Both the position numbers and the translations under genes were made by a program. A model generated the notes under the pieces. That model did not search any database and had not been told where the DNA came from. It saw only the letters and a list, made by a program, of their open reading frames with translations. Shown here in pieces: positions 1 through 59,408 of a stretch of DNA of 59,408 nt; the stretch's first letter is position 1, and every line of letters starts with the position of its first letter. The stretch spans positions 1-59,408 of the forward strand of contig JAICGJ010000012.1 in NCBI GenBank assembly GCA_025923195.1. The letters are read 5' to 3'. Source of the stretch: Chryseolinea sp. (lineage in GTDB: Bacteria; Bacteroidota; Bacteroidia; Cytophagales; Cyclobacteriaceae).

Positions 1-1
1 A

Positions 2-1846
2 AGCACGGTTTATAATCGCATTTCGGCTGCTAAAAACAGCTTGATCGGCTGGCAGGATTATCTCGCAAATCCCGAACTTATGGGTGATGATGCGGCGAAC
101 CTGAGACCTGAAATCGGAAAAATTTATAAGACCTACGCCATGCGGTGCTTTAAGGCTGGTGCAATGGATTTTGACGATTTGCTTTTTAATACCGACAAAC
201 TATTCAAGGAACACCTGGACGTATTGAATAAGTATCAGCATCGGATTCAATACATTCTCGTTGATGAGTTCCAGGATACGAATCTTTGTCAATATTTCAT
301 CATCCGAAAGCTTGCCGCGGTCCGCCAAAATATATGTGTCGTAGGCGATGACGCACAAAGTATTTACGCCTTCCGCGGTGCAGATATCACTAACATCCTG
401 AATTTTGAACGCGATTATCCCGATCTCAAAATCATAAAACTTGAGCAGAATTATCGTTCGACTCAAAATATAGTGCACGCGGCAAATTCGGTGATCAAGA
501 AGAACCGCGCTCAGCTTCCTAAAAATATCTGGACGGCTAATGAAGAGGGTTCTCTGATCGAACTGATCAAAGCTGTATCCGACAACGAGGAGGGTAGATT
601 AATTGCATCTTCCATTTTTCAGGAGAAAATGCAACACCAGCTGAAGTTTAGCGACTTTGTTGTATTGTATAGAACCAACAGCCAGTCGCGTGCTATAGAA
701 GAGGCGTTACGACGCATGAATATCAAATACAAGGTTGTGGGAGGATTGTCCTTCTATCAGCGAAAGGAAATAAAGGATCTGCTAGCCTATATGCGATATT
801 CGATCAACCAGCAGGATGAAGCATCGTTCAGAAGAATCATCAACCTACCTAAGCGCGGCATTGGTGATTCTACCATCGATAAGATAATCGTGGCTGCAAA
901 TGATCATGATCTTCCAATTTGGGAGGTTGTACAACACGCCGATCAGTTCATTGGGGGTCGTGCAGCATCACCCATCGGAGATTTTGTCTCTATGATCAAG
1001 CGCTTTGGTATCGAGGTGGAACGAAAAGATGCCTATGATGCTGCTTTTGAAATAGCCAAAGGTTCCGGTTTATTGCGGGAACTATACGAGGATAAAACAG
1101 TCGAGGGATTGAGCCGCTACGAAAACGTACAGGAACTATTGAATGCAATAAAGGAATTTGTCGATGATCCTGAAAGACAGGACAAGAGTCTGGGGGCTTT
1201 CCTGCAAGAGGTATCCCTAATAACGGGTCAGGATGAAGATAAGGACAAAGATCCAGAAAAAGTCACACTGATGACCATCCACATGGCGAAGGGGCTAGAA
1301 TTCAGGCACGTGTATATTGTAGGCCTGGAAGAGGATCTTTTTCCATCGCAAATGATGCTTAGCAGCCGGGCAGATCTTGAAGAAGAACGAAGGTTGTTTT
1401 ATGTGGCAATCACGAGGGCTCAAAAAAGGCTTTTTCTGTCCTATGCTCTAACGCGTTATCGTTTTGGGAGATTAAAGAACTGTGAGCCAAGCCGCTTTCT
1501 TGACGATATTGACCAATCCTTTATTAAAGTGAGCAGCAAATTTGCCGGGCTGGAATCGGTTCCTCCCAATAGCGAATACGCAAAAACGCTGGTCAGCGGC
1601 ATCCGAAAGACGATAAGCTCCGCTCCACCTCCTAAAGTTACTTCTTATAGAGCACCTGCAGACTTTGTCCCCAGCGACACTGCATCTTTGCAGGAAGGCA
1701 TGAAGGTGGAACATCCCAAATTTGGATTTGGGATGGTCGTTCAAATGGATTTTAGCGGCGCAGATCGAAAAGCGAAGATAAGATTCGACGATTTTGGAGA
1801 GAAGACCTTATTGCTTAGCTTTGCTAAACTTAGAATCCATAATTGA
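2..1846 (+). CDS. UvrD/PcrA-type superfamily 1 DNA helicase, 5' end cut by window
   Basis: ATP-dependent 3'-5' DNA helicase of the UvrD/PcrA family, acting in repair and replication-conflict resolution. The frame is open from base 2, and the residues before the first possible start (base 41) read as typical helicase sequence, so the true start lies outside the window. Visible SF1 motifs are DEFQDTN (Walker B, about base 265), VVGDDAQSIYAFRGA (motif III), LEQNYRST (motif IV), MTIHMAKGLEF (motif V) and FYVAITRAQ (motif VI). The C-terminal 60 residues form the small Tudor-like domain usual in PcrA/UvrD (VEHPKFGFGMV). The Walker A region is missing because of the cut. The family is certain; the exact paralogue is not. 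Confidence 0.95.
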   Translation, partial: STVYNRISAAKNSLIGWQDYLANPELMGDDAANLRPEIGKIYKTYAMRCFKAGAMDFDDLLFNTDKLFKEHLDVLNKYQHRIQYILVDEFQDTNLCQYFIIRKLAAVRQNICVVGDDAQSIYAFRGADITNILNFERDYPDLKIIKLEQNYRSTQNIVHAANSVIKKNRAQLPKNIWTANEEGSLIELIKAVSDNEEGRLIASSIFQEKMQHQLKFSDFVVLYRTNSQSRAIEEALRRMNIKYKVVGGLSFYQRKEIKDLLAYMRYSINQQDEASFRRIINLPKRGIGDSTIDKIIVAANDHDLPIWEVVQHADQFIGGRAASPIGDFVSMIKRFGIEVERKDAYDAAFEIAKGSGLLRELYEDKTVEGLSRYENVQELLNAIKEFVDDPERQDKSLGAFLQEVSLITGQDEDKDKDPEKVTLMTIHMAKGLEFRHVYIVGLEEDLFPSQMMLSSRADLEEERRLFYVAITRAQKRLFLSYALTRYRFGRLKNCEPSRFLDDIDQSFIKVSSKFAGLESVPPNSEYAKTLVSGIRKTISSAPPPKVTSYRAPADFVPSDTASLQEGMKVEHPKFGFGMVVQMDFSGADRKAKIRFDDFGEKTLLLSFAKLRIHN

Positions 1847-1923
1847 GGTTAGGTACAATTTTAGGTAGTCACAGCGCTACTGTACGGACCCACACTAGTC
1901 TATAAACAGAAATCAACAAAAAC

Positions 1924-2607
1924 ATGATTGGAGAATATAACTCACAACGTCCTGATATTATTCTAAAAGAATATGGACGTAACGTTCAAAAGCTCGTAGA
2001 GTACCTACGAACTGTTCCCGACAAAGAAAAGCGGACCGAGCTGGCATACACCCTTATCGAGCTTATTAAACAGTTGACCCCAAGTATCAAAGATCAGCCG
2101 GATAATCCCCAGCGTCTGTGGGATGACTTGTATATTATTGCAGACTTTAACCTGGAGGTCAACAGTCCTTACCCGATGCCTGAGCGTGAGCTTATATTTA
2201 AAAAGCCCATGAAAATGATGTACCCGAAGAATGATGTACGCTTCAAGCATTATGGTAAGAATATTGAAAAACTGGTAAAGGAGGCTTTGAAAAAGGACGA
2301 TCCTCAGGAACGTGAAGAGGCTATCATTTACCTTGGAAAACTTATGAAGACCTTTTACGGCAACTGGAACAAGGAGACTCTGGATGACTCAGTGATCTTA
2401 AGAGATATTCAAGCGATGTCAGGTGGAGCTTTGAATATGACCATAGAAAAAGTACGCGAGGACAACTTGTTCGAAAAGCTCTACAAAGAAAGAAAGAAAG
2501 CAAGACCTCAGGGAAATGGTGGAGGCCAACAACGTCATCAGGGCGGTGGGCACCGGTCATTTAAAAATAACAAGGGTAGTAATTTTAGACGAAGAAGAGA
2601 TCAGTGA
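1924..2607 (+). CDS. DUF4290 domain protein
   Basis: Protein of 227 residues matching, from memory, the DUF4290 family, a Bacteroidota-restricted family of unknown function. It is mostly helical and charged (EYGRNVQKLVEYLR, then a second EKLVKEALKK segment). It ends in a low-complexity basic tail rich in Gly, Gln, Arg and His (about residues 193-227), which could bind nucleic acid. It follows the helicase by 77 bases and precedes murA by 109 bases on the same strand. The DUF4290-murA order is one I recall from other Bacteroidota. No enzymatic motif is visible. Start ATG 1924 follows an A-rich leader without a clear Shine-Dalgarno, as is usual in this phylum. Confidence 0.85.
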   Translation: MIGEYNSQRPDIILKEYGRNVQKLVEYLRTVPDKEKRTELAYTLIELIKQLTPSIKDQPDNPQRLWDDLYIIADFNLEVNSPYPMPERELIFKKPMKMMYPKNDVRFKHYGKNIEKLVKEALKKDDPQEREEAIIYLGKLMKTFYGNWNKETLDDSVILRDIQAMSGGALNMTIEKVREDNLFEKLYKERKKARPQGNGGGQQRHQGGGHRSFKNNKGSNFRRRRDQ

Positions 2608-2617
2608 GAGTGGAGTG

Positions 2618-2644
2618 AAAAGTTAAAAGTTAATAGTTAATAGT
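2618..2644. repeat. Short degenerate tandem words, single arm
   Basis: AT-rich run made of a repeated word close to AGTTAAA/AGTTAAT, in the 109-base gap between the DUF4290 gene and murA. It resembles one arm of the two-armed intergenic elements seen elsewhere in this window, but no convincing inverted partner was found before murA. Confidence 0.4.
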
Positions 2645-2716
2645 AAGCGGGAAGAACGGAGGAGCCGACTAGGCTCACATTTTTTTAATTTCACCAAATC
2701 AAGTGAATAAACACCG

Positions 2717-4024
2717 ATGAGTATTTTTAAAATCCGTGGAGGAAAAAAGTTAAAAGGAGAAATCATCCCTCAAGGCGCCAAAAACGAAGCATTACAAATT
2801 CTAAGCGCCTCATTATTGTCAGCAGAACCAGTCACCGTTCACAACGTTCCCAACATCGTAGATGTAAATAAGCTCATCGAGCTTATCGGCGCCATGGGAT
2901 CGAAGGTCGAAAAATTAGGACCTGAGTCTTATCGGTTCACGGCTTCCGCGATTAACGTAAAATTTTTAGAGACTGAGGAGTATAGAAAAAAAGCCGCAGC
3001 ACTGAGAGGGTCCGTTATGCTGTTAGGGCCTATTCTCGCACGCTTTGGAAAAGCATCAATGCCAAAGCCCGGAGGCGATAAAATAGGCAGGCGCAGACTG
3101 GACACACACTTCCTTGGATTTCAGAAACTGGGTGCCAAATTTAACTTTGATTCTGATGAGCACCTGTTTACTATCGATGCCTCCGAGTTAAAAGGGTCTT
3201 ATATCCTGCTCGATGAAGCCTCGGTGACTGGAACTGCCAACATCGTAATGGCCGCTGTACTTGCCAAAGGAACGACTACTATATATTACGCTGCATGCGA
3301 GCCCTATCTTCAACAGCTGTGCCTCATGCTGAACCGGATGGGTGCGAGGATCTCAGGCATTGGTTCTAATCTGTTGACCATTGAAGGTGTCGACAAGCTT
3401 CGCGGGACTGAGCACACGCTTCTGCCGGACATGATCGAGATCGGTAGTTTTATCGGGCTAGCTGCGATGACCCAATCCGAGATCACCATTAAGAACTGCC
3501 GGATCGACATGCTGGGAATAATACCCGATGTCTTTAAAAGACTGGGTATCAAAATGGAATTTCGCGGGGATGATATCTATATCCCATCGCAGGAACGATA
3601 TGAAATTGAAACTTTTATTGACGGCTCAATTCTAACTGTTTCGGATGCACCCTGGCCAGGTTTCACTCCTGATCTAATCAGTATTATCCTCGTTATCGCT
3701 ACACAAGCAAAGGGTAGTGTGTTGATACATCAGAAAATGTTTGAAAGCCGCCTGTTTTTCGTTGATAAGCTGATCGACATGGGCGCGCAAATCATTCTTT
3801 GCGATCCTCATCGAGCCAATGTGATTGGGCTTGACAGGAAACAGCAATTAAAGGGAATCAAAATGTCATCACCCGATATTCGTGCAGGGGTAGCGTTGCT
3901 GATTGCAGCCCTGTCCGCAAGCGGAACGAGCGAAATCTCAAACATCGATCAAATCGACAGGGGCTATCAGAATATTGACACGCGCCTAAAGGAACTGGGA
4001 GCGGATATTCAAAGGGTGATTTAG
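2717..4024 (+). CDS. murA: UDP-N-acetylglucosamine 1-carboxyvinyltransferase
   Basis: Cytoplasmic enzyme for the first committed step of peptidoglycan synthesis, adding enolpyruvate from PEP to UDP-GlcNAc. The 435-residue length fits the family. The N-terminal GGKKLKGEIIPQGAKNEAL carries the conserved Lys-Asn pair for substrate binding. The active-site loop reads PKPGGDKIGRRRLDTH, so residue 121 (codon 3077-3079) is Asp where E. coli MurA has the PEP-binding, fosfomycin-alkylated Cys115. Asp here is known from Mycobacterium, Chlamydia and Borrelia, where it supports catalysis and confers fosfomycin insensitivity. The same outcome is inferred here. Start ATG 2717 gives the standard N-terminus. 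Confidence 0.96.
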   Translation: MSIFKIRGGKKLKGEIIPQGAKNEALQILSASLLSAEPVTVHNVPNIVDVNKLIELIGAMGSKVEKLGPESYRFTASAINVKFLETEEYRKKAAALRGSVMLLGPILARFGKASMPKPGGDKIGRRRLDTHFLGFQKLGAKFNFDSDEHLFTIDASELKGSYILLDEASVTGTANIVMAAVLAKGTTTIYYAACEPYLQQLCLMLNRMGARISGIGSNLLTIEGVDKLRGTEHTLLPDMIEIGSFIGLAAMTQSEITIKNCRIDMLGIIPDVFKRLGIKMEFRGDDIYIPSQERYEIETFIDGSILTVSDAPWPGFTPDLISIILVIATQAKGSVLIHQKMFESRLFFVDKLIDMGAQIILCDPHRANVIGLDRKQQLKGIKMSSPDIRAGVALLIAALSASGTSEISNIDQIDRGYQNIDTRLKELGADIQRVI

Positions 4025-4025
4025 G

Positions 4026-4068
4026 AGCTGACAGCTGACAGCTTACAGTTGACAGCTAACAGCTTTTA
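4026..4068. repeat. Tandem GCTGACA-like words with internal hairpin potential
   Basis: Immediately after murA the sequence repeats a word near AGCTGACA about five times (AGCTGACAGCTGACAGC, then variants such as GACAGCTAACAGC). Because the word contains AGCTG/CAGCT the tract can fold on itself. It is one of several intergenic tandem-word tracts in the window. It might also act as a processing or termination structure for murA; no U tract is present. Confidence 0.5.
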
Positions 4069-4119
4069 GAGAACGCACCTGTGCTCAAAGGCACTGCCCA
4101 ATACCTTGTCTTCGCACTC

Positions 4120-4149
4120 GATTACCTGATTACCCGATTACCGATTACC
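4120..4149. repeat. Tandem GATTACC words
   Basis: About four copies of GATTACC(C/T/G) in a row, lying between the GCTGACA tract after murA and the 3' end of the exonuclease gene. No complementary arm is seen nearby, so this would be a half-element of the same general type. Confidence 0.5.
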
Positions 4150-4168
4150 AACTCCGCCACTCAAAGCG

Positions 4169-4936
4169 TCACAACTCTATACTCAGTCCCACTGGACAAT
4201 GATCCGATCCAAGGTATTGATTATAAATCATGGCATCCTTCACTTTATCAATGAGCCTGTCGGGCACCAAAAAATAATCGATGCGCCAGCCTGCATTTTT
4301 AGCGCGGGCATTCGTGACATAATTCCAGTAGGTATATTTTATTTCTTCCGGATAAAAACGGCGAAAAGTGTCCACAAAACCAGCTTCTAACAACCGCGTG
4401 AAGCCATCAATTTCGCGCTGCGTGTAGCCCGCTGACTTGTTGTAGTTTTCCTTGGGACGAGCGATATCTATGGGCTGATGCGCCACATTAAGGTCACCAC
4501 AGATAATCGATGGCTTCCTTCTGTCAAGCCATTGAACATACTCTCTGAAGTCCCTGTCCCAACGTTCGCGATAGTCCAGTCGCTGCAATCCTTCACCCGC
4601 ATTAGGCGTATAGACTGTTGTTAGAAAAAATGTGGGGTACTCGGCGGTAATGACTCTCCCCTCCTGATCGTGCTCCTCAATACCCATATCGAACGTAACT
4701 TGAATCGGCTCAATCTTCGACAGAATAGCTGTACCTGAATAACCCTTGCGGGCTTTGGATGAATTCACAGAGACATGATAACCGGGGAACGCTTCTAACG
4801 TCGCACGCACTTCCTCTTCTGCACCCTTCGTTTCCTGAAGGCAGAAAATATCAGGTTCCATCATTTGCACATCTTTGATGAAATCCTTCTTAATAATTGA
4901 CCGTATACCGTTTACATTCCAGTTGACGAAGTGCAT
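4169..4936 (-). CDS. xth: Exodeoxyribonuclease III (AP endonuclease family)
   Basis: Base-excision-repair nuclease of the exonuclease/endonuclease/phosphatase fold, cutting at abasic sites and degrading 3' ends. The 255-residue length and motifs fit: WNVNGIRS at the N-terminus (metal-binding Asn), LQETKG (catalytic Glu), IICGDLNVAH (Asp and Asn pair), and YWNY and GWRIDYFLV leading to the C-terminal GSDHCPVGL (catalytic Asp-His). All the expected catalytic residues are visible. It is transcribed toward murA (convergent) and is flanked on both sides by tandem-word repeats rather than by operon partners. Confidence 0.95.
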   Translation of the reverse strand: MHFVNWNVNGIRSIIKKDFIKDVQMMEPDIFCLQETKGAEEEVRATLEAFPGYHVSVNSSKARKGYSGTAILSKIEPIQVTFDMGIEEHDQEGRVITAEYPTFFLTTVYTPNAGEGLQRLDYRERWDRDFREYVQWLDRRKPSIICGDLNVAHQPIDIARPKENYNKSAGYTQREIDGFTRLLEAGFVDTFRRFYPEEIKYTYWNYVTNARAKNAGWRIDYFLVPDRLIDKVKDAMIYNQYLGSDHCPVGLSIEL

Positions 4937-4940
4937 GGAT

Positions 4941-5048
4941 AAGTTTGAAGTTTCAAGTTTCAGGTTTCAGGTTGTCCCAAGATTTATTGTATGATACGGC
5001 TTCCGGCGGTTCACTGACTTTAAACCTTAAACTTTAGACCTTAAACTA
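4941..5048. repeat. Two-armed tandem-word inverted element
   Basis: Left arm 4941-4972 repeats AAGTTTC/AGGTTTC. Right arm 5018-5048 repeats CTTTAAAC/CCTTAAAC. Aligned by eye, the reverse complement of the left arm matches the right arm at about 23 of 31 positions, and several differences would be G-U pairs in RNA. The spacer is about 45 bases. It sits upstream of xth and downstream of the 51-aa gene. The role is unknown. Confidence 0.6.
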
Positions 5049-5102
5049 TATACAAACAAAAAAGTCCTGATTAACAGGACTCCACTATATTTTAAATCAG
5101 CA

Positions 5103-5258
5103 TTAAGTCTTAGCCTTGGCTTTAAATTCTTCTTTGATCTTTTCAATATCGACATTCTTGATGACGGGCTGAAAGTTTTGGATCTTCAGCGACTGACGTC
5201 TTACCGCTGATTTTGCCTTGTCTCTGCGGCCTTTTCGCTTCAATCTGGTTACTGCCAT
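5103..5258 (-). CDS. Small basic protein, 51 residues
   Basis: Short gene read from ATG 5258 to TAA 5103. The product starts MAVTRLKRKGRRDKAKSA and contains PVIKNVDIEKIKEEF. It is highly basic at the N-terminus and acidic-helical at the C-terminus, with no signal peptide or membrane segment. I recall very similar small proteins (a KRKGRR/KARA start followed by IKNVDIE) as conserved but uncharacterised in Bacteroidota, which supports it being real. The composition suggests contact with RNA or the ribosome, but that is inference only. It stands alone, flanked by tandem-word repeats. Confidence 0.75.
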   Translation of the reverse strand: MAVTRLKRKGRRDKAKSAVRRQSLKIQNFQPVIKNVDIEKIKEEFKAKAKT

Positions 5259-5366
5259 GGTTTTCAATTCTTTTTAAAGGAGCGCAAAAATAAGGGGGAA
5301 TTTCGGGAAAGCAAAAGGTTTTGAGGCTTAAAGTTTAATGACCTGCCCGCCAAAGCCATCCAACAG

Positions 5367-5496
5367 CAGGTTTAAGGTTTTAAGACGTTGGTGTTTGATG
5401 CTTTTAGGGTTAAAATTGCGGCTTAATTGCTTACTTTTTCAGGTGAAGGATAGTTTCGGGTTAGGAACTTTTAACCTGAAACTTTAAACCTGAAAG
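5367..5496. repeat. Two-armed tandem-word inverted element before hisS
   Basis: Left arm 5367-5384 (CAGGTTTAAGGTTTTAAG, with a related GGCTTAAAGTTTAATG tract at 5324-5340) faces a right arm at 5466-5496 built from AACTTTTAACCTG and AAACTTTAAACCTG words. The arms are inverted relative to each other across about 80 bases. The right arm ends only six bases before the hisS ATG, so it would be in the leader RNA if transcription starts upstream. Confidence 0.55.
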
Positions 5497-5502
5497 TTGA
5501 CT

Positions 5503-6870
5503 ATGGACAAACCTACTCTCCCCAAAGGAACCCGTGATTTTGGGCCTGCCGTGATGGCTAAACGGCAATTTATTCTTGGCACTATTCGGCGTGTATTTGA
5601 AACCTTTGGTTTCCAGCCCCTTGAAACGCCCGCTATGGAAAATCTTTCAACGCTGACAGGAAAATATGGGGAGGAGGGTGATCAGCTTTTATTCAGAATT
5701 CTGAACTCCGGAGACTTTTTAAAGGACGTGCCAGCCGCCAAATTAGACGCCAGGAACTCCAAGCAACTCAGTGTCGCCATTGCCGAAAAAGGACTCCGTT
5801 ACGACCTGACTGTGCCCTTCGCACGATATGTAGTAATGAATAGGAATGATATAAGCTTTCCGTTCAAACGCTATCAGATCCAGCCGGTATGGCGTGGTGA
5901 CAATCCGCAAAAGGGAAGGTATCGTGAATTTTATCAATGCGATGCGGATGTAGTCGGGACCAATTCATTGATCTGCGAAGCTGAAATTATCCTGATGATT
6001 AAGGACGTCTTTAGAGGATTAGGCATCGATAGTTATACAATAAAAATAAATCATCGCGGTATACTTTCTGGCATCGCTGAGGCTATGGCAGCAAGACAAA
6101 ATGAGACTTCCTTGTTTATTGCTATCGACAAGTTGGATAAGATTGGTGAAGAAAAGGTAAAGGACGAGTTGCGAGCCAAAAACTTTTCAGAGCAAAGTCT
6201 CTCGACTCTCTTTGAAATACTGAATCAAAAGGGATCAGCCTCCGATAAGCTCCGAATGTTGGCCAACAGAATTGGCAACAGCGCGAATGGCGCCAAGGGG
6301 ATTCAAGATGTTAGCCACGTACTATCGCTCTTGAAAAATTTTGATTCAACAGAAGACCATGTTGAATTTGATATTGCACTTGCCCGTGGCCTCAGCTATT
6401 ATACCGGTTGCATTTTCGAAGTTACAGTCAATAATGTCAAAATCGGAAGCGTCAGCGGGGGCGGTCGTTACGATAATCTTACCAAGTCGTTTGGAGACAA
6501 AGAAAATTTATCAGGTGTTGGTTTTTCGTTTGGTGTTGACCGGCTATACGACGCCATGGATGAGCTCAATCTCTTCCCTGATGAAGCCCGCGCATCAACA
6601 AAGGTGTTGATATGTCACTTCGACGACGAGAGTTTGCGATATGGGCTTCGGGTTTTGACGCAACTAAGAGCTATGGGTATCGCGTCTGAGATTTATCCTG
6701 ACGCTGCGAAATTGAAAAAACAACTTGACTTTGCCAATAAAAAAAATATCCCCTTTACAGTGATCATTGGTCCGGAAGAAATGAACACAGGGATGCTTGC
6801 ACTGAAAGATATGAATCAGGGCGAACAGGAAAAGCTTACCGTCGATCAGATTCTTGAAAAATTAAAATAA
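5503..6870 (+). CDS. hisS: Histidyl-tRNA synthetase
   Basis: Class II aminoacyl-tRNA synthetase charging tRNA-His. It begins MDKPTLPKGTRDFGP, the usual start (KGTRDF). ATG 5503 is preferred to an in-frame TTG at 5497. Visible are the motif 2 region (QPVWRGDNPQKGRYREFYQCDAD broken around the conserved Arg), the histidine-specific box GLSYYTGCIFEV, motif 3 (GVGFSFGVDRLYD) and a C-terminal anticodon-binding domain. The 455-residue length is at the long end for the family but normal for Bacteroidota. It is preceded by an inverted tandem-word element and followed by hutH 77 bases on. No His-rich leader peptide was found upstream. Confidence 0.96.
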   Translation: MDKPTLPKGTRDFGPAVMAKRQFILGTIRRVFETFGFQPLETPAMENLSTLTGKYGEEGDQLLFRILNSGDFLKDVPAAKLDARNSKQLSVAIAEKGLRYDLTVPFARYVVMNRNDISFPFKRYQIQPVWRGDNPQKGRYREFYQCDADVVGTNSLICEAEIILMIKDVFRGLGIDSYTIKINHRGILSGIAEAMAARQNETSLFIAIDKLDKIGEEKVKDELRAKNFSEQSLSTLFEILNQKGSASDKLRMLANRIGNSANGAKGIQDVSHVLSLLKNFDSTEDHVEFDIALARGLSYYTGCIFEVTVNNVKIGSVSGGGRYDNLTKSFGDKENLSGVGFSFGVDRLYDAMDELNLFPDEARASTKVLICHFDDESLRYGLRVLTQLRAMGIASEIYPDAAKLKKQLDFANKKNIPFTVIIGPEEMNTGMLALKDMNQGEQEKLTVDQILEKLK

Positions 6871-6890
6871 TCGCATTACTTCCTAACTTA

Positions 6891-6946
6891 GCGACTCTGC
6901 GCCTTGGCTCTTTTAAAAGCTTCTAACAGCAAAGACACTCAGACGC
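6891..6946. repeat. Inverted word pair between hisS and hutH
   Basis: GCGACTCTGCGCCTTGGC (6891-6908) and GCAAAGACACTCAGACGC (6929-6946) are imperfect inverted copies (about 12 of 18 positions by eye, with additional possible G-U pairs) around a 20-base loop. The CTTTGCG/CTCTGCG wording recurs at about 10498-10522. It ends directly at the hutH start codon. Confidence 0.45.
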
Positions 6947-6947
6947 A

Positions 6948-8459
6948 ATGGGATACCAGATGGCAAAGACGAAAGTTCATTTCATCTCCGATATCAAATT
7001 AACCTTGAAAGATCTAGCCGGGATCATTGAGGGAAGGGTCACTATTGAACTCGGTGATCAGGCAAAATCGCGAATATCGCGATGTCGTGAATTCCTGGAT
7101 CAGAAACTGAGAGAATCCAATCAACCTTTGTACGGAATTAACACCGGATTTGGATCTCTGTATAACAAGCACATACCCTATCACGAGTTGGAGAGACTTC
7201 AGGAGAATCTGGTCAAGTCCCACGCCTGCGGTACTGGTCCCGAGGTTCCAGAAGATATCGTGAGGCTCATGCTTTTTTTAAAAGTACAATCACTTTCATA
7301 TGGTTATTCCGGGGTCCAACTTTCTACCGTACAGCGATTGGCGGATATGTTCAATGAAGACATACTGCCCGTGGTTTACGAGATGGGTTCACTTGGAGCA
7401 TCTGGTGACCTTGCTCCTCTTGCACATCTGGCCCTCCCGTTGATAGGACTGGGCGAAGTAACGTACCAGGCAAATAAATTTTCAGGAGAGGCAATCCATC
7501 ACAAGCTGCAATGGAAACCATTGACGTTGGAGACCAAAGAAGGTCTTGCGCTCCTGAACGGCACACAATTCATGGGCGGTTACGGCATCTGGTGTACACT
7601 TCATGCCAATCGTTTAATGAGGCTTGCAAATTGTATTGGCGCGCTTTCGCTTGACGCGTTTGATGGGCGCATCGAACCTTTCCTTCCTCAGGTAAATGCT
7701 ATACGCCCGCAGCACGGGCAGATACAAACAGCAAAAGAGATTGTCAAATTGTTAAAGGGAAGCGAACTCATTCAACAAGCTAAGAAGCATGTTCAGGATC
7801 CCTATTCATTCAGATGCATTCCACAGGTACACGGAACGAGCTCTGATGTTATTGATTTCGTTACCAACGTTTTTACGATTGAAGTTAATAGCGTCACCGA
7901 CAATCCGAACATTTTTCCAGAAGACGATGCCATTATATCAGCGGGCAACTTTCATGGACAGTCATTAGCGGTTGCATTCGATTTCCTTTCCATTGCACTG
8001 GCCGAGTTAGGCAGCATTTCTGAGCGAAGAACCTACCAGTTAATCGCCGGAGTACGCGATCTGCCTAACTACCTCGTTGCGAATCCAGGTATTAATTCAG
8101 GGCTGATGATTCCGCAGTACACGGCGGCATCGCTTGTGAGCCAGAACAAGCAACTTTGCACGCCTGCTTCGGTTGATTCCATTGTTTCCTCCAATGGGCA
8201 GGAAGATCATGTAAGCATGGGTGCAAACGCCGCGACAAAGGCCTACCGCATTGTCAACAATTTATACTCTATTCTAGCGATAGAGTTGATTACGGCCGCA
8301 CAGGCGATGATGTTCAGGCGGCCCTTGAAAACGTCACCATACCTGGAGGATTTCATGGATACTTTCCGGGCCGTTGTACCGTTTATAGAAGATGACCGCA
8401 TGCTGTACGAAGACCTCCGAAAGGCCGAGCAATTCTTAAAAAATTGGGAACCCAAATGA
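6948..8459 (+). CDS. hutH: Histidine ammonia-lyase
   Basis: Deaminates histidine to urocanate, the first step of histidine degradation. The MIO cofactor-forming triad Ala-Ser-Gly is present at residues 151-153 within GSLGASGDLAPL. YGINTGFG at about 62-69 supplies the catalytic Tyr loop, and NPNIFPE lies near residue 320. The 503-residue length is typical. ATG 6948 is used; an in-frame ATG at 6960 is possible. No other hut gene is nearby. The stop codon overlaps the next gene's start (ATGA at 8456-8459). An alternative is another aromatic ammonia-lyase or aminomutase; the overall match favours histidine. Confidence 0.9.
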   Translation: MGYQMAKTKVHFISDIKLTLKDLAGIIEGRVTIELGDQAKSRISRCREFLDQKLRESNQPLYGINTGFGSLYNKHIPYHELERLQENLVKSHACGTGPEVPEDIVRLMLFLKVQSLSYGYSGVQLSTVQRLADMFNEDILPVVYEMGSLGASGDLAPLAHLALPLIGLGEVTYQANKFSGEAIHHKLQWKPLTLETKEGLALLNGTQFMGGYGIWCTLHANRLMRLANCIGALSLDAFDGRIEPFLPQVNAIRPQHGQIQTAKEIVKLLKGSELIQQAKKHVQDPYSFRCIPQVHGTSSDVIDFVTNVFTIEVNSVTDNPNIFPEDDAIISAGNFHGQSLAVAFDFLSIALAELGSISERRTYQLIAGVRDLPNYLVANPGINSGLMIPQYTAASLVSQNKQLCTPASVDSIVSSNGQEDHVSMGANAATKAYRIVNNLYSILAIELITAAQAMMFRRPLKTSPYLEDFMDTFRAVVPFIEDDRMLYEDLRKAEQFLKNWEPK

Positions 8460-10336
8460 CTTTTCGCATTGCTTTTTTTCTTTGCTGTACAGCGGCTTTT
8501 ATTACCAAAGCTCAGCCCTATGTAAGCCGCGATGGAAGATTTCAGGTTGATCAGGTAAAAGGGTGTGCACCATTAACTGTTAACGTTGCAATTATTCCAC
8601 CCAATGTGTGCAGCCCCGCTGTTCCCTGTGAATTTTTTTATGAAACGAATCCCATTCAAAACGTTTTCTCACATCAGTATACGGTACCGGGAATCTATAC
8701 CTTGAGGGTACTTTTCCAGGCCGGCGTGCCTATTGATCAAATTACAATTACGGTGCTGCCGAACACGTCACCTGAATTTGAAATCTACTCGTGCGGTGGA
8801 AATGGTGTGCAGGTCAATATTACGGATACAAATTATGATCGTTATGTGATCGACTTCAATGATGCCACCCTTCCTGTCGAAACCAATGCGCTTACAACCG
8901 TGACACACACTTATGCCTCTTCCGGAAATAAAACTGTTACAGTGCGCGGTCGCAACCTGAGTGCTGATGATAATTGCAGCCCTGCATCGAAGGTTGTCAA
9001 TGCCGTCCCAACGCTGCCGGTGCCGACGATTACCCAACTTACCGTCTTAAACGCGCAGGATATTCAACTGGATTTTAATGCCCAATCCAATATTTTGTAT
9101 CGGCTTCAAGTTGCGCAGAATAGCGCAACAGCATTTCAGAGTCTGCAAAATGTGTATGAGACTTCTACAACGACAATCAATAATCTACAAACGGACGCCA
9201 ACTTTTACTGTTTCCGGTTAGGGGTATTCGACCCTTGCAACAATACCACCGTTTATTCCAATACAATTTGCAGTTCGAATTTCGACGTGAGTGTATTGAA
9301 TAATATTAACCGGTTGACTTGGGCGACTTCGTCAACGGGCGTGAGCAACTATTCGATTTCAAAAAATACGGACCCCCCGCTCAATGCTGCACCAGCAGCC
9401 ACATCGTTAGATGACACAAATGTGAGCTGTGGTGTAAATTATTGTTATCAACAAACCATAAACTATTCCAACGGAAGCAGGAGCATTTCGCTGTCAAAGT
9501 GCGCGACAGCACAATCTACCGACGTTCCTGCCGTAGTTGAAAATATTTCTTCCGCCGTTGGGACCGAGGGCTCCGTAGATCTTGAATGGACGCAGGATCC
9601 AGCTTATGTCGCGTCCATTTATACCATAACGAAAACTGTAAATGGCACTTTTGCAAACGTGAACTCCAGTGCGACGACCACTTACACCGACGATGAGTAC
9701 TTACACGACGTCGTAACCTGTTACACCATCAGTTACACCGACGCCTGCAATAATCAGAGCCCCGTTAGTGTCCAGGCCTGCCCTATCCGGTTGATCCCAA
9801 CGCGGCAGCCAGACAACACTGTTAGTCTTTCATGGACCCCCTACGAAGGGTGGGAGAACGGTGTTGATCATTATGTTGTTCAGAAGTTCAATGGCGAAGG
9901 CCAAGTGTTGGTAACCGTGAATGTTTCCAACGCAACAACTTACGTCGATAATGTTCCAGACTCCCAAAATCAGATAGTTGTATACCGAATCACGGCAATT
10001 GCAAATGACGCAGGAATTGCATCATCCGTTTCAAATGCATTCACTATCATCAAAGAACCCAATCTGTTTCACCCTACTGCGTTCACGCCCAACGATGATG
10101 GCCTTAATGACATTTTCAACGTTTACGGTCAATTTATCACCGCCTTTGAAATGAGAATTTTTAATCGTTGGGGCGAAATGATGTACGTTACTGAAGATCT
10201 TGAAGACGGCTGGGACGGCCATTACAAGGGTACATTAATGCCTGAGGGGACGTATGTATTCAGAGCCACGATTACAGATCAGGTTGGCAGAACCTATGAC
10301 CGGTCAGGGACGGTTGTGCTGTTGAAGAAAAACTGA
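8456..10336 (+). CDS. Secreted protein with gliding-motility/type IX secretion (type B) C-terminal domain
   Basis: Exported protein of 626 residues. A signal peptide (MTFRIAFFLCCTAAFITKAQ) is followed by a PKD-like Ig fold (CAPLTVNVAII to about residue 95), then several fibronectin-III-like repeats rich in Thr, Asn and Tyr with paired Cys. The last 90 residues form the type B sorting domain (FHPTAFTPNDDGLNDIF, FEMRIFNRWGEMMY, DGWDGHYKG, PEGTYVFRATITD), which directs export through the type IX secretion system. It likely ends on the cell surface or is released. ATG 8456 is chosen because it opens the signal peptide. It overlaps the hutH stop by ATGA. The ligand is unknown. Confidence 0.9.
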   Translation: MTFRIAFFLCCTAAFITKAQPYVSRDGRFQVDQVKGCAPLTVNVAIIPPNVCSPAVPCEFFYETNPIQNVFSHQYTVPGIYTLRVLFQAGVPIDQITITVLPNTSPEFEIYSCGGNGVQVNITDTNYDRYVIDFNDATLPVETNALTTVTHTYASSGNKTVTVRGRNLSADDNCSPASKVVNAVPTLPVPTITQLTVLNAQDIQLDFNAQSNILYRLQVAQNSATAFQSLQNVYETSTTTINNLQTDANFYCFRLGVFDPCNNTTVYSNTICSSNFDVSVLNNINRLTWATSSTGVSNYSISKNTDPPLNAAPAATSLDDTNVSCGVNYCYQQTINYSNGSRSISLSKCATAQSTDVPAVVENISSAVGTEGSVDLEWTQDPAYVASIYTITKTVNGTFANVNSSATTTYTDDEYLHDVVTCYTISYTDACNNQSPVSVQACPIRLIPTRQPDNTVSLSWTPYEGWENGVDHYVVQKFNGEGQVLVTVNVSNATTYVDNVPDSQNQIVVYRITAIANDAGIASSVSNAFTIIKEPNLFHPTAFTPNDDGLNDIFNVYGQFITAFEMRIFNRWGEMMYVTEDLEDGWDGHYKGTLMPEGTYVFRATITDQVGRTYDRSGTVVLLKKN

Positions 10337-10345
10337 TTCCAATTG

Positions 10346-10460
10346 AAGATTTTAGATTGACGATTGTAGATTGGGTGCTATGATCCGAGTAAGCAATAGC
10401 CTGCAAACCCGAATCAAGGTGCGCCAGTCTGAAAATCTGAAATCCGAAATCCGAAATCTA
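10346..10460. repeat. Intergenic inverted-arm element, copy 1
   Basis: Left arm GATTTTAGATTGACGATTG (10348-10366) and right arm words AATCTGAAATCCGAAATC face each other around a core that begins GGTGCTATGAT and ends AAGGTGCGCCA. The same core, with a few substitutions and a 2-base indel, recurs in copy 2 at 10568-10688. With copy 2 and the intervening CTTTGCG-rich tract it fills the 355-base gap between the type IX cargo gene and ebfC. No gene is supported in this gap. Confidence 0.65.
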
Positions 10461-10567
10461 CATGAGAGGTGCACATTAATTTTCCTATTTTTGTATCCTT
10501 TGCGCCTTTTTCTTTGCGAGCTTGGGGTAATACTACAAACGAGGATCAATGCGTCAATCTAAAATCG

Positions 10568-10688
10568 ATTCGATTGTAGATTTAAAGATTGACGATTGTA
10601 GATTTGGTGCTATGATATAAGTAAGCATTAGCCCCTGCAAACCTGGATCAAGGTGCGCCAATCTAAAATCTAAAATCTAAAATCGACT
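10568..10688. repeat. Intergenic inverted-arm element, copy 2
   Basis: A second copy of the element at 10346-10460: left arm GATTGACGATTGTAGATTT, core GGTGCTATGAT to AAGGTGCGCCA, right arm three copies of AATCTAAA. The arms in this copy have a different internal word count and are purer repeats than in copy 1, while the core is well conserved. It ends just before the ebfC ATG at 10692. Confidence 0.65.
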
Positions 10689-10691
10689 GCC

Positions 10692-11027
10692 ATGTTTGAT
10701 ATGATGAAAATGATGGGCAAGATGAAGGAGGTTCAGGCCCGAATGAAGGAATCTCAGGACAAATTGGGAACGATATACGCATTTGGAGAATCCGGAGGTG
10801 GGCTCGTAAAAGCGAAGGTGAGCGGAAAGAAGCAACTCATCTCCATCGATATTGATCCCTCATTGATAAAGACTGACGACAAGATTATCCTCCAGGACCT
10901 GATCGTCGCCGCGGTAAACAAAGCGTGCGAGGAGGCGGAAGTCTTGGCAAAAGAAGAACTGCGAAAAAGTACAGAAGGATTACTTCCCAACATCCCAGGT
11001 CTGGACCTTAGTAACCTGATGGGATGA
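10692..11027 (+). CDS. ebfC: YbaB/EbfC family nucleoid-associated protein
   Basis: Small DNA-binding protein of 111 residues. It begins MFDMMKMMGKMKEVQARMKE, the typical amphipathic helix, followed by the KVSGKKQLISIDIDPSL strand region and a C-terminal ...GLLPNIPGLDLSNLMG tail rich in Gly and Pro. Family members form tweezer-shaped dimers that bind DNA. In many bacteria the gene sits beside dnaX and recR; here it is coupled instead to a glycosyltransferase through an ATGA overlap at 11024-11027. Confidence 0.93.
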   Translation: MFDMMKMMGKMKEVQARMKESQDKLGTIYAFGESGGGLVKAKVSGKKQLISIDIDPSLIKTDDKIILQDLIVAAVNKACEEAEVLAKEELRKSTEGLLPNIPGLDLSNLMG

Positions 11028-12061
11028 GCCGAACGGCTGTCGTCATTCTAAATTATAACGGCGAGAAACTACTTCAGAAGTTTTTGCCCTCGGTGCTTCA
11101 GTTTTCACGCGGGTCGCAGGTCATTATTGTAGACAATAATTCCTCCGATCAGTCCATTGCCCTCCTTCAGCTAAAATTCCCAGACGTAAGAGTCATTCAG
11201 CTGGACAAGAATTACGGATTCTGTGGCGGCTACAATCGTGCGCTTAGCCAGGTAGAGGCCGACTATTTCGTGCTCCTCAACAGTGATATTGAAGTTACAG
11301 AAAACTGGCTGGGGCCAGTGATACAGTTGCTCGACTCTAACCCAAGTGCTGCTGCTGTTCAGCCGAAAGTCCTTTCATATGAATACAGAACCAGGTTTGA
11401 GCATGCGGGCGCCGGAGGAGGATTCATAGATGCACTTGGATATCCGTTTTGCCGCGGAAGGATCTTCGACTACGTCGAAATGGATCACGGCCAATATGAC
11501 GATGAACGCGAGGTGTTTTGGGCATCAGGTGCTTGTCTCGTTATTCGGTCTGAAGCATTCAGAAAATTCGGTGGATTTGATGAAGACTTTTTTGCCCATA
11601 TGGAAGAAATTGACCTCTGCTGGAAACTTCATCGCGCCGGGCAAAAAGTTTTTTACTGCGGAAAGAGCACCATCTATCATGTCGGTGCCGGGACTCTGGC
11701 TTACCAAAATCACTACAAGACCTTTTTAAATTTCCTAAACGGACTATCCCTGCTGTTCAAACATCTTGGCACTGCAGAACTTTGGTATAAACTCCCCTTG
11801 AGGTTATTGCTTGACTGGTTGGCGGCGTTCCGGTTCTTAATGACGGGCGAGTCCAAAAATTTTCTGGCAGTGCTGCGCGCTCATTACTATTTCTTGCTGG
11901 CTACTCCCATTAATATTCGAAAAAGAAACGCGATCAGGCGTGAATATCCAGATTATGATAATACAATGATCTATCAGGGTTCTGTCGTTTTCGATTACTT
12001 TTTCAGGGGACGAAGGGATACCATTACACCTTCAGGCAGGTCGTGTAAGAGGCAGCAATAA
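11024..12061 (+). CDS. Family 2 glycosyltransferase
   Basis: GT-A fold transferase of 345 residues that probably adds a sugar to a surface glycan. The N-terminus AVVILNYNGEKLLQKFLPSV, IIVDNNSSDQS and LLNSDIEVTENWL (DxD-like metal site) are characteristic, as is FGGFDEDFFAHMEEIDLCWK (acceptor and catalytic region). The C-terminal part has one or two hydrophobic stretches near residues 245-285 that suggest membrane association. Rhamnosyltransferase-like GT2 proteins share this pattern, but the sugar cannot be told from sequence. It overlaps ebfC by four bases, so translation is likely coupled. Confidence 0.88.
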   Translation: MSRTAVVILNYNGEKLLQKFLPSVLQFSRGSQVIIVDNNSSDQSIALLQLKFPDVRVIQLDKNYGFCGGYNRALSQVEADYFVLLNSDIEVTENWLGPVIQLLDSNPSAAAVQPKVLSYEYRTRFEHAGAGGGFIDALGYPFCRGRIFDYVEMDHGQYDDEREVFWASGACLVIRSEAFRKFGGFDEDFFAHMEEIDLCWKLHRAGQKVFYCGKSTIYHVGAGTLAYQNHYKTFLNFLNGLSLLFKHLGTAELWYKLPLRLLLDWLAAFRFLMTGESKNFLAVLRAHYYFLLATPINIRKRNAIRREYPDYDNTMIYQGSVVFDYFFRGRRDTITPSGRSCKRQQ

Positions 12062-12093
12062 CAATATCTAGTCGAATATATACATATATATAC

Positions 12094-12330
12094 TTAGTAA
12101 TCCCAGATGGCGCGTCTCCGCAGATGCTTGCGCATGTTCATCACAAATGCCAAACATAGATAAATGATAACAGGAGAACCGAACGTAATGAATGATGCAT
12201 AAATAAAAAATAACCTTATGCTGGACGTTGCGACGCCAAGCTTTTCGCCGAGTTGCGTACAGACTCCGAAAGCATACGTTTCGAAGAAATGTTGGATCCT
12301 ATCAGTTACACGTTCCATACTATCTCCCAT
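12094..12330 (-). CDS. PspC-domain small membrane protein
   Basis: Small protein of 78 residues with a PspC-like core: FGVCTQLGEKLGVATSSIRLFFIYASF followed by one long hydrophobic segment (about residues 35-65), then a basic tail (MRKHLRRRAIWDY). PspC family proteins sit in the inner membrane, and in proteobacteria they take part in envelope-stress signalling. No other psp gene is near. Start ATG 12330 is used; ATG 12318 is also possible. It is convergent with the glycosyltransferase. Confidence 0.75.
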   Translation of the reverse strand: MGDSMERVTDRIQHFFETYAFGVCTQLGEKLGVATSSIRLFFIYASFITFGSPVIIYLCLAFVMNMRKHLRRRAIWDY

Positions 12331-12446
12331 TTGTAAACATTCGACGTTCGAAAAAGTTAATTTGTCGATCGAAAAATTCTTGGCGACAAATATAACGCAC
12401 CAGGTTAAGTCAAATTAGCGCAATTATCTTAATTTTTTGACTATTA

Positions 12447-12477
12447 TTGCAAAAAAATACACGTAAGTATACTTTTG
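12447..12477 (+). promoter_or_regulatory. Bacteroidota-type promoter for the OmpA/TPR lipoprotein gene
   Basis: TTG at 12447-12449, a 20-base spacer, and TACTTTTG at 12470-12477. This matches the Bacteroidota consensus (TTG, 19-21 bases, TAnnTTTG) exactly. Transcription would begin near 12484, giving a leader of about 30 bases before the ATG at 12515. Confidence 0.65.
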
Positions 12478-12514
12478 CAACCTGTTTAAAAATAACCAAA
12501 AATCTAAAAATCCA

Positions 12515-14290
12515 ATGAGAAAAGTAGTTTACTCATTTCTGATCTTCGGAGCATTAAGCCTCGCGGGCTGTACCCTACCCAAGATGGTGAAAATGTCTAA
12601 AGAGCAACAGCTTACTGTCACCCCCAATCCGCTGGAAGTTCACAAGGATACCGTTGCCTTCGACATGGCAGCGAATCTTCCCGTCAAGATGTTAAAGAAA
12701 GGAACTGTGTACACGGTGAATACTTTCTACAAATATGGCTCGAGCGAAGTTGCATTAGAACCATTGGCCTTTAAGGCTGAAGATTTTCCTAATGCCAAGA
12801 CGGAACAGCCCAATGCAACAAAAAGCTTCTTCTTCCCTTATCAGCCGGCACAACGGACAGGAACACTTGAAGTTGAAGGTGTTGCTTCCAAGGGAGAAAA
12901 GACCAAAGCTACGCCTCGGATGCCTGTTGCTACAGGGATCATTACAACATCTAAATTAGTGAAGCCCGTATATTTTGCGGCCTACGCAGATCACGGTTAT
13001 AACAACCAGGAAGAACTTGTACCAGTCATCATACCTGATTTCATTTTCGAGCAAGGAAGATCCGTTCTCAGAACAAGCGAAATCAGAGCACCCAAGGGAA
13101 AAGAACTTGACGCTTTCATTGCCTCAAAAAATGCTACCCGCACCGTTACGATCACCGGTACCCACTCTCCTGAAGGAGCGGAACGTATCAACGCTAAACT
13201 TTCTCCTGATCGTGCTGCTGCGATTGAAGCTTTCTATCGCAGGCAAATGAAGAAATATGACTATAAAGGCAAAGCTGATTCTATCAACTTCATTTTGAAA
13301 CCTGTTATCCAGGATTGGAATGAGTTCAAGACTGCACTTTCTGCCTATGAAGGAATTACTTCTGAGGAAAAAGCAGAATACCTGAACATCATCAATGCCG
13401 GCGGAACTTTCGAAGATCAGGAAAAACAAATGAACCGTTTGAATACTTATAGAAAAGTTTTTAGAGATATATATCCGACATTAAGAACTGCTAAAACCGA
13501 GATACTTGTCGTAAAAGATAAAAAGACTGACGCAGAAATGTCTGTGTTATCAAAGCAAGTAACACAAAATTCAGTATCTGCTGATACACTCTCATTTGAA
13601 GAAATGATGTATTCAGCAACACTTACACCTTCTCTCGAAGAAAAGGCAGCGATCTATGAGGCCGCCACTAAAAAAGGATCCAACTGGAATGCCCACAACA
13701 ATTTAGGCGCTGTATACATTGCACAGGCCTTAGAAAATCCAAATAATGCAGCTTCACTTGCTGATAAGGCATTGGCTCAGCTGGAAATTGCCGGCAGATT
13801 AAATGACGCGCCCGAAGTACATGCTAACCTTGCTTCTGTGCATATGATCAAAGGCAATGCTTACGCGGCTTATACCCATGCAAATCAGGCTCTAAGTGCC
13901 GGTCTTCAAGGTGACAACGCTGCAGGTGTCAATGGCGTAAAGGGCGCTGCTGAAATTGTAAAAGCTGAGTATGCAGCAGCCGTGACCTCTGAGTCTGCTG
14001 CAACTGACAACGCCGACAACCTGTTCAATAAAGGCTTGGCACAGGTCCTAAATAAGGACTATCAAAATGGCTTGACTTCGTTTAATGAGGCAATTGCAAA
14101 AGATAGCAACCACGCACTGGCACACTATGGTGCTGCCGTTGCGTCAGCACGCCTGGGCAACGCTGACGCTGTTGTAAGCAACCTTACAAATGCTGTTAGG
14201 ATTGACCCGTCCCTGAAGGAAGCAGCGCTGAGCGATCTTGAATTTTCGAAATTTGCTGCTACTGAATCCTTCAGAAATGCATTGAAATAA
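12515..14290 (+). CDS. Outer-membrane lipoprotein with OmpA-like and TPR regions
   Basis: A 591-residue lipoprotein. The signal sequence ends in LSLAGC (Cys19 as the lipidated residue). A beta-rich region follows, then an OmpA-like segment (about residues 170-260, including FIFEQGRSVLRTSEI and VTITGTHSPEGAERINAKLSPDRAAAI), which may bind peptidoglycan. From about residue 385 on there are at least three TPR-type helix pairs (NAHNNLGAVYIAQA, EVHANLASVHMIKGNAYAAY, HALAHYGAAVASARLGN). It probably links the envelope to partner proteins. A consensus promoter lies before it and a strong terminator after it, so it is a single-gene unit. The specific role is unknown. Confidence 0.82.
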   Translation: MRKVVYSFLIFGALSLAGCTLPKMVKMSKEQQLTVTPNPLEVHKDTVAFDMAANLPVKMLKKGTVYTVNTFYKYGSSEVALEPLAFKAEDFPNAKTEQPNATKSFFFPYQPAQRTGTLEVEGVASKGEKTKATPRMPVATGIITTSKLVKPVYFAAYADHGYNNQEELVPVIIPDFIFEQGRSVLRTSEIRAPKGKELDAFIASKNATRTVTITGTHSPEGAERINAKLSPDRAAAIEAFYRRQMKKYDYKGKADSINFILKPVIQDWNEFKTALSAYEGITSEEKAEYLNIINAGGTFEDQEKQMNRLNTYRKVFRDIYPTLRTAKTEILVVKDKKTDAEMSVLSKQVTQNSVSADTLSFEEMMYSATLTPSLEEKAAIYEAATKKGSNWNAHNNLGAVYIAQALENPNNAASLADKALAQLEIAGRLNDAPEVHANLASVHMIKGNAYAAYTHANQALSAGLQGDNAAGVNGVKGAAEIVKAEYAAAVTSESAATDNADNLFNKGLAQVLNKDYQNGLTSFNEAIAKDSNHALAHYGAAVASARLGNADAVVSNLTNAVRIDPSLKEAALSDLEFSKFAATESFRNALK

Positions 14291-14311
14291 TAGATCTCAT
14301 TGGTAAAACAG

Positions 14312-14342
14312 AAAGCCCCGATCCGTCGGGGTTTTTTGTTTT
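14312..14342 (+). terminator. Intrinsic terminator after the OmpA/TPR lipoprotein gene
   Basis: Stem CCCCGA (14316-14321), loop TCCG, stem TCGGGG (14326-14331), followed by TTTTTTGTTTT. This is a classical rho-independent terminator 25 bases after the stop codon. Confidence 0.9.
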
Positions 14343-14418
14343 CAGGCAAGAAAATGTGCCGAAATACTTTTATCCTGTTAATACTGACCCTATTTTTACC
14401 GCACTTTCTAGTAGAACC

Positions 14419-15399
14419 ATGCGAGAAATTCAGTTTCGGGAGGCACTTCGTGAGGCCTTGAATGAAGAAATGCGACGAGACCCTAGCGTAGTGCTGATGG
14501 GAGAGGAAGTGGCAGAATACAATGGTGCATATAAGGTGAGCCAGGGTATGCTTGACGAATTCGGGCCGGAACGCGTGCTGGATACACCCATTTCTGAATT
14601 GGGTTTCGCGGGCATTGGTGTTGGCGCCGCCATGAATGGATTACGCCCTATTGTCGAGTTTATGACATTCAATTTTTCTCTCGTAGCAATAGATCAGATC
14701 ATTAATGGCGCCGCCAAGATCCATTCCATGTCAGGGGGACAATATAGTGCGCCTGTCGTTTTCCGGGGCCCAACAGGTAACGCAGGTCAACTCGGGGCGC
14801 AACATTCTCAGAATTTTGAAAACTGGTACGCCAATACGCCTGGCCTTAAGGTAGTTGTTCCAGCTAATCCGTATGATGCAAAAGGGTTGCTGAAAACTTC
14901 CATCCGCGACAACGATCCAGTCATTTTCATGGAATCCGAACTCATGTATGGCGATAAGATGGCGGTACCTACGGAAGAATATTTAATACCCCTTGGCGTT
15001 GCTGACATCAAGAAGCCTGGCAATGATGTAACTATTGTTAGCTTTGGAAAAATCCTCAAGGTTGCGCTTGCAGCGGCCGCAGAATTAGAGAAAGAAAATA
15101 TTTCAGCGGAGGTCATTGACCTGAGAACCGTCAGGCCGATAGACTATGCAGCCGTTGTGGAGTCTGTTAAAAAAACCAATAGACTTGTTATCGTTGAAGA
15201 AGCCTGGCCGCTCTCATCTATTGCCACAGAAATTACATACCACGTCCAGAAACATGCGTTTGATTATCTGGACGCCCCTATACATCGTGTCAATAGCTTC
15301 GATGTACCTCTTCCTTATGCTCCAACACTCATCGAAGCAATTCTTCCGAATGTAAAAAAAACCATTCAGGCCGTTAAGGCAGTGATGTACCGGAACTAA
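14419..15399 (+). CDS. pdhB: Pyruvate dehydrogenase E1 component, beta subunit
   Basis: Beta chain of the thiamine-dependent E1 that decarboxylates pyruvate. From ATG 14419 the product is 326 residues and starts MREIQFREALREALNEEM, the usual family start. An upstream in-frame GTG at 14356 would add 21 atypical residues. Conserved segments include MGEEVAEYNGAYKVSQG, DTPISELGFAGIGVGAA, and the C-terminal VEEAWPLSSIA with the phosphate-binding domain. The alpha subunit is not adjacent, which is normal in Bacteroidota. The 3' end overlaps the convergent membrane-protein gene by 26 bases. Confidence 0.93.
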   Translation: MREIQFREALREALNEEMRRDPSVVLMGEEVAEYNGAYKVSQGMLDEFGPERVLDTPISELGFAGIGVGAAMNGLRPIVEFMTFNFSLVAIDQIINGAAKIHSMSGGQYSAPVVFRGPTGNAGQLGAQHSQNFENWYANTPGLKVVVPANPYDAKGLLKTSIRDNDPVIFMESELMYGDKMAVPTEEYLIPLGVADIKKPGNDVTIVSFGKILKVALAAAAELEKENISAEVIDLRTVRPIDYAAVVESVKKTNRLVIVEEAWPLSSIATEITYHVQKHAFDYLDAPIHRVNSFDVPLPYAPTLIEAILPNVKKTIQAVKAVMYRN

Positions 15400-15886
15400 T
15401 TTGCGCTGCCATCTGAGATGTCTGAGCAGGTTCTCTGTTAGCGACGGCGGACGAATCAATGCCTGTCTTCCTTTTCCACAACACCTGGATCAGGCCATTA
15501 AGGAATACCAATATGAGGAGCATAGGGAGGATATGCGCTCCAAATATGAATTTTAGGCCTGTGTGACTATAAGACCATGATGAGAAGTCAATATACACTT
15601 TGGCCATAAGCAAAAGTGATGCAATCAGGCATGCGCTGAGTGTTACCGTTGCAACTGTTCTGGTTAGTTTCTGTTGGCTTAATAAATAGTGTATAGCAAA
15701 AACAATTAATACTGAAGTTGACACTACTAGCCATACAGTTAACAAGGTCCTGGGGAATGATCTTAGGTAATGGTGTTTGAAGATAACTAGACCTATTTTT
15801 CCCAGTATGTTTGGCTTAGACAGAAGCCAGCTATCAACGAAAACCAGCGATAGGATGAACCAATGAAAGGCGACTTTGCGGATCAT
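15374..15886 (-). CDS. Unknown small integral membrane protein
   Basis: Protein of 170 residues with about four hydrophobic helices (roughly residues 6-24, 46-66, 75-98 and 115-138) and a polar Ser/Gln/Ala-rich C-terminal tail. No family is recognised. The frame is intact, starts at ATG 15886 and is oriented tail-to-tail with pdhB, overlapping it by 26 bases. A divergent start of the downstream methyltransferase lies 75 bases away. It is probably an inner-membrane protein, with no function assigned. Confidence 0.6.
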   Translation of the reverse strand: MIRKVAFHWFILSLVFVDSWLLSKPNILGKIGLVIFKHHYLRSFPRTLLTVWLVVSTSVLIVFAIHYLLSQQKLTRTVATVTLSACLIASLLLMAKVYIDFSSWSYSHTGLKFIFGAHILPMLLILVFLNGLIQVLWKRKTGIDSSAVANREPAQTSQMAAQISSGTSLP

Positions 15887-15961
15887 GTCTGTTAATTTTG
15901 GGACGATATTTCTGTAACTTTCAATTTACCTATTTCTTTGCTGCGAGTTGAGAAACAATCG

Positions 15962-17317
15962 ATGACAGAAGGGCTATTTCCACGAGCATTCATTAAACGC
16001 GAACAAGCGAATCTTGGCGATCAATGGCCTGAGTTTGAGGCTGCTCACAAGCTGCCCGCGCCCGTAAGCATCCGCATGAATCCAGCCAAGTCGAAGATTG
16101 CACCAGCAGTTCATCGGGTTCCCTGGTCTACATATGGTTTCTATCTAGAGAGCCGTCCTTCTTTTACAATGGACCCTACCTTTCATGGTGGCAGGTACTA
16201 TGTTCAGGAAGCGAGCTCTATGTTCTTGGAACAGGCCTTGGCCCAACTTACGGATTCAACGACCTCTCTGACTGTACTTGATTTATGCGCTGCTCCTGGA
16301 GGCAAGTCGACACATCTGCTCAGTCTGATTGGAAAAGATAGTTTGTTGGTGTCGAATGAGGTCATACAGTCCCGAACGGCGATTTTGTCAGAAAATATTC
16401 AGAAATGGGGTCATAGTAATGTTGTCGTTACTAATAATGACCCCAAGGACTTTCAGAGATTGCCTGGCTTTTTTGACGTGATCGCAATCGATGCGCCGTG
16501 CTCGGGAGAAGGCCTTTTCCGGAAAGATCCCAATGCACTGAAGGGGTGGTCAGAAGAGGTTGTGTCACTTTGTAGTAGGCGTCAGCGGAGAATTTTGAAT
16601 GATATCTGGCCGGCTCTGAAAACAGGGGGTCTCGTGATCTACTCCACGTGCACGTACAGCTCGGAAGAAAACGAAGAAAACTTAAGGTGGCTAAGTGGAC
16701 AGTATCAAGTTGAACCACTAACACTGAAAGTAAAATCTGAATGGGGAGTTCATACAATAAATGATGAGTCGATGTCAGGATATCGTTTCTTTCCCCATCG
16801 TGTCAGGGGTGAAGGATTTTTTCTTTCCGCATTTCGAAAGTTGGACCAACAACCTGAACACGGCCTTTATTCAAAGACAAGACTGCAAGAGCCTGGAAAA
16901 AAAATTACAGATGAGGTGCAACAGTGGGTTTTAAAACCAGAAGAAAAAAGTTTTATACTTCATAACGATCAGGTGCGACTATTGCCCAAAAAAAGAATGC
17001 CCGAACTACAAGCCATCGTCAAAAATCTTCGCATAATCCTGGCAGGTACCGCTATCGCTACCATCAAACATGAAAAATTAATTCCCAAGCATGCCTTTGC
17101 CTTGTCAGTCGATATAAATCGCGACGCCTTCCAGGTGATTGCACTGGATCACGATCTGGCTATTGACTACCTGCGGAAAGGTGTCCTCACCTTGAATCTT
17201 TCTAAAAGAGGTTTTGCACTGGTAACGTTTGATGATGTCGCATTGGGCTGGGTGAACGTATTGGAGAATCGGATCAACAATCTGTATCCCTCCGATTGGC
17301 GAATCCGTATGAGCTAA
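15962..17317 (+). CDS. rsmF: rRNA cytosine-C5 methyltransferase, RsmB/RsmF (NOP2/Sun) family
   Basis: SAM-dependent RNA m5C methyltransferase of 451 residues. The SAM site DLCAAPGGKSTHL, the catalytic segment DAPCSGEGLFRKDP and the nucleophile motif STCTYSSEENEENL (TCxY) are all present. A C-terminal half of about 180 residues with a PUA-like end (SVDINRDAFQVIALD, KRGFALV) is as in RsmF/YebU, so RsmF is the best match. In E. coli RsmF modifies 16S C1407. ATG 15962 is preferred over an upstream in-frame TTG at 15938. Confidence 0.85.
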   Translation: MTEGLFPRAFIKREQANLGDQWPEFEAAHKLPAPVSIRMNPAKSKIAPAVHRVPWSTYGFYLESRPSFTMDPTFHGGRYYVQEASSMFLEQALAQLTDSTTSLTVLDLCAAPGGKSTHLLSLIGKDSLLVSNEVIQSRTAILSENIQKWGHSNVVVTNNDPKDFQRLPGFFDVIAIDAPCSGEGLFRKDPNALKGWSEEVVSLCSRRQRRILNDIWPALKTGGLVIYSTCTYSSEENEENLRWLSGQYQVEPLTLKVKSEWGVHTINDESMSGYRFFPHRVRGEGFFLSAFRKLDQQPEHGLYSKTRLQEPGKKITDEVQQWVLKPEEKSFILHNDQVRLLPKKRMPELQAIVKNLRIILAGTAIATIKHEKLIPKHAFALSVDINRDAFQVIALDHDLAIDYLRKGVLTLNLSKRGFALVTFDDVALGWVNVLENRINNLYPSDWRIRMS

Positions 17318-17325
17318 ACATGAAT

Positions 17326-17349
17326 GGCCGGTCAAAGTTTTGACCGGCC
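17326..17349. terminator. Perfect 11-bp palindrome after the methyltransferase gene
   Basis: GGCCGGTCAAA-GT-TTTGACCGGCC, 8 bases after the rsmF stop codon. The stem is perfect, but no U tract follows on either strand. It could be a factor-dependent or processing hairpin, or a protein-binding palindrome. The remaining 220 bases before valS hold nothing recognisable. Confidence 0.55.
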
Positions 17350-17572
17350 CATTCCATCAGCCAACCCCTCTTACCGTTAGTCCTGATCTCGCTGATACCC
17401 CATCTACGAGATTCGGTTCTCCCTTGGATTTCGATTTTTCAAAAATTCAGTTTTCGACTCGATTTCCTTAATTTCGAGCCCGTATTCCAAAGCCGATATA
17501 CCCACCAGGTGTATTCCTTGAAGATAGGGTGACGGGCCACGGAACAACAATTAACAGGTAACAAATAGAATA

Positions 17573-20203
17573 ATGCTATCAACTAAGTATAATCCTGGCG
17601 AAGTAGAGAACAAGTGGTATAGCTATTGGCTTGAAAAAGGATTCTTTCATTCTGAACCGAACCCGAATAAAGAGCCCTATTGCATTGTGATCCCTCCTCC
17701 GAACGTCACAGGGGTCCTCCACATGGGTCATATGCTTAACAATACGATACAAGATATCCTGATTCGGAAAGCCCGCATGGAAGGAAAGGAAGCATGCTGG
17801 GTGCCTGGGACGGATCACGCCTCTATTGCAACGGAAGCAAAGGTAGTTGCGATGCTACGTGAAAGGGGAATTAAGAAATCGGATATAACGCGCGAAGAAT
17901 TTCTGAAGTACGCTTGGGAGTGGAGAGGAAAATACGGGGGCATAATCCTCGAGCAATTAAAAAAACTTGGCGCTTCTTGTGATTGGGATCGGACCAAATT
18001 TACGATGGATCCCGATTACTATGACGCTGTTATCGATGTGTTCATTGACCTGTATAAAAAAGGAAATATCTACCGGGGTATGCGCATGGTAAATTGGGAT
18101 CCGGTGGGGAAAACTGCGTTATCGGATGACGAGGTGATTCGTAAGGACGTTCCGTCAAAACTGTATTATATTAACTATGCCGTGGAAGGCAGCAAGGAAT
18201 TTCTTACCATCGCAACGGTACGGCCAGAAACGATCATGGCCGATACTGCTATTTGCATTAACCCCGCTGACCAGCGTTATGCGCATCTCAAGGGAAAGAA
18301 AGCAGTAATACCCTTGATCAACCGCGCTATTCCTATCATTGAGGATGAGTATGTTGCAATGGACTTCGGTACCGGATGTCTGAAAGTAACTCCGGCACAT
18401 GATACAAACGATTATGAGTTGGGCCAGAAGCACAATCTTGAGATCATCGACATACTTAACGAGGATGGAACATTAAATGAGAAAGCACAAATTCTGGTTG
18501 GGGAAGATCGATTCATCGCCCGCAAGAAAATTGTAAAGCTGCTGGATGAAAAAAATCAGCTTCAGAAAGTGGAAGATTATACCAGCAGCGTCGGATTCTC
18601 AGAACGCACCGATGCTGTTATAGAACCCCGCTTATCGCTGCAATGGTTCCTGAAGATGAAGGAATTGACAAAGCCCGCGCTTGCGCATGTGATGAATGAT
18701 GACATACAGCTCATTCCATCGAAGTTTAAAAACACGTATAGCCACTGGATGGAAAATGTCCGCGATTGGTGCATCTCACGGCAGCTTTGGTGGGGACATC
18801 GCATCCCGGCATGGTATGATGACCAGGGGTCCTATGTTGTAGCAAGAACTGAGGAAGAAGCTATCGCTCAATTCAGAACTCAAAATCCATCATTTAAAAA
18901 TCAAAAGCTCCGGCAGGATCCCGATGTGATGGATACATGGTTCTCGAGCTGGCTGTGGCCAATCGCGGTCTTTGATTGCTCTGTTTTTAAATCGCCTGGC
19001 AACAAAGGAAACGCAGATCTGAATTATTACTATCCCACCAACGATCTGGTTACTGCTCCTGAGATCCTTTTCTTCTGGGTTGCACGCATGATCATCGCCG
19101 GATATGAATATCGTGGAGAAATGCCATTCAAGAACGTGTACTTGACTGGTATTGTGCGTGACAGCCTTGGACGAAAGATGTCGAAGTCTTTGGGTAATTC
19201 CCCCGATCCATTGGAACTAATAAACAATTTCGGGGCGGACGCAGTACGCGCTGGCATGTTGTTCAGTTCCCCTGCGGGTAATGACTTGCCGTACGATGAG
19301 AAAATGATTGAGCAAGGACGAAATTTTGCCAACAAAATATGGAATGCGTTTCGCCTCGTCAAAGGTTGGACACCAGACTCTAATGTCACGATGCCGGAAG
19401 AGAACAGGCTAGCCATGAAATGGTTTCGGTCAAAAATGAATCAATCCCTTTCAGAGTTAAAAGACGATTTTACGAAATTCAGGATATCGGCGGCACTGCA
19501 TACGACACATAAGTTGATATGGTACGATTTCTGTTCGTACTATCTGGAAATGATCAAGCCAGACTTTGGGAAGCCCATCGACAAAGTCACCTATGAAACG
19601 ACGGTTGAGTTTTTCGAAATTCTTTTAAAAGCGCTCCATCCGTTTATGCCATTTATAACGGAAGAATTATGGCATGACCTCAAAGATCGAGAGGAGGACT
19701 GTGTTATCGTTGCTTTATGGCCAACACCGCAGCCTTTCGATGCTTCCATTCTAAAGGAAGGCCAATTTGCGTTCGATATTATAACTGAAATACGAAACAC
19801 CAGGAAGGTAAAAGGCATCTCGCCTAAGGAACCATTGAGACTTTTAGTAAGATCAACGGATGAGACTCCGAGTATTACATTTTCGCCCGTTATCAAGAAA
19901 CTTTCAAACCTCAGTGAAATTTCACTAACAGAAAATAAGATCAGCAATGCCGCATCATTCGTCATCAGGACTACCGAATTTTTCATTCCCATCGAGGGCA
20001 AGATCGACGCCGCCAAAGAACGCGAAGCAATTCTGAAGGACCTTGAGTATCACAGGGGATTTATGGCAACGGTTGATAAAAAATTATCAAATGATAAGTT
20101 TGTCAAAAGCGCACCTGCCCAGGTGATCGAGTTGGAACGAAAGAAAAAAGCCGATGCTGAAATGAAGATCAGGGCCCTTGAAGAAAGTCTCTTAAGACTC
20201 TAG
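17573..20203 (+). CDS. valS: Valyl-tRNA synthetase
   Basis: Class I synthetase of 876 residues charging tRNA-Val. The HIGH signature lies in PPPNVTGVLHMGHMLN (about residues 42-57). An editing (CP1) domain follows (TVRPETIMADTAICINP). DVMDTWFSSWLWP precedes the KMSKS signature in GRKMSKSLGNSPDP (about residue 532). An anticodon-binding domain and a short C-terminal coiled coil (AKEREAILKDLEYHRG to the end) complete it. All landmarks of a functional ValRS are present. It is followed tail-to-tail by an unrelated secreted-protein gene. Confidence 0.97.
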   Translation: MLSTKYNPGEVENKWYSYWLEKGFFHSEPNPNKEPYCIVIPPPNVTGVLHMGHMLNNTIQDILIRKARMEGKEACWVPGTDHASIATEAKVVAMLRERGIKKSDITREEFLKYAWEWRGKYGGIILEQLKKLGASCDWDRTKFTMDPDYYDAVIDVFIDLYKKGNIYRGMRMVNWDPVGKTALSDDEVIRKDVPSKLYYINYAVEGSKEFLTIATVRPETIMADTAICINPADQRYAHLKGKKAVIPLINRAIPIIEDEYVAMDFGTGCLKVTPAHDTNDYELGQKHNLEIIDILNEDGTLNEKAQILVGEDRFIARKKIVKLLDEKNQLQKVEDYTSSVGFSERTDAVIEPRLSLQWFLKMKELTKPALAHVMNDDIQLIPSKFKNTYSHWMENVRDWCISRQLWWGHRIPAWYDDQGSYVVARTEEEAIAQFRTQNPSFKNQKLRQDPDVMDTWFSSWLWPIAVFDCSVFKSPGNKGNADLNYYYPTNDLVTAPEILFFWVARMIIAGYEYRGEMPFKNVYLTGIVRDSLGRKMSKSLGNSPDPLELINNFGADAVRAGMLFSSPAGNDLPYDEKMIEQGRNFANKIWNAFRLVKGWTPDSNVTMPEENRLAMKWFRSKMNQSLSELKDDFTKFRISAALHTTHKLIWYDFCSYYLEMIKPDFGKPIDKVTYETTVEFFEILLKALHPFMPFITEELWHDLKDREEDCVIVALWPTPQPFDASILKEGQFAFDIITEIRNTRKVKGISPKEPLRLLVRSTDETPSITFSPVIKKLSNLSEISLTENKISNAASFVIRTTEFFIPIEGKIDAAKEREAILKDLEYHRGFMATVDKKLSNDKFVKSAPAQVIELERKKKADAEMKIRALEESLLRL

Positions 20204-20229
20204 CAATTCGCTACTACTAAAGTCGGAAG

Positions 20230-20973
20230 TCAATGATTGTACTGCGAATTGTAGTGTTGAAAAATTGTTACCAGGTGATCTTCGTTTGATGTTGACAAAT
20301 TGTTGTCTTTTACTAACTGCTCTATTTTTTCGTAGTCTTCGTCAAATAGCATAAGGAACTTTTTCCTCGAGCCAGGCAATTCTACCACCCGTTTTTCCTT
20401 TACGGTATAGAATTTCACCTTTTTAAGGATCTTGTCGTCAGGGCTCCCCACATTGAGTTGAACATTATAGTCAGCCTTTTTAATACCAATGCTTGTTTTC
20501 TTCAAAAGCGGCATCGAGCCATCACTCAACACTTGAAAGAATCCAGTAAACGGCACGTTGTCTTCATTTTTATAATCTTTGGCATTGACGAAATACACTG
20601 GTACCCTCATAATTGAATCGGCCCATACAAAACTTTTCACCTGGTCCCCCTTTAACACCTTAATACCATTTCTTCCCATGACTTCCAATTCGTCCAGGTA
20701 AATGTCATATCGAGCGGGGTATCCTTCGATAAGTTTGTCTTTGTCATACAGCAGGATAGAAAAGTTTTTCCAACGCGTATCCAAGTATGTATCTCCGATA
20801 ACCTTGCCAGAAGGTAGAGGGATGCCGTACAACAAATCAGCATTGTTGATGCCATTAAAGTCAAACAAATGTTCCAGGGTATTGGTAGCTCGAATGTTGA
20901 CGGGAACTACAGCCTGCGCACCCGCATCTAATACCAAGCTCACAAAAGGTAAAATTCTTAATAGTTTTTTCAT
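20230..20973 (-). CDS. Unknown exported protein
   Basis: Protein of 247 residues with a signal peptide (MKKLLRILPFVSLVLDAGAQA), then a soluble mixed alpha/beta region. No known motif is recognised. FNGINNADLLYGIPLPSG and GDTYLDTRWKNFSILL near the N-terminus look like the start of secreted Bacteroidota proteins of unknown function. The C-terminus is charged (FDEDYEKIEQLVKDNNL). There is no type IX sorting domain, so it probably stays in the periplasm. It is convergent with valS and monocistronic as far as the sequence shows. Confidence 0.7.
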   Translation of the reverse strand: MKKLLRILPFVSLVLDAGAQAVVPVNIRATNTLEHLFDFNGINNADLLYGIPLPSGKVIGDTYLDTRWKNFSILLYDKDKLIEGYPARYDIYLDELEVMGRNGIKVLKGDQVKSFVWADSIMRVPVYFVNAKDYKNEDNVPFTGFFQVLSDGSMPLLKKTSIGIKKADYNVQLNVGSPDDKILKKVKFYTVKEKRVVELPGSRKKFLMLFDEDYEKIEQLVKDNNLSTSNEDHLVTIFQHYNSQYNH

Positions 20974-21135
20974 TTATGCGATGGCCCGCGATCAAAAGGA
21001 AAATTTAGGGAACGGTTAAGTTGGTGTCAATCCCCCGATTTGCGTGTAAAATAAGAGACGAACAACGTGTGACTGGAGGATAGCCGTTGATTTGAATGAA
21101 TTAACTGTTCCAATGAATACTCGCGGGAATCGTGG

Positions 21136-22359
21136 TCAGATCCTTGCTGCCATGAGCAATTCTATGTTCTTGTATTTCAACCCAAATTTCCTTGCAACGT
21201 GTTCGTTTGTCAGCCCACCCTTGTACGTATAAACTCCTTTCATGAACCACTTATGTGAAAAGATCATAGGCTCTACGCCTCCCTCTTCAGCTGCGCGTAA
21301 AATTGTTGGCGTAAAAATATTGCTTAATGCATTGGCCGCCGTGTGGGCTACACGTGAGGCAACGTTGGGCACGCAATAATGTATAACGCCGTGTCTTCGG
21401 AAGACAGGCCTACTCAATGTCGTAAGCTCAGATGTTTCAACACATCCCCCCTGGTCGATACTCAGGTCGATGATGAGCGAATCGGACTTCATGTGGGTCA
21501 CCATTTCTTCAGTGATAACGTGACGAGCTCTTCCTTTTTCGGCCCTTAATGCTCCGATCACAACGTCTGCAGTTTTTAGCGTGTCCCCCAGCGTAATGGT
21601 ATCGATTGTGGACGTATAAATTTGCTGGCCGAGGAGATGTTTAATTCGTCTTAATTTGTAGAGGTGATTATCAAACACCTCTACATGCGCACCAAGTCCC
21701 AGCGCTGCGCGTGCCGCGTACTCAGCAACGGTTCCGGCACCAATAATAACCACTTTGGTTGGCGGAACGCCAGTAATTCCGCCAAGGATCACACCCTTGC
21801 CATTATTGGCCGTGCTTAGATATTCCGAAGCGATCAAAAGCACCGAACTGCCGGCAATTTCGCTCATGGCCCGTATAATCGGCATCCCCCCCACTTTGTC
21901 TTCAATAAATTCATAAGCCAGCGCGATGATCTTCTTTTTTGTCATCGCTTGCAGGACCTCCGATTTTAGCTGACCCATCTGAAGTGCTGAGATCAACGTT
22001 TGGCCTGGATGCATCAGCTCAATTTCTTCAAGCGTAGGTGGCTCAATTTTTAGAATGACGTTAGCCTTGTAAATTTCCTGAGGAGAATAGACTATTTTTG
22101 CACCCGCATCGCTATATTCCTTGTCTGAAAATTTTGAACCTGTTCCAGCTTTGGCTTCAACCCAGATTTCATGCCCGTTGTTCACCAGTATTGCAACGGC
22201 ATCCGGCGTCAGGCTAATCCGGTTCTCCTGAAGAGAGATTTCGCGGGGTAAACCGATAAAAAAGGAATGCTTTTCTTTTTTTATTTCAAGTAATTTTTCC
22301 TGAGGGTGCAGGCTGGCTTTGGCTAAAGCTTCAAAACCTGTTTTCTTTTTTTCCGTCAT
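21136..22359 (-). CDS. ald: Alanine dehydrogenase
   Basis: NAD-dependent enzyme interconverting alanine and pyruvate plus ammonia, of the AlaDH/PNT family. Landmarks are IGLPREISLQENRISLTPDAV at the N-terminus (substrate Arg and Lys region), a Rossmann motif VVIIGAGTVAEYAARAALGLGA, and DQGGCVETS followed by YCVPNVASRVAHTAANALSN. At 407 residues it is longer than classical Ald (about 370), with an N-terminal extension common in this phylum. Transhydrogenase alpha subunit is the main alternative, but no pntB is present. The start overlaps tsaE by 29 bases, so it is the last gene of the porX-tsaE-ald operon. Confidence 0.85.
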   Translation of the reverse strand: MTEKKKTGFEALAKASLHPQEKLLEIKKEKHSFFIGLPREISLQENRISLTPDAVAILVNNGHEIWVEAKAGTGSKFSDKEYSDAGAKIVYSPQEIYKANVILKIEPPTLEEIELMHPGQTLISALQMGQLKSEVLQAMTKKKIIALAYEFIEDKVGGMPIIRAMSEIAGSSVLLIASEYLSTANNGKGVILGGITGVPPTKVVIIGAGTVAEYAARAALGLGAHVEVFDNHLYKLRRIKHLLGQQIYTSTIDTITLGDTLKTADVVIGALRAEKGRARHVITEEMVTHMKSDSLIIDLSIDQGGCVETSELTTLSRPVFRRHGVIHYCVPNVASRVAHTAANALSNIFTPTILRAAEEGGVEPMIFSHKWFMKGVYTYKGGLTNEHVARKFGLKYKNIELLMAARI

Positions 22360-22792
22360 GGAGCGCGATGGCTATTTTTCGTTTTGTGTTGGATTCAACT
22401 TGGATATTGACTTCAGCATACTGCAATGGAATCAGGGATGGAATTTTTTCGGGCCACTCAACAAAGCAAGGATGCCCTGAGTAGAAATATTCTTCTATTC
22501 CAATTTCTTTTGCTTCAATTTCCCTTTCAATTCTGTAAAAATCAAAATGATAAATTCTCTCCCCACTATCATTTTCGTACTCGTTCACTATAGAAAACGA
22601 TGGGCTGCTCATCGGTCCCGTAACCCCCAAAATCTTACAAACCATTTTAATAAGCGTCGTCTTTCCGGAACCCATTTCACCTTGAAACAACCATACTCTG
22701 TAATTGATAATCTTTCTGACAATTTCCTGCGCCACTTTCTCCAACGATGCCAGAGTTACCTCCGTGAACACTTCATGCTCCTGGGTTATCAC
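22331..22792 (-). CDS. tsaE: tRNA threonylcarbamoyladenosine synthesis ATPase TsaE
   Basis: ATPase of 153 residues that, with TsaB and TsaD, installs the t6A modification at position 37 of ANN-decoding tRNAs. The P-loop is GEMGSGKTTLIK, followed by the family segment SSPSFSIVNEY and IYHFDFYRI (Walker B region), with a C-terminal CFVEWPEKIPSLIP. It overlaps porX upstream by four bases (ATGA) and ald downstream by 29 bases, so translation coupling is likely. Confidence 0.93.
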   Translation of the reverse strand: MITQEHEVFTEVTLASLEKVAQEIVRKIINYRVWLFQGEMGSGKTTLIKMVCKILGVTGPMSSPSFSIVNEYENDSGERIYHFDFYRIEREIEAKEIGIEEYFYSGHPCFVEWPEKIPSLIPLQYAEVNIQVESNTKRKIAIALHDGKKENRF

Positions 22793-24345
22793 ACATTCTT
22801 CGAATTTAAGAAAATAATAGGAATGATCATCTCTTCCATACTCACGCCACCATGTTGAAATGTATCCTTATAAAAATTTACATAATAATTGTAGTTGTTT
22901 GGATAGGCAAAGAACTGGTCCTCGGTGGCAAAGACATAGGAGGATGATACATTCAGCTTCGGGAGAAACAACCGTTCAGGTTTCTGCACCTGCATAACTT
23001 TGTCACCTTCATATCCAAGGTTTTTGCCTTGCTTATAGCGAAGATTTGAATTCACAGACCTATCGCCGATAATCTTGAAAGGGCGTTTCACTCTGATCGT
23101 TCCATGATCAGTTGTAATAACAACCCTTACGTCCTTTTCGGCAATTTTCTTCAGTATATCTATTAGTGGTGAGTGTATAAACCATGATTTTGTAATAGAC
23201 CTATACGCCGACTCATCCGGCGCCAATTCCCGTACCATAGCCATATCGGTGCGCGCATGTGAGAGCATATCAACAAAATTATACACGATCACATTCAAGT
23301 CATTATTAAAAAGGTTATTTACCGTATCTACAAGATTTCTACCCTCTTCAAGATTCTTGATCTTATGATACGACATTTTTATATTCAGGTTATTCCGTCG
23401 AAGTTGTTTGGCCAGGAACTCATCCTCAAAATTATTTTTCCCTTCATCTTCGTCTTCACCAACCCAGAGCGCCGGATTTGTTTTAGCCATTTCAGAGGGA
23501 AGCTGTCCGGAGAAAATCGCATTTCTCGCATAGGCCGTGGTGGTAGGCAAAATAGAATAGTACGTGTCTTCCTTATCGACGGTAAAGTAGTCCGATACTA
23601 CAGGTTCGATAACCTTCCACTGATCATACCGGAGGTTGTCGATGATCACCACAAATACAGGTTTCTTGCCAAGCTCTGGAAAAACTTTGCGTTTCATGAT
23701 CTGGTGCGATAGCAACGGTTTATCTGATTTTGGATCATTCAACCATGAATCGTAATTGCGAATTATGAACTTGGCAAAATTGGCATTCGCTTCAGTTTTC
23801 TGCATATCGAGTACGTCGCCCATTTCCTCATTATCTGCCTGATCCATTTGCAGTTCCCAGAATACAAGCTTCTTATATATCTCAGCCCACTGCTCGTGGT
23901 TCATCACATCCTGAAATGCCATGCTGATTCTTCGGAATTCTTGCTGATAATTGAGATTGGTCTTTTCGATCACCAGCCGCTTATTATCCAGGATTTTTTT
24001 AACGGATAGCAAGATTTGACTAGGATTGAGCGGTTTGATCAGGTAGTCTGCAATCTTCGAACCGATAGCTTCCTCCATGATGTGTTCCTCTTCATTCTTA
24101 GTGATCATCACTACAGGAAGGTTTGGCTTATTATTTTTTATTTGTGTTAATGCTTCCAGTCCGGACATACCGGGCATATTTTCATCCAGGAACACAACAT
24201 CATAGTGCTTTTCATCACTTTTCTCAACAGCCTCCGAACCATTATTGACCGGGGTTATATCATAACCTCGTTGCTCGAGAAAAATAATATGAGGCTTAAG
24301 CAAATCAATCTCGTCGTCGGCCCACAAAATGCTATATCTTTGCAT
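22789..24345 (-). CDS. porX: PorX-type response regulator with PglZ domain
   Basis: Two-domain regulator of the type IX secretion system and gliding. Residues 1-120 form a receiver domain with the acidic pair DDE at 10-12, phosphoacceptor Asp54 (VVFLDENMPGM), and Lys in LIKPLN. Residues from about 200 on are a PglZ/alkaline-phosphatase-like domain (PVFVVIIDNLRYDQW with the metal Asp, VVITTDHGTIRVKRP). In Porphyromonas and Flavobacterium PorX works with the kinase PorY and a sigma factor. ATG 24345 (MQRYSILWADDE) is preferred; an in-frame ATG at 24372 would add nine residues. It heads the tsaE-ald operon. Confidence 0.92.
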   Translation of the reverse strand: MQRYSILWADDEIDLLKPHIIFLEQRGYDITPVNNGSEAVEKSDEKHYDVVFLDENMPGMSGLEALTQIKNNKPNLPVVMITKNEEEHIMEEAIGSKIADYLIKPLNPSQILLSVKKILDNKRLVIEKTNLNYQQEFRRISMAFQDVMNHEQWAEIYKKLVFWELQMDQADNEEMGDVLDMQKTEANANFAKFIIRNYDSWLNDPKSDKPLLSHQIMKRKVFPELGKKPVFVVIIDNLRYDQWKVIEPVVSDYFTVDKEDTYYSILPTTTAYARNAIFSGQLPSEMAKTNPALWVGEDEDEGKNNFEDEFLAKQLRRNNLNIKMSYHKIKNLEEGRNLVDTVNNLFNNDLNVIVYNFVDMLSHARTDMAMVRELAPDESAYRSITKSWFIHSPLIDILKKIAEKDVRVVITTDHGTIRVKRPFKIIGDRSVNSNLRYKQGKNLGYEGDKVMQVQKPERLFLPKLNVSSSYVFATEDQFFAYPNNYNYYVNFYKDTFQHGGVSMEEMIIPIIFLNSKNV

Positions 24346-24418
24346 AGTTGAAATTTTCCCCAATTTAACCATTAATCTCTATCCATTGTTGTAATCCGGA
24401 TGAGGAACTTGACTACGG

Positions 24419-25651
24419 ATGATTAAAAAGAAGATTATTAATGATCCCGTCTATGGATTTATCACTGTCCCAAGCGAGCTTGTATATGAGATCATCTCTC
24501 ACCCCTATTTCCAGCGACTCCGCCACGTTAAGCAACTAGGACTAACCCATTATGTATATCCCGGAGCGCTTCATACCCGCTTCCAGCATGCCCTTGGGGC
24601 CATGCATCTGATGGGAAAGGTCCTTGACCATCTACGGTTAAAAGGCGTTCAAATTTCTAACGACGAATATGAGGCGTCTCAAATTGCTGTTCTATTGCAT
24701 GATCTTGGGCATGGTCCATTTTCTCATACGCTCGAAGAAGTTTTATTACCAGGAGTGAAACATGAAAGCTTGTCGTACCTTTTGATCAACAAGTTGAATG
24801 AGGAATTTAATGGCGCACTCCATTTGACCCTCCAATTTTTCAGAAACAGCTACAATCGCAAATTCTTTCATCAGCTCATATCAAGTCAGCTGGATATTGA
24901 TCGTTTGGATTATCTCAAAAGGGACTGCTTTTTTACCGGAGTAATGGAAGGAACGATCGGGGTTGATCGGATTATAGCGATGCTTGCCGTTCACGACGAT
25001 CAACTGGTCGTCGAAGAAAAAGGCATTTATAGCATTGAAAATTTCTTAAACGCCAGACGGTTAATGTACTGGCAAGTGTATTTGCATAAAACATCAGTCA
25101 GCGCCGAACGCATGCTTGTTAATATTGTGCGAAGAGCACAGGCACTTGTGCGTGCACACGAACCGTTGCAATCCAGCGACAGCTTGCGTTTTTTTCTGGA
25201 AAGACATATTACCTTAAATGACTTTAAAGACGTGAACGTCTTAGAAAACTTCGGCCGTCTAGATGATAACGATATTTGGGGTGCTCTGAAATGCTGGCAA
25301 AATCACGCCGACAATATTCTAGCCTTGTTATCCCGGATGCTTCTCGAGCGTCGCCTCTTTAAGGTTAAGCTCAGCCTTGATCCTATAAAAAAAACGGAGA
25401 TTGAGAATATAAGGCAATCCATTATGAGCCAGTACAACACCTTTCGTTCTGAAACCTCCTACCTGTTCTCGCATGGCGTAGTTTCCAATGAAGCCTACAC
25501 AGAAGGACATCAGATCAATATTGTTATGCGAAATGGACAATTGCTGGATATCGCACAAGCATCCGATCTCCCCAACATTAAGGCAATTAGCAAAATCGTT
25601 AAAAAAAACTATCTGTGCTGGCCTAAAAATGTATCTTTGCTGAATTCGTAA
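24419..25651 (+). CDS. HD-domain phosphohydrolase (SAMHD1/dGTPase-like)
   Basis: Protein of 410 residues with the metal-binding HD signature. RFQHALGAMHLMG gives the first His, LLHDLGHGPFSHTLE the central HD, and SQLDIDRLDYLKRDCFFTG the distal Asp. The family includes dNTP triphosphohydrolases and YdhJ-type proteins; the substrate is not predictable. It is divergent from porX, with the two start codons 73 bases apart, and directly upstream of lpxD. I recall this porX-HD-lpxD order from other Bacteroidota. A TATCTTTG sequence at 24335-24342 could be its -7 element. Confidence 0.88.
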   Translation: MIKKKIINDPVYGFITVPSELVYEIISHPYFQRLRHVKQLGLTHYVYPGALHTRFQHALGAMHLMGKVLDHLRLKGVQISNDEYEASQIAVLLHDLGHGPFSHTLEEVLLPGVKHESLSYLLINKLNEEFNGALHLTLQFFRNSYNRKFFHQLISSQLDIDRLDYLKRDCFFTGVMEGTIGVDRIIAMLAVHDDQLVVEEKGIYSIENFLNARRLMYWQVYLHKTSVSAERMLVNIVRRAQALVRAHEPLQSSDSLRFFLERHITLNDFKDVNVLENFGRLDDNDIWGALKCWQNHADNILALLSRMLLERRLFKVKLSLDPIKKTEIENIRQSIMSQYNTFRSETSYLFSHGVVSNEAYTEGHQINIVMRNGQLLDIAQASDLPNIKAISKIVKKNYLCWPKNVSLLNS

Positions 25652-25729
25652 ACATGTTATCCGGAATTCGAAGATCCTTGATCGGTTGGTTAACTAACAG
25701 TAACAGGCAATCTTAATGAAACATTAGAT

Positions 25730-26791
25730 ATGGAATTTAGCATCAATCAAATAGCCATGATGTTGGGTGGGGAGGTGATTGGAGATGGCAACGAAAAAAT
25801 TAAGATGTTGGCCAAGATACAAGATGCAAAAAAAGGTCAGATCGCATTCCTATCCAATCCTAAGTACGAACAATACATTTATACCACTCAAGCCACGGCT
25901 GTCATCGTAAAAAGAGATTTCGCCGCCAGGAGGGAAATAAACGCCACCCTTGTTCTTGTCGACGATCCATATATTAGCTTTACCAGGCTTTTAGAAGAAT
26001 ATCACAAGCTAATCAGTTTTCAGAAATCGGGTATTGAGCAGCCAAGTTTTATGGCGGATACGGCATCCACGGGAAAAAATATCTATCGGGGAGCCTTTTC
26101 CTATATAGGCGGCCATGCCAGGGTTGGAGACAATGTGAAGATATACCCGCACGTTTATATAGGTGACAATGTTGTGATTGGAAACAATACCATTATTCAT
26201 CCTGGCGTCAAGATTTATTCCGACAGCAAGATTGGAAACAACTGCGTACTTCATTCTGGCGCAGTTATCGGTAGCGACGGCTTTGGCTTCGCGCCGCAGG
26301 AAGATGGATCGTATAAGACCATTCCACAATTAGGTAGTGTTACCTTGGAGGATAATGTCGCTATCGGAGCCAATACGGTTATAGATTGCGCAACATTATT
26401 CGGCGATTCGACCACAATACGGGAGGGTGTGAAATTGGACAACCTAATTCAGATCGCTCACAATGTGGAGGTTGGAAAGAACACTGTGATTGCGGCGCAG
26501 ACAGGCATTTCAGGATCGACAAAGATAGGCGAGAATTGCATGTTTGCCGGTCAGGTGGGAATTGCTGGGCATATAACGATTGCTAACAATACGCACCTCG
26601 GCGCACAGAGCGGAGTATCAAAATCTATAAAAGAGGAAGGACTTCGGCTAATGGGATATCCTGCCATTGAGTTTGGATCGTATTTCAAATCTTATGCTGT
26701 CTTCAAAAAGCTGCCGGATATCAACCATCGACTAAAAGAGTTGGAAGCTAAAATCCAGGCCACGCAGAATGGCCCCCTTTCGCCGGGCTAA
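25730..26791 (+). CDS. lpxD: UDP-3-O-(3-hydroxyacyl)glucosamine N-acyltransferase
   Basis: Third step of lipid A synthesis: N-acylates UDP-3-O-acyl-glucosamine. An N-terminal uridine-binding domain (SINQIAMMLGGEVIGDG) precedes about ten left-handed beta-helix hexapeptide rungs (VYIGDNVVIGNNTIIHPGVK and so on) with the catalytic His in LIQIAHNVEVG, and a C-terminal helix (INHRLKELEAKIQ). The 353-residue length is typical. It is the first gene of the lpxD/lpxC-fabZ/lpxA cluster; lpxB is absent from this window. Confidence 0.95.
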   Translation: MEFSINQIAMMLGGEVIGDGNEKIKMLAKIQDAKKGQIAFLSNPKYEQYIYTTQATAVIVKRDFAARREINATLVLVDDPYISFTRLLEEYHKLISFQKSGIEQPSFMADTASTGKNIYRGAFSYIGGHARVGDNVKIYPHVYIGDNVVIGNNTIIHPGVKIYSDSKIGNNCVLHSGAVIGSDGFGFAPQEDGSYKTIPQLGSVTLEDNVAIGANTVIDCATLFGDSTTIREGVKLDNLIQIAHNVEVGKNTVIAAQTGISGSTKIGENCMFAGQVGIAGHITIANNTHLGAQSGVSKSIKEEGLRLMGYPAIEFGSYFKSYAVFKKLPDINHRLKELEAKIQATQNGPLSPG

Positions 26792-26814
26792 ATCCTATCG
26801 CGGATGCTACAAAA

Positions 26815-26846
26815 TTGGGTAATCTGAGGATTTGAGCGTAAATTTG
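26815..26846 (+). promoter_or_regulatory. Bacteroidota-type promoter before lpxC-fabZ
   Basis: TTG at 26815-26817, a 21-base spacer and TAAATTTG at 26839-26846, matching the phylum consensus. Transcription would begin near 26853, only about 10 bases before the ATG at 26863. It lies between lpxD and lpxC-fabZ, so it would allow lpxC-fabZ and lpxA to be transcribed separately from lpxD. Confidence 0.55.
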
Positions 26847-26862
26847 CGCACTTTGCACTTCA

Positions 26863-28260
26863 ATGCTTAACATCAAACAGCAAACAATTCAGAAATCAGT
26901 TACCCTTTCGGGTGTCGGACTTCATACAGGCGTACAAACCAACATGACCTTCGTTCCCGCTAAGCCTAACCATGGAATTAAATTTCAACGTGTTGACATC
27001 CCAGGTTCACCCATAATCGATGCGGACTGCGATAACGTTGTGGATGTATCCCGCGGGACAACCATTGAACAGAGCGGCGCGCGCGTGAGTACCATAGAGC
27101 ATACCCTCGCAGCACTCACGGGACTGGAAATAGATAATGTCGTAATCCAGCTTGATGGTCCCGAATGCCCGATCATGGATGGAAGTTCAATTGAATTCGT
27201 AGGAACATTAAAAGCCGCCGGTACTGAAGAACAAAACGCATTGCGCGATTTCTTTGAGGTCCAAGAACCCCTCTTTTACCGAGAGGCTGCCAGAAATGTA
27301 GAGATTGCAGCCCTACCGTTGGATGATTACAGGGTTACTGTAATGATCGACTACAACTCGCCGGTGTTGGGTAGCCAGCACGCGTCGATCACCGATATCC
27401 GTCAGTTTGAAAAGGAGATTGCTTCCTGCCGTACATTTTGCTTTCTCCACGAACTGGAAATGCTTTATAAGAACAATTTGATCCGCGGTGGCGACTTAAA
27501 TAATGCCATTGTTATCGTCGATCGGGTCGTTCAGGAAAACGAGCTTGATAACATTGCCAAAATGCTTGGCAAGCCCAAGGTTGCTATAAAACAGGAAGGC
27601 ATTTTAAACAATATAGAGCTACGTTATAAGAACGAACCCGCGCGGCATAAACTACTGGACATAGTAGGTGACCTCACACTCGCCGGTAGACCATTAAAAG
27701 CGCAGGTACTGGCCGCGAGGCCTGGCCACGCTGCTAATGTCGCTTTTGCCAAGAAGCTGAAAAAGGCGATGCAGGAATCGGATAAAAAAGGGAAGCCAAA
27801 GTATAATCCGACATTGCCCCCGGTAATGGATATAAACAAAATCGCGGGTACACTCCCTCATCGTTACCCCTTTCTTCTCATTGACAAGATTATTTACCTC
27901 GATAATGAAAGTGTCTCTGGCGTAAAAAATGTGACGGCCAATGAATATTTCTTTCAGGGACATTTTCCCGGTAATCCGGTTATGCCAGGCGTCCTCCAAA
28001 TAGAGGCTATGGCTCAAATCGGAGGTATTTTGGTCTTAAATACAGTACCGGATCCCGAAAATTATTGGACCTATTTTTTAGGTATTGAAAACTTCAGATT
28101 CAGAAAGATGGTGCTTCCCGGTGATACCTTAGTTATACAGTGCGATCTTCTGGCCCCGATCAAACGAGGTATCGCAAAAATGACCGGTCGTGCGTACGTT
28201 GGAAATACGCTGGTCTGCGAAGGTACCATGACCGCAAGCATAGTTCGAAAAGATTCATGA
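26863..28260 (+). CDS. lpxC-fabZ: Bifunctional UDP-3-O-acyl-GlcNAc deacetylase / 3-hydroxyacyl-ACP dehydratase
   Basis: Fusion of two enzymes, normal in Bacteroidota. Residues 1 to about 310 are LpxC, the zinc deacetylase that commits to lipid A: GVGLHTG, the zinc His in VSTIEHTLAAL, and HKLLDIVGDLTLAG with the other zinc ligands. Residues from about 322 to 465 are FabZ, a hot-dog dehydratase of fatty-acid elongation: LPHRYPFLLID (catalytic His) and FPGNPVMPGVLQIEAMAQ (catalytic Glu). The fusion places two enzymes that compete for hydroxyacyl-ACP flux under one control. The stop overlaps the lpxA start by ATGA. Confidence 0.97.
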   Translation: MLNIKQQTIQKSVTLSGVGLHTGVQTNMTFVPAKPNHGIKFQRVDIPGSPIIDADCDNVVDVSRGTTIEQSGARVSTIEHTLAALTGLEIDNVVIQLDGPECPIMDGSSIEFVGTLKAAGTEEQNALRDFFEVQEPLFYREAARNVEIAALPLDDYRVTVMIDYNSPVLGSQHASITDIRQFEKEIASCRTFCFLHELEMLYKNNLIRGGDLNNAIVIVDRVVQENELDNIAKMLGKPKVAIKQEGILNNIELRYKNEPARHKLLDIVGDLTLAGRPLKAQVLAARPGHAANVAFAKKLKKAMQESDKKGKPKYNPTLPPVMDINKIAGTLPHRYPFLLIDKIIYLDNESVSGVKNVTANEYFFQGHFPGNPVMPGVLQIEAMAQIGGILVLNTVPDPENYWTYFLGIENFRFRKMVLPGDTLVIQCDLLAPIKRGIAKMTGRAYVGNTLVCEGTMTASIVRKDS

Positions 28261-29045
28261 GTAGATTTCCTCACGCCAACGTACACCCTGAGGCTCAAAT
28301 TGGTAATAACGTTATCATAGAGCCGTTTGCAACCGTTCAAAAGGATGTCGTAATAGACGATGGTTGTTGGATTGGCCCTAATGCCATTATATGGGATGGA
28401 TCACGTCTTGGCAAAAATGTAAAAGTATTTCCTGGAGCATCCGTGTCTTCCATACCGCAGGATCTGAAATTCGCAGGAGAAAAGACTCAAACCATTATTG
28501 GTGACAACACAGTCATCCGTGAGGCAGTTACGATAAGCCGGGGAACTACAGACAAATTCAAGACCGTTATCGGCAAGAACTGCTTGCTGATGGCATATGT
28601 TCATGTTGCACATGACTGCATGGTTGGAAACAATTGTATACTTGTCAATACCGTCCAGGTAGCGGGTCATGTCACAATTGACGACTGGGCTATTATCGGC
28701 GGAGCAAGCGCGCTACATCAGTTTGTCAAAGTAGGCGCGCATGTTATGTTGTCGGGAGGTTCATTGGTTAGAAAGGATGTCCCCCCTTTCACGAAGGCCG
28801 CCAGAGAGCCATTGACTTATGCGGGTATCAACACCGTTGGGTTGCGCAGGCGCGGATTCGCTTCCGAAAAGATCAGCGAGATCCAGGAAATTTACAGGTA
28901 CATCTTTCTGAAAGGATTAAATAATTCGAAGGCCTTAGATATGGTAGAGAAAGAAGTACCTGCAAGTCCTGAGAAAGATTACATCGTTGAATTTATCCGC
29001 ACCTCCGAACGAGGTATTATGAAGGGCTATGGTGGAAATGACTAA
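28257..29045 (+). CDS. lpxA: UDP-N-acetylglucosamine O-acyltransferase
   Basis: First lipid A enzyme: transfers a 3-hydroxyacyl group from ACP to UDP-GlcNAc. The 262-residue product begins MSRFPHANVHPEAQIGNNV and consists of hexapeptide repeats with the catalytic His in LMAYVHVAHDCMVGNN, then a helical C-terminus. ATG 28257 is used because it overlaps the preceding stop (ATGA) and gives the family-standard N-terminus. The same frame stays open about 120 bases further upstream, inside lpxC-fabZ, but that extension has no family support. Confidence 0.96.
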   Translation: MSRFPHANVHPEAQIGNNVIIEPFATVQKDVVIDDGCWIGPNAIIWDGSRLGKNVKVFPGASVSSIPQDLKFAGEKTQTIIGDNTVIREAVTISRGTTDKFKTVIGKNCLLMAYVHVAHDCMVGNNCILVNTVQVAGHVTIDDWAIIGGASALHQFVKVGAHVMLSGGSLVRKDVPPFTKAAREPLTYAGINTVGLRRRGFASEKISEIQEIYRYIFLKGLNNSKALDMVEKEVPASPEKDYIVEFIRTSERGIMKGYGGND

Positions 29046-29154
29046 TGCTCCGCTCCACCAGGCATATGGCGCTCAATTTGATTTCCAGATTCATTTTCAT
29101 CTCCCCCGGAAAAAACATTGCCGACTAAAAAAGGCTTAACGAAGAACAGATACC

Positions 29155-29805
29155 ATGGCTGTTGCAGAAAACCGATCTGTCTTAAATCTGGGTATCAAGG
29201 CCAAGGGCCTAGGGAAACGATTCAACCGCGAATGGATTTTTAGAAATCTCGATTACACCTTTGAGCCTTCGAAAATCTACGCAGTCACTGGACCCAACGG
29301 ATCGGGAAAATCGACACTTCTTCAAGTTCTCTGGGGTCAGTTACCTCAATCCACCGGAGAATTAGCGTATACGCATTCCGCGGGAGAAATTCCCCTCGAC
29401 GAAATATTCAAACACCTCGCCATTGCCACGCCATATCTCGACTTGATAGAAGAATTTACATTATCAGAACACTTGTTGTTTCATTTCAAACTTAAACGCA
29501 GTAGAAATGGAATGAATGAAGAAGAGATGCTCGAACAATTGAGGCTCAGTGACGCTCGTGATAAACATATTGCGAACTTCTCTTCAGGAATGAAACAACG
29601 CGTCAAGCTCGGTCTCGCATTTTTTACGGAGGCAAATCTTATATTCCTGGACGAGCCAACGACAAATCTCGACAATGACACGACAGCATGGTATCACCAT
29701 CAACTCAAGAATATGCCCTCGCATTGCACCATCTTTATTGCATCAAATCAACCCGGCGAATATCCTGACCATGCTCAAGTTATTAATGTCATGGACTTAA
29801 AATAA
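29155..29805 (+). CDS. ABC transporter ATP-binding protein
   Basis: Single ATPase domain of 216 residues with Walker A GPNGSGKSTLLQV, the signature NFSSGMKQRVKLG (SSGMKQR in place of the usual LSGGQ), Walker B LIFLDEPTTNLD, and a modified switch region (FIASNQPGEY). It resembles CcmA-like and unassigned ABC ATPases. No permease gene is adjacent, so the partner and substrate are unknown. It follows lpxA by 109 bases on the same strand and may belong to that transcript. The remaining 248 bases downstream hold only a possible -7 box, TAAGTTTG at 30000-30007, before the next gene. Confidence 0.88.
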   Translation: MAVAENRSVLNLGIKAKGLGKRFNREWIFRNLDYTFEPSKIYAVTGPNGSGKSTLLQVLWGQLPQSTGELAYTHSAGEIPLDEIFKHLAIATPYLDLIEEFTLSEHLLFHFKLKRSRNGMNEEEMLEQLRLSDARDKHIANFSSGMKQRVKLGLAFFTEANLIFLDEPTTNLDNDTTAWYHHQLKNMPSHCTIFIASNQPGEYPDHAQVINVMDLK

Positions 29806-30053
29806 CCGCGGTACCAGTTACAAGCAATGAACTGGTCCGAATTCTCATATTTTTTCGGATTAGCTGCTGCTAATAGAGTCTAAGGGCAAGCATTCCTCGG
29901 TAAAGGGCACAAGCATTTTTTACAGAGAGGGGTTACAGACTACTATTCCGTTAGATTAAGACTTATGAATTGAAAAAACAGGCTGGACCCCAAATAGCAT
30001 AAGTTTGATTTCATCATTTTTACCCAGATATTAGCAATATTAAAAACATTAAA

Positions 30054-30536
30054 ATGAATCATTTAAGCAGAATTTTTTCCGTTGTACTGCTCGTTAGCGT
30101 AGCCTTGTTTAGTGTTAACTGCGGAGGTAGTGATGACCCCGAAAAATCGGAAGAAGAAATACAGCTTGATAAGTTGAAGGCCTCCGAATGGCAATTGCTG
30201 TCCGCAAGTGATGGAACCGACAGAACCTCAGAATATCCAAATATGGTATTGACGTTCGCGGGTACGTTCAGCGCAGGGGGTACGTATCAATATGAAAGCG
30301 GAGCTGCATCTTGGCCATCCGTCAGTCCTTGGAAGGCAGTAGACAGCTGGAAATTTGTGGGTGGTAGCATTAGCAGCAAGATCATAAGGCTTTCTGACGA
30401 CGTTGAAATAACGTACTTATTGTCCAACTCTGATAAACAACTCAGTCTTTCATTTAATTATACCGGCCCTGGCTTTAACAATGGAAGGACCGAGACTGTA
30501 GAAGGAGATTGGGTATTCACATTCACAAGGCCATAA
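30054..30536 (+). CDS. Lipocalin-like lipoprotein
   Basis: Protein of 160 residues with a lipoprotein signal (MNHLSRIFSVVLLVSVALFS followed by VNCGGSDD). Asn in the -1 position is unusual for a lipobox, but the Cys-Gly-Gly-acidic start of the mature part is typical of Bacteroidota surface lipoproteins. The mature part (SEWQLLSASDG, then alternating strands ending WVFTFTRP) fits the small lipocalin-like beta barrels common in this phylum. Ligand and role are unknown. It is monocistronic and convergent with mutS2. Confidence 0.7.
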   Translation: MNHLSRIFSVVLLVSVALFSVNCGGSDDPEKSEEEIQLDKLKASEWQLLSASDGTDRTSEYPNMVLTFAGTFSAGGTYQYESGAASWPSVSPWKAVDSWKFVGGSISSKIIRLSDDVEITYLLSNSDKQLSLSFNYTGPGFNNGRTETVEGDWVFTFTRP

Positions 30537-30574
30537 ATTTTACTACTGTCAATATTCGGGATGTTCAAAGATCG

Positions 30575-32941
30575 TTATTTCAATACAACAACCGTAATTC
30601 CATCCCCTCCCCGCTCGACATGTTCATCATTCGCTGATGCAACCTCTTTGTATTGTTTCAATTGATCACGCACAACTTTTCGAAGCACGCCCTCGCCCTT
30701 TCCGTGTAAAATTCTGACCTCCCCTTGTCCCAGCAATATAGCCGTATCGAGGTACTGTTCAAGAATCCCCGTAACCTCATCCACTCGTTTCCCCCGCAAA
30801 TCTAGTGTAGGATTGAAGTTCGCGCGCTTCTCCATAACGTTTATACCGGCGGCACGAAGCTTAGCACTAATTTCCTTTTCGGCCGCCGCAGTGATCTTTT
30901 CCAACTTGCTAAGTCTGGTAATGGACTTCAACAAACCAAACTGTACGGTCGCGTTGTTGCCCTGAATAGACAAAATTGTGCCACTTCCCTCCTGCCCAAT
31001 TATGCGCACACGATCTCCCTCCTTCAACGGCACCTCAGGAGTGCGCTCAATAGGTTCAGGCGAAGCAACCTTATGGGTAAGCGTTTCCAGGTTTTTGCGG
31101 ACTCTGAGCGTTTCTTTTTTCTCCGCCTTATTTTCCTTGATGTGTCGAATCGTCTTTTCAATCTCACGATTGGTATCCTTCAACAATCTTGAAGCATCTT
31201 CCTTAGCTCGATTCAAAATTTCTTTCTTCTTAGTTTCAAGCTCTGTGGATAACGCTTGATACTTTGCCAGCGACTGCTTAAGGTCAGTTTCCTGTTTTTC
31301 GAGCCTTGTGATCTTGGTACTTAATTCTTGGCGCTCCTGTTCCAGCGACCTTACCAGAGCCTCGAAGCCCGTGAGATCCTTGCCCACTAGTTTTTCAGCC
31401 ACTTCAATGGTGTGAGATGGCAATCCTGTTTTCCTTGCTATCTCCAGCGCGAATGAGCTTCCGGGTTTGCCGATATCCAAGATGTACAAAGGGATCAGAT
31501 TTTTATCATCAAATCGCATCGCCGCATTCCGTATACCGGTTTGCTGGCTGGCAAATAACTTTAAGTTATAGTAGTGTGTGGTAGCTACACCCCAGACCTT
31601 TTTTTCAAGCAATGAACTCAGTATTGCCTGAGCGATGGCGCCTCCGAAGTTTGGATCGGTACCAGATCCCATCTCGTCGATAAGAACCAATGACCTGTCA
31701 GAGGCCGCATCAATAAACACATTCATGTTCCGAAGATGGCTGCTATACGTGCTGAGGTCATTTTCAATTGACTGTTGATCACCGATGTCAAGGAAAATAT
31801 CTTGAAAGACCCCGACCCTGGAGCGGTCCGAAAGTGGAACAAGCAGGCCGCACTGAAACATGTATTGCAGCAAACCTACTGTCTTCAAACATACTGACTT
31901 GCCTCCGGCGTTCGGCCCTGAGACAAGCAGCATCCTGTGCTCCGGGTTTAGTTCAATGGTCAGTGGCACTACATCGCGTTTCCCTTTTAAACTCAAATAT
32001 AGTAGCGGGTGCTTTGCGTTATACCAGGTTAGCTCCGGTTGCCTTTCAAGAATGGGTAAATCGGCATTAATGTCGAGCGCAAATTTTGCCTTTGCTCTTA
32101 TAAAATCGATTTGTGCAAGAAAACGAAACGAGCTTTTTAATGTAGGTAATTGCGTTCTGAATTCTGCTGTTAGCGCCTTTAAGATTCGAATGACTTCCCG
32201 CTTTTCTTCGTGCTCGAGTTCCCTGATTTCATTGTTGGCATCGAGCATTTCGGTTGGCTCCATAAACACAGTCTGTCCCGTCGCAGATTCATCCAGGATA
32301 AATCCTTTCAGTTTGCGTTTATGCTCGGCTTGAATCGGAATTACAACTCGTCCATCGCGAATAGTAGGTAATGCTCCCTCAGGGACCCAGTTGGATCCGA
32401 CAGCAGCCTTAAATATCTGATCCGCCAACTTTCGTAATCTGCTTTGTTCGTCCCTTAGCTTTTTTCGTATCCTGTTCAAATCAGCGCTTGCGGAATCTTT
32501 AACCACTCCCTTGTCATCAATTTTGGCATAAACGTCGTGGGACATCTGTTGGCTGAGGCTAACTGGAAGAGCGAGGACATGAAGCTGTGGATATACCTCA
32601 GCATTCTTGGCAAAAAACGTCTTACAGGCAAGAATTGTGTCGATGCCATACGCTAGGTTCAAGAATTCGTCAGCTTCCAGCCAATTTCCTTCCAGCGATA
32701 TTTTATTTATCCATTCCACTGGATCGACAAAATGTTTCGATGGAAACGATTCGCCCTTTTCCAGAATGAGTCGAAACTCAACGTTTTGATGGAGCAATGT
32801 TCTTATGAAATCAAAATCGGTGCTGAATGTCATACTATCCACCCAGCCCTGGCCTGCCATCGACAGACAATAGCTTTTAAGCCTTGAGCGAATTTGGTCG
32901 AAGCCCAATTTTTCTTCAAAGGTTTCCGGATAGATCATCAT
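30575..32941 (-). CDS. mutS2: MutS2-family endonuclease with Smr domain
   Basis: Protein of 788 residues related to MutS but without the mismatch-recognition domains. The ATPase has Walker A VSGPNAGGKSVCLKT and Walker B SLVLIDEMGSGTDPNFGG. A coiled coil follows (about 520-620), then a KOW-like patch (GDRVRIIGQEGSGTI) and a C-terminal Smr nuclease domain (LDLRGKRVDEV, ILHGKGEGVLRK). MutS2 suppresses homologous recombination in Helicobacter and rescues collided ribosomes in Bacillus; which applies here is unknown. It overlaps the upstream DUF4296 gene by four bases. Confidence 0.94.
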   Translation of the reverse strand: MMIYPETFEEKLGFDQIRSRLKSYCLSMAGQGWVDSMTFSTDFDFIRTLLHQNVEFRLILEKGESFPSKHFVDPVEWINKISLEGNWLEADEFLNLAYGIDTILACKTFFAKNAEVYPQLHVLALPVSLSQQMSHDVYAKIDDKGVVKDSASADLNRIRKKLRDEQSRLRKLADQIFKAAVGSNWVPEGALPTIRDGRVVIPIQAEHKRKLKGFILDESATGQTVFMEPTEMLDANNEIRELEHEEKREVIRILKALTAEFRTQLPTLKSSFRFLAQIDFIRAKAKFALDINADLPILERQPELTWYNAKHPLLYLSLKGKRDVVPLTIELNPEHRMLLVSGPNAGGKSVCLKTVGLLQYMFQCGLLVPLSDRSRVGVFQDIFLDIGDQQSIENDLSTYSSHLRNMNVFIDAASDRSLVLIDEMGSGTDPNFGGAIAQAILSSLLEKKVWGVATTHYYNLKLFASQQTGIRNAAMRFDDKNLIPLYILDIGKPGSSFALEIARKTGLPSHTIEVAEKLVGKDLTGFEALVRSLEQERQELSTKITRLEKQETDLKQSLAKYQALSTELETKKKEILNRAKEDASRLLKDTNREIEKTIRHIKENKAEKKETLRVRKNLETLTHKVASPEPIERTPEVPLKEGDRVRIIGQEGSGTILSIQGNNATVQFGLLKSITRLSKLEKITAAAEKEISAKLRAAGINVMEKRANFNPTLDLRGKRVDEVTGILEQYLDTAILLGQGEVRILHGKGEGVLRKVVRDQLKQYKEVASANDEHVERGGDGITVVVLK

Positions 32942-33309
32942 CGAGGTTGATCAAGTCGCTGTTCTCTAAGGCTAAGCGAGTCGACCAGCGCCGTATATAT
33001 CTCCTCCATTTCAGCCGGCCGGTCCATATAATAATCAAATGATCTTTTAAAAATTGAGTCTGATATGCCGATGTTCTTAAATATCACTTGTTTGAATCGT
33101 TCGAATTCACGTTCAGCGGAATCTCTGGGTATACCAAGCCGATTTACCTTTTGCTCTGAAAGATATATTTCCGTGAGCGCTGCCACCATTTCCGGCTTGG
33201 AGAGAATTGGTTGAGTATCTTTATCACCCTCGCCGCATGATACGCAAAGCGTCAACAAGAATAGAACTACTGTCATTGAAAACAGACACCTGAGACCTTT
33301 TGCATTCAT
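32938..33309 (-). CDS. DUF4296 lipoprotein
   Basis: Lipoprotein of 123 residues from ATG 33309. The signal MNAKGLRCLFSMTVVLFLLT ends at CVSC, and the mature part (KPEMVAALTEIYLSEQKVNRLGI, then FKRSFDYYMDRPAEMEEIY) matches the DUF4296 family of Bacteroidota as I recall it. An in-frame ATG at 33348 is possible but would place 13 polar residues before the signal peptide. It overlaps mutS2 by four bases, so the two are co-transcribed. Function is unknown. Confidence 0.8.
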   Translation of the reverse strand: MNAKGLRCLFSMTVVLFLLTLCVSCGEGDKDTQPILSKPEMVAALTEIYLSEQKVNRLGIPRDSAEREFERFKQVIFKNIGISDSIFKRSFDYYMDRPAEMEEIYTALVDSLSLREQRLDQPR

Positions 33310-33438
33310 AGTCAACCTAAACTCAATTTGGGGCGGCAAAATACTCATAATTGTTCTATTTTTGGCCTTTGCAGGTATGGGTTAATGACCATTCTACACG
33401 GGTGGCAATAATTTTGCCAAGCAAATTCCAGTGAAGAC

Positions 33439-34329
33439 ATGACAAGTATGAAGGAACTGCTGAAAAAACTCCGCAAGTACGAAATTCAAATCCGGAAGGC
33501 TATTAATAGTCAAATGCAGGGAGACTTCCATTCGATTTTTAAGGGATCGGGTCTTGAATTTGACGATGTTAGACCTTATCAATACGGCGACGATATCCGT
33601 ACCATTGACTGGAATGTGTCGGCAAAGGGGCATGGGACTTTCGTAAAGACATTCCGGGAGGAGAAGGAGCAAACAGTTTTTTTTATCCTCGACGTCAGCG
33701 CTTCTGAAAATATCGGGAATCCCGGCAGCACGAAAGCTGATATAGGCAAAGAGATTTGCGGAGTCCTTGCTTTGTCGGCGTCGAAAGAATCGAGCCATAT
33801 TGGCCTGATCTGCTTTTCAGACGTAAAGGAAAAATACATCAGGCCTGTGAAGGGACATTTACAGGCATACGAGATCATAAGTACATTGGTCAAACTGAAT
33901 CCGCAGTCATTACGAACAAACTTAACCAAGGCTATCGCATTTGCACTCAATGCTATTAAAAGAAGAAGTGTTGTCATCCTTATTTCGGACTTCATCGACG
34001 AGGACACATACTTTCATAACCTCAAAGCGCTTGCCCGCCGGCACGACCTCGTGATCATTCATGTCAGCGATAAGCGCGAAACAAGATTGCCAAAGTTAGG
34101 AATCATCCCCATCATTGATAAGGAAACACATCGAACGCTGTGGGTCAATACGTCGTTCGGAGATTTCAGAAAACGGATTAGTGACAGGCACAACAAGCGA
34201 AAAGCTGAACTTGAACAATTTAGCCGCAAACATCAGGTGAATTTTATCTCATTAGACACCGGTGAGGATTATGTTCCGAAGCTTCTTCGCCTATTTAAAA
34301 TTCGGAATAAATCGATCAAATCAACCTGA
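33439..34329 (+). CDS. DUF58 domain protein
   Basis: Protein of 296 residues of the DUF58 family, usually found with a MoxR AAA ATPase and Bat/VWA proteins. The family hallmark GSGLEFDDVRPYQYGDDIRTIDWNVSA is split here as GLEFDDVRPYQYGDDIR and TIDWNVSAK. A VWA-like fold follows (FFILDVSASENIG, VVILISDFIDEDTY). In relatives the proteins assist envelope or metalloprotein assembly. It starts a three-gene set with the next two genes (6-base gap, then an 8-base overlap). No MoxR gene precedes it in this window. Confidence 0.9.
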   Translation: MTSMKELLKKLRKYEIQIRKAINSQMQGDFHSIFKGSGLEFDDVRPYQYGDDIRTIDWNVSAKGHGTFVKTFREEKEQTVFFILDVSASENIGNPGSTKADIGKEICGVLALSASKESSHIGLICFSDVKEKYIRPVKGHLQAYEIISTLVKLNPQSLRTNLTKAIAFALNAIKRRSVVILISDFIDEDTYFHNLKALARRHDLVIIHVSDKRETRLPKLGIIPIIDKETHRTLWVNTSFGDFRKRISDRHNKRKAELEQFSRKHQVNFISLDTGEDYVPKLLRLFKIRNKSIKST

Positions 34330-34335
34330 CGGAGA

Positions 34336-35250
34336 ATGGGAGCTGGGGGCACGAAAAAGTTCGTATTTGCGGTTTTAGCTGGGATAGGCTTTATTTTTCC
34401 TTCGACGGCCCAGGATATAACTGTTCGTGGTGGCTTCTTTTTGGATAGCCTGACCGTTGGTGACCAGACAGGGTTTTACTTGGCAGCAAAATATCCCAGC
34501 AATTTAAATATTGCCTTTCCGGATTCCAGCTTTTACTATGGTCCTTTTGAGTTCGTAAATAAGCGCTATTTCCCCACGCACACCACGGCTGGGGAAAGTT
34601 ATGACAGCGTAATATACTACCTCTCAACTTTTGAAATTGAACCCATCCAGACGTTGAGCCTTCCAGTGTTTCAACTTAATGCCCAGGATTGCACCATTTA
34701 CAATACAGAAATCGACACCATCAGGTTAATTGAGCTGGCCAAGAATCTGCCAGATACCCTTACGGTTCAAAATGTTCCGCTTAGAGCAAATACAATATAT
34801 GAGAACGTCTCGCGAAATTTTAATTATCCGGTGTTGTTCATCGCGCTTGCCGCATTGTTGGTTGTGACCATCGTTGTTTGGATTGTGTTCGGTAAAAGAA
34901 TCAGAAAACATTTTAAGATGAAGAAAATGTTTAAGGCACACAGGCAGTTTTTGGAAGGTTATAGCCAGCAAGTGGAAACCATCAAAAGCGGATTTTCATC
35001 CTCGCAAACGGAACACGCGCTTGCGCAGTGGAAAAGGTACATGGAGCAGCTTGAATCCAGGCCGTATACAAAGCTTACCACACGAGAAACCACGAGAATG
35101 GAAGATAATGAATTGTTGGGGAGGAATCTGCATTCTATCGACGGAGCGATCTATGGACATAACACGCGGGTTGTAGAATCATTGGAACATCTAAAACAAT
35201 TTGCCGATCAACGTTTTACCCAAAAACTGGAGGAGGTGAAACATGAATGA
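34336..35250 (+). CDS. BatD-like membrane-anchored protein
   Basis: Protein of 304 residues with an N-terminal signal (KFVFAVLAGIGFIFPSTAQD), an exported beta-rich domain to about residue 165, one transmembrane helix (about 168-190, FIALAALLVVTIVVWIVFG) and a cytosolic helical tail of about 110 residues. This layout is that of the short BatD/DUF4381-like proteins found between DUF58 and VWA genes in Bacteroidota; the assignment rests mainly on position and topology. It overlaps the VWA gene by eight bases. Confidence 0.72.
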   Translation: MGAGGTKKFVFAVLAGIGFIFPSTAQDITVRGGFFLDSLTVGDQTGFYLAAKYPSNLNIAFPDSSFYYGPFEFVNKRYFPTHTTAGESYDSVIYYLSTFEIEPIQTLSLPVFQLNAQDCTIYNTEIDTIRLIELAKNLPDTLTVQNVPLRANTIYENVSRNFNYPVLFIALAALLVVTIVVWIVFGKRIRKHFKMKKMFKAHRQFLEGYSQQVETIKSGFSSSQTEHALAQWKRYMEQLESRPYTKLTTRETTRMEDNELLGRNLHSIDGAIYGHNTRVVESLEHLKQFADQRFTQKLEEVKHE

Positions 35251-36286
35251 CGACGCGGCCCCGTGGTATTCTCCCGAATGGTTCAGTCTCTCGACTCTGA
35301 ATTCCTTTACGTGGGAAAACCCTGTGTTTATTTACTTGATGATAGGCATACCGTTATTGTTTTTACTTCGTTGGTTGTGGCGATACAGATTCAATCAGAA
35401 GTTGCCGGTAGCTGTGACACAAAAAGATTTGCATGTTTCTCCATTGACTTTAATTCGGTTAATTCCAGAAATTCTCATGATGCTGGTATTGGGATTTATT
35501 TGCCTTGGGCTTGCACGACCACAGAGAACAAATGAGAAGGTTGAACAATGGACTGAAGGGATCGATATTATGATCGCCCTGGATATTTCGCAGTCGATGC
35601 AGATCGGCGATTTCCTTCCAAACCGGCTTGAGGCAGCCAAAGATGTCGCTAGAAATTTTATTGATGGAAGGATTCAGGACCGCATTGGTCTGGTGGTATT
35701 CTCCGGGGATGCCTTCTCGCTGTCGCCCCTTACAACTGACTACAACCTGCTGAAATCCTATCTGGATGAGATAAATTTCGAAATGATAGAGAATAGAGGT
35801 ACTGCTATCGGAAGTGCGTTGGCCGTAGTCACCAATCGTATGAGCGAATCGGAAACAAAGTCGAAAGTATGCATTCTCTTAAGCGACGGCGATAATACCG
35901 CAGGAAATATCGACCCAATTACGGCGGCGGAACTTGCTGAAGCGTACGGCATCAAGATCTATACTATAGTCGTCGGGAAGGAGGGGCTGGTACCCTTTGG
36001 TAAGGACTTCTTTGGCCGGCCAAACATGATTGAAAATACGATCGATGAAACCACGATGAGAAAGATCGCAGAGATCGGAGGTGGAGAATTTTTCAGAGCA
36101 ACAGATAATCAGGCGTTACAACAAGTGTTTGCAAAAATCGACCAGTATGAAAAAGCTGAGATCAAGGAGACACGCTTTAAGGATACGTCAGATTATTACT
36201 TCATATACCTTCAGTGGGGAATCGCATGTTTCCTACTTTGGATGTTATCCAAGTCGACATTTATAACAAACGTATTACAGGACTAG
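35243..36286 (+). CDS. batA: VWA-domain membrane protein, BatA-like
   Basis: Protein of 347 residues with two N-terminal membrane helices (about 29-47 and 70-90), a von Willebrand A domain and a C-terminal helix (about 320-340). The MIDAS metal motif is intact: IALDISQSMQ (DxSxS), a Thr in SPLTTDYN, and LLSDGDNTAGN. Bat proteins, named for Bacteroides aerotolerance, act with a MoxR ATPase at the inner membrane. BatB and the TPR protein BatC that normally follow are absent; the next gene is convergent. Confidence 0.87.
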   Translation: MNDDAAPWYSPEWFSLSTLNSFTWENPVFIYLMIGIPLLFLLRWLWRYRFNQKLPVAVTQKDLHVSPLTLIRLIPEILMMLVLGFICLGLARPQRTNEKVEQWTEGIDIMIALDISQSMQIGDFLPNRLEAAKDVARNFIDGRIQDRIGLVVFSGDAFSLSPLTTDYNLLKSYLDEINFEMIENRGTAIGSALAVVTNRMSESETKSKVCILLSDGDNTAGNIDPITAAELAEAYGIKIYTIVVGKEGLVPFGKDFFGRPNMIENTIDETTMRKIAEIGGGEFFRATDNQALQQVFAKIDQYEKAEIKETRFKDTSDYYFIYLQWGIACFLLWMLSKSTFITNVLQD

Positions 36287-36290
36287 AGCA

Positions 36291-36914
36291 TCACTCATAA
36301 TCTGGAAATAAGATCAGTTTTCCAGCGAAGATCACCATAATAACGCCTAACACAATATTCAGTCGCCTGATAGCCTTCGGCGTTATCAACCCTCTTAGTT
36401 TGTCTGCCAGTTTTGCCTTCATTACATCAGTGGTAAAAACCGTAGTTACAATGGACGCAAAAAAAATTAGTACCTGTCTGGAAGAGCTGTATCCAAGCTG
36501 AGTTGTTGCTACGCTGACTGTTGCAAGCCAGAAAAACAAAACCATCGGACTCAGTCCATTGATAATAAAACCCTTCGCTGCCAGACGGAGCCCGCTTGCG
36601 TTGCCGATATTCTGGGGATCGTATCGCGCTAATTTCCTACTCTTAACAAATAGGTAGTACAATCCGAAAAGCAGCAGAATGATACCACCTCCATAAGCCA
36701 TGTAGTGCCTGAAGTTATCGGCCTCCATAAACTGTGCAAGTCCCAAATACGAAATTAAAATGTAAAGCGAATCACTTAATGAAATACCAATGGCTACAAA
36801 TACACCACTTGAAAATCCCCGCTCGATACTTGTTTGAAGCAACGTAAAGAATACCGGCCCTATAAGCAACGCCAATACGATTCCGGAAAATACTCCTTTA
36901 GCGATGATTTCCAT
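36291..36914 (-). CDS. LysE/RhtB-family amino-acid exporter
   Basis: Inner-membrane protein of 207 residues with about six hydrophobic helices, starting MEIIAKGVFSGIVLALLIGPVFF. The GPVFFTLLQTSIERGF region is the LysE family signature. Members export amino acids or derivatives. ATG 36914 is chosen over an upstream in-frame ATG (36950) because it gives the usual N-terminus. The start lies inside the last 17 bases of the GH3 gene, implying translational coupling. The substrate is unknown. Confidence 0.85.
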   Translation of the reverse strand: MEIIAKGVFSGIVLALLIGPVFFTLLQTSIERGFSSGVFVAIGISLSDSLYILISYLGLAQFMEADNFRHYMAYGGGIILLLFGLYYLFVKSRKLARYDPQNIGNASGLRLAAKGFIINGLSPMVLFFWLATVSVATTQLGYSSSRQVLIFFASIVTTVFTTDVMKAKLADKLRGLITPKAIRRLNIVLGVIMVIFAGKLILFPDYE

Positions 36915-38454
36915 TCGAGTGTTGTTGAAGGAAATTCTTCCAGTCTTCAAGTTGAGCGTTTTTCATCACCCTTGGGAATTTATTCTGACCTCCAACTTTT
37001 CCTTTAGACTCCATCCAATCGTAAAACGTTTTTACCGGCAGCACATCAACAAAAATTTCCTTTAGTGCGGCGCTGCGTTCTACGGCATAATCATCGTTCA
37101 GTTTTTTGAGGTGCTCGTCAAGCTTTTCTTTCAATAACTTCTGATCAATGTTTTCATCGGTTCCTACAAACCAGTGATGCGCGAAAAGTGATTCATGCGG
37201 GATACCCGCTACAGCGAATTCCGGTATAGTGATATTGAATTCGTTTGACACAAGTTCGATGGCTTTGTTCATGTTGTCGACCGAAAGGTGTTCACCACAG
37301 AGGCTCAGGAAATGTTTAGTTCTGCCGGTTATCGCGATCTCACATTCTTCTAATGACGAAAATTTGATAACATCTCCAATCAGATAACGCCAGGCACCTG
37401 CGCAGGTGGACAGCAGAATTGCGTATTCCTTGCCTTCCTCAACTTCATCAATTAAAAGAGTCTGAGCATCAGCCGCTATCTCACCGTTGGAATTAAAATT
37501 CTTCTCCTCAAAAGGGACAAATTCGTAAAAGATTCCATTATTCAACACGAGTCGCATAGTCCGGCGGTTAGGGTACGCCTGAAAAGCAATAAATCCCTCG
37601 GATGCAAGATACGTTTCGATATAATGTATCGGTTTGCCCAATAGCTTTTCAAAGCCCTTCCGGTATGGATCGAACGACACTCCTCCATGAACATATACTT
37701 CAAGGTTAGGCCATATTTCATGAATATTCTTAAGCCTGTGGAATTTAATGATCTTCTCCATGAGTATCTGTATCCAGGCAGGAACACCCACAACAATTCC
37801 AATATCCCACTCCCAGGCTTTGCGCGCGATCTCATTTAACTTCGAATCCCAATTTCTCGTCTTGGCGATCTTTTTGCCAGGCTTGTAAAAGTGTTGGAAC
37901 CAAAAGGGCAATCGTGCAGCCTGGATTCCGCTCAGATCACCTTCGAAAAAACTTCCTCGTTTATTTAAGTGCGTGCTTCCTCCTAACATCAGAATTCCCG
38001 ATTCAAACATCTCCGGCTTAAGGTCATATTTGGATAGTGTCAGAATTTGACGAATGCTGGTTTTCTGAATGGCTTTGGTCATCTCCTTCGTGACTGGAAT
38101 GTATTTCGAAGATGCCTCGGAGGTTCCTGAACTCAACGCAAAGTATTTGACCCGGCCGGGCCAACACACGTTTTTTACTCCCCGTAAGGCGAGCTTCCAC
38201 CAGTCCGTATAAATCCTGTTATAGGTATGAATAGGGATATTTTTCTTAAATCTTTTATAAAACTCTTTATCACCCTTGCGAAAGCCATTTAAAATATCAG
38301 CGAAGTTGTGGTATTTGCCGAATTCTGTCTGGCTTGCCGTGATTAGCAACTCCTTTAACTCATTTTTTTGCAGATCAATTGGCGACGTATACTCTTGCTC
38401 CAGCATTTCGCGAAGCCTGATTCCCTTCTTCAACAGTTTTCCGAGGATCGCCAT
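36898..38454 (-). CDS. GH3 family acyl-adenylate/thioester-forming enzyme
   Basis: Protein of 518 residues homologous to plant GH3 acyl acid-amido synthetases, which adenylate a carboxylic acid and conjugate it to an amino acid. Visible are ALSSGTSEASSKYIPVT (ATP-binding P-loop-like motif), a YVHGGVSFDPYRKGFE region, YLASEGFIAFQ (motif II), and LLSTCAGAWRYLIGDVIKF (motif III). Bacteroidota commonly carry such a gene, but its substrates are unknown. It lies upstream of, and overlaps, a LysE-type exporter gene. Confidence 0.87.
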   Translation of the reverse strand: MAILGKLLKKGIRLREMLEQEYTSPIDLQKNELKELLITASQTEFGKYHNFADILNGFRKGDKEFYKRFKKNIPIHTYNRIYTDWWKLALRGVKNVCWPGRVKYFALSSGTSEASSKYIPVTKEMTKAIQKTSIRQILTLSKYDLKPEMFESGILMLGGSTHLNKRGSFFEGDLSGIQAARLPFWFQHFYKPGKKIAKTRNWDSKLNEIARKAWEWDIGIVVGVPAWIQILMEKIIKFHRLKNIHEIWPNLEVYVHGGVSFDPYRKGFEKLLGKPIHYIETYLASEGFIAFQAYPNRRTMRLVLNNGIFYEFVPFEEKNFNSNGEIAADAQTLLIDEVEEGKEYAILLSTCAGAWRYLIGDVIKFSSLEECEIAITGRTKHFLSLCGEHLSVDNMNKAIELVSNEFNITIPEFAVAGIPHESLFAHHWFVGTDENIDQKLLKEKLDEHLKKLNDDYAVERSAALKEIFVDVLPVKTFYDWMESKGKVGGQNKFPRVMKNAQLEDWKNFLQQHSNGNHR

Positions 38455-38495
38455 AATTGCTTTAATTTGATCGAATTAAGGGCCAAAAATAGACA

Positions 38496-39161
38496 ATGAA
38501 TATTAAAAATAACATAATAAATCTTCGTCGCATCATCCCTCCTTCTTGCAAGATAGTCGCTGTCAGCAAGACCCATCCCGTTGAGAAAATAAGGGAGGCA
38601 TATGACGCAGGGCATCGAATTTTTGGGGAAAACCGTGTTCAGGAATTGACACCCAAATTTGAAGCACTGCCCACGGATGTCGAATGGCACATGATTGGAC
38701 ATATGCAGACGAATAAGGTGAAATACATTGTGCCTTTCATCAGTTTGATTCATTCTGTTGACCGTTACAACCTGCTCGAAGAAATCAACAAGCAGGGTGC
38801 GAAAATCAACAGGAAAATTTCTTGCCTGTTGCAAGTTCACATCGCCGAAGAAGAAAATAAATTCGGCTTTTCTGAAGATGAGATCTTAGGTCTCATTAAT
38901 TCGGGTGCGTTCAGCAGGTTTGATTACATATCAGTCTACGGGCTGATGGGTTTGGCTACATTCACTGATAACATGGAGCAAGTTCGCAAGGAATTTAAAG
39001 GATTACATGTTTTCTTTGATAGAGTGAAGTCAATGGCCCTTCCCGCGAATGTCGTTATGGACGAACTCTCGATGGGGATGAGCGGCGATTACCACATCGC
39101 GTTGGAGGAAGGGAGCACAATGGTAAGAATCGGTTCAGCTATATTTGGCGAGCGTCACTGA
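38496..39161 (+). CDS. YggS-family PLP homeostasis protein
   Basis: Pyridoxal-phosphate-binding TIM-barrel protein of 221 residues (PLPBP, YggS/ProsC family), which buffers PLP and affects amino-acid and keto-acid pools. The PLP lysine is in IVAVSKTHPVEKIREA; IFGENRVQEL and WHMIGHMQTNKVKYI follow, and LSMGMSGDYHIALEEG with RIGSAIFGER closes the phosphate site. All are conserved. It is divergent from the GH3 gene, with 41 bases between the two starts. Confidence 0.94.
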   Translation: MNIKNNIINLRRIIPPSCKIVAVSKTHPVEKIREAYDAGHRIFGENRVQELTPKFEALPTDVEWHMIGHMQTNKVKYIVPFISLIHSVDRYNLLEEINKQGAKINRKISCLLQVHIAEEENKFGFSEDEILGLINSGAFSRFDYISVYGLMGLATFTDNMEQVRKEFKGLHVFFDRVKSMALPANVVMDELSMGMSGDYHIALEEGSTMVRIGSAIFGERH

Positions 39162-39171
39162 CAAGATAAAC

Positions 39172-39546
39172 ATGAATAAACACACATCACTTTTGTGGGG
39201 AGCTATTATGGGTGGACTGGCCGTGGCATTGGGGGCTTTTGGTGCCCATGCGTTCAAGCCATTCCTGATGGAATCTGGTCGGACGGACACCTTTGAGCTG
39301 GCAGTCCGGTATCAGTTTTATCATGCCTTGGCCCTGCTGGCGGCGGGACTCGTGATCGTTCCAGGAGGGTCGAAATGGATGAACTATAGCAGCGCCTCCT
39401 TCCTACTAGGGATTCTGGTCTTCTCTGGCAGTTTGTATGCCCTTTGCCTGACTGGATTCACGGGATTGGGAGCCATTACACCCATTGGCGGCATGTTCTT
39501 CATCGCGGGCTGGATATTATTCGCATTGGGTGTCGCCAAAAAATAA
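39172..39546 (+). CDS. DUF423 small membrane protein
   Basis: Integral membrane protein of 124 residues with four hydrophobic helices and the DUF423 pattern: GGLAVALGAFGAHAFKP near the N-terminus, YQFYHALALLAAG, and GFTGLGAITPIGGMFFIAGW. Function is unknown. ATG 39172 is preferred; an in-frame TTG at 39145 lies inside the yggS coding region. It is followed directly by a strong terminator. Confidence 0.88.
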   Translation: MNKHTSLLWGAIMGGLAVALGAFGAHAFKPFLMESGRTDTFELAVRYQFYHALALLAAGLVIVPGGSKWMNYSSASFLLGILVFSGSLYALCLTGFTGLGAITPIGGMFFIAGWILFALGVAKK

Positions 39547-39547
39547 A

Positions 39548-39571
39548 AGCCTCTTTGGAGGCTCTTTTTTT
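39548..39571 (+). terminator. Intrinsic terminator after the DUF423 gene
   Basis: Stem AGCCTC (39548-39553), loop TTTG, stem GAGGCT (39558-39563), then C and seven T. It starts two bases after the stop codon and ends the plus-strand transcript before the convergent DUF1573 gene. Confidence 0.88.
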
Positions 39572-39593
39572 GATTTCAAATACCAAAATTTCC

Positions 39594-40025
39594 TCACTGG
39601 GTTTGAGCTTTCTTTTCAAGTACATTGGTCGTAAAAGAAATCTGAGATCCATCGGCGTTCACCGCATTAGAAACAACGGTGACGACCTTGTTCTGCTTCC
39701 CCATTTTTCCCGCGCTATTAAAAGCAATAGTAAGCTCACCTTTCCCTCCTGGCATTATCGGATCCCGGGGCCATCCCTTTGGCACGGTACAGCCACAAGT
39801 GACCTGTACATTAGTGATAATCAACGGTTCGGTTCCGGTGTTAGCAAACTTAAACGTTTCTTCTACTTTATCACCCTGGAAAATATCACCAAAATCATGG
39901 GTTTTCTTTTCGAAGGTAATGACAGGTCCTTTTTGGGCGGGCTGCTCCTGCGCAAATACTTCAACTGCAAATCCCAAGACAACGATCAATAACAGATACT
40001 TCTTCATATTTTCAATTTTTTTCAA
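39594..40025 (-). CDS. DUF1573 exported protein
   Basis: Exported Ig-like protein of 143 residues. The signal peptide is KKYLLLIVVLGFAVEVFAQ and the mature domain carries the DUF1573 hallmark FEKKTHDFGDI, then FKFANTGTEPLIITNVQVTCGCTVPKGWP. The CGC motif is characteristic. It is abundant in Bacteroidota and has a presumed structural or adhesive role in the periplasm. ATG 40025 is used; ATG 40007 is equally possible and would give a shorter signal peptide. Confidence 0.88.
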   Translation of the reverse strand: MKKIENMKKYLLLIVVLGFAVEVFAQEQPAQKGPVITFEKKTHDFGDIFQGDKVEETFKFANTGTEPLIITNVQVTCGCTVPKGWPRDPIMPGGKGELTIAFNSAGKMGKQNKVVTVVSNAVNADGSQISFTTNVLEKKAQTQ

Positions 40026-40125
40026 ATTTATAACCTTAGTTCAACAATTTTGCCAGAAATATAAATTTTATCAGGGAATTGTGACTTTCTTTTCCATATT
40101 GAATTAACCTTTGTGGTAACCCTAA

Positions 40126-40587
40126 ATGAGTCCTAAAATCGATGAAATCTATGGAAATAAGGTCAGAATTAGGGTATGTGGTCTGTGTTGGCAGAATGAC
40201 TCCCTTTTGCTGGTCAAACACCAGATGGGAGGTCAGCCTTTATGGGCACCGCCGGGTGGCGGAGTGGAATTTGGTGAGTTACTGAACGATACCCTTAAAA
40301 GGGAGTTCCTGGAAGAAACTGGACTCGAAGTACGTCCTGGAAAATTTCTCTTTGGGTGTGAATTTGTGAAAAACCCTTTGCATGCTATCGAGTTATTCTT
40401 TGAGGTGAACGTGGTATCAGGAAGTGTGAAAAGTGGAGGAGATCCTGAGATTCAGATAATTGAGACAGCACAATTCCTGACCTTGGAGGAGATCAGGCGC
40501 ATTCCAGAGCGGCAGTTGCACGGAATCCTGAGTAAATTCGAGAGTAGAGAGAGACTACAGGGCCTGACGGGATTTTACAGGATTTAA
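40126..40587 (+). CDS. Nudix hydrolase
   Basis: Nudix-fold pyrophosphohydrolase of 153 residues. The Nudix box reads GGGVEFGELLNDTLKREFLE followed by ETGL (consensus GX5EX7REUXEEXGU), with all key Glu residues present. The substrate is not predictable. It lies on its own between DUF1573 and an unknown membrane-anchored protein. Confidence 0.88.
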   Translation: MSPKIDEIYGNKVRIRVCGLCWQNDSLLLVKHQMGGQPLWAPPGGGVEFGELLNDTLKREFLEETGLEVRPGKFLFGCEFVKNPLHAIELFFEVNVVSGSVKSGGDPEIQIIETAQFLTLEEIRRIPERQLHGILSKFESRERLQGLTGFYRI

Positions 40588-40609
40588 TTTGGCATTCAGT
40601 TACTCCAGC

Positions 40610-40641
40610 TTGTTAATTACCCCTTAAAATAATTATTATTG
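40610..40641 (+). promoter_or_regulatory. Possible promoter
   Basis: TTG at 40610-40612, a 21-base spacer, and TATTATTG at 40634-40641 (one mismatch to TAnnTTTG), placed about 19 bases before the ATG at 40660. Weak match. Confidence 0.35.
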
Positions 40642-40659
40642 CACACTAAACCTGAAACA

Positions 40660-41475
40660 ATGAATCTTACAAAAATTTTATCCATTGTCCTTTTTGTAGT
40701 GAGCATAGGACTGGCTTATTATCTCTATGATAGCATTCATTCAACGATTGAGTTTAGAGAGTCTATTGCAAGCACTGAAAAGGACATTACTGACAAACTT
40801 GCTGTAATCAGAGAGGCTGAAAAAGCATTCCTTGAACAACACGGACGCTATACGGCTAACTGGGATTCACTGATCAACTTCATTGAAAACGGGAGAGTTC
40901 CAATCACGCTTCGGACTGAAAAAATTACAGCTCTGAGCTACGGTGAGGAGAAGGTGGAAGTGCAGATCGACACTATTGGTTTTATGCCGGCACGTGACAG
41001 AATTTTCAGAAAGAACTACAATACAAATGCTGCATCTGATGGAACATTTATGGGCTTCCTCGCGAAGGAGGGTGACTTTGTTGTTAAGGGTTCACCAGCC
41101 TATAGGTTGAGAGCAAAAGACAGAGAGAAGACCGATGTCTATAATTTCATTGAGCAAGGTACTATAGTTGCATTGGCTAAAGTTAACCCGGGGGATAAGG
41201 TAACGCGAGGGCAAAACTTGATCAGTATGTGGGATTACCATTTGAATCCCGACGTTGACGTTAAGAATCTCGCGGATGTTCCAGGTTCGGACGGAAAGAA
41301 ATTTGACATCTTTGTCGGTAAGATCGACCGCAACGGAACAATGGTGAGTGTAATTCAAGTTACAGATCCTGCACCGATCAATCCCGAAAGAAAGGCAAGC
41401 AATGAAGCGCGCAATCGCCAACCGCTTGGATTCGGTTCCAAAGTGGATGTGAATACTACTGGTAACTGGGAATAA
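40660..41475 (+). CDS. Unknown membrane-anchored protein
   Basis: Protein of 271 residues with one N-terminal transmembrane helix (TKILSIVLFVVSIGLAYYLY) and a coiled-coil-like stretch (EKDITDKLAVIREAEKAFLEQ) followed by HGRYTANWDSLINFI, reminiscent of pilin-like or secretion-accessory proteins. The C-terminal half is soluble and unassigned. It abuts the DUF3822 gene exactly (stop TAA then GTG), so the two form an operon with coaD. ATG 40660 is used. Confidence 0.75.
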   Translation: MNLTKILSIVLFVVSIGLAYYLYDSIHSTIEFRESIASTEKDITDKLAVIREAEKAFLEQHGRYTANWDSLINFIENGRVPITLRTEKITALSYGEEKVEVQIDTIGFMPARDRIFRKNYNTNAASDGTFMGFLAKEGDFVVKGSPAYRLRAKDREKTDVYNFIEQGTIVALAKVNPGDKVTRGQNLISMWDYHLNPDVDVKNLADVPGSDGKKFDIFVGKIDRNGTMVSVIQVTDPAPINPERKASNEARNRQPLGFGSKVDVNTTGNWE

Positions 41476-42363
41476 GTGCAGTCCACTGCGTTACAATATA
41501 AGCTGATAAGAAAAACAAAGGATGAGCTTTTTGATGAAGAATTCATTCATCAGTACCATTTGCTTTTAAATATTGGCACCAGGGATTTTCAGATCCTTGT
41601 AATTGAACCGGCTGGGAACAAAGTCCTACTTCTCGAGGACTTTGTGTTGCCATCGTTGACTTCCAATGAAGAGTTGATCAAAATTCTGGATCACTTATTT
41701 GACTCCCATGCGTTTCTGAAAGCAGGGTTTTGGAAGAAAATCAAAGTGGCCATCAAAAATCAGAAGTTCGTCCAGGTACCACAGGCTCTCTTTGCGGAAG
41801 ACTCTCTTGTCGACTATTTGCGATTTAATGCAAACATTGATCCACAGCACGAAAGTTTTGCCTACACAAAAAATACAAGGTCCCAGGCAGTAACAGTATT
41901 TGCCGTTAACAATGAATTGAAAGATTGGCTCGCAAGAGTTTATCCTAACAATCCACCGACACTGACTCATCAATCAGCTGCACTTATCGAAGGAACGATG
42001 GAGTATGCAAAGCGCAGGACTGATAATCCTCTGTACATCTATGTTGATCGATTCAAACTTCATATAGTCGCCTGTAAAGCCGATCAACTCCTTTACTACA
42101 ATCAGTTTGCCATCAAACAATTTTCCGATTATATAAAGTACATCATGATGGTGATGAAGTCACTGAACATGGATCAGCAGTCAAGCCAGATTGTATTGTG
42201 GGGATACATCGGAAAAAACTCGCCGCACTACCATGAATTTTACAAGTACATTAACAACGTAACTTTCGGAGGCCAGCCTGAGTATCTGAAGTTTAGTTAC
42301 GTATTCGACGAAGTTCAAGACCATCATTTCTTCGATTTATATAGCATACATCTTCTTGATTAA
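41476..42363 (+). CDS. DUF3822 protein
   Basis: Protein of 295 residues of the DUF3822 family, restricted to Bacteroidota. In structure prediction this family resembles the ASKHA (actin/hexokinase-like) fold, as I recall, but no function is known. It starts at GTG 41476 directly after the previous stop codon (STALQYKLIRKTKDELFDEE). In other Bacteroidota it is usually followed by rsmD and coaD; here coaD follows directly and rsmD is missing from this position. Confidence 0.82.
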   Translation: MQSTALQYKLIRKTKDELFDEEFIHQYHLLLNIGTRDFQILVIEPAGNKVLLLEDFVLPSLTSNEELIKILDHLFDSHAFLKAGFWKKIKVAIKNQKFVQVPQALFAEDSLVDYLRFNANIDPQHESFAYTKNTRSQAVTVFAVNNELKDWLARVYPNNPPTLTHQSAALIEGTMEYAKRRTDNPLYIYVDRFKLHIVACKADQLLYYNQFAIKQFSDYIKYIMMVMKSLNMDQQSSQIVLWGYIGKNSPHYHEFYKYINNVTFGGQPEYLKFSYVFDEVQDHHFFDLYSIHLLD

Positions 42364-42392
42364 GGTTTCTTAGCCTTAAACGTATTAGTACC

Positions 42393-42851
42393 ATGATAAG
42401 AAGGATCGCATTGTTTCCGGGGACATTTGATCCCTTTACTAAAGGACATGAAGATATCGTTCTTCGCGGCCTTCAATTGTTTGACGAAATAATTATAGCG
42501 TTGGGATATAATGTGCAGAAGAGTAGCAGGTACTTTGAAATTGCCACGATGGTAGATCGGATCGAGAGTGCATTTAAGAAATACCCAAACATTCGAGTGG
42601 TTACCTTCTCTGAGCTGACCGCCGAATTTGCCAAAAAAAATGGAGCAAAGTATTTGCTTAGGGGTCTTCGTAATACAACTGATTTTGAATATGAGAATAG
42701 CATCTCACAAGTAAACCGGCAGTTATATCCCGAACTGGAATCTGTGTTTCTAATAACAACGCCGAGGCTCGCATGGATCAGTTCATCGATTGTCAGGGAA
42801 GTGCACAGGTATGGTGGAGATGTTTCAGAATTTCTCCCATATAAGCTATAA
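42393..42851 (+). CDS. coaD: Phosphopantetheine adenylyltransferase
   Basis: Penultimate step of coenzyme A synthesis: makes dephospho-CoA from phosphopantetheine and ATP. The nucleotidyltransferase signature is FPGTFDPFTKGHEDIV (T/HxGH with the conserved His). LLRGLRNTTDFEYE and the C-terminal ISSSIVREV are conserved. The 152-residue length is standard. It lies 29 bases after the DUF3822 gene. Confidence 0.95.
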   Translation: MIRRIALFPGTFDPFTKGHEDIVLRGLQLFDEIIIALGYNVQKSSRYFEIATMVDRIESAFKKYPNIRVVTFSELTAEFAKKNGAKYLLRGLRNTTDFEYENSISQVNRQLYPELESVFLITTPRLAWISSSIVREVHRYGGDVSEFLPYKL

Positions 42852-42914
42852 TTCGATCATTCATGTTTTTGAAGAAGGTAAATTACCTTCACCGGCTTTA
42901 CATAGCGTTTGGCG

Positions 42915-43613
42915 TTATAAGGATGGTCTATTGGCCGGTTTTATTGCCATCATTTCGTAGTACTGCTCGAACACATAGCTGATGGATTTGTACGAATGCT
43001 CTAAAGCGTGATAAATCTCTTTACCATTCATCCACCTGGTCTCTTCAATATCTTCCGAGGGATCAGGCCTCATTTTTGAGTCATCAACAACATCCATAAC
43101 ATACCAACGGGTCTTCTTTATCATGGCACTTTTATTCATCGTGTAAGTATGCCAAGTCGTACAAATTTTACCGTCGACTTTGACAGTAACGTTGCATTCC
43201 TCTTCCACTTCGCGGGCGGCCGCTTTTCTAGTTTTTTCCCCTTTTTCAATTTTCCCTTTTGGGAGATCCCACTTTTTCATTCGGTAAATCATGAGGAACT
43301 TATCTTTTTTCCTGACGAGTCCACCGGCGGCTTTCACTACCTTAAACTTCTGCCGTAAAAAAAATTTTATGCTATCGTAATCTTTTACCGAAAGATATAG
43401 GGAGAGCAGGCTGGTGGGTACTTTTGAGTCTAAATAATTTAGCAAGACCCCCAGATCTTCATCGTTGACGTTTTGGATCCAGACGTGGTGAATAAGTTTA
43501 GATTGGGTTAAGGGCGTTTCGGACGCATCTACAATCACGTTAATTCTGCCCAGATCGGGTTTTTCATCGGCCTTCAAAATCCGTACAGGAATATCGTTGA
43601 TAAAAATAATCAT
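42915..43613 (-). CDS. Nudix hydrolase with N-terminal extension
   Basis: Protein of 232 residues. The first 95 residues are an uncharacterised domain (MIIFINDIPVRILKADEKPD). The Nudix box KGKIEKGEKTRKAAAREVEE followed by ECNV fits the consensus. In Bacteroidota this gene is commonly divergent from pyrE, as here, with 163 bases between. The substrate is unknown; the family includes ADP-ribose and diadenosine-polyphosphate hydrolases. Confidence 0.88.
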   Translation of the reverse strand: MIIFINDIPVRILKADEKPDLGRINVIVDASETPLTQSKLIHHVWIQNVNDEDLGVLLNYLDSKVPTSLLSLYLSVKDYDSIKFFLRQKFKVVKAAGGLVRKKDKFLMIYRMKKWDLPKGKIEKGEKTRKAAAREVEEECNVTVKVDGKICTTWHTYTMNKSAMIKKTRWYVMDVVDDSKMRPDPSEDIEETRWMNGKEIYHALEHSYKSISYVFEQYYEMMAIKPANRPSL

Positions 43614-43776
43614 GGCCGATAGGTTTATGGCTTATCCATGATCGCAAAAGAATAAATTATTTTCACGCTGGCAAGCAGATTCAAAAATTTTTGGCATTTC
43701 ATCCTATAATATCGTAATAATCCACACCAGGTTAGCCTTTACCAAAAAGAATTTTAATCATACCTTTCCGAAAGTT

Positions 43777-44427
43777 ATGCCGATTATTAAAGTACAAGAG
43801 GAGGCGGCGGGTCAAATTGCCGCAATGCTTCTGCAGATTGAGGCAATAAAACTCAATACCGAAAAACCATTTTCATGGAGCTCCGGCTGGAAGTCGCCCA
43901 TCTATTGCGACAACAGGCTGTCATTATCATATCCTGAGATCAGAAACACTATTAAGCACGCTCTGGTGCAAGCAATACGTGAAAATTTTTTCACAGTAGA
44001 GTCTATTGCCGGTGTCGCCACTGCGGGCATCGCTCAAGGCGCCCTGGTAGCAGATCTTTTAGCGTTGCCATTTTTATACGTCAGGCCTAAGCCGAAGGAC
44101 CATGGCATGGAAAATCTTATCGAAGGTAAAATTGTAAGAAGACAGAAGGTTGTTGTTGTCGAAGATCTGGTTTCTACTGGTGGAAGCTCGTTAAAAGCAA
44201 CACAAGCCCTACGTGACGCCGGACTGGAAGTACTAGGTATGGTCTCGATCTTCAATTATGGATTCGATATTGCAACGCGAAACTTTTATGAGGCCAACAC
44301 TTCGCTGATCAGTCTGTGCGATTATCCCAATTTGTTGAAGTATGCGCTGGAACAAGAGTACATTTCTGAACATCAAATGATTTCGCTCAAAGCGTGGCGC
44401 GTTGATCCAGCTCATTGGAAAAGGTAG
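43777..44427 (+). CDS. pyrE: Orotate phosphoribosyltransferase
   Basis: Pyrimidine synthesis enzyme making orotidine 5'-phosphate from orotate and PRPP. The PRPP motif VVVVEDLVSTGGSSLKAT is clear, with KPFSWSSGWKSPIYCDNRL near the N-terminus and FLYVRPKPKDHGMENLIEG as the flexible catalytic loop. The 216-residue length is standard. It is convergent with the siroheme synthase gene; no terminator was recognised in the 86-base gap. Confidence 0.95.
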   Translation: MPIIKVQEEAAGQIAAMLLQIEAIKLNTEKPFSWSSGWKSPIYCDNRLSLSYPEIRNTIKHALVQAIRENFFTVESIAGVATAGIAQGALVADLLALPFLYVRPKPKDHGMENLIEGKIVRRQKVVVVEDLVSTGGSSLKATQALRDAGLEVLGMVSIFNYGFDIATRNFYEANTSLISLCDYPNLLKYALEQEYISEHQMISLKAWRVDPAHWKR

Positions 44428-44513
44428 TCCCAGTGTTCCAACGAAATACAAATACTATTGCGCCTAAGATTTCCCTCGTCGCTTTTTTTATTGAACTCCC
44501 GAAATGAATTACC

Positions 44514-45104
44514 TTAGGAAACCTTTTCCATTTTCAACCAAGATGAAGTAACCTCATTTAAGACTTTTACTTTATGGTTGAAGTCTCCCTTTATCTGGTC
44601 CCTAATTTTGCTCATGTTATCGAGCAGCTCATTTGTCTCTTCCGGAAGAGCATCCTCCAGGTATTCACGAATGCGTTTAGAAATTGTAGGTGATTTGCCG
44701 TTCGTAGAAACACCGATCTTCAAGTTCCCCTTCGTGACAACTGAACCGAGGTAAAAGTCGCACAAATCGGGTGTATCCGCTACGTTGATAAGGAGCCGGC
44801 GAGACCGCGCAAATTTACGAATGGTTTCATGGAGATTCCTGTTGTTAGTTGCAAGTATCAAAAGATCCTTGTTCCACAGATCCCATAATTTAAAATTCCG
44901 TTCAAAGAGTTTTACATTTTCATTTTGTGCAGCCACTGATTTAATGGATTCATGGATAGTTCTGGCAACTAAGGAGATCTTCGCCATTGGACTATTCTTA
45001 AGAATAGCATTTAACTTCTCCAGACCTACATGCCCACCACCTACTATTAGCGTCTCCAACGAATCTAATTTCAGAAAAATCGGAAATAAGTTATTGCGTT
45101 CCAT
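44514..45104 (-). CDS. Precorrin-2 dehydrogenase / sirohydrochlorin ferrochelatase (CysG-B-like)
   Basis: Last steps of siroheme synthesis: oxidises precorrin-2 with NAD and may insert iron. The 196-residue product starts NNLFPIFLKLDSLETLIVGGG with a Rossmann Gly motif, and has LLINVADTPDLCDFYLGSVVTKGNL and GVSTNGKSPTISKRIREYLED as in Met8p and the CysG N-terminal half. Its start overlaps the methyltransferase gene by 14 bases. It is the last gene of the sulfite reductase operon and supplies that enzyme's cofactor. Confidence 0.92.
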   Translation of the reverse strand: MERNNLFPIFLKLDSLETLIVGGGHVGLEKLNAILKNSPMAKISLVARTIHESIKSVAAQNENVKLFERNFKLWDLWNKDLLILATNNRNLHETIRKFARSRRLLINVADTPDLCDFYLGSVVTKGNLKIGVSTNGKSPTISKRIREYLEDALPEETNELLDNMSKIRDQIKGDFNHKVKVLNEVTSSWLKMEKVS

Positions 45105-45882
45105 ATTGACCTACTGCTTCTTTCGTTACCTCGTTTAATTGACTGGCGTATCGAACAACCTCACCTACGACTATGATAGCTGGTGGGCCAACTTGTTCGA
45201 GGGTCGTTAAGCCAGAAATAGTCGCCACTGTTCCCACGATGTTTTTTTGATTTGGAAGCGTCCCGTTTTGTATTACTGCCACGGGAGTTTCTCCTTTGCC
45301 ATTTGCTTCAAAAAGTCTCATGATGTCATGGATCTTTTTAAGCCCCATCAATATTACTACAGTGGCGGTAGATTGGGCAGCCAACGCCACATCTCCAGAT
45401 ATTCCTCCACTCTTGGTTGTTCCGGTAACCACCCAAAAACTTTCACTCACTCCGCGGGCAGTCACCGGGATATTAATGCTCGCTGGTACAGCTATTGCGC
45501 TGGTTACACCGGGCACAACAGCAGTCTGGACACCATGGGACTCTGCATAGTCGATTTCTTCTGCACCTCTTCCGAAAACAAACGAATCCCCCCCTTTAAG
45601 GCGGACTACATGGCCGTATAAGTATGCAAATTCAACTATCAGTTCGTTTATATCCTCCTGCGAAAACTCATGTGATCCGGCTCGCTTGCCAACGGATAGT
45701 GCTGGAACACCTGGCGGAATTAATTGTAGAATTTCACTGGACACCAGAGCATCAAACAAGACAACATCCGCTGCCTTAATTGCATTGATTCCCTTCACTG
45801 TGATCAATTCAGGATCGCCGGGGCCAGCTCCCACCAGGGTAAGACGTGGTGATCGGTGTAACGTAAAGTCCGGTGTTATCAT
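45091..45882 (-). CDS. cobA: Uroporphyrinogen-III C-methyltransferase
   Basis: SAM-dependent methylation of uroporphyrinogen III to precorrin-2, the branch point into siroheme. The 263-residue product shows LTLVGAGPGDPELITVKG, VVRLKGGDSFVFGRGAEE and PGVTSAIAVPASINIPVTAR, all family hallmarks. It overlaps the reductase gene upstream by four bases and the ferrochelatase gene downstream by 14 bases, so the three are translationally linked. No other cobalamin genes are present, which points to siroheme rather than B12. Confidence 0.94.
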   Translation of the reverse strand: MITPDFTLHRSPRLTLVGAGPGDPELITVKGINAIKAADVVLFDALVSSEILQLIPPGVPALSVGKRAGSHEFSQEDINELIVEFAYLYGHVVRLKGGDSFVFGRGAEEIDYAESHGVQTAVVPGVTSAIAVPASINIPVTARGVSESFWVVTGTTKSGGISGDVALAAQSTATVVILMGLKKIHDIMRLFEANGKGETPVAVIQNGTLPNQKNIVGTVATISGLTTLEQVGPPAIIVVGEVVRYASQLNEVTKEAVGQYGTQ

Positions 45883-47990
45883 TTTTCCATTACCTCCTTT
45901 TCTGTAGAACGATATGCCAGGACTTCCTCCAGGAATTTCACTGATTCAGTAAGATAGGACAGCGCAAAACTATCCGACGGCTCGTGTTTGTTGATGCTAA
46001 GCACGAACTCTTTAAAATTCCCTGGAAACTCGAAAGCGCGGGTGTCAATAAACTCTCTTTGAAAATCGTTTACAGTTTGATACTGCGTACTAGGTTTGAT
46101 GTCACGAATAAGCAACAAAGACTTAGCCGTGTTAATAAATGCACTGTAGCTATGGTAAATAGAGTCAGCATATTGCTTCTTATCGTAAGTTTCCTTGGCC
46201 CACTTCAGTTTATCCTCAGAATCCGCAAGCAGCGTTGCTACCAGATCGATCATCACACCAGCACACTCCCCAACTGCGGTGTGTAAAACAAAATTGCGGT
46301 CCTGACCCCAGTCGATGTACTCATCTGGTGCAACGGACGTGATATCTGCAAGGGGCTTCAACAGCTGATAGAAATGATTCCTACCCATCCTTTTAAAATA
46401 ATCATGATAGTATTCACCATCAGTGCTATTGTCCTCGTAGTCATTCAACAGGAAGCGCAGCGCCTGAGGCCCTCTCTTGCTCGGGATCTTTATGATCTTG
46501 TCAGAAATAATTCCCTCGCCACCCTTGAGTTTACCCCCACCCAGGAGGACAACTAATGCCGGCATCATTTTACCCTGCTTATCCTTGATTGTACTTCCAT
46601 GCAATCCTATGCTGGCTAATCCATGTTGCCCGCATGAATTAGGGCACCCACTTATTTTAATCTTTATATCCTGATTAGAGATTAGTCCTGGAAATTCCTC
46701 ACGAACAACTTTTTCAAGCTCCAACGAGATGGCTGTACTATCAGAAATGCCAAGATTACAGGAATCTGTACCAGGGCAAGCCGTCACGTCGGCGACACTG
46801 TCGAATCCCGGCTCGGCCAAACCAAGCTTATCGAGAGCCAGATACAAGAGCTTTAAGGCTTCAGGACGTACAAATCGAAGTAAGTAACCTTGATTAACCG
46901 TTATTCTGAATTCAGGTGAAGCATACAAATCAATAATGTCAGCAAATTGGCGGGCGAGCTTGGACGACATGTTTCCAAGCGGCAGCTTCACGTAGACCCC
47001 AAAGAAACCTCTTTGCTTCTGTTCAAACACATTAGTTTCCTGCCACAACTGGAATTTTCTTTCATTCGGTATAAGGACCTCTTCAGCAACAATTATCGGC
47101 GGAAGTGCCGGCTCAGGCAATATTTTAATGTCTATCTTATACAACTTGTTTTTCAGTGCTGTCCTTTCATCCTTCACTAGCTCCATGAATTTTTCCAGGC
47201 CGATGTCATTCAACAAGAATTTCATGCGGGCTTTCATTCTTCGGTTGCGTTCTCCATAACGATCAAAAACGCGAAGAACGGCTTCTGTGAATGGTATGAT
47301 CTGGTCTTCCTCCAAAAATTCGTAGGCGACTTGTGCAAGCGTAGGATTTGCTCCAAGACCACCGCCAACGACAACCTTAAAACCACGTTTTCCATCTACT
47401 ATCCGTGGAATGAAACCTATGTCGTGTATGAACGCAAAAGCTGTATCGTCATCACTGGAAGAAAAAGCGATCTTAAATTTTCGTCCCATTTCCTGGCAGA
47501 TGGGATTACGCAAAAAATATTTGAATACTTCGTGAGCATACGGCGAGACATCAAATAACTCCTTAGGATCTATTCCTGCCGTATCAGAGGCCGTAACATT
47601 TCGCACAGTATTGCCACAAGCTTCCCGAGTTGTGATTTCATCCTTTTCAAGTTTCGCCCAAAGTTCAGGAGTCTTATCCAGACTCACGAAATGAATTTGA
47701 ATATCCTGCCGTGTTGTGGCGTGAAGGTTGCTGCTCGCGTATTCATCTGAGATATCCGCTACTCTTCTGATTTGCTTTGTCGTGATCCGGCCAAATGGAA
47801 ACTTGATACGCACCATCTGAACGCCTGACTGACGTTGTCCATAAATACCACGTACCAGTCGGAGGCTACGGAATTTTTCGTCATCAATTTTGCCGTCGCG
47901 AAACAGCTTGATCTTATTTTCCAAGTCAATGATATCGCGGGCAACAATGGGGTTATTTAGGTCTTCTAATTCTGAGCGGAAGCTTTCCAT
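45879..47990 (-). CDS. Assimilatory sulfite reductase (nitrite/sulfite reductase family) with C-terminal helical extension
   Basis: Siroheme-[4Fe-4S] enzyme of 703 residues making sulfide from sulfite in six electrons. Cluster ligands are present: Cys405 and Cys411 (TACPGTDSCNLG), Cys449 and Cys453 (SGCPNSCGQHG). The two NirA-type repeats are visible (MVRIKFPFGRITTKQ, GVYVKLPLGNMSSK). Residues from about 575 to 703 form an extra helical domain (SIYHSYSAFINTAKSLLL), HEPN-like in pattern. Sequence alone leaves nitrite versus sulfite open; the polycysteine leader upstream and the lack of nitrogen genes favour sulfite. It is the first structural gene of the operon; ATG 47990 lies 26 bases after the leader terminator. 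Confidence 0.92.
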   Translation of the reverse strand: MESFRSELEDLNNPIVARDIIDLENKIKLFRDGKIDDEKFRSLRLVRGIYGQRQSGVQMVRIKFPFGRITTKQIRRVADISDEYASSNLHATTRQDIQIHFVSLDKTPELWAKLEKDEITTREACGNTVRNVTASDTAGIDPKELFDVSPYAHEVFKYFLRNPICQEMGRKFKIAFSSSDDDTAFAFIHDIGFIPRIVDGKRGFKVVVGGGLGANPTLAQVAYEFLEEDQIIPFTEAVLRVFDRYGERNRRMKARMKFLLNDIGLEKFMELVKDERTALKNKLYKIDIKILPEPALPPIIVAEEVLIPNERKFQLWQETNVFEQKQRGFFGVYVKLPLGNMSSKLARQFADIIDLYASPEFRITVNQGYLLRFVRPEALKLLYLALDKLGLAEPGFDSVADVTACPGTDSCNLGISDSTAISLELEKVVREEFPGLISNQDIKIKISGCPNSCGQHGLASIGLHGSTIKDKQGKMMPALVVLLGGGKLKGGEGIISDKIIKIPSKRGPQALRFLLNDYEDNSTDGEYYHDYFKRMGRNHFYQLLKPLADITSVAPDEYIDWGQDRNFVLHTAVGECAGVMIDLVATLLADSEDKLKWAKETYDKKQYADSIYHSYSAFINTAKSLLLIRDIKPSTQYQTVNDFQREFIDTRAFEFPGNFKEFVLSINKHEPSDSFALSYLTESVKFLEEVLAYRSTEKEVMEK

Positions 47991-48016
47991 GTTAACTGGT
48001 GGTATATATTAGGTTC

Positions 48017-48050
48017 AAAAAAAAAGCCTTTCCCGTTTGCAGGAAAGGCT
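48017..48050 (-). terminator. Leader terminator (attenuator) before the sulfite reductase operon
   Basis: Read on the minus strand: stem AGCCTTTCC (48050-48042), 8-base loop, stem GGAAAGGCT (48033-48025), then nine U (48025-48017, sharing its first base with the stem). It lies between the polycysteine leader frame and the reductase start, so it can only be a conditional terminator if the operon is expressed from the promoter upstream of the leader. Confidence 0.9.
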
Positions 48051-48109
48051 CGTTATGTTCTATTGTTTTTAGTTTCTCTTAAGACCATTACGTATCCAGA
48101 AATCCTGCA
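48038..48109 (-). promoter_or_regulatory. Candidate antiterminator pairing of the cysteine attenuator
   Basis: On the minus strand TGCAGGA (48109-48103), starting 17 bases after the last of the five consecutive Cys codons, is perfectly complementary to TCCTGCA (48044-48038), which spans the top three bases of the terminator's 5' arm and its loop. A ribosome held at the Cys codons would leave TGCAGGA free to pair and block the terminator. A ribosome that reaches the stop codon (48090-48088) would cover it and let the terminator form. The helix is short (7 bp), so this is a model, not a demonstration. Confidence 0.6.
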
Positions 48110-48189
48110 CGATCCAACAGGTACTTACAGCAGCAGCAACACACTGTTGAAATGCAATTCTTACAAAAACAAGATAAATACTTGGTCAT
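48088..48189 (-). CDS. Polycysteine leader peptide, 33 residues
   Basis: Starts at ATG 48189 and stops at TAA 48088. The peptide begins MTKYLSCFCKNC and contains eight cysteines: 7, 9, 12 and five in a row at 17-21 (codons TGT-TGC-TGC-TGC-TGT at 48141-48127). Cysteine is among the rarest amino acids, so this density by chance is very unlikely. The frame sits between a consensus-like promoter and an intrinsic terminator, directly upstream of the sulfite reductase and siroheme genes that feed cysteine synthesis. The predicted role is to sense charged tRNA-Cys by ribosome stalling; the peptide itself probably has no function. Comparable polycysteine leaders are known upstream of sulfur genes in mycobacteria; I do not know of one described in Bacteroidota. 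Confidence 0.85.
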   Translation of the reverse strand: MTKYLSCFCKNCISTVCCCCCKYLLDRAGFLDT

Positions 48190-48246
48190 ATTAATTACGA
48201 AATTAGGTCAATGGTAACAATTATCAAATCCTTATTCTTCAAAAAT

Positions 48247-48279
48247 GAAAGATATTTTACTTAACAACTGTTAGCAAAA
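48247..48279 (-). promoter_or_regulatory. Promoter of the sulfite reductase leader
   Basis: Read on the minus strand: TTTTG (48279-48275), a 20-base spacer, and TATCTTTC (48254-48247), one mismatch from TAnnTTTG. Transcription would begin near 48240, giving about 50 bases before the leader ATG and about 250 bases before the reductase start. Both spacing and position suit an attenuated leader transcript. Confidence 0.5.
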
Positions 48280-48521
48280 CGTCGCAAACGATGGAAATCG
48301 ACATTATCAACGCCTATACTATCTTTCAACGAGATCCATATCTTCAGGTTGTTTTAATTAACGGTCTTTTTATCCCGTAAATGAATTTCAACCCAGACTA
48401 AACTTCGTCGAGTGCAAAGACTTTCACATCTACCCAGCACTTACCGTAAACCGAACGCGCGGACTGGTATTTTCGTCCATATGTACATCACAAGCCTATC
48501 CGTTATTCCCAGGCTTCTTAA
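48280..48521. other. Intergenic stretch with no recognised gene
   Basis: Lies between the sulfite reductase promoter and the terminator of the LPP20-like gene. Short open frames exist on the plus strand (for example 48292-48378) but have no recognisable product, signal or conserved pattern. It may hold regulator sites for the operon; none is identified. Confidence 0.5.
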
Positions 48522-48550
48522 CAAAAAAATGCCTCATATAAGAGGCATTT
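48522..48550 (-). terminator. Intrinsic terminator after the LPP20-like lipoprotein gene
   Basis: Stem ATGCCTC (48529-48535), loop of six, stem GAGGCAT (48542-48548). On the minus strand it is followed by seven U, and it lies 16 bases after the stop codon of the gene at 48566-49135. It separates that unit from the sulfite reductase leader. Confidence 0.85.
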
Positions 48551-48565
48551 CGCAAGCTTTGTGTT

Positions 48566-49135
48566 TTAGTTTTCCCGTCCCATTTTTTCCATTTCCTTTT
48601 CAAAAGTTTCCTTGAACTTTTCGTAGTCATAATCGATTCTCAACCGATCATCCTTCGAAAGCCGTTCATTGTAGGTCGCTACTAAATCTTCAGCTGAAAG
48701 CTCAATGGCGATGTAGGTCTTATAACTTGCCTGGTCGGTCTTGACCAATTTCTCACAGATGGTTTTTAATCCGGTGAGCTTCTGATCAACGATTTCGCGG
48801 TTCAGTTGCTCAAATCGTTCTTCCACCTGCTCCTTGTTATTCATTTCACGGGAGTTTGTATAGTTGTCAGTCACCGCTTTCACGGTGGTTTGTATACTAG
48901 CGGCAAGTTCAGCGCGCGCATTGGCCAACGCCTTCTTTTTTGACGTTACCTGATCCTGGCTTTCACCAATCGAGTTTGCACGAAAGAATTTATTGGTGGT
49001 AAAGAAATCAGGTCCGGAGCATGGAACGACAACTTCAGTTTCGCCCTTGGGAATCTTCTGTTTACCTTTACAGCCAATCAAAAAAATTCCGCCAAGCAAG
49101 ACAAGCATCAGAGTAGAATAGCTCATGTGTTTCAT
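48566..49135 (-). CDS. LPP20-like lipoprotein
   Basis: Lipoprotein of 189 residues: a signal ending LIGCKGKQK, a short linker with a conserved-looking VVPCSGPDFFTTNKFFRA, then a long helical domain (SKKKALANARAELAASIQTTVKAV) typical of the LPP20/FlgT-N-like family, in which such a helix packs on a small sheet. The C-terminus is charged and helical. It is paired with the gene upstream (49207-50571), which carries a related domain, and is followed by a terminator. Function is unknown; outer-membrane location is inferred. Confidence 0.72.
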   Translation of the reverse strand: MKHMSYSTLMLVLLGGIFLIGCKGKQKIPKGETEVVVPCSGPDFFTTNKFFRANSIGESQDQVTSKKKALANARAELAASIQTTVKAVTDNYTNSREMNNKEQVEERFEQLNREIVDQKLTGLKTICEKLVKTDQASYKTYIAIELSAEDLVATYNERLSKDDRLRIDYDYEKFKETFEKEMEKMGREN

Positions 49136-49206
49136 AATTCAATTGGAAATTTTGGTTTAAAGTATATAGGCAATTTAAATACCAAACTCAAGGGCCTTAT
49201 TTTAGG

Positions 49207-50571
49207 CTATTGCAGGACGGTATCCAATAATTCGTTAATTTTTTCATTTTCTAAAGCTTCTATTGCTTTGTTGTAGGCATCAACGCTGGATTTGTCATAA
49301 TCAAGTCCATACCCCTTCACACGATCAAGCGTTGTGGCATATATTTCCTTTCCTTCCTTCACCGCCAATACTTTGATAACACTTGTCAAATAGGTTACGT
49401 AGATACTTCCTGTAATAGATCCCTTTTCTGCGTCTGACTTGACATCAAACCACAGATCTGCAGACCCACGGCTCTCAGTAAACTCGAAACCATTGTTCGC
49501 CAATAAATTCTTTAACCTGTTTGTTAACTGATAAGTGCTTTTCGTTTGCCCGAAGCTTCTTTCTTCGGCGGTCATATAAACAAGCGGCCGCTGAACCTTC
49601 AGCATAACGTTAGCGCTAGGCAATGTCAGCGTCTTTGTCACCAAGGTATATATTGGTGATGTGCCGGAACCACTCAACGCATCAATGTCAACTTTAACTA
49701 CGATTGACTGCTCAAGGTCTTTGGATCCAATTTTATTGATCAGAATCTTTGACTCTCCGCGCTCATTGGTTTTGTATGTCGGGAAAAGTTCGCCGGCTCC
49801 TTTTTCGAAGCTGGCGTACAAGGGAAGGTAACTTGCTGCCTTACTCAAATCGCTGTATACCGATGTTGCAATAACTGTTTGATTAGTCTGATTTACCCTG
49901 CGATTCACAAAAATCTCATCTGGGTTCAACTGGACTTCTATCTTGTTCAACAACATTTGCAATGACGCATAGATCTCATTTCCAAGAAGTACCTCTTTCC
50001 CATCCAATGTGATGGGTATCGGTTCACCCAGGTATTTCTCGATTGAGCGCAATGCCTGAAAATAAAAACTCATAGCCTGCAAGCGCTCTCCAATCTTCTC
50101 CGCGTCCTTGCCTTTTTGAAGATAATCCGATGCTAACACGGTAGCATTCCGTTTTTGCTCTTCTTTTATCTGACGGTAACGCGCGATCGACAGACGATAA
50201 TATACCCAATAATTTGTCGCGTCCTCCCATGCATCAACCAACTCAAATTCTTCAATTTCATCAGCCGCCGTTGTCTGAATTATCTGTTCGTATTGTTCAG
50301 ACAGTTTCCTGTCAACCTCTATTTGATTCAAGATCGAAGTGCTGGAGATATTCACTTTTATTTCTGAAACTAAATCGTCTAACGCACTTTTTTTTGCCGC
50401 CTGCACATAATTGTTAGAACCACTCTTGATGCTATGACCAATACCTGTGTAGTACCCATCCTGATATGGACTTGTTTTCAGCCATGAAGGTTTCAGCGAT
50501 TCTGGATCTGGTGGCTGGACCTGCGGACTACAACGCGTAAAAAATAGAAGAATGATAAAAAACTTCTTCAC
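49207..50571 (-). CDS. Large LPP20/FlgT-like exported protein
   Basis: Protein of 454 residues with an N-terminal hydrophobic signal (MKKFFIILLFFTRCSPQVQ). A Cys is in place for lipidation, but Arg at -1 makes the lipobox non-canonical. The following KPSWLKTSPYQDGYYTGIGHS and QAAKKSALDDLVSEIKVNISS are the LPP20-type domain; FVNRRVNQTNQTVIATSVYSD begins a later beta-rich part. The remainder is unassigned. It lies 71 bases upstream of the shorter LPP20-like gene and is probably co-transcribed with it. Confidence 0.7.
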   Translation of the reverse strand: MKKFFIILLFFTRCSPQVQPPDPESLKPSWLKTSPYQDGYYTGIGHSIKSGSNNYVQAAKKSALDDLVSEIKVNISSTSILNQIEVDRKLSEQYEQIIQTTAADEIEEFELVDAWEDATNYWVYYRLSIARYRQIKEEQKRNATVLASDYLQKGKDAEKIGERLQAMSFYFQALRSIEKYLGEPIPITLDGKEVLLGNEIYASLQMLLNKIEVQLNPDEIFVNRRVNQTNQTVIATSVYSDLSKAASYLPLYASFEKGAGELFPTYKTNERGESKILINKIGSKDLEQSIVVKVDIDALSGSGTSPIYTLVTKTLTLPSANVMLKVQRPLVYMTAEERSFGQTKSTYQLTNRLKNLLANNGFEFTESRGSADLWFDVKSDAEKGSITGSIYVTYLTSVIKVLAVKEGKEIYATTLDRVKGYGLDYDKSSVDAYNKAIEALENEKINELLDTVLQ

Positions 50572-50795
50572 AAAGTTGCGATTTGAAGTACTTTGTCAGC
50601 CAATTGCCACATCCGTGCCAATTTCATTTAGGACAAATCTAACGCTGTTAAAGCTACGGATAAGTACAAAAGCCCCATCTTTATTACATACCAATAAATA
50701 TGGGTGCGAAAAACTCCATTTACAGCCTTAGCTGCAGCACTCAAGGACGGATATGAAACAGAATGACAAAGTTGTCCTGATGCCAGCATAGATAG

Positions 50796-51563
50796 TTAAC
50801 CTTCTCCTTTGGTGGTCACCTCGTAAGAAGAAAACTTTGCCGAAAAGTATTCCCGGTTCATGCGAGCAATGTTCGACAAGCTGATTGACTTGGGGCATTC
50901 TGCTTCGCACGCACCCGTATTAGTGCACGCACCAAATCCCTCTGCATCCATTTGAGCAACCATTCGTTCGACGCGTTCTTTTTTTTCAGGTTTGCCTTGA
51001 GGTAATAGCGCCAACTGAGATACTTTGGCACTCACAAATAACATTGCGGATGCATTCTTACATGCCGCGACACAAGCGCCGCAGCCAATACAGGCAGCTG
51101 CATCAAAAGCTTCGTCCGCAACTTTTTTAGGTATTGGTATCTCGTTAGCGTCAGGGACCCCACCTGTGTTAACTGAGACATAGCCGCCAGCCTGTTGTAT
51201 CCGCTCAAATGCTCCACGGTCTACTACCAGGTCCTTTATGATGGGAAATGCCTTTGCACGCCAGGGCTCGATCGTAATTATCTCGCCGTCTTTAAAGGTG
51301 CGCATGTGAAGCTGGCATGTCGTAGTTTGCAATGGACCATGTGGGCGGCCATTGATGTACAGACTGCATGTCCCGCAAATTCCCTCCCGGCAATCATGAT
51401 CGAAAGCTATCGGTTCTTCTCCTTTCAAAATCAGTTCCGTGTTTAACACGTCCAACATTTCAAGAAAAGACATGTCGGGCGACACATGATCTACTTTATA
51501 TTCCTTAAAGGAGCCCTTTGCTCCCTGATTTTTCTGACGCCAGATCTTTAGGGTAATCTTCAT
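50796..51563 (-). CDS. sdhB: Succinate dehydrogenase/fumarate reductase iron-sulfur subunit
   Basis: Electron-transfer subunit of complex II, 255 residues. The [2Fe-2S] ligands are in [20 protein letters not shown] plus the later Cys of TTTCQL, and the [4Fe-4S] and [3Fe-4S] ligands in [13 protein letters not shown] and [15 protein letters not shown]. The sequence is of the type paired with a single cytochrome b subunit in Bacteroidota. It follows sdhA with a one-base gap. Confidence 0.96.
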
Positions 51564-51564
51564 A

Positions 51565-53484
51565 TCACTTATAGCTTCTTTGAGTCAACTTAACATTCTC
51601 AAATATCAATTCTTCTTTATGGAGCACTTCTACCTGATTCTCACCTTTGTACTCCCAGGCGGCAGCATATGTAAATAAATCGTCCCTGCGTTGTGCTTCG
51701 CCGTCAGGCGTCTGATATTCTTCCCTGAAGTGCCCGCCGCAAGACTCCTCACGATGCAACGCATCGTCAACCATTAATTCACCAAGCTCCATAAAGTCGG
51801 CGACACGCATGGCCTTTTCCAATTCCTGATTCAATTCGTTTGAGCTCCCCAAGACATTAACATTTTGCCAAAATTCGTCACGCAGTTGGCGGATGTGGGT
51901 CTTGGCTTTCTTAAGTCCCTCAGCATTTCTCGCCATGCCGCAGTAGTCCCACATAGTCAACCCAAGCTCACGATGAAACTGATCCACTGTCTTCTTTCCT
52001 TTAATTGAAAGGAATTTCAGAATCGTTGAGTTTACCTTTTCAAGAGCTTCTCTAAATTCTCCTCGATCAGCGCTTATTTTTTCCGTAGGCATGCCTGCAA
52101 GGTAATCGCCGATGGTGTAAGGAATAACGAAGTAACCATCCGCCAGTCCTTGCATTAGTGCGCTCGCTCCTAACCGGTTAGCTCCATGATCCGAAAAGTT
52201 TGCTTCTCCAAGGGCATAAAGGCCAGGTACGGTAGTCATAAGGTTATAGTCAACCCAGAGTCCTCCCATTGTATAGTGAACAGCGGGATAGATCATCATT
52301 GGTGCTTCGTATGGATTGTCGCCCGTAATTTGTTTGTACATATCAAAGAGGTTACCATACTTAGCTTCGATGACTTTCTTTCCATCTCGTTTTATAGCAT
52401 CTGCAAAATCAAGGAACACAGCCAATCCTGAGCCTACTCCCCGACCGTCATCACACATGTTTTTAGCGTTTCGCGAAGCGACGTCGCGAGGCACGAGATT
52501 GCCGAAGGATGGATACCTTCTTTCAAGGAAATAATCTCTTTCAGCTTCTGGAATGTTCACGGCATCTTTTGCCTTTAGACCTGGTCGAGCGACTTTCGGA
52601 ACCCATACTCGACCGTCATTACGCAGTGACTCCGACATGAGCGTGAGTTTCGACTGATGGTCACCCGAAACTGGAATGCAAGTCGGATGTATTTGTGTAA
52701 AACAGGGGTTTCCAAACAAGGCCCCTTTTTTGTGCGCCCTCCAGATAGCAGTCGCATTGCATCCCTTCGCATTTGTTGACAGGAAAAAGACATTACCATA
52801 ACCTCCAGTACACAGCAAGACTGCGTGGGCACTATGAGCCTCGATCTTGCCCGTAACGAGATCACGGGTGATTATCCCTCTGGCTTTTCCGTCAACAAGG
52901 ACGACATCCAACATCTCTGTACGAGGATACATCTTCACCTTTCCATTCGAGATCTGACGGTTAAGCGCAGAATATGCTCCTAATAGAAGTTGCTGACCTG
53001 TCTGGCCGCGTGCGTAAAATGTTCTGGATACCTGAGCGCCTCCAAATGATCGATTAGCAAGCAACCCCCCGTACTCCCGGGCAAATGGGACACCTTGTGC
53101 AACACATTGATCAATAATATTGACGCTCTCTTGCGCAAGCCGGTAAACATTTCCTTCCCGTGCCCGATAGTCTCCTCCCTTTATCGTATCATAAAATAGC
53201 CGGTAAACGCTATCACCGTCATTCTGATAATTTTTCGCCGCATTAATACCTCCCTGGGCTGCAATGCTGTGCGCTCGACGCGCGCTATCCTGAAAACAAA
53301 ATGCCTTCACATTATATCCCAGCTCCCCTAACGATGCCGCTGCTGACGCACCCGCCAAACCTGTGCCTACTACTATTATATCGTACTTCCGCTTATTCGC
53401 CGGGTTTACCAGTTTAAGATTGAATTTGTGTTTGGTCCATTTTTCAGCGAGCGGACCATCCGGAATTTTTGAATCTAATTTCAT
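51565..53484 (-). CDS. sdhA: Succinate dehydrogenase/fumarate reductase flavoprotein subunit
   Basis: Catalytic FAD subunit of complex II, 639 residues. [22 protein letters not shown] is split by the FAD-binding Gly motif; [15 protein letters not shown] is the flavin-linked His region, and [21 protein letters not shown] lies near the dicarboxylate site. [20 protein letters not shown] and the [15 protein letters not shown] region complete the signature. It interconverts succinate and fumarate at the inner membrane. It is the second gene of sdhCAB. Confidence 0.97.
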
Positions 53485-53566
53485 CTAAATATTTTTTAAG
53501 ACACCACAATTGCCAAATTCTTCAGCTTGGTATTAGCGCATACGCCATCTTAATTGATACATAACC

Positions 53567-54241
53567 TTATTCGAGGAACATCCATATCGGTATCAGTGCA
53601 AACAAGGCCGGAACGACGATAGCAAACGCTTTACCTACAAAAGCAATCACGGGATTATATTTCTTATGGTTTAGTCCAAGCGTTTGAAATGCACTGACGA
53701 AGCCATGCCATAAGTGAAATGCCAGAATGAACATACTGAAGACATAAATAGCCACATACCAACCCTTGGAATATGCTTCATCTACTGTTGCATAAAGGTT
53801 CTTCACTTCGTCTCCGTCGTAGTTGACGGTGGGAATGCCACCCCAATGCATTTCATACCAAAATCCGCGGAGGTGAATCACCAAAAAAATCAGGATGAAG
53901 GTTCCCAGAATACCCATGTTACGCGAGGTCCATGGCGACGAGTTTTTGATAACGGAATACCCAACTACGCCTCGCGCATCTCGATTCTTGATGGTAAGAA
54001 GCAGAGCCCAAATGATATGGATAAGAATGAATGTATAGTTGACATATGAAATGGTCACAATAATAGGGTTGCTCGTCATGAACTTAGCATAAACATTGAA
54101 GGCTTCGCCATCATCGTTCTTTAACAGCTGAAGATTACCGATTAAGTGAACTACAAGAAATAGAATGAGAAAGAGACCGGTTAAGGCCATGAGAAGTTTT
54201 CTGCCTAATGTACTCGACAGAAGCTTGGTAAACCAATTCAT
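53567..54241 (-). CDS. sdhC: Succinate dehydrogenase cytochrome b subunit (B-type)
   Basis: Membrane anchor of 224 residues with five hydrophobic helices and several His placed as haem ligands (VVHLIGNLQLL, LIHIIWALLLT, LVIHLRGFWYEM, LAFHLWHGFVSAFQTLG). This is the di-haem B-type architecture used with menaquinone, so no sdhD is needed. It starts the sdhCAB operon. A small membrane-peptide gene lies 94 bases upstream on the same strand. Confidence 0.94.
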   Translation of the reverse strand: MNWFTKLLSSTLGRKLLMALTGLFLILFLVVHLIGNLQLLKNDDGEAFNVYAKFMTSNPIIVTISYVNYTFILIHIIWALLLTIKNRDARGVVGYSVIKNSSPWTSRNMGILGTFILIFLVIHLRGFWYEMHWGGIPTVNYDGDEVKNLYATVDEAYSKGWYVAIYVFSMFILAFHLWHGFVSAFQTLGLNHKKYNPVIAFVGKAFAIVVPALFALIPIWMFLE

Positions 54242-54335
54242 ACGGAGGCTTCAGAAATTTTGCGAAAAATACTCCTGAAACCCTACTCTACCAAGTAAAC
54301 AATTACTTTATAACCTATATAAATAGACCTCGAGA

Positions 54336-54443
54336 TCAAAATAATTCAAACAATAAAATGATGACGGCAATCGCCGCAACAGTAATTAATAAAAACCATT
54401 CTTTTTGCAGGAATTTGCGAATGGCTTTAATAGTCTGTTTCAT
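54336..54443 (-). CDS. Small membrane peptide, 35 residues
   Basis: Reads from ATG 54443 to TGA 54336. The peptide has a basic N-terminus (MKQTIKAIRKFLQKEW) and one strongly hydrophobic helix (FLLITVAAIAVIILLFELF). I recall similar short peptides (KEWFLLL...IILLFE) in other Bacteroidota. It is upstream of sdhC on the same strand, so it may be co-expressed with complex II; whether it is a subunit is unknown. The 242 bases between it and dnaE hold nothing further recognised. Confidence 0.6.
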   Translation of the reverse strand: MKQTIKAIRKFLQKEWFLLITVAAIAVIILLFELF

Positions 54444-54685
54444 ATTTTTGTTGAACAATTTTGCTATACAAGCCAACAATTATGCTAATATTTAACTCGT
54501 TGATTTACAATATTTTACTGATAACATAACGCTCGGGGATACCGAAATAAGAGTCAAAAAAGAAACGACTTCCCAGTTTGGCTTACTTAAAATGAGCACT
54601 ATTTTTTCGCACATCTCCGCTAAATCCCGGGCGAAAGCTTCAATTCAAAAATTAATTTTACATTCAAGCCTATTCACATTTTCAG

Positions 54686-57600
54686 ATGTATCTAATCTTC
54701 GACACAGAAACTACAGGACTACCTCACAATAAGACAGCGCCAATAACTGATCTTGACAACTGGCCACGACTCGTGCAGATCGCATGGCAGCTTCACGGCA
54801 AGAATGGAAAACTGTTGTCTCAGCATAGCTATCTCATAAGGCCAGATGGATTTGATATACCTTTCAAGGCAGAGCAAGTTCACGGTATCTCCACCAAGCG
54901 GGCACTTGCGGAGGGTGACGATCTAAGCAAAGTTCTCGATCTGCTAACGAGGGATCTGGCGGACACATCGCTGGTCGTGGGCCATAACATTGAATTCGAC
55001 ATCAGCATCATTGGCGCAGAATTTATTCGGCTGAAACGCGAGCCAGATGTTCTCTTAAGGCTAAGTAAGTTTGATACGGGAGTATCCGCAACGGAATACT
55101 GCCAGCTTCAAGGTGGTTTGGGCGGCAAGCTAAAAATGCCCACACTATTAGAACTGCATAAGAAACTTTTTGGGAAGGATTTTGGCGATGCACACGATGC
55201 GTCCTATGACGTCGCCGCGACAGCACGTTGCTACTTTGGTCTTTTGAAGCAAAATGTCGTGAAGCCGTTTGACTCAACAATGGTTGAAGAGATCGAGTAC
55301 GAGGAGCCAAATCTTGAGGCAGCAAATTCCACAAAACGCGAAACACTTAAGCAGGCAGGATACAAACTCAGTGACAATGAGCTGATTGTGTCCGATAAAC
55401 CGTTTGTGCACCTGCATGTACACTCTCAGTTTTCTGTTCTCCAGGCAACGCCCGACATAAAAGCTATGGTGAGCAAGGCGAAATCATTAGGTATGCCCGC
55501 CATTGCACTAACCGATCTCGGCAACATGTATGGGGCTTTCAAGTTCGTCCGCGAAGCATTGAATCATGAAATCAAACCCATTGTCGGTTGCGAATTCTAT
55601 ATTGCCGATGATCGAAAAAAATTAAAGTTCACAAAAGATAATCCAGACAGAAGGTTCACGCAGGTCCTACTCGCCAAGAACAAAAATGGATATCATAATT
55701 TAGCGAAGTTGAGCTCATACGGTTTCACGGAAGGGCTATACGGTATCTATCCGCGCATAGACAAAGTTTTAGTTGAAGAATTCAGACAAGATCTCATTGC
55801 CACGACCGGTTCACTCACAAGCGAGATTCCTCATTTGATTCTAAGCGTGGGTGAAAAACAGGCGGAGGAAGCATTTAGATGGTGGCACACTTTATTTGGA
55901 GATGATTTCTATGTTGAATTGAACCGACATGGCATACGCGAGGAGGATCACGTAAACGAAACTCTCCTGCGTTTTGCTCATAAATACGGCGTCAAATATT
56001 TCGCAGCAAATGAGGCATTCTACCTGGGCAAGGAAGAAGCTAATGCTCATGATGTGTTGCTTTGTATAAAAGAGGGTGAATTTAAGTCCACGCCCATAGG
56101 TTACGGGCGAGGCACTCGTTATGGCCTGGCAAACGCCGAGTACTATTTTAAGTCTCAGCAGGAAATGAAGTCTATCTTTCGGGATTTGCCGGATGCAATC
56201 GATACCGTCGAAGAAATCGTTAGCAAAATTGAGAGCTATACACTTGAGCGAAATGTTTTACTGCCAAAATTCGATATTCCAAGAGCATTTGTAACGGAAG
56301 ATGAATACCTCCGGTACCTGACTTATCAAGGTGCCAAGCAAAAATACGGTGAGATTACCGAAGCCCTGCAGGAGCGACTCGACTTTGAATTAGATACCAT
56401 TCAAAAAACCGGGTATCCCGGATACTTTCTCATCGTCCAGGATTTCACGTCTAAAGCACGCGAAATCGGAGTATCGGTTGGACCTGGCCGTGGATCAGCA
56501 GCCGGCTCAGCCGTTGCATACAGCATCGGAATTACAAATGTCGATCCGATCAAATATGATTTACTTTTCGAACGCTTCTTGAATCCCGACCGCGTATCGT
56601 TACCTGATATTGACATTGACTTCGATGATGAAGGACGCGAAAAGGTTTTGAAGTACGTAATAGACAAATATGGTAAGAACCAGGTAGCACAAATTATTAC
56701 CTATGGTACTATGGCGGCCAAGTCTTCCATCCGAGATTGCGCCAGAGTAATGGAACTGCCTCTTTCAGAAGCGAACCTGCTGGCAAAAATGGTTCCAGAA
56801 AGACCTGGAACTTCTCTTGATCTTGCATTTTCGGAGGTGAAAGAGCTTGCTGAAATAAAAAAAGGCACGGACCTAAAAGCTCAGGTTCTGCAGCAGGCTG
56901 TCGTTCTTGAAGGCTCAGTTCGAAATACAGGCACGCATGCATGCGGTGTTATCATTACACCTGATGAACTGACAAAGTTTGTTCCGGTTTCCATCGCGAA
57001 AGATTCGGACATGCTGGTAACACAATTTGATAACAGCGTTGTCGAAAGCGCTGGTATGCTAAAGATGGACTTCCTGGGTTTGACTACGCTTTCTATTATC
57101 AATACGGCACTGAAGAACATCAGAAAGAGTAAGGGATTGGATATTGACATCGATTCCATTCCGCTTGATGACATTAAAACCTATCAACTTTTCCAAAGGG
57201 GTGAAACAACTGGAACATTTCAGTTTGAAAGTGTCGGTATGCAAAAATATTTACGACAGCTCAAGCCTGATAAGTTTGAAGACCTCATCGCCATGAATGC
57301 TTTGTATCGTCCAGGTCCAATGGAATACATACCTGCGTTCATTAATCGTAAGCATGGCCGGGAATCAATCAAATACGATTTGCCTGCGATGGAAGAATAT
57401 TTATCCGAGACGTATGGCATCACCGTATATCAGGAGCAGGTAATGCTCTTGTCGCAGAAGCTCGCAGGTTTTAGCAAAGGTGATGCAGACGTATTGCGAA
57501 AGGCAATGGGGAAAAAGCAAAAGGCAGTGCTCGACAAAATGAAGGACAAATTCATTGAGGGCTGCAAGAGGAATGGCCATGCTCCTGAAACTTGCGAAAA

Positions 57601-58873
57601 GATCTGGACGGACTGGGAAGCATTTGCTCAATACGCGTTTAACAAATCCCATTCAACTTGTTATTCACTTGTGGCTTATCAAACTGCCTACCTTAAGGCA
57701 AATTTTCCCGCGGAGTATATGGCAGCGGTTTTAACGCACTCGCAAAACAACCTGGATAATGTTACATTCTTTATTGAAGAGTGTAGAAGCCTTGGGATAA
57801 AGGTATTAGGGCCGCATGTCAACGAATCAGGCGTCTATTTCGCGGTAAACAAGGATGGCGAAATTCGTTTTGGCTTGGGTGCAATAAAAGGAGCTGGAGA
57901 TGCCGCCGTTGAGGCTATTATTCAAGAACGCGATGTACGCGGACCATTCCAGGATATTTTTGACTTTGCACGCCGTCTTAATCAACGCAGTGTCACCAAA
58001 AAGACTTTCGAATGCCTGGCCTTGTCGGGCGCTTTTGATTGTTTCTCAGGAATCCACCGAAGACAGTACGTGTTTGCCAAGGATGGGGAAGTTAACCTTC
58101 TTGAAAAAGCGATAAAGTATGCAGCCAAGACTCAACAAGATGAACAGAGTGCACAAGTTAGCTTGTTTGGCGGTGCTTCAGGTATTACGATGCCGAAGCC
58201 AAAGCTGGAGTACGTTGAGCCATTCACTGAAATTGAAAAACTCAATCTTGAAAAAGAAGTTGTTGGCATTTATATATCCGGTCATCCGCTCGACAATTTC
58301 AAATTTGAAATGCAGTCATTCTGCAAAACTACGTGTAGTGAGCTTGCAGATCTTGATGGAATTATCGGTCGTGAAATTAAGCTCGGCGGTATTGTCTCAG
58401 GTGTAGAACACCGGACTACCAAGACTGGCAAGCCCTTTGGAAAATTTACGTTGGAGGACTATAGTGGCAATTACACCTTCACCCTCTTCGGTGAGGACTA
58501 CCTGAAGTTCAGGACTTTCATGAACATCGGCTGGTTCATTTTCGTCGAGGGGACTGTTGTAAAGAATACCTGGGGTCAACAAAATGTTGAGGTCAAAATC
58601 CGGAATATTGATCTCCTCAATGAGTTAGGCGTGAAACGAAGTAAAGGTGTGCAGCTAAGAATCAATTCAATCGATCTAACTCAAGAAATGATTGAGATCA
58701 TAGAGGATGTGTGTCAAAGCTATGCAGGCAACACTCCTCTCTATCTAAAGATTCAGGACGACAAAGAGAACATCAGCCTTGAACTGTTATCGCATAAATT
58801 CCGTGTTAACCCGGTTAATGATATGGCTATTCACATGAAGAAAGCAGGGGCTGTAGAGGTCGAAGTGATTTAG
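54686..58873 (+). CDS. dnaE: DNA polymerase III alpha subunit with fused N-terminal proofreading exonuclease
   Basis: Replicative polymerase of 1395 residues. Residues 1-185 are a DnaQ-type exonuclease with Asp6 and Glu8 (FDTETTG), Asp105 (GHNIEFD) and the HDASYD motif at 170-175. A PHP domain follows from about 240 (HLHVHSQFS), then the polymerase core with catalytic Asp641, 643 and 645 (LPDIDIDFDDEGREK). A helix-hairpin-helix, an OB fold (about 1240-1320) and a C-terminal tail complete it. The PHP site has Leu278 after Asp277 (TDL instead of TDH) and Gln253 where active forms have Asp, so PHP proofreading is probably lost and the fused domain takes over. Confidence 0.95.
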   Translation: MYLIFDTETTGLPHNKTAPITDLDNWPRLVQIAWQLHGKNGKLLSQHSYLIRPDGFDIPFKAEQVHGISTKRALAEGDDLSKVLDLLTRDLADTSLVVGHNIEFDISIIGAEFIRLKREPDVLLRLSKFDTGVSATEYCQLQGGLGGKLKMPTLLELHKKLFGKDFGDAHDASYDVAATARCYFGLLKQNVVKPFDSTMVEEIEYEEPNLEAANSTKRETLKQAGYKLSDNELIVSDKPFVHLHVHSQFSVLQATPDIKAMVSKAKSLGMPAIALTDLGNMYGAFKFVREALNHEIKPIVGCEFYIADDRKKLKFTKDNPDRRFTQVLLAKNKNGYHNLAKLSSYGFTEGLYGIYPRIDKVLVEEFRQDLIATTGSLTSEIPHLILSVGEKQAEEAFRWWHTLFGDDFYVELNRHGIREEDHVNETLLRFAHKYGVKYFAANEAFYLGKEEANAHDVLLCIKEGEFKSTPIGYGRGTRYGLANAEYYFKSQQEMKSIFRDLPDAIDTVEEIVSKIESYTLERNVLLPKFDIPRAFVTEDEYLRYLTYQGAKQKYGEITEALQERLDFELDTIQKTGYPGYFLIVQDFTSKAREIGVSVGPGRGSAAGSAVAYSIGITNVDPIKYDLLFERFLNPDRVSLPDIDIDFDDEGREKVLKYVIDKYGKNQVAQIITYGTMAAKSSIRDCARVMELPLSEANLLAKMVPERPGTSLDLAFSEVKELAEIKKGTDLKAQVLQQAVVLEGSVRNTGTHACGVIITPDELTKFVPVSIAKDSDMLVTQFDNSVVESAGMLKMDFLGLTTLSIINTALKNIRKSKGLDIDIDSIPLDDIKTYQLFQRGETTGTFQFESVGMQKYLRQLKPDKFEDLIAMNALYRPGPMEYIPAFINRKHGRESIKYDLPAMEEYLSETYGITVYQEQVMLLSQKLAGFSKGDADVLRKAMGKKQKAVLDKMKDKFIEGCKRNGHAPETCEKIWTDWEAFAQYAFNKSHSTCYSLVAYQTAYLKANFPAEYMAAVLTHSQNNLDNVTFFIEECRSLGIKVLGPHVNESGVYFAVNKDGEIRFGLGAIKGAGDAAVEAIIQERDVRGPFQDIFDFARRLNQRSVTKKTFECLALSGAFDCFSGIHRRQYVFAKDGEVNLLEKAIKYAAKTQQDEQSAQVSLFGGASGITMPKPKLEYVEPFTEIEKLNLEKEVVGIYISGHPLDNFKFEMQSFCKTTCSELADLDGIIGREIKLGGIVSGVEHRTTKTGKPFGKFTLEDYSGNYTFTLFGEDYLKFRTFMNIGWFIFVEGTVVKNTWGQQNVEVKIRNIDLLNELGVKRSKGVQLRINSIDLTQEMIEIIEDVCQSYAGNTPLYLKIQDDKENISLELLSHKFRVNPVNDMAIHMKKAGAVEVEVI

Positions 58874-58877
58874 GGTA

Positions 58878-59037
58878 GTCGATAGTCGATGGTCCATAGT
58901 CCATGGTGGATGTGTACGTGATCCAATAGTGGCGCTGCTATCTACTCTGACCGCCGACGTTAATGGTTGATTGGCGACTGTAGTATTGGTTTAGCGTTCC
59001 AGATGCCGCTGCAGGCTATGGACCATCGACCATCGAC
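58878..59037. repeat. Strong two-armed tandem-word inverted repeat between dnaE and trxA
   Basis: Left arm 58878-58899 and right arm 59016-59037 are 22-base inverted repeats matching at 21 of 22 positions, built from the word GTCGATGGTC(CATAG). The loop is 116 bases. Further word copies flank each arm (TCCATGG at 58900-58906, CATGGACGAT after the right arm). It begins five bases after the dnaE stop and could form a large hairpin. No U tract follows, so it is not a standard terminator. Confidence 0.75.
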
Positions 59038-59069
59038 CATGGACGATACACACTTTGAACTAAAAAATA

Positions 59070-59077
59070 TACCTTTG
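59070..59077 (+). promoter_or_regulatory. Possible -7 element for trxA
   Basis: TACCTTTG matches the TAnnTTTG element. No TTG is found at the right distance upstream, where the sequence is the end of the inverted repeat. Transcription would start near 59084, about 40 bases before the ATG at 59124. Confidence 0.4.
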
Positions 59078-59123
59078 CGTTCGACTATTGAATCCTGAGA
59101 ATAACATTAAAAATAATACGCCA

Positions 59124-59408
59124 ATGGGAAAAACAATTGAACTTAACGATGCCAACTTTGATCAGATTATTAATTCCGATAAGCCTGTCCTGGTGGACTT
59201 TTGGGCAGAATGGTGCGGACCTTGTAAAATGATCGGACCCGTAGTTGAAGAACTTGCAAACGACTACGAAGGCAAAGCTGTCATTGGCAAATTGAATGTG
59301 GACGATAACCCGGCAGTTACTGCCCGTTTTGGAGTTCGTAACATTCCCACACTATTGGTTTTCAAAGGTGGACAAATCGTTGACAAGCAAGTTGGTGCTG
59401 TACCCAAA
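59124..59408 (+). CDS. trxA: Thioredoxin, 3' end cut by window
   Basis: First 95 residues of a thioredoxin, the cytosolic protein-disulfide reductase. The redox motif is in FWAEWCGPCKMIGPVVEEL and the cis-Pro loop in RNIPTLLVFKGG. It starts MGKTIELNDANFDQII. About 10-15 residues should remain beyond the window end. It reduces, among others, PAPS reductase and ribonucleotide reductase. Confidence 0.95.
   Translation, partial: MGKTIELNDANFDQIINSDKPVLVDFWAEWCGPCKMIGPVVEELANDYEGKAVIGKLNVDDNPAVTARFGVRNIPTLLVFKGGQIVDKQVGAVPK

What the first reader, a model, noticed from the sequence alone, without database searches (positions are those of the whole stretch)
48017..48279. Polycysteine leader peptide and attenuator controlling the sulfite reductase/siroheme operon
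Seen: on the minus strand a near-consensus promoter, a 33-codon frame with 8 Cys (five consecutive), a 9-bp terminator with a U tract, and the reductase start 26 bases later. A 7-nt segment located 17 bases after the Cys run (TGCAGGA) is perfectly complementary to the terminator loop and top of its 5' arm (TCCTGCA). Known: ribosome stalling at scarce-amino-acid codons controls trp, his and leu operons in proteobacteria, and polycysteine leaders occur before mycobacterial sulfur genes. Inference: low charged tRNA-Cys stalls the ribosome, frees the antiterminator and turns on sulfide and siroheme production. I know of no described cysteine attenuator in Bacteroidota.
Basis: partly seen in the sequence, partly recalled or inferred. 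Interest (0 to 1): 0.88.

Follow-up and report, generated by a model that had tools for sequence, protein, structure and literature searches.

The report
Cysteine-sensing switch before sulfite reductase
A short stretch of genetic code packed with cysteine codons sits just ahead of the genes that make sulfide in a Chryseolinea-like bacterium and in many relatives, and it most likely lets the cell switch those genes on when cysteine runs short.

Summary
In detail: a 33-codon frame with eight Cys (five in a row), a 12-pair terminator with a U tract, and a 7-nt segment complementary to the terminator's 5' arm and loop, ahead of a sulfite reductase-siroheme operon in a Chryseolinea-like genome. It is not chance: a CC (or CWC) frame plus a terminator 0-60 nt after its stop precedes 113 of 229 homologous reductases, 0-1 of 229 in shuffles, and 0 of 234 other genes. 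Antiterminator pairing holds while sequences diverge: mean -14.2 kcal/mol against -9.7 +/- 0.3 with partners permuted among 75 non-redundant loci, 0 of 20,000. Best explanation: ribosome-mediated transcription attenuation sensing charged tRNA-Cys; nothing was measured. Two extensions: cysM-like cysteine synthase genes have frame and terminator in 11 of 14 loci; SAM riboswitches before sulfhydrylase, ferredoxin, reductase and sulfatase genes are followed by a second kind of poly-Cys frame, usually ending at its stop codon without a terminator (26 of 28 non-metH sites, 0 of 12 metH sites), one of them in the window's own genome. Leader-peptide attenuation is known; a terminator-based cysteine version in Bacteroidota and the SAM/poly-Cys composite were not found in ten paper searches.

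The parts
48198..48228 (-). Bacteroidota-type promoter-like sequence TTTG-N19-TAATTTCG, 8 nt before the leader ATG (implies a very short 5' UTR)
   Evidence: read directly; consensus recalled; not an E. coli-type promoter
48088..48189 (-). leader ORF, 33 codons + TAA, 8 Cys
   Evidence: Cys-rich frames at the same place in relatives
48127..48141 (-). regulatory codons: five consecutive Cys codons TGT TGC TGC TGC TGT
48103..48109 (-). antiterminator 5' strand (segment 2) TGCAGGA, 17 nt after the Cys run, inside the last codons of the leader
   Evidence: comparative pairing tests
48038..48044 (-). antiterminator 3' strand TCCTGCA (top of terminator 5' arm and loop)
48017..48051 (-). intrinsic terminator, 12 bp stem, 4-nt loop, U tract
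45879..47990 (-). assimilatory sulfite reductase, ferredoxin-type (NIR_SIR domains; NirA-like), first gene of the controlled operon
   Evidence: in relatives it lies near cysH and cysD
45091..45882 (-). uroporphyrinogen-III C-methyltransferase (cobA / CysG C-terminal type)
   Evidence: above curated cut-off
44514..45104 (-). precorrin-2 dehydrogenase / siroheme synthase N-terminal type
   Evidence: TIGR01470 above cut-off
48526..48551 (-). terminator-like hairpin after the preceding gene (48566-49135), separating it from the leader transcription unit

Best explanation
This is a cysteine-specific, ribosome-mediated transcription attenuator of the trp type. Transcription starts just before the leader ATG (inferred). 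When Cys-tRNA is charged, the ribosome runs to the leader stop, covers segment 2 (TGCAGGA), and the 12-bp terminator forms, so the sulfite reductase-siroheme genes stay off. When Cys-tRNA is short, the ribosome stalls in the Cys run, segment 2 is free and pairs with the terminator's 5' arm and loop as they emerge, the terminator fails to form in time, and the operon is read. Shown: the parts, their conservation in many relatives, the link to sulfite reductase and to a cysM-like cysteine synthase, and preserved pairing through sequence change. Inferred: translation of the leader, stalling, termination, and cysteine response.
For: (1) Joint feature (CC/CWC frame + terminator 0-60 nt after its stop): 113/229 reductase upstreams; ten shuffles gave 0 or 1. 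Control genes of the named loci: 0 of 234, 26 of them with a terminator (a first control, 1 of 239, had wrongly included some reductases, and its one hit was the L055 reductase leader). (2) Cys is by far the most enriched residue: 103/229 observed against 5.0 expected; W comes next by z-score (13 against 0.2), then G, E, V, T, A, which I attribute to coding sequence of upstream genes. (3) Terminators in 96/103 Cys-positive and 37/126 Cys-negative loci. (4) Antiterminator: 75 non-redundant loci, own -14.2, permuted -9.73 +/- 0.30, 0/20,000; equal-length segment upstream of the Cys codons -6.8. Helices of 7 bp or more in 65 of 110 loci against 23.1 (shuffled) and 28.1 (swapped). (5) Geometry: segment 2 begins a median 15 nt after the last Cys codon. 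(6) Within the window's closer relatives the helix differs on both sides: TGCAGGA/TCCTGCA, GTGCAGGAA/TTCCTGCAC, GGCAGGAG/TTCCTGCC. (7) Cys-rich frame and terminator before cysM-like cysteine synthases in 11 of 14 loci. (8) Folding of the window leader: with the ribosome placed at the stop only the terminator folds; with it placed at the Cys run and the transcript ending at the loop, the antiterminator folds.
Against: In the window, with the full leader transcribed, the terminator remains in the minimum-energy fold even with the ribosome at the Cys run. The closest relative (L002, 88% reductase identity) keeps only CAGGA/TCCTG and its pairing is no better than shuffled sequence (23 of 30 shuffles as good); 17 of 110 loci do not beat the mean of swapped arms, and only 45 of 110 beat all 30 shuffles. 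The own arm was the single best partner in only 14 of 75 loci and in the top tenth in 38 of 75. Two relatives (L014, L015; 73% and 67% identity) lack leader and terminator, and so do all 20 loci I grouped as Cytophagaceae/Spirosomataceae by the joint test. The prediction that, where cysH and cysD precede the reductase, the leader would sit before cysH failed. No expression data.
Confidence: 0.86

Rival explanations
1. The leader is a nascent-peptide arrest sensor (redox, metal or sulfide) rather than a charged-tRNA sensor; the Cys-rich peptide itself stalls the ribosome.
For: In one clade of 18 loci the peptide core [CR]ACW[FYH]WCC is kept while the preceding Arg, the Ala and a Cys codon vary synonymously, which points to selection on the peptide. 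Trp is enriched (13 against 0.2).
Against: Elsewhere only Cys content is kept; peptide length, flanks and spacing vary widely and I see no shared fixed CxxC motif. The controlled genes make sulfide and cysteine.
Confidence: 0.1
2. A constitutive terminator with a coincidental Cys-rich frame: a plain transcription-level brake, not a switch.
For: The terminator is thermodynamically dominant in the window.
Against: Co-occurrence of Cys frame and terminator in 113 of 229 loci against 0-1 in shuffles and 0 of 234 control genes, and the preserved antiterminator.
Confidence: 0.03
3. Translation-level or Rho-dependent control, as proposed for mycobacterial polycysteine leaders, with the hairpin as a bystander.
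For: Actinobacterial polycysteine leaders lack obvious terminators and a Rho route was proposed (PMC1262725, passages); the second kind of leader found here, after SAM riboswitches, usually shows no convincing terminator and is followed by C-rich, G-poor sequence.
Against: At the window and in the type A loci a strong intrinsic terminator lies between the leader and the gene, and its 5' arm pairs with the leader end.
Confidence: 0.08

Closest known systems
trp/his/leu-type leader-peptide transcription attenuators of Proteobacteria (recalled)
   Same: short frame with codons for the pathway's end product, alternative antiterminator and terminator, U tract, first gene shortly after
   Different: cysteine as the sensed amino acid; Bacteroidota; very short predicted 5' UTR; antiterminator helix in the window only 7 bp, on the loop side of the terminator arm
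Polycysteine leader ORFs of mycobacteria and other Actinobacteria (Seliverstov et al. 2005, PMC1262725, passages; Canestrari et al. 2020, not held, known here only from citing papers)
   Same: runs of Cys codons in a short frame before sulfur/cysteine genes
   Different: the Actinobacterial leaders have no obvious intrinsic terminator (PMC1262725) and the M. smegmatis case is described as translation attenuation (PMC13236596 passage); here there is a conserved terminator and antiterminator
Leader-peptide attenuators reported in Bacteroidota: Flavobacterium psychrophilum (PMC9723704, passages and section 19) and sORFs in long 5' UTRs of Bacteroides thetaiotaomicron (PMC7366714, passages)
   Same: Bacteroidota, short frames in 5' UTRs, attenuation inferred; for F. 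psychrophilum at amino-acid biosynthesis operons
   Different: the parts I saw do not mention cysteine or sulfite reductase in this connection; supplementary lists could not be read
SAM riboswitch (RF00162)
   Same: controls sulfur genes; lies next to poly-Cys frames in relatives and at a metY-like gene in the window's own genome
   Different: absent from the window region; the window element has no aptamer

Membership tests
Ribosome-mediated leader-peptide transcription attenuator (trp type) | short leader ORF with a cluster of codons for the pathway product | tested here: met
   8 Cys in 33 codons; conserved in many relatives
Ribosome-mediated leader-peptide transcription attenuator (trp type) | intrinsic terminator between leader stop and first gene | tested here: met
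   12 bp + U tract; 96/103 Cys-positive loci
Ribosome-mediated leader-peptide transcription attenuator (trp type) | antiterminator mutually exclusive with the terminator, placed just after the regulatory codons | tested here: met
   weak in the closest relative L002 and absent as a signal in 17 of 110 loci
Ribosome-mediated leader-peptide transcription attenuator (trp type) | 1:2 (pause) hairpin sequestering segment 2 when nothing is translated | tested here: inconclusive
   the no-ribosome fold of the window leader pairs most of segment 2 within the leader; not tested comparatively
Ribosome-mediated leader-peptide transcription attenuator (trp type) | leader is translated and read-through rises when the amino acid is scarce | not testable with these tools
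   needs RNA and reporter work
Mycobacterial-type polycysteine leader | poly-Cys short frame before sulfur genes | tested here: met
Mycobacterial-type polycysteine leader | no intrinsic terminator | tested here: not met
   terminator present
Mycobacterial-type polycysteine leader | leaderless start (AUG at or next to the 5' end) | tested here: inconclusive
   promoter-like box ends 8 nt before ATG; no start-site data
T-box or SAM riboswitch at the window | match to the Rfam family | tested here: not met
   no T-box or SAM match up to E 5 in 44000-50000

The most novel reading that the evidence does not exclude
Bacteroidota of this group run a whole sulfur regulon by reading charged tRNA-Cys, with two kinds of poly-Cys leader. 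Type A (sulfite reductase, cysM-like cysteine synthase) works by a terminator and antiterminator. Type B is a composite two-input element: a SAM riboswitch immediately followed by a frame whose Cys run usually ends at the stop codon, usually no convincing terminator, then a C-rich G-poor stretch, working like tnaC by a stalled ribosome shielding a Rho site. SAM alone governs metH; SAM plus charged tRNA-Cys governs sulfide use and sulfur scavenging (metY-like, ferredoxin-metZ-reductase, sulfatase, PhyH dioxygenase). Seen at 40 SAM sites in 12 genomes: three Cys within five codons in 26 of 28 sites not before metH and 0 of 12 before metH-like genes; counting any CC frame, 27 of 28 and 1 of 12. 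The exceptions are HCCHS (L436) and a homoserine dehydrogenase-like gene without a Cys frame (L411).
Probability: 0.5. Interest if true: 0.82.

Novelty: new variant of a known kind. Interest (0 to 1): 0.72.

Why it matters
It gives a concrete, testable cysteine sensor in Bacteroidota, and shows a terminator-based cysteine attenuator where the polycysteine leaders described in Actinobacteria lack obvious terminators. The same genomes offer a natural comparison of one leader type with a terminator and one that usually lacks it and is joined to a SAM riboswitch, so how amino-acid leaders and metabolite riboswitches are combined can be tested directly. The leaders also point to sulfur genes among unannotated ones.

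Tried and rejected
Prediction that where cysH and cysD precede the reductase the Cys leader sits before cysH: no convincing one in the 30 loci read (of 33 places, 15 genomes); two loci had a frame with a single CC. A 138-codon frame beginning MLSKKTKYA stands ahead of cysH in at least five of these genomes; one copy was scanned and is Rrf2 family.

Cys leaders before cysH/cysD in the window's genus: not conserved; one CCCC frame 150 nt before cysH in one genome, no clear terminator.

A known RNA family at the window: only sub-threshold hits, best PyrG_leader at 27.5 bits against a cut-off of 65, which I read as chance similarity to the terminator hairpin.

Leader peptides in family libraries: no hit for the four scanned against NCBIfam (one from the window, three from relatives) and three of these against Pfam.

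Own-genome scan for four consecutive Cys codons: 43 sites against 31 for the reversed pattern, so the run alone is not rare; 30 of the 43 were inspected.

Pairing of the type B Cys run with the sequence after its stop: no general signal, 6 of 27 better than 95% of shuffles. In that call the second frame was picked for L185, and L390 and L400 gave none.

Strict hairpin finder without mismatches missed many terminators; replaced by RNA folding.

Literature: ten searches. Lopatovskaya et al. 2010 on attenuation across bacteria (seen only as a reference) was not looked up and Canestrari et al. 2020 is not held, so a prior prediction there cannot be excluded.

Corrections made on checking: the control gene count had included reductases in loci cut short, redone; a SAM site first counted as metH (L411) is a homoserine dehydrogenase-like gene; one more reductase-adjacent ferredoxin copy (G051) had been overlooked and was fetched; terminators of five cysM-like loci were computed only.

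Rows dropped before the 229 count: L031-L034 and L278 (same loci as others), L283-L285 (distant, start unclear). G168 was not fetched because its match lacks the N-terminus. The antiterminator tests used 110 loci with at least two Cys in a six-codon window and a terminator of -10 kcal/mol or better, within the distances set, then 75 non-redundant ones. One search found a helix of 4 bp or more in 109 of the 110 and stopped with an error after printing the counts cited.

Full report
What is in the window. On the minus strand a terminator-like hairpin ends the preceding gene (48551-48526). About 300 nt on, a TTTG-N19-TAATTTCG box (48228-48198) is followed 8 nt later by an ATG (48189). The frame MTKYLSCFCKNCISTVCCCCCKYLLDRAGFLDT ends at 48088. 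A 12-pair terminator (48051-48024) with a U tract to 48017 follows, then the sulfite reductase ATG at 47990. The operon is reductase (45879-47990; NIR_SIR domains), uroporphyrinogen-III methyltransferase and siroheme synthase N-terminal domain, both above NCBIfam cut-offs, with overlapping ends. The reductase itself is below the cut-off of every NCBIfam model, best NirA family. I call it a sulfite reductase because in relatives it lies close to cysH and cysD and behind a frame that looks like the end of CysN (the latter recognised by eye), and because of its cysteine-codon leader; its activity is not shown. The genome is Chryseolinea-like: the nearest named loci are Chryseolinea sp. H1M3-3 (88%) and C. 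lacunae (78%).

Is it more than chance? 143 of 196 genomes searched in the family have the reductase. I read upstream regions of 142 of these, 76 further named loci and 11 from a draw over the phylum, 229 in all. A short frame with at least 3 Cys in 6 codons occurs in 103 of 229, against 5.0 +/- 1.9 in 20 dinucleotide shuffles. A joint test (CC or CWC frame with a terminator 0-60 nt after its stop) is met by 113 of 229 and by 0 or 1 in ten shuffles, and by 0 of 234 other genes of the named loci, 26 of which have a terminator. A first control of 239 genes had one hit, which was the L055 reductase leader counted by mistake. Where no gene runs close upstream (159 loci), 89 have the strict Cys frame and 85 of those a terminator; 32 of the other 70 also have a terminator, many with a two-Cys frame such as MHYCCKTQ or LMYCCMRS. 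By name: Pedobacter 18 of 29, Mucilaginibacter 14 of 16, other Sphingobacteriales 2 of 5, Pontibacter and similar 2 of 5, loci named Cytophagaceae, Arcicella, Aquirufa, Spirosoma and the like 0 of 20 (L052 is in no group); the window's family 73 of 142. Of the three matches from outside the window's class, two have a Cys-rich frame and terminator (L280, in a 104-codon frame counted from its first GTG, and L281); the third, L282, has neither.

Is there an antiterminator? In 110 loci with Cys frame and terminator, the stretch between the last Cys codon and the terminator pairs with the terminator's 5' arm and loop at -13.1 kcal/mol on average, against -9.3 with arms of other loci and -8.4 when shuffled; 93 of 110 beat their swap mean and 45 of 110 beat all 30 shuffles. 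In 75 non-redundant loci: -14.2 against -9.73 +/- 0.30 permuted, 0 of 20,000; an equal stretch upstream of the Cys codons gives -6.8. There are 93 distinct helices in 109 loci, so the pairing is kept while the letters change. Weak points: L002, the closest relative, keeps only 5 bp; 17 of 110 loci (for example L005, L030, L119, L120, L131, L137) do not beat swapped arms; the own arm is the best of all arms in only 14 of 75. In the window the terminator is still in the best fold of the complete leader with a ribosome at the Cys run, while the antiterminator is the fold when transcription has reached only the loop. So the model needs timing: the antiterminator must form first.

Absences. L014 and L015 lack leader and terminator. 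In reductases with a gene close upstream (70 loci) only 14 have the strict frame. In 15 genomes of the leaderless kind cysH and cysD mostly lie near the reductase; I expected the leader before cysH and found no convincing one in 30 loci. A 138-codon frame, Rrf2 family in the one copy scanned, stands ahead of cysH in at least five. This suggests different regulators in different lineages, which is inference.

The peptide. Only Cys content is shared overall, with TGT (274) and TGC (119) both used. In one clade of 18 loci the core [CR]ACW[FYH]WCC is held although the preceding Arg (6 codons), the Ala (4 codons) and a Cys vary synonymously. There the nascent peptide may matter too; this is the best case for the arrest-peptide rival.

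A wider regulon. I scanned six family genomes for five consecutive Cys codons. They were chosen because poly-Cys frames were already known before their reductases, so finding those again (all six) proves nothing; the use was in the other hits, of which I could inspect those with loci (30 of 37 places). In G016 one lies, with a -19.8 kcal/mol terminator, before a cysM-like cysteine synthase (PALP domain; best NCBIfam cysM, below cut-off), and one before a YfhL-type ferredoxin. The remaining hits were inside other genes or without a plausible target. Of 14 cysM-like loci from 118 genomes, 11 have a Cys-rich frame and a terminator of -13 kcal/mol or better; L347 has a terminator without such a frame, L356 neither, and L359 lacks the N-terminus. 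The window's genome has no such gene at that cut-off.

A second kind of leader. Comparing places by eye, 14 ferredoxin copies lie near a reductase. Thirteen have a SAM riboswitch (RF00162) upstream, followed by a Cys-rich frame (weak in L390 and L400), usually without a convincing terminator. In the fourteenth (G051) the contig begins inside CCCCCC-stop, so a SAM element cannot be seen. Of ferredoxin copies elsewhere, 0 of 22 tested have a SAM element. Ten SAM elements also lie before reductases themselves, followed by such a frame and usually a second, type A one. In G016 the gene between ferredoxin and reductase resembles O-succinylhomoserine sulfhydrylase (507.8 bits against a cut-off of 522). 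In 12 genomes there are 40 distinct SAM sites. Twelve precede metH-like genes: none has three Cys within five codons, one (L405) has a frame with a CC. Twenty-eight precede other genes: 11 metY-like, 3 ferredoxin, 3 reductase, and in the window's genus 3 of sulfatase kind, 3 of PhyH dioxygenase kind, 3 small proteins and 1 glutamate-type dehydrogenase, plus 1 homoserine dehydrogenase-like in G002. Of these, 26 have three Cys within five codons, L436 only HCCHS, and L411 (homoserine dehydrogenase-like) none (one protein of each of five kinds was scanned in Pfam, two of them small proteins without a family; the metH, metY and homoserine dehydrogenase labels are recalled from motifs). In the window's own genome SAM plus MKKIIESLTLGTSKVRLRAYLQEIHHFIGDMLCICTACMCCCRRSC precedes a metY-like gene (L407), and SAM without a Cys frame precedes a metH-like gene (L414). 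In 18 of 27 such leaders the last codon is Cys, and the 90 nt after the stop are C-rich and G-poor (C/G 1.59, against 0.92 and 0.98 in two backgrounds; C exceeds G in 24 of 27). A stalled ribosome that shields a Rho site, as in tnaC (recalled), would fit; this is a hypothesis.

What is known. Polycysteine leaders without obvious terminators are described in Actinobacteria (PMC1262725, passages), and the M. smegmatis case is described as translation attenuation in a passage of PMC13236596. F. psychrophilum is reported to have leader-peptide attenuation of amino-acid operons (PMC9723704, section 19), and B. thetaiotaomicron to have short frames in long 5' UTRs reminiscent of it (PMC7366714, passages). 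PMC2965389 (passages) stated in 2010 that leader-peptide systems had not been shown outside Proteobacteria and Actinobacteria, and added Firmicutes. My ten searches listed no cysteine attenuator in Bacteroidota and no SAM/poly-Cys composite, but Lopatovskaya et al. 2010 and Canestrari et al. 2020 were not read.

Verdict. It is a new variant of a known kind; the composite with SAM riboswitches is the most novel part and the least understood.

Noticed in passing
G000:C254:3405-3515 and following (L407:1501-1900): Second poly-Cys leader in the window's own genome: SAM riboswitch, then a frame ending ...MCCCRRSC, then a metY-like sulfhydrylase gene.
   Followed up: yes
L401-L440 (40 SAM sites, 12 genomes, with L407 and L414 shared): Three Cys within five codons follow the SAM riboswitch at 26 of 28 sites not before metH and at 0 of 12 metH-like sites.
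   Followed up: yes
L346-L358: cysM-like cysteine synthase genes carry a Cys-rich leader frame and terminator in 11 of 14 loci.
   Followed up: yes
L016-L028, L112, L114-L117: Clade with a leader core [CR]ACW[FYH]WCC kept at the amino-acid level, Trp invariant; possible nascent-peptide effect.
   Followed up: partly
L287:2447-2860 and similar: An Rrf2-family regulator gene stands ahead of cysH in lineages that lack the Cys leader.
   Followed up: partly
L264:1254-1293: Frame MMSCCCCSRATE 150 nt before cysH in one relative, without a clear terminator.
   Followed up: no
one search list: G031, G102, G082, G143, G166, G108: Reductase matches reported with one in-frame TGA; may be only the terminal stop codon or may be internal.
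   Followed up: no
L435, L437, L440: Genes of the kind that is a sulfatase by Pfam in L440 sit under the SAM/poly-Cys element, suggesting sulfur scavenging in the same regulon.
   Followed up: partly
L351 upstream of its cysM-like gene: Two Cys-rich frames, each followed by its own terminator-like hairpin, in tandem.
   Followed up: no
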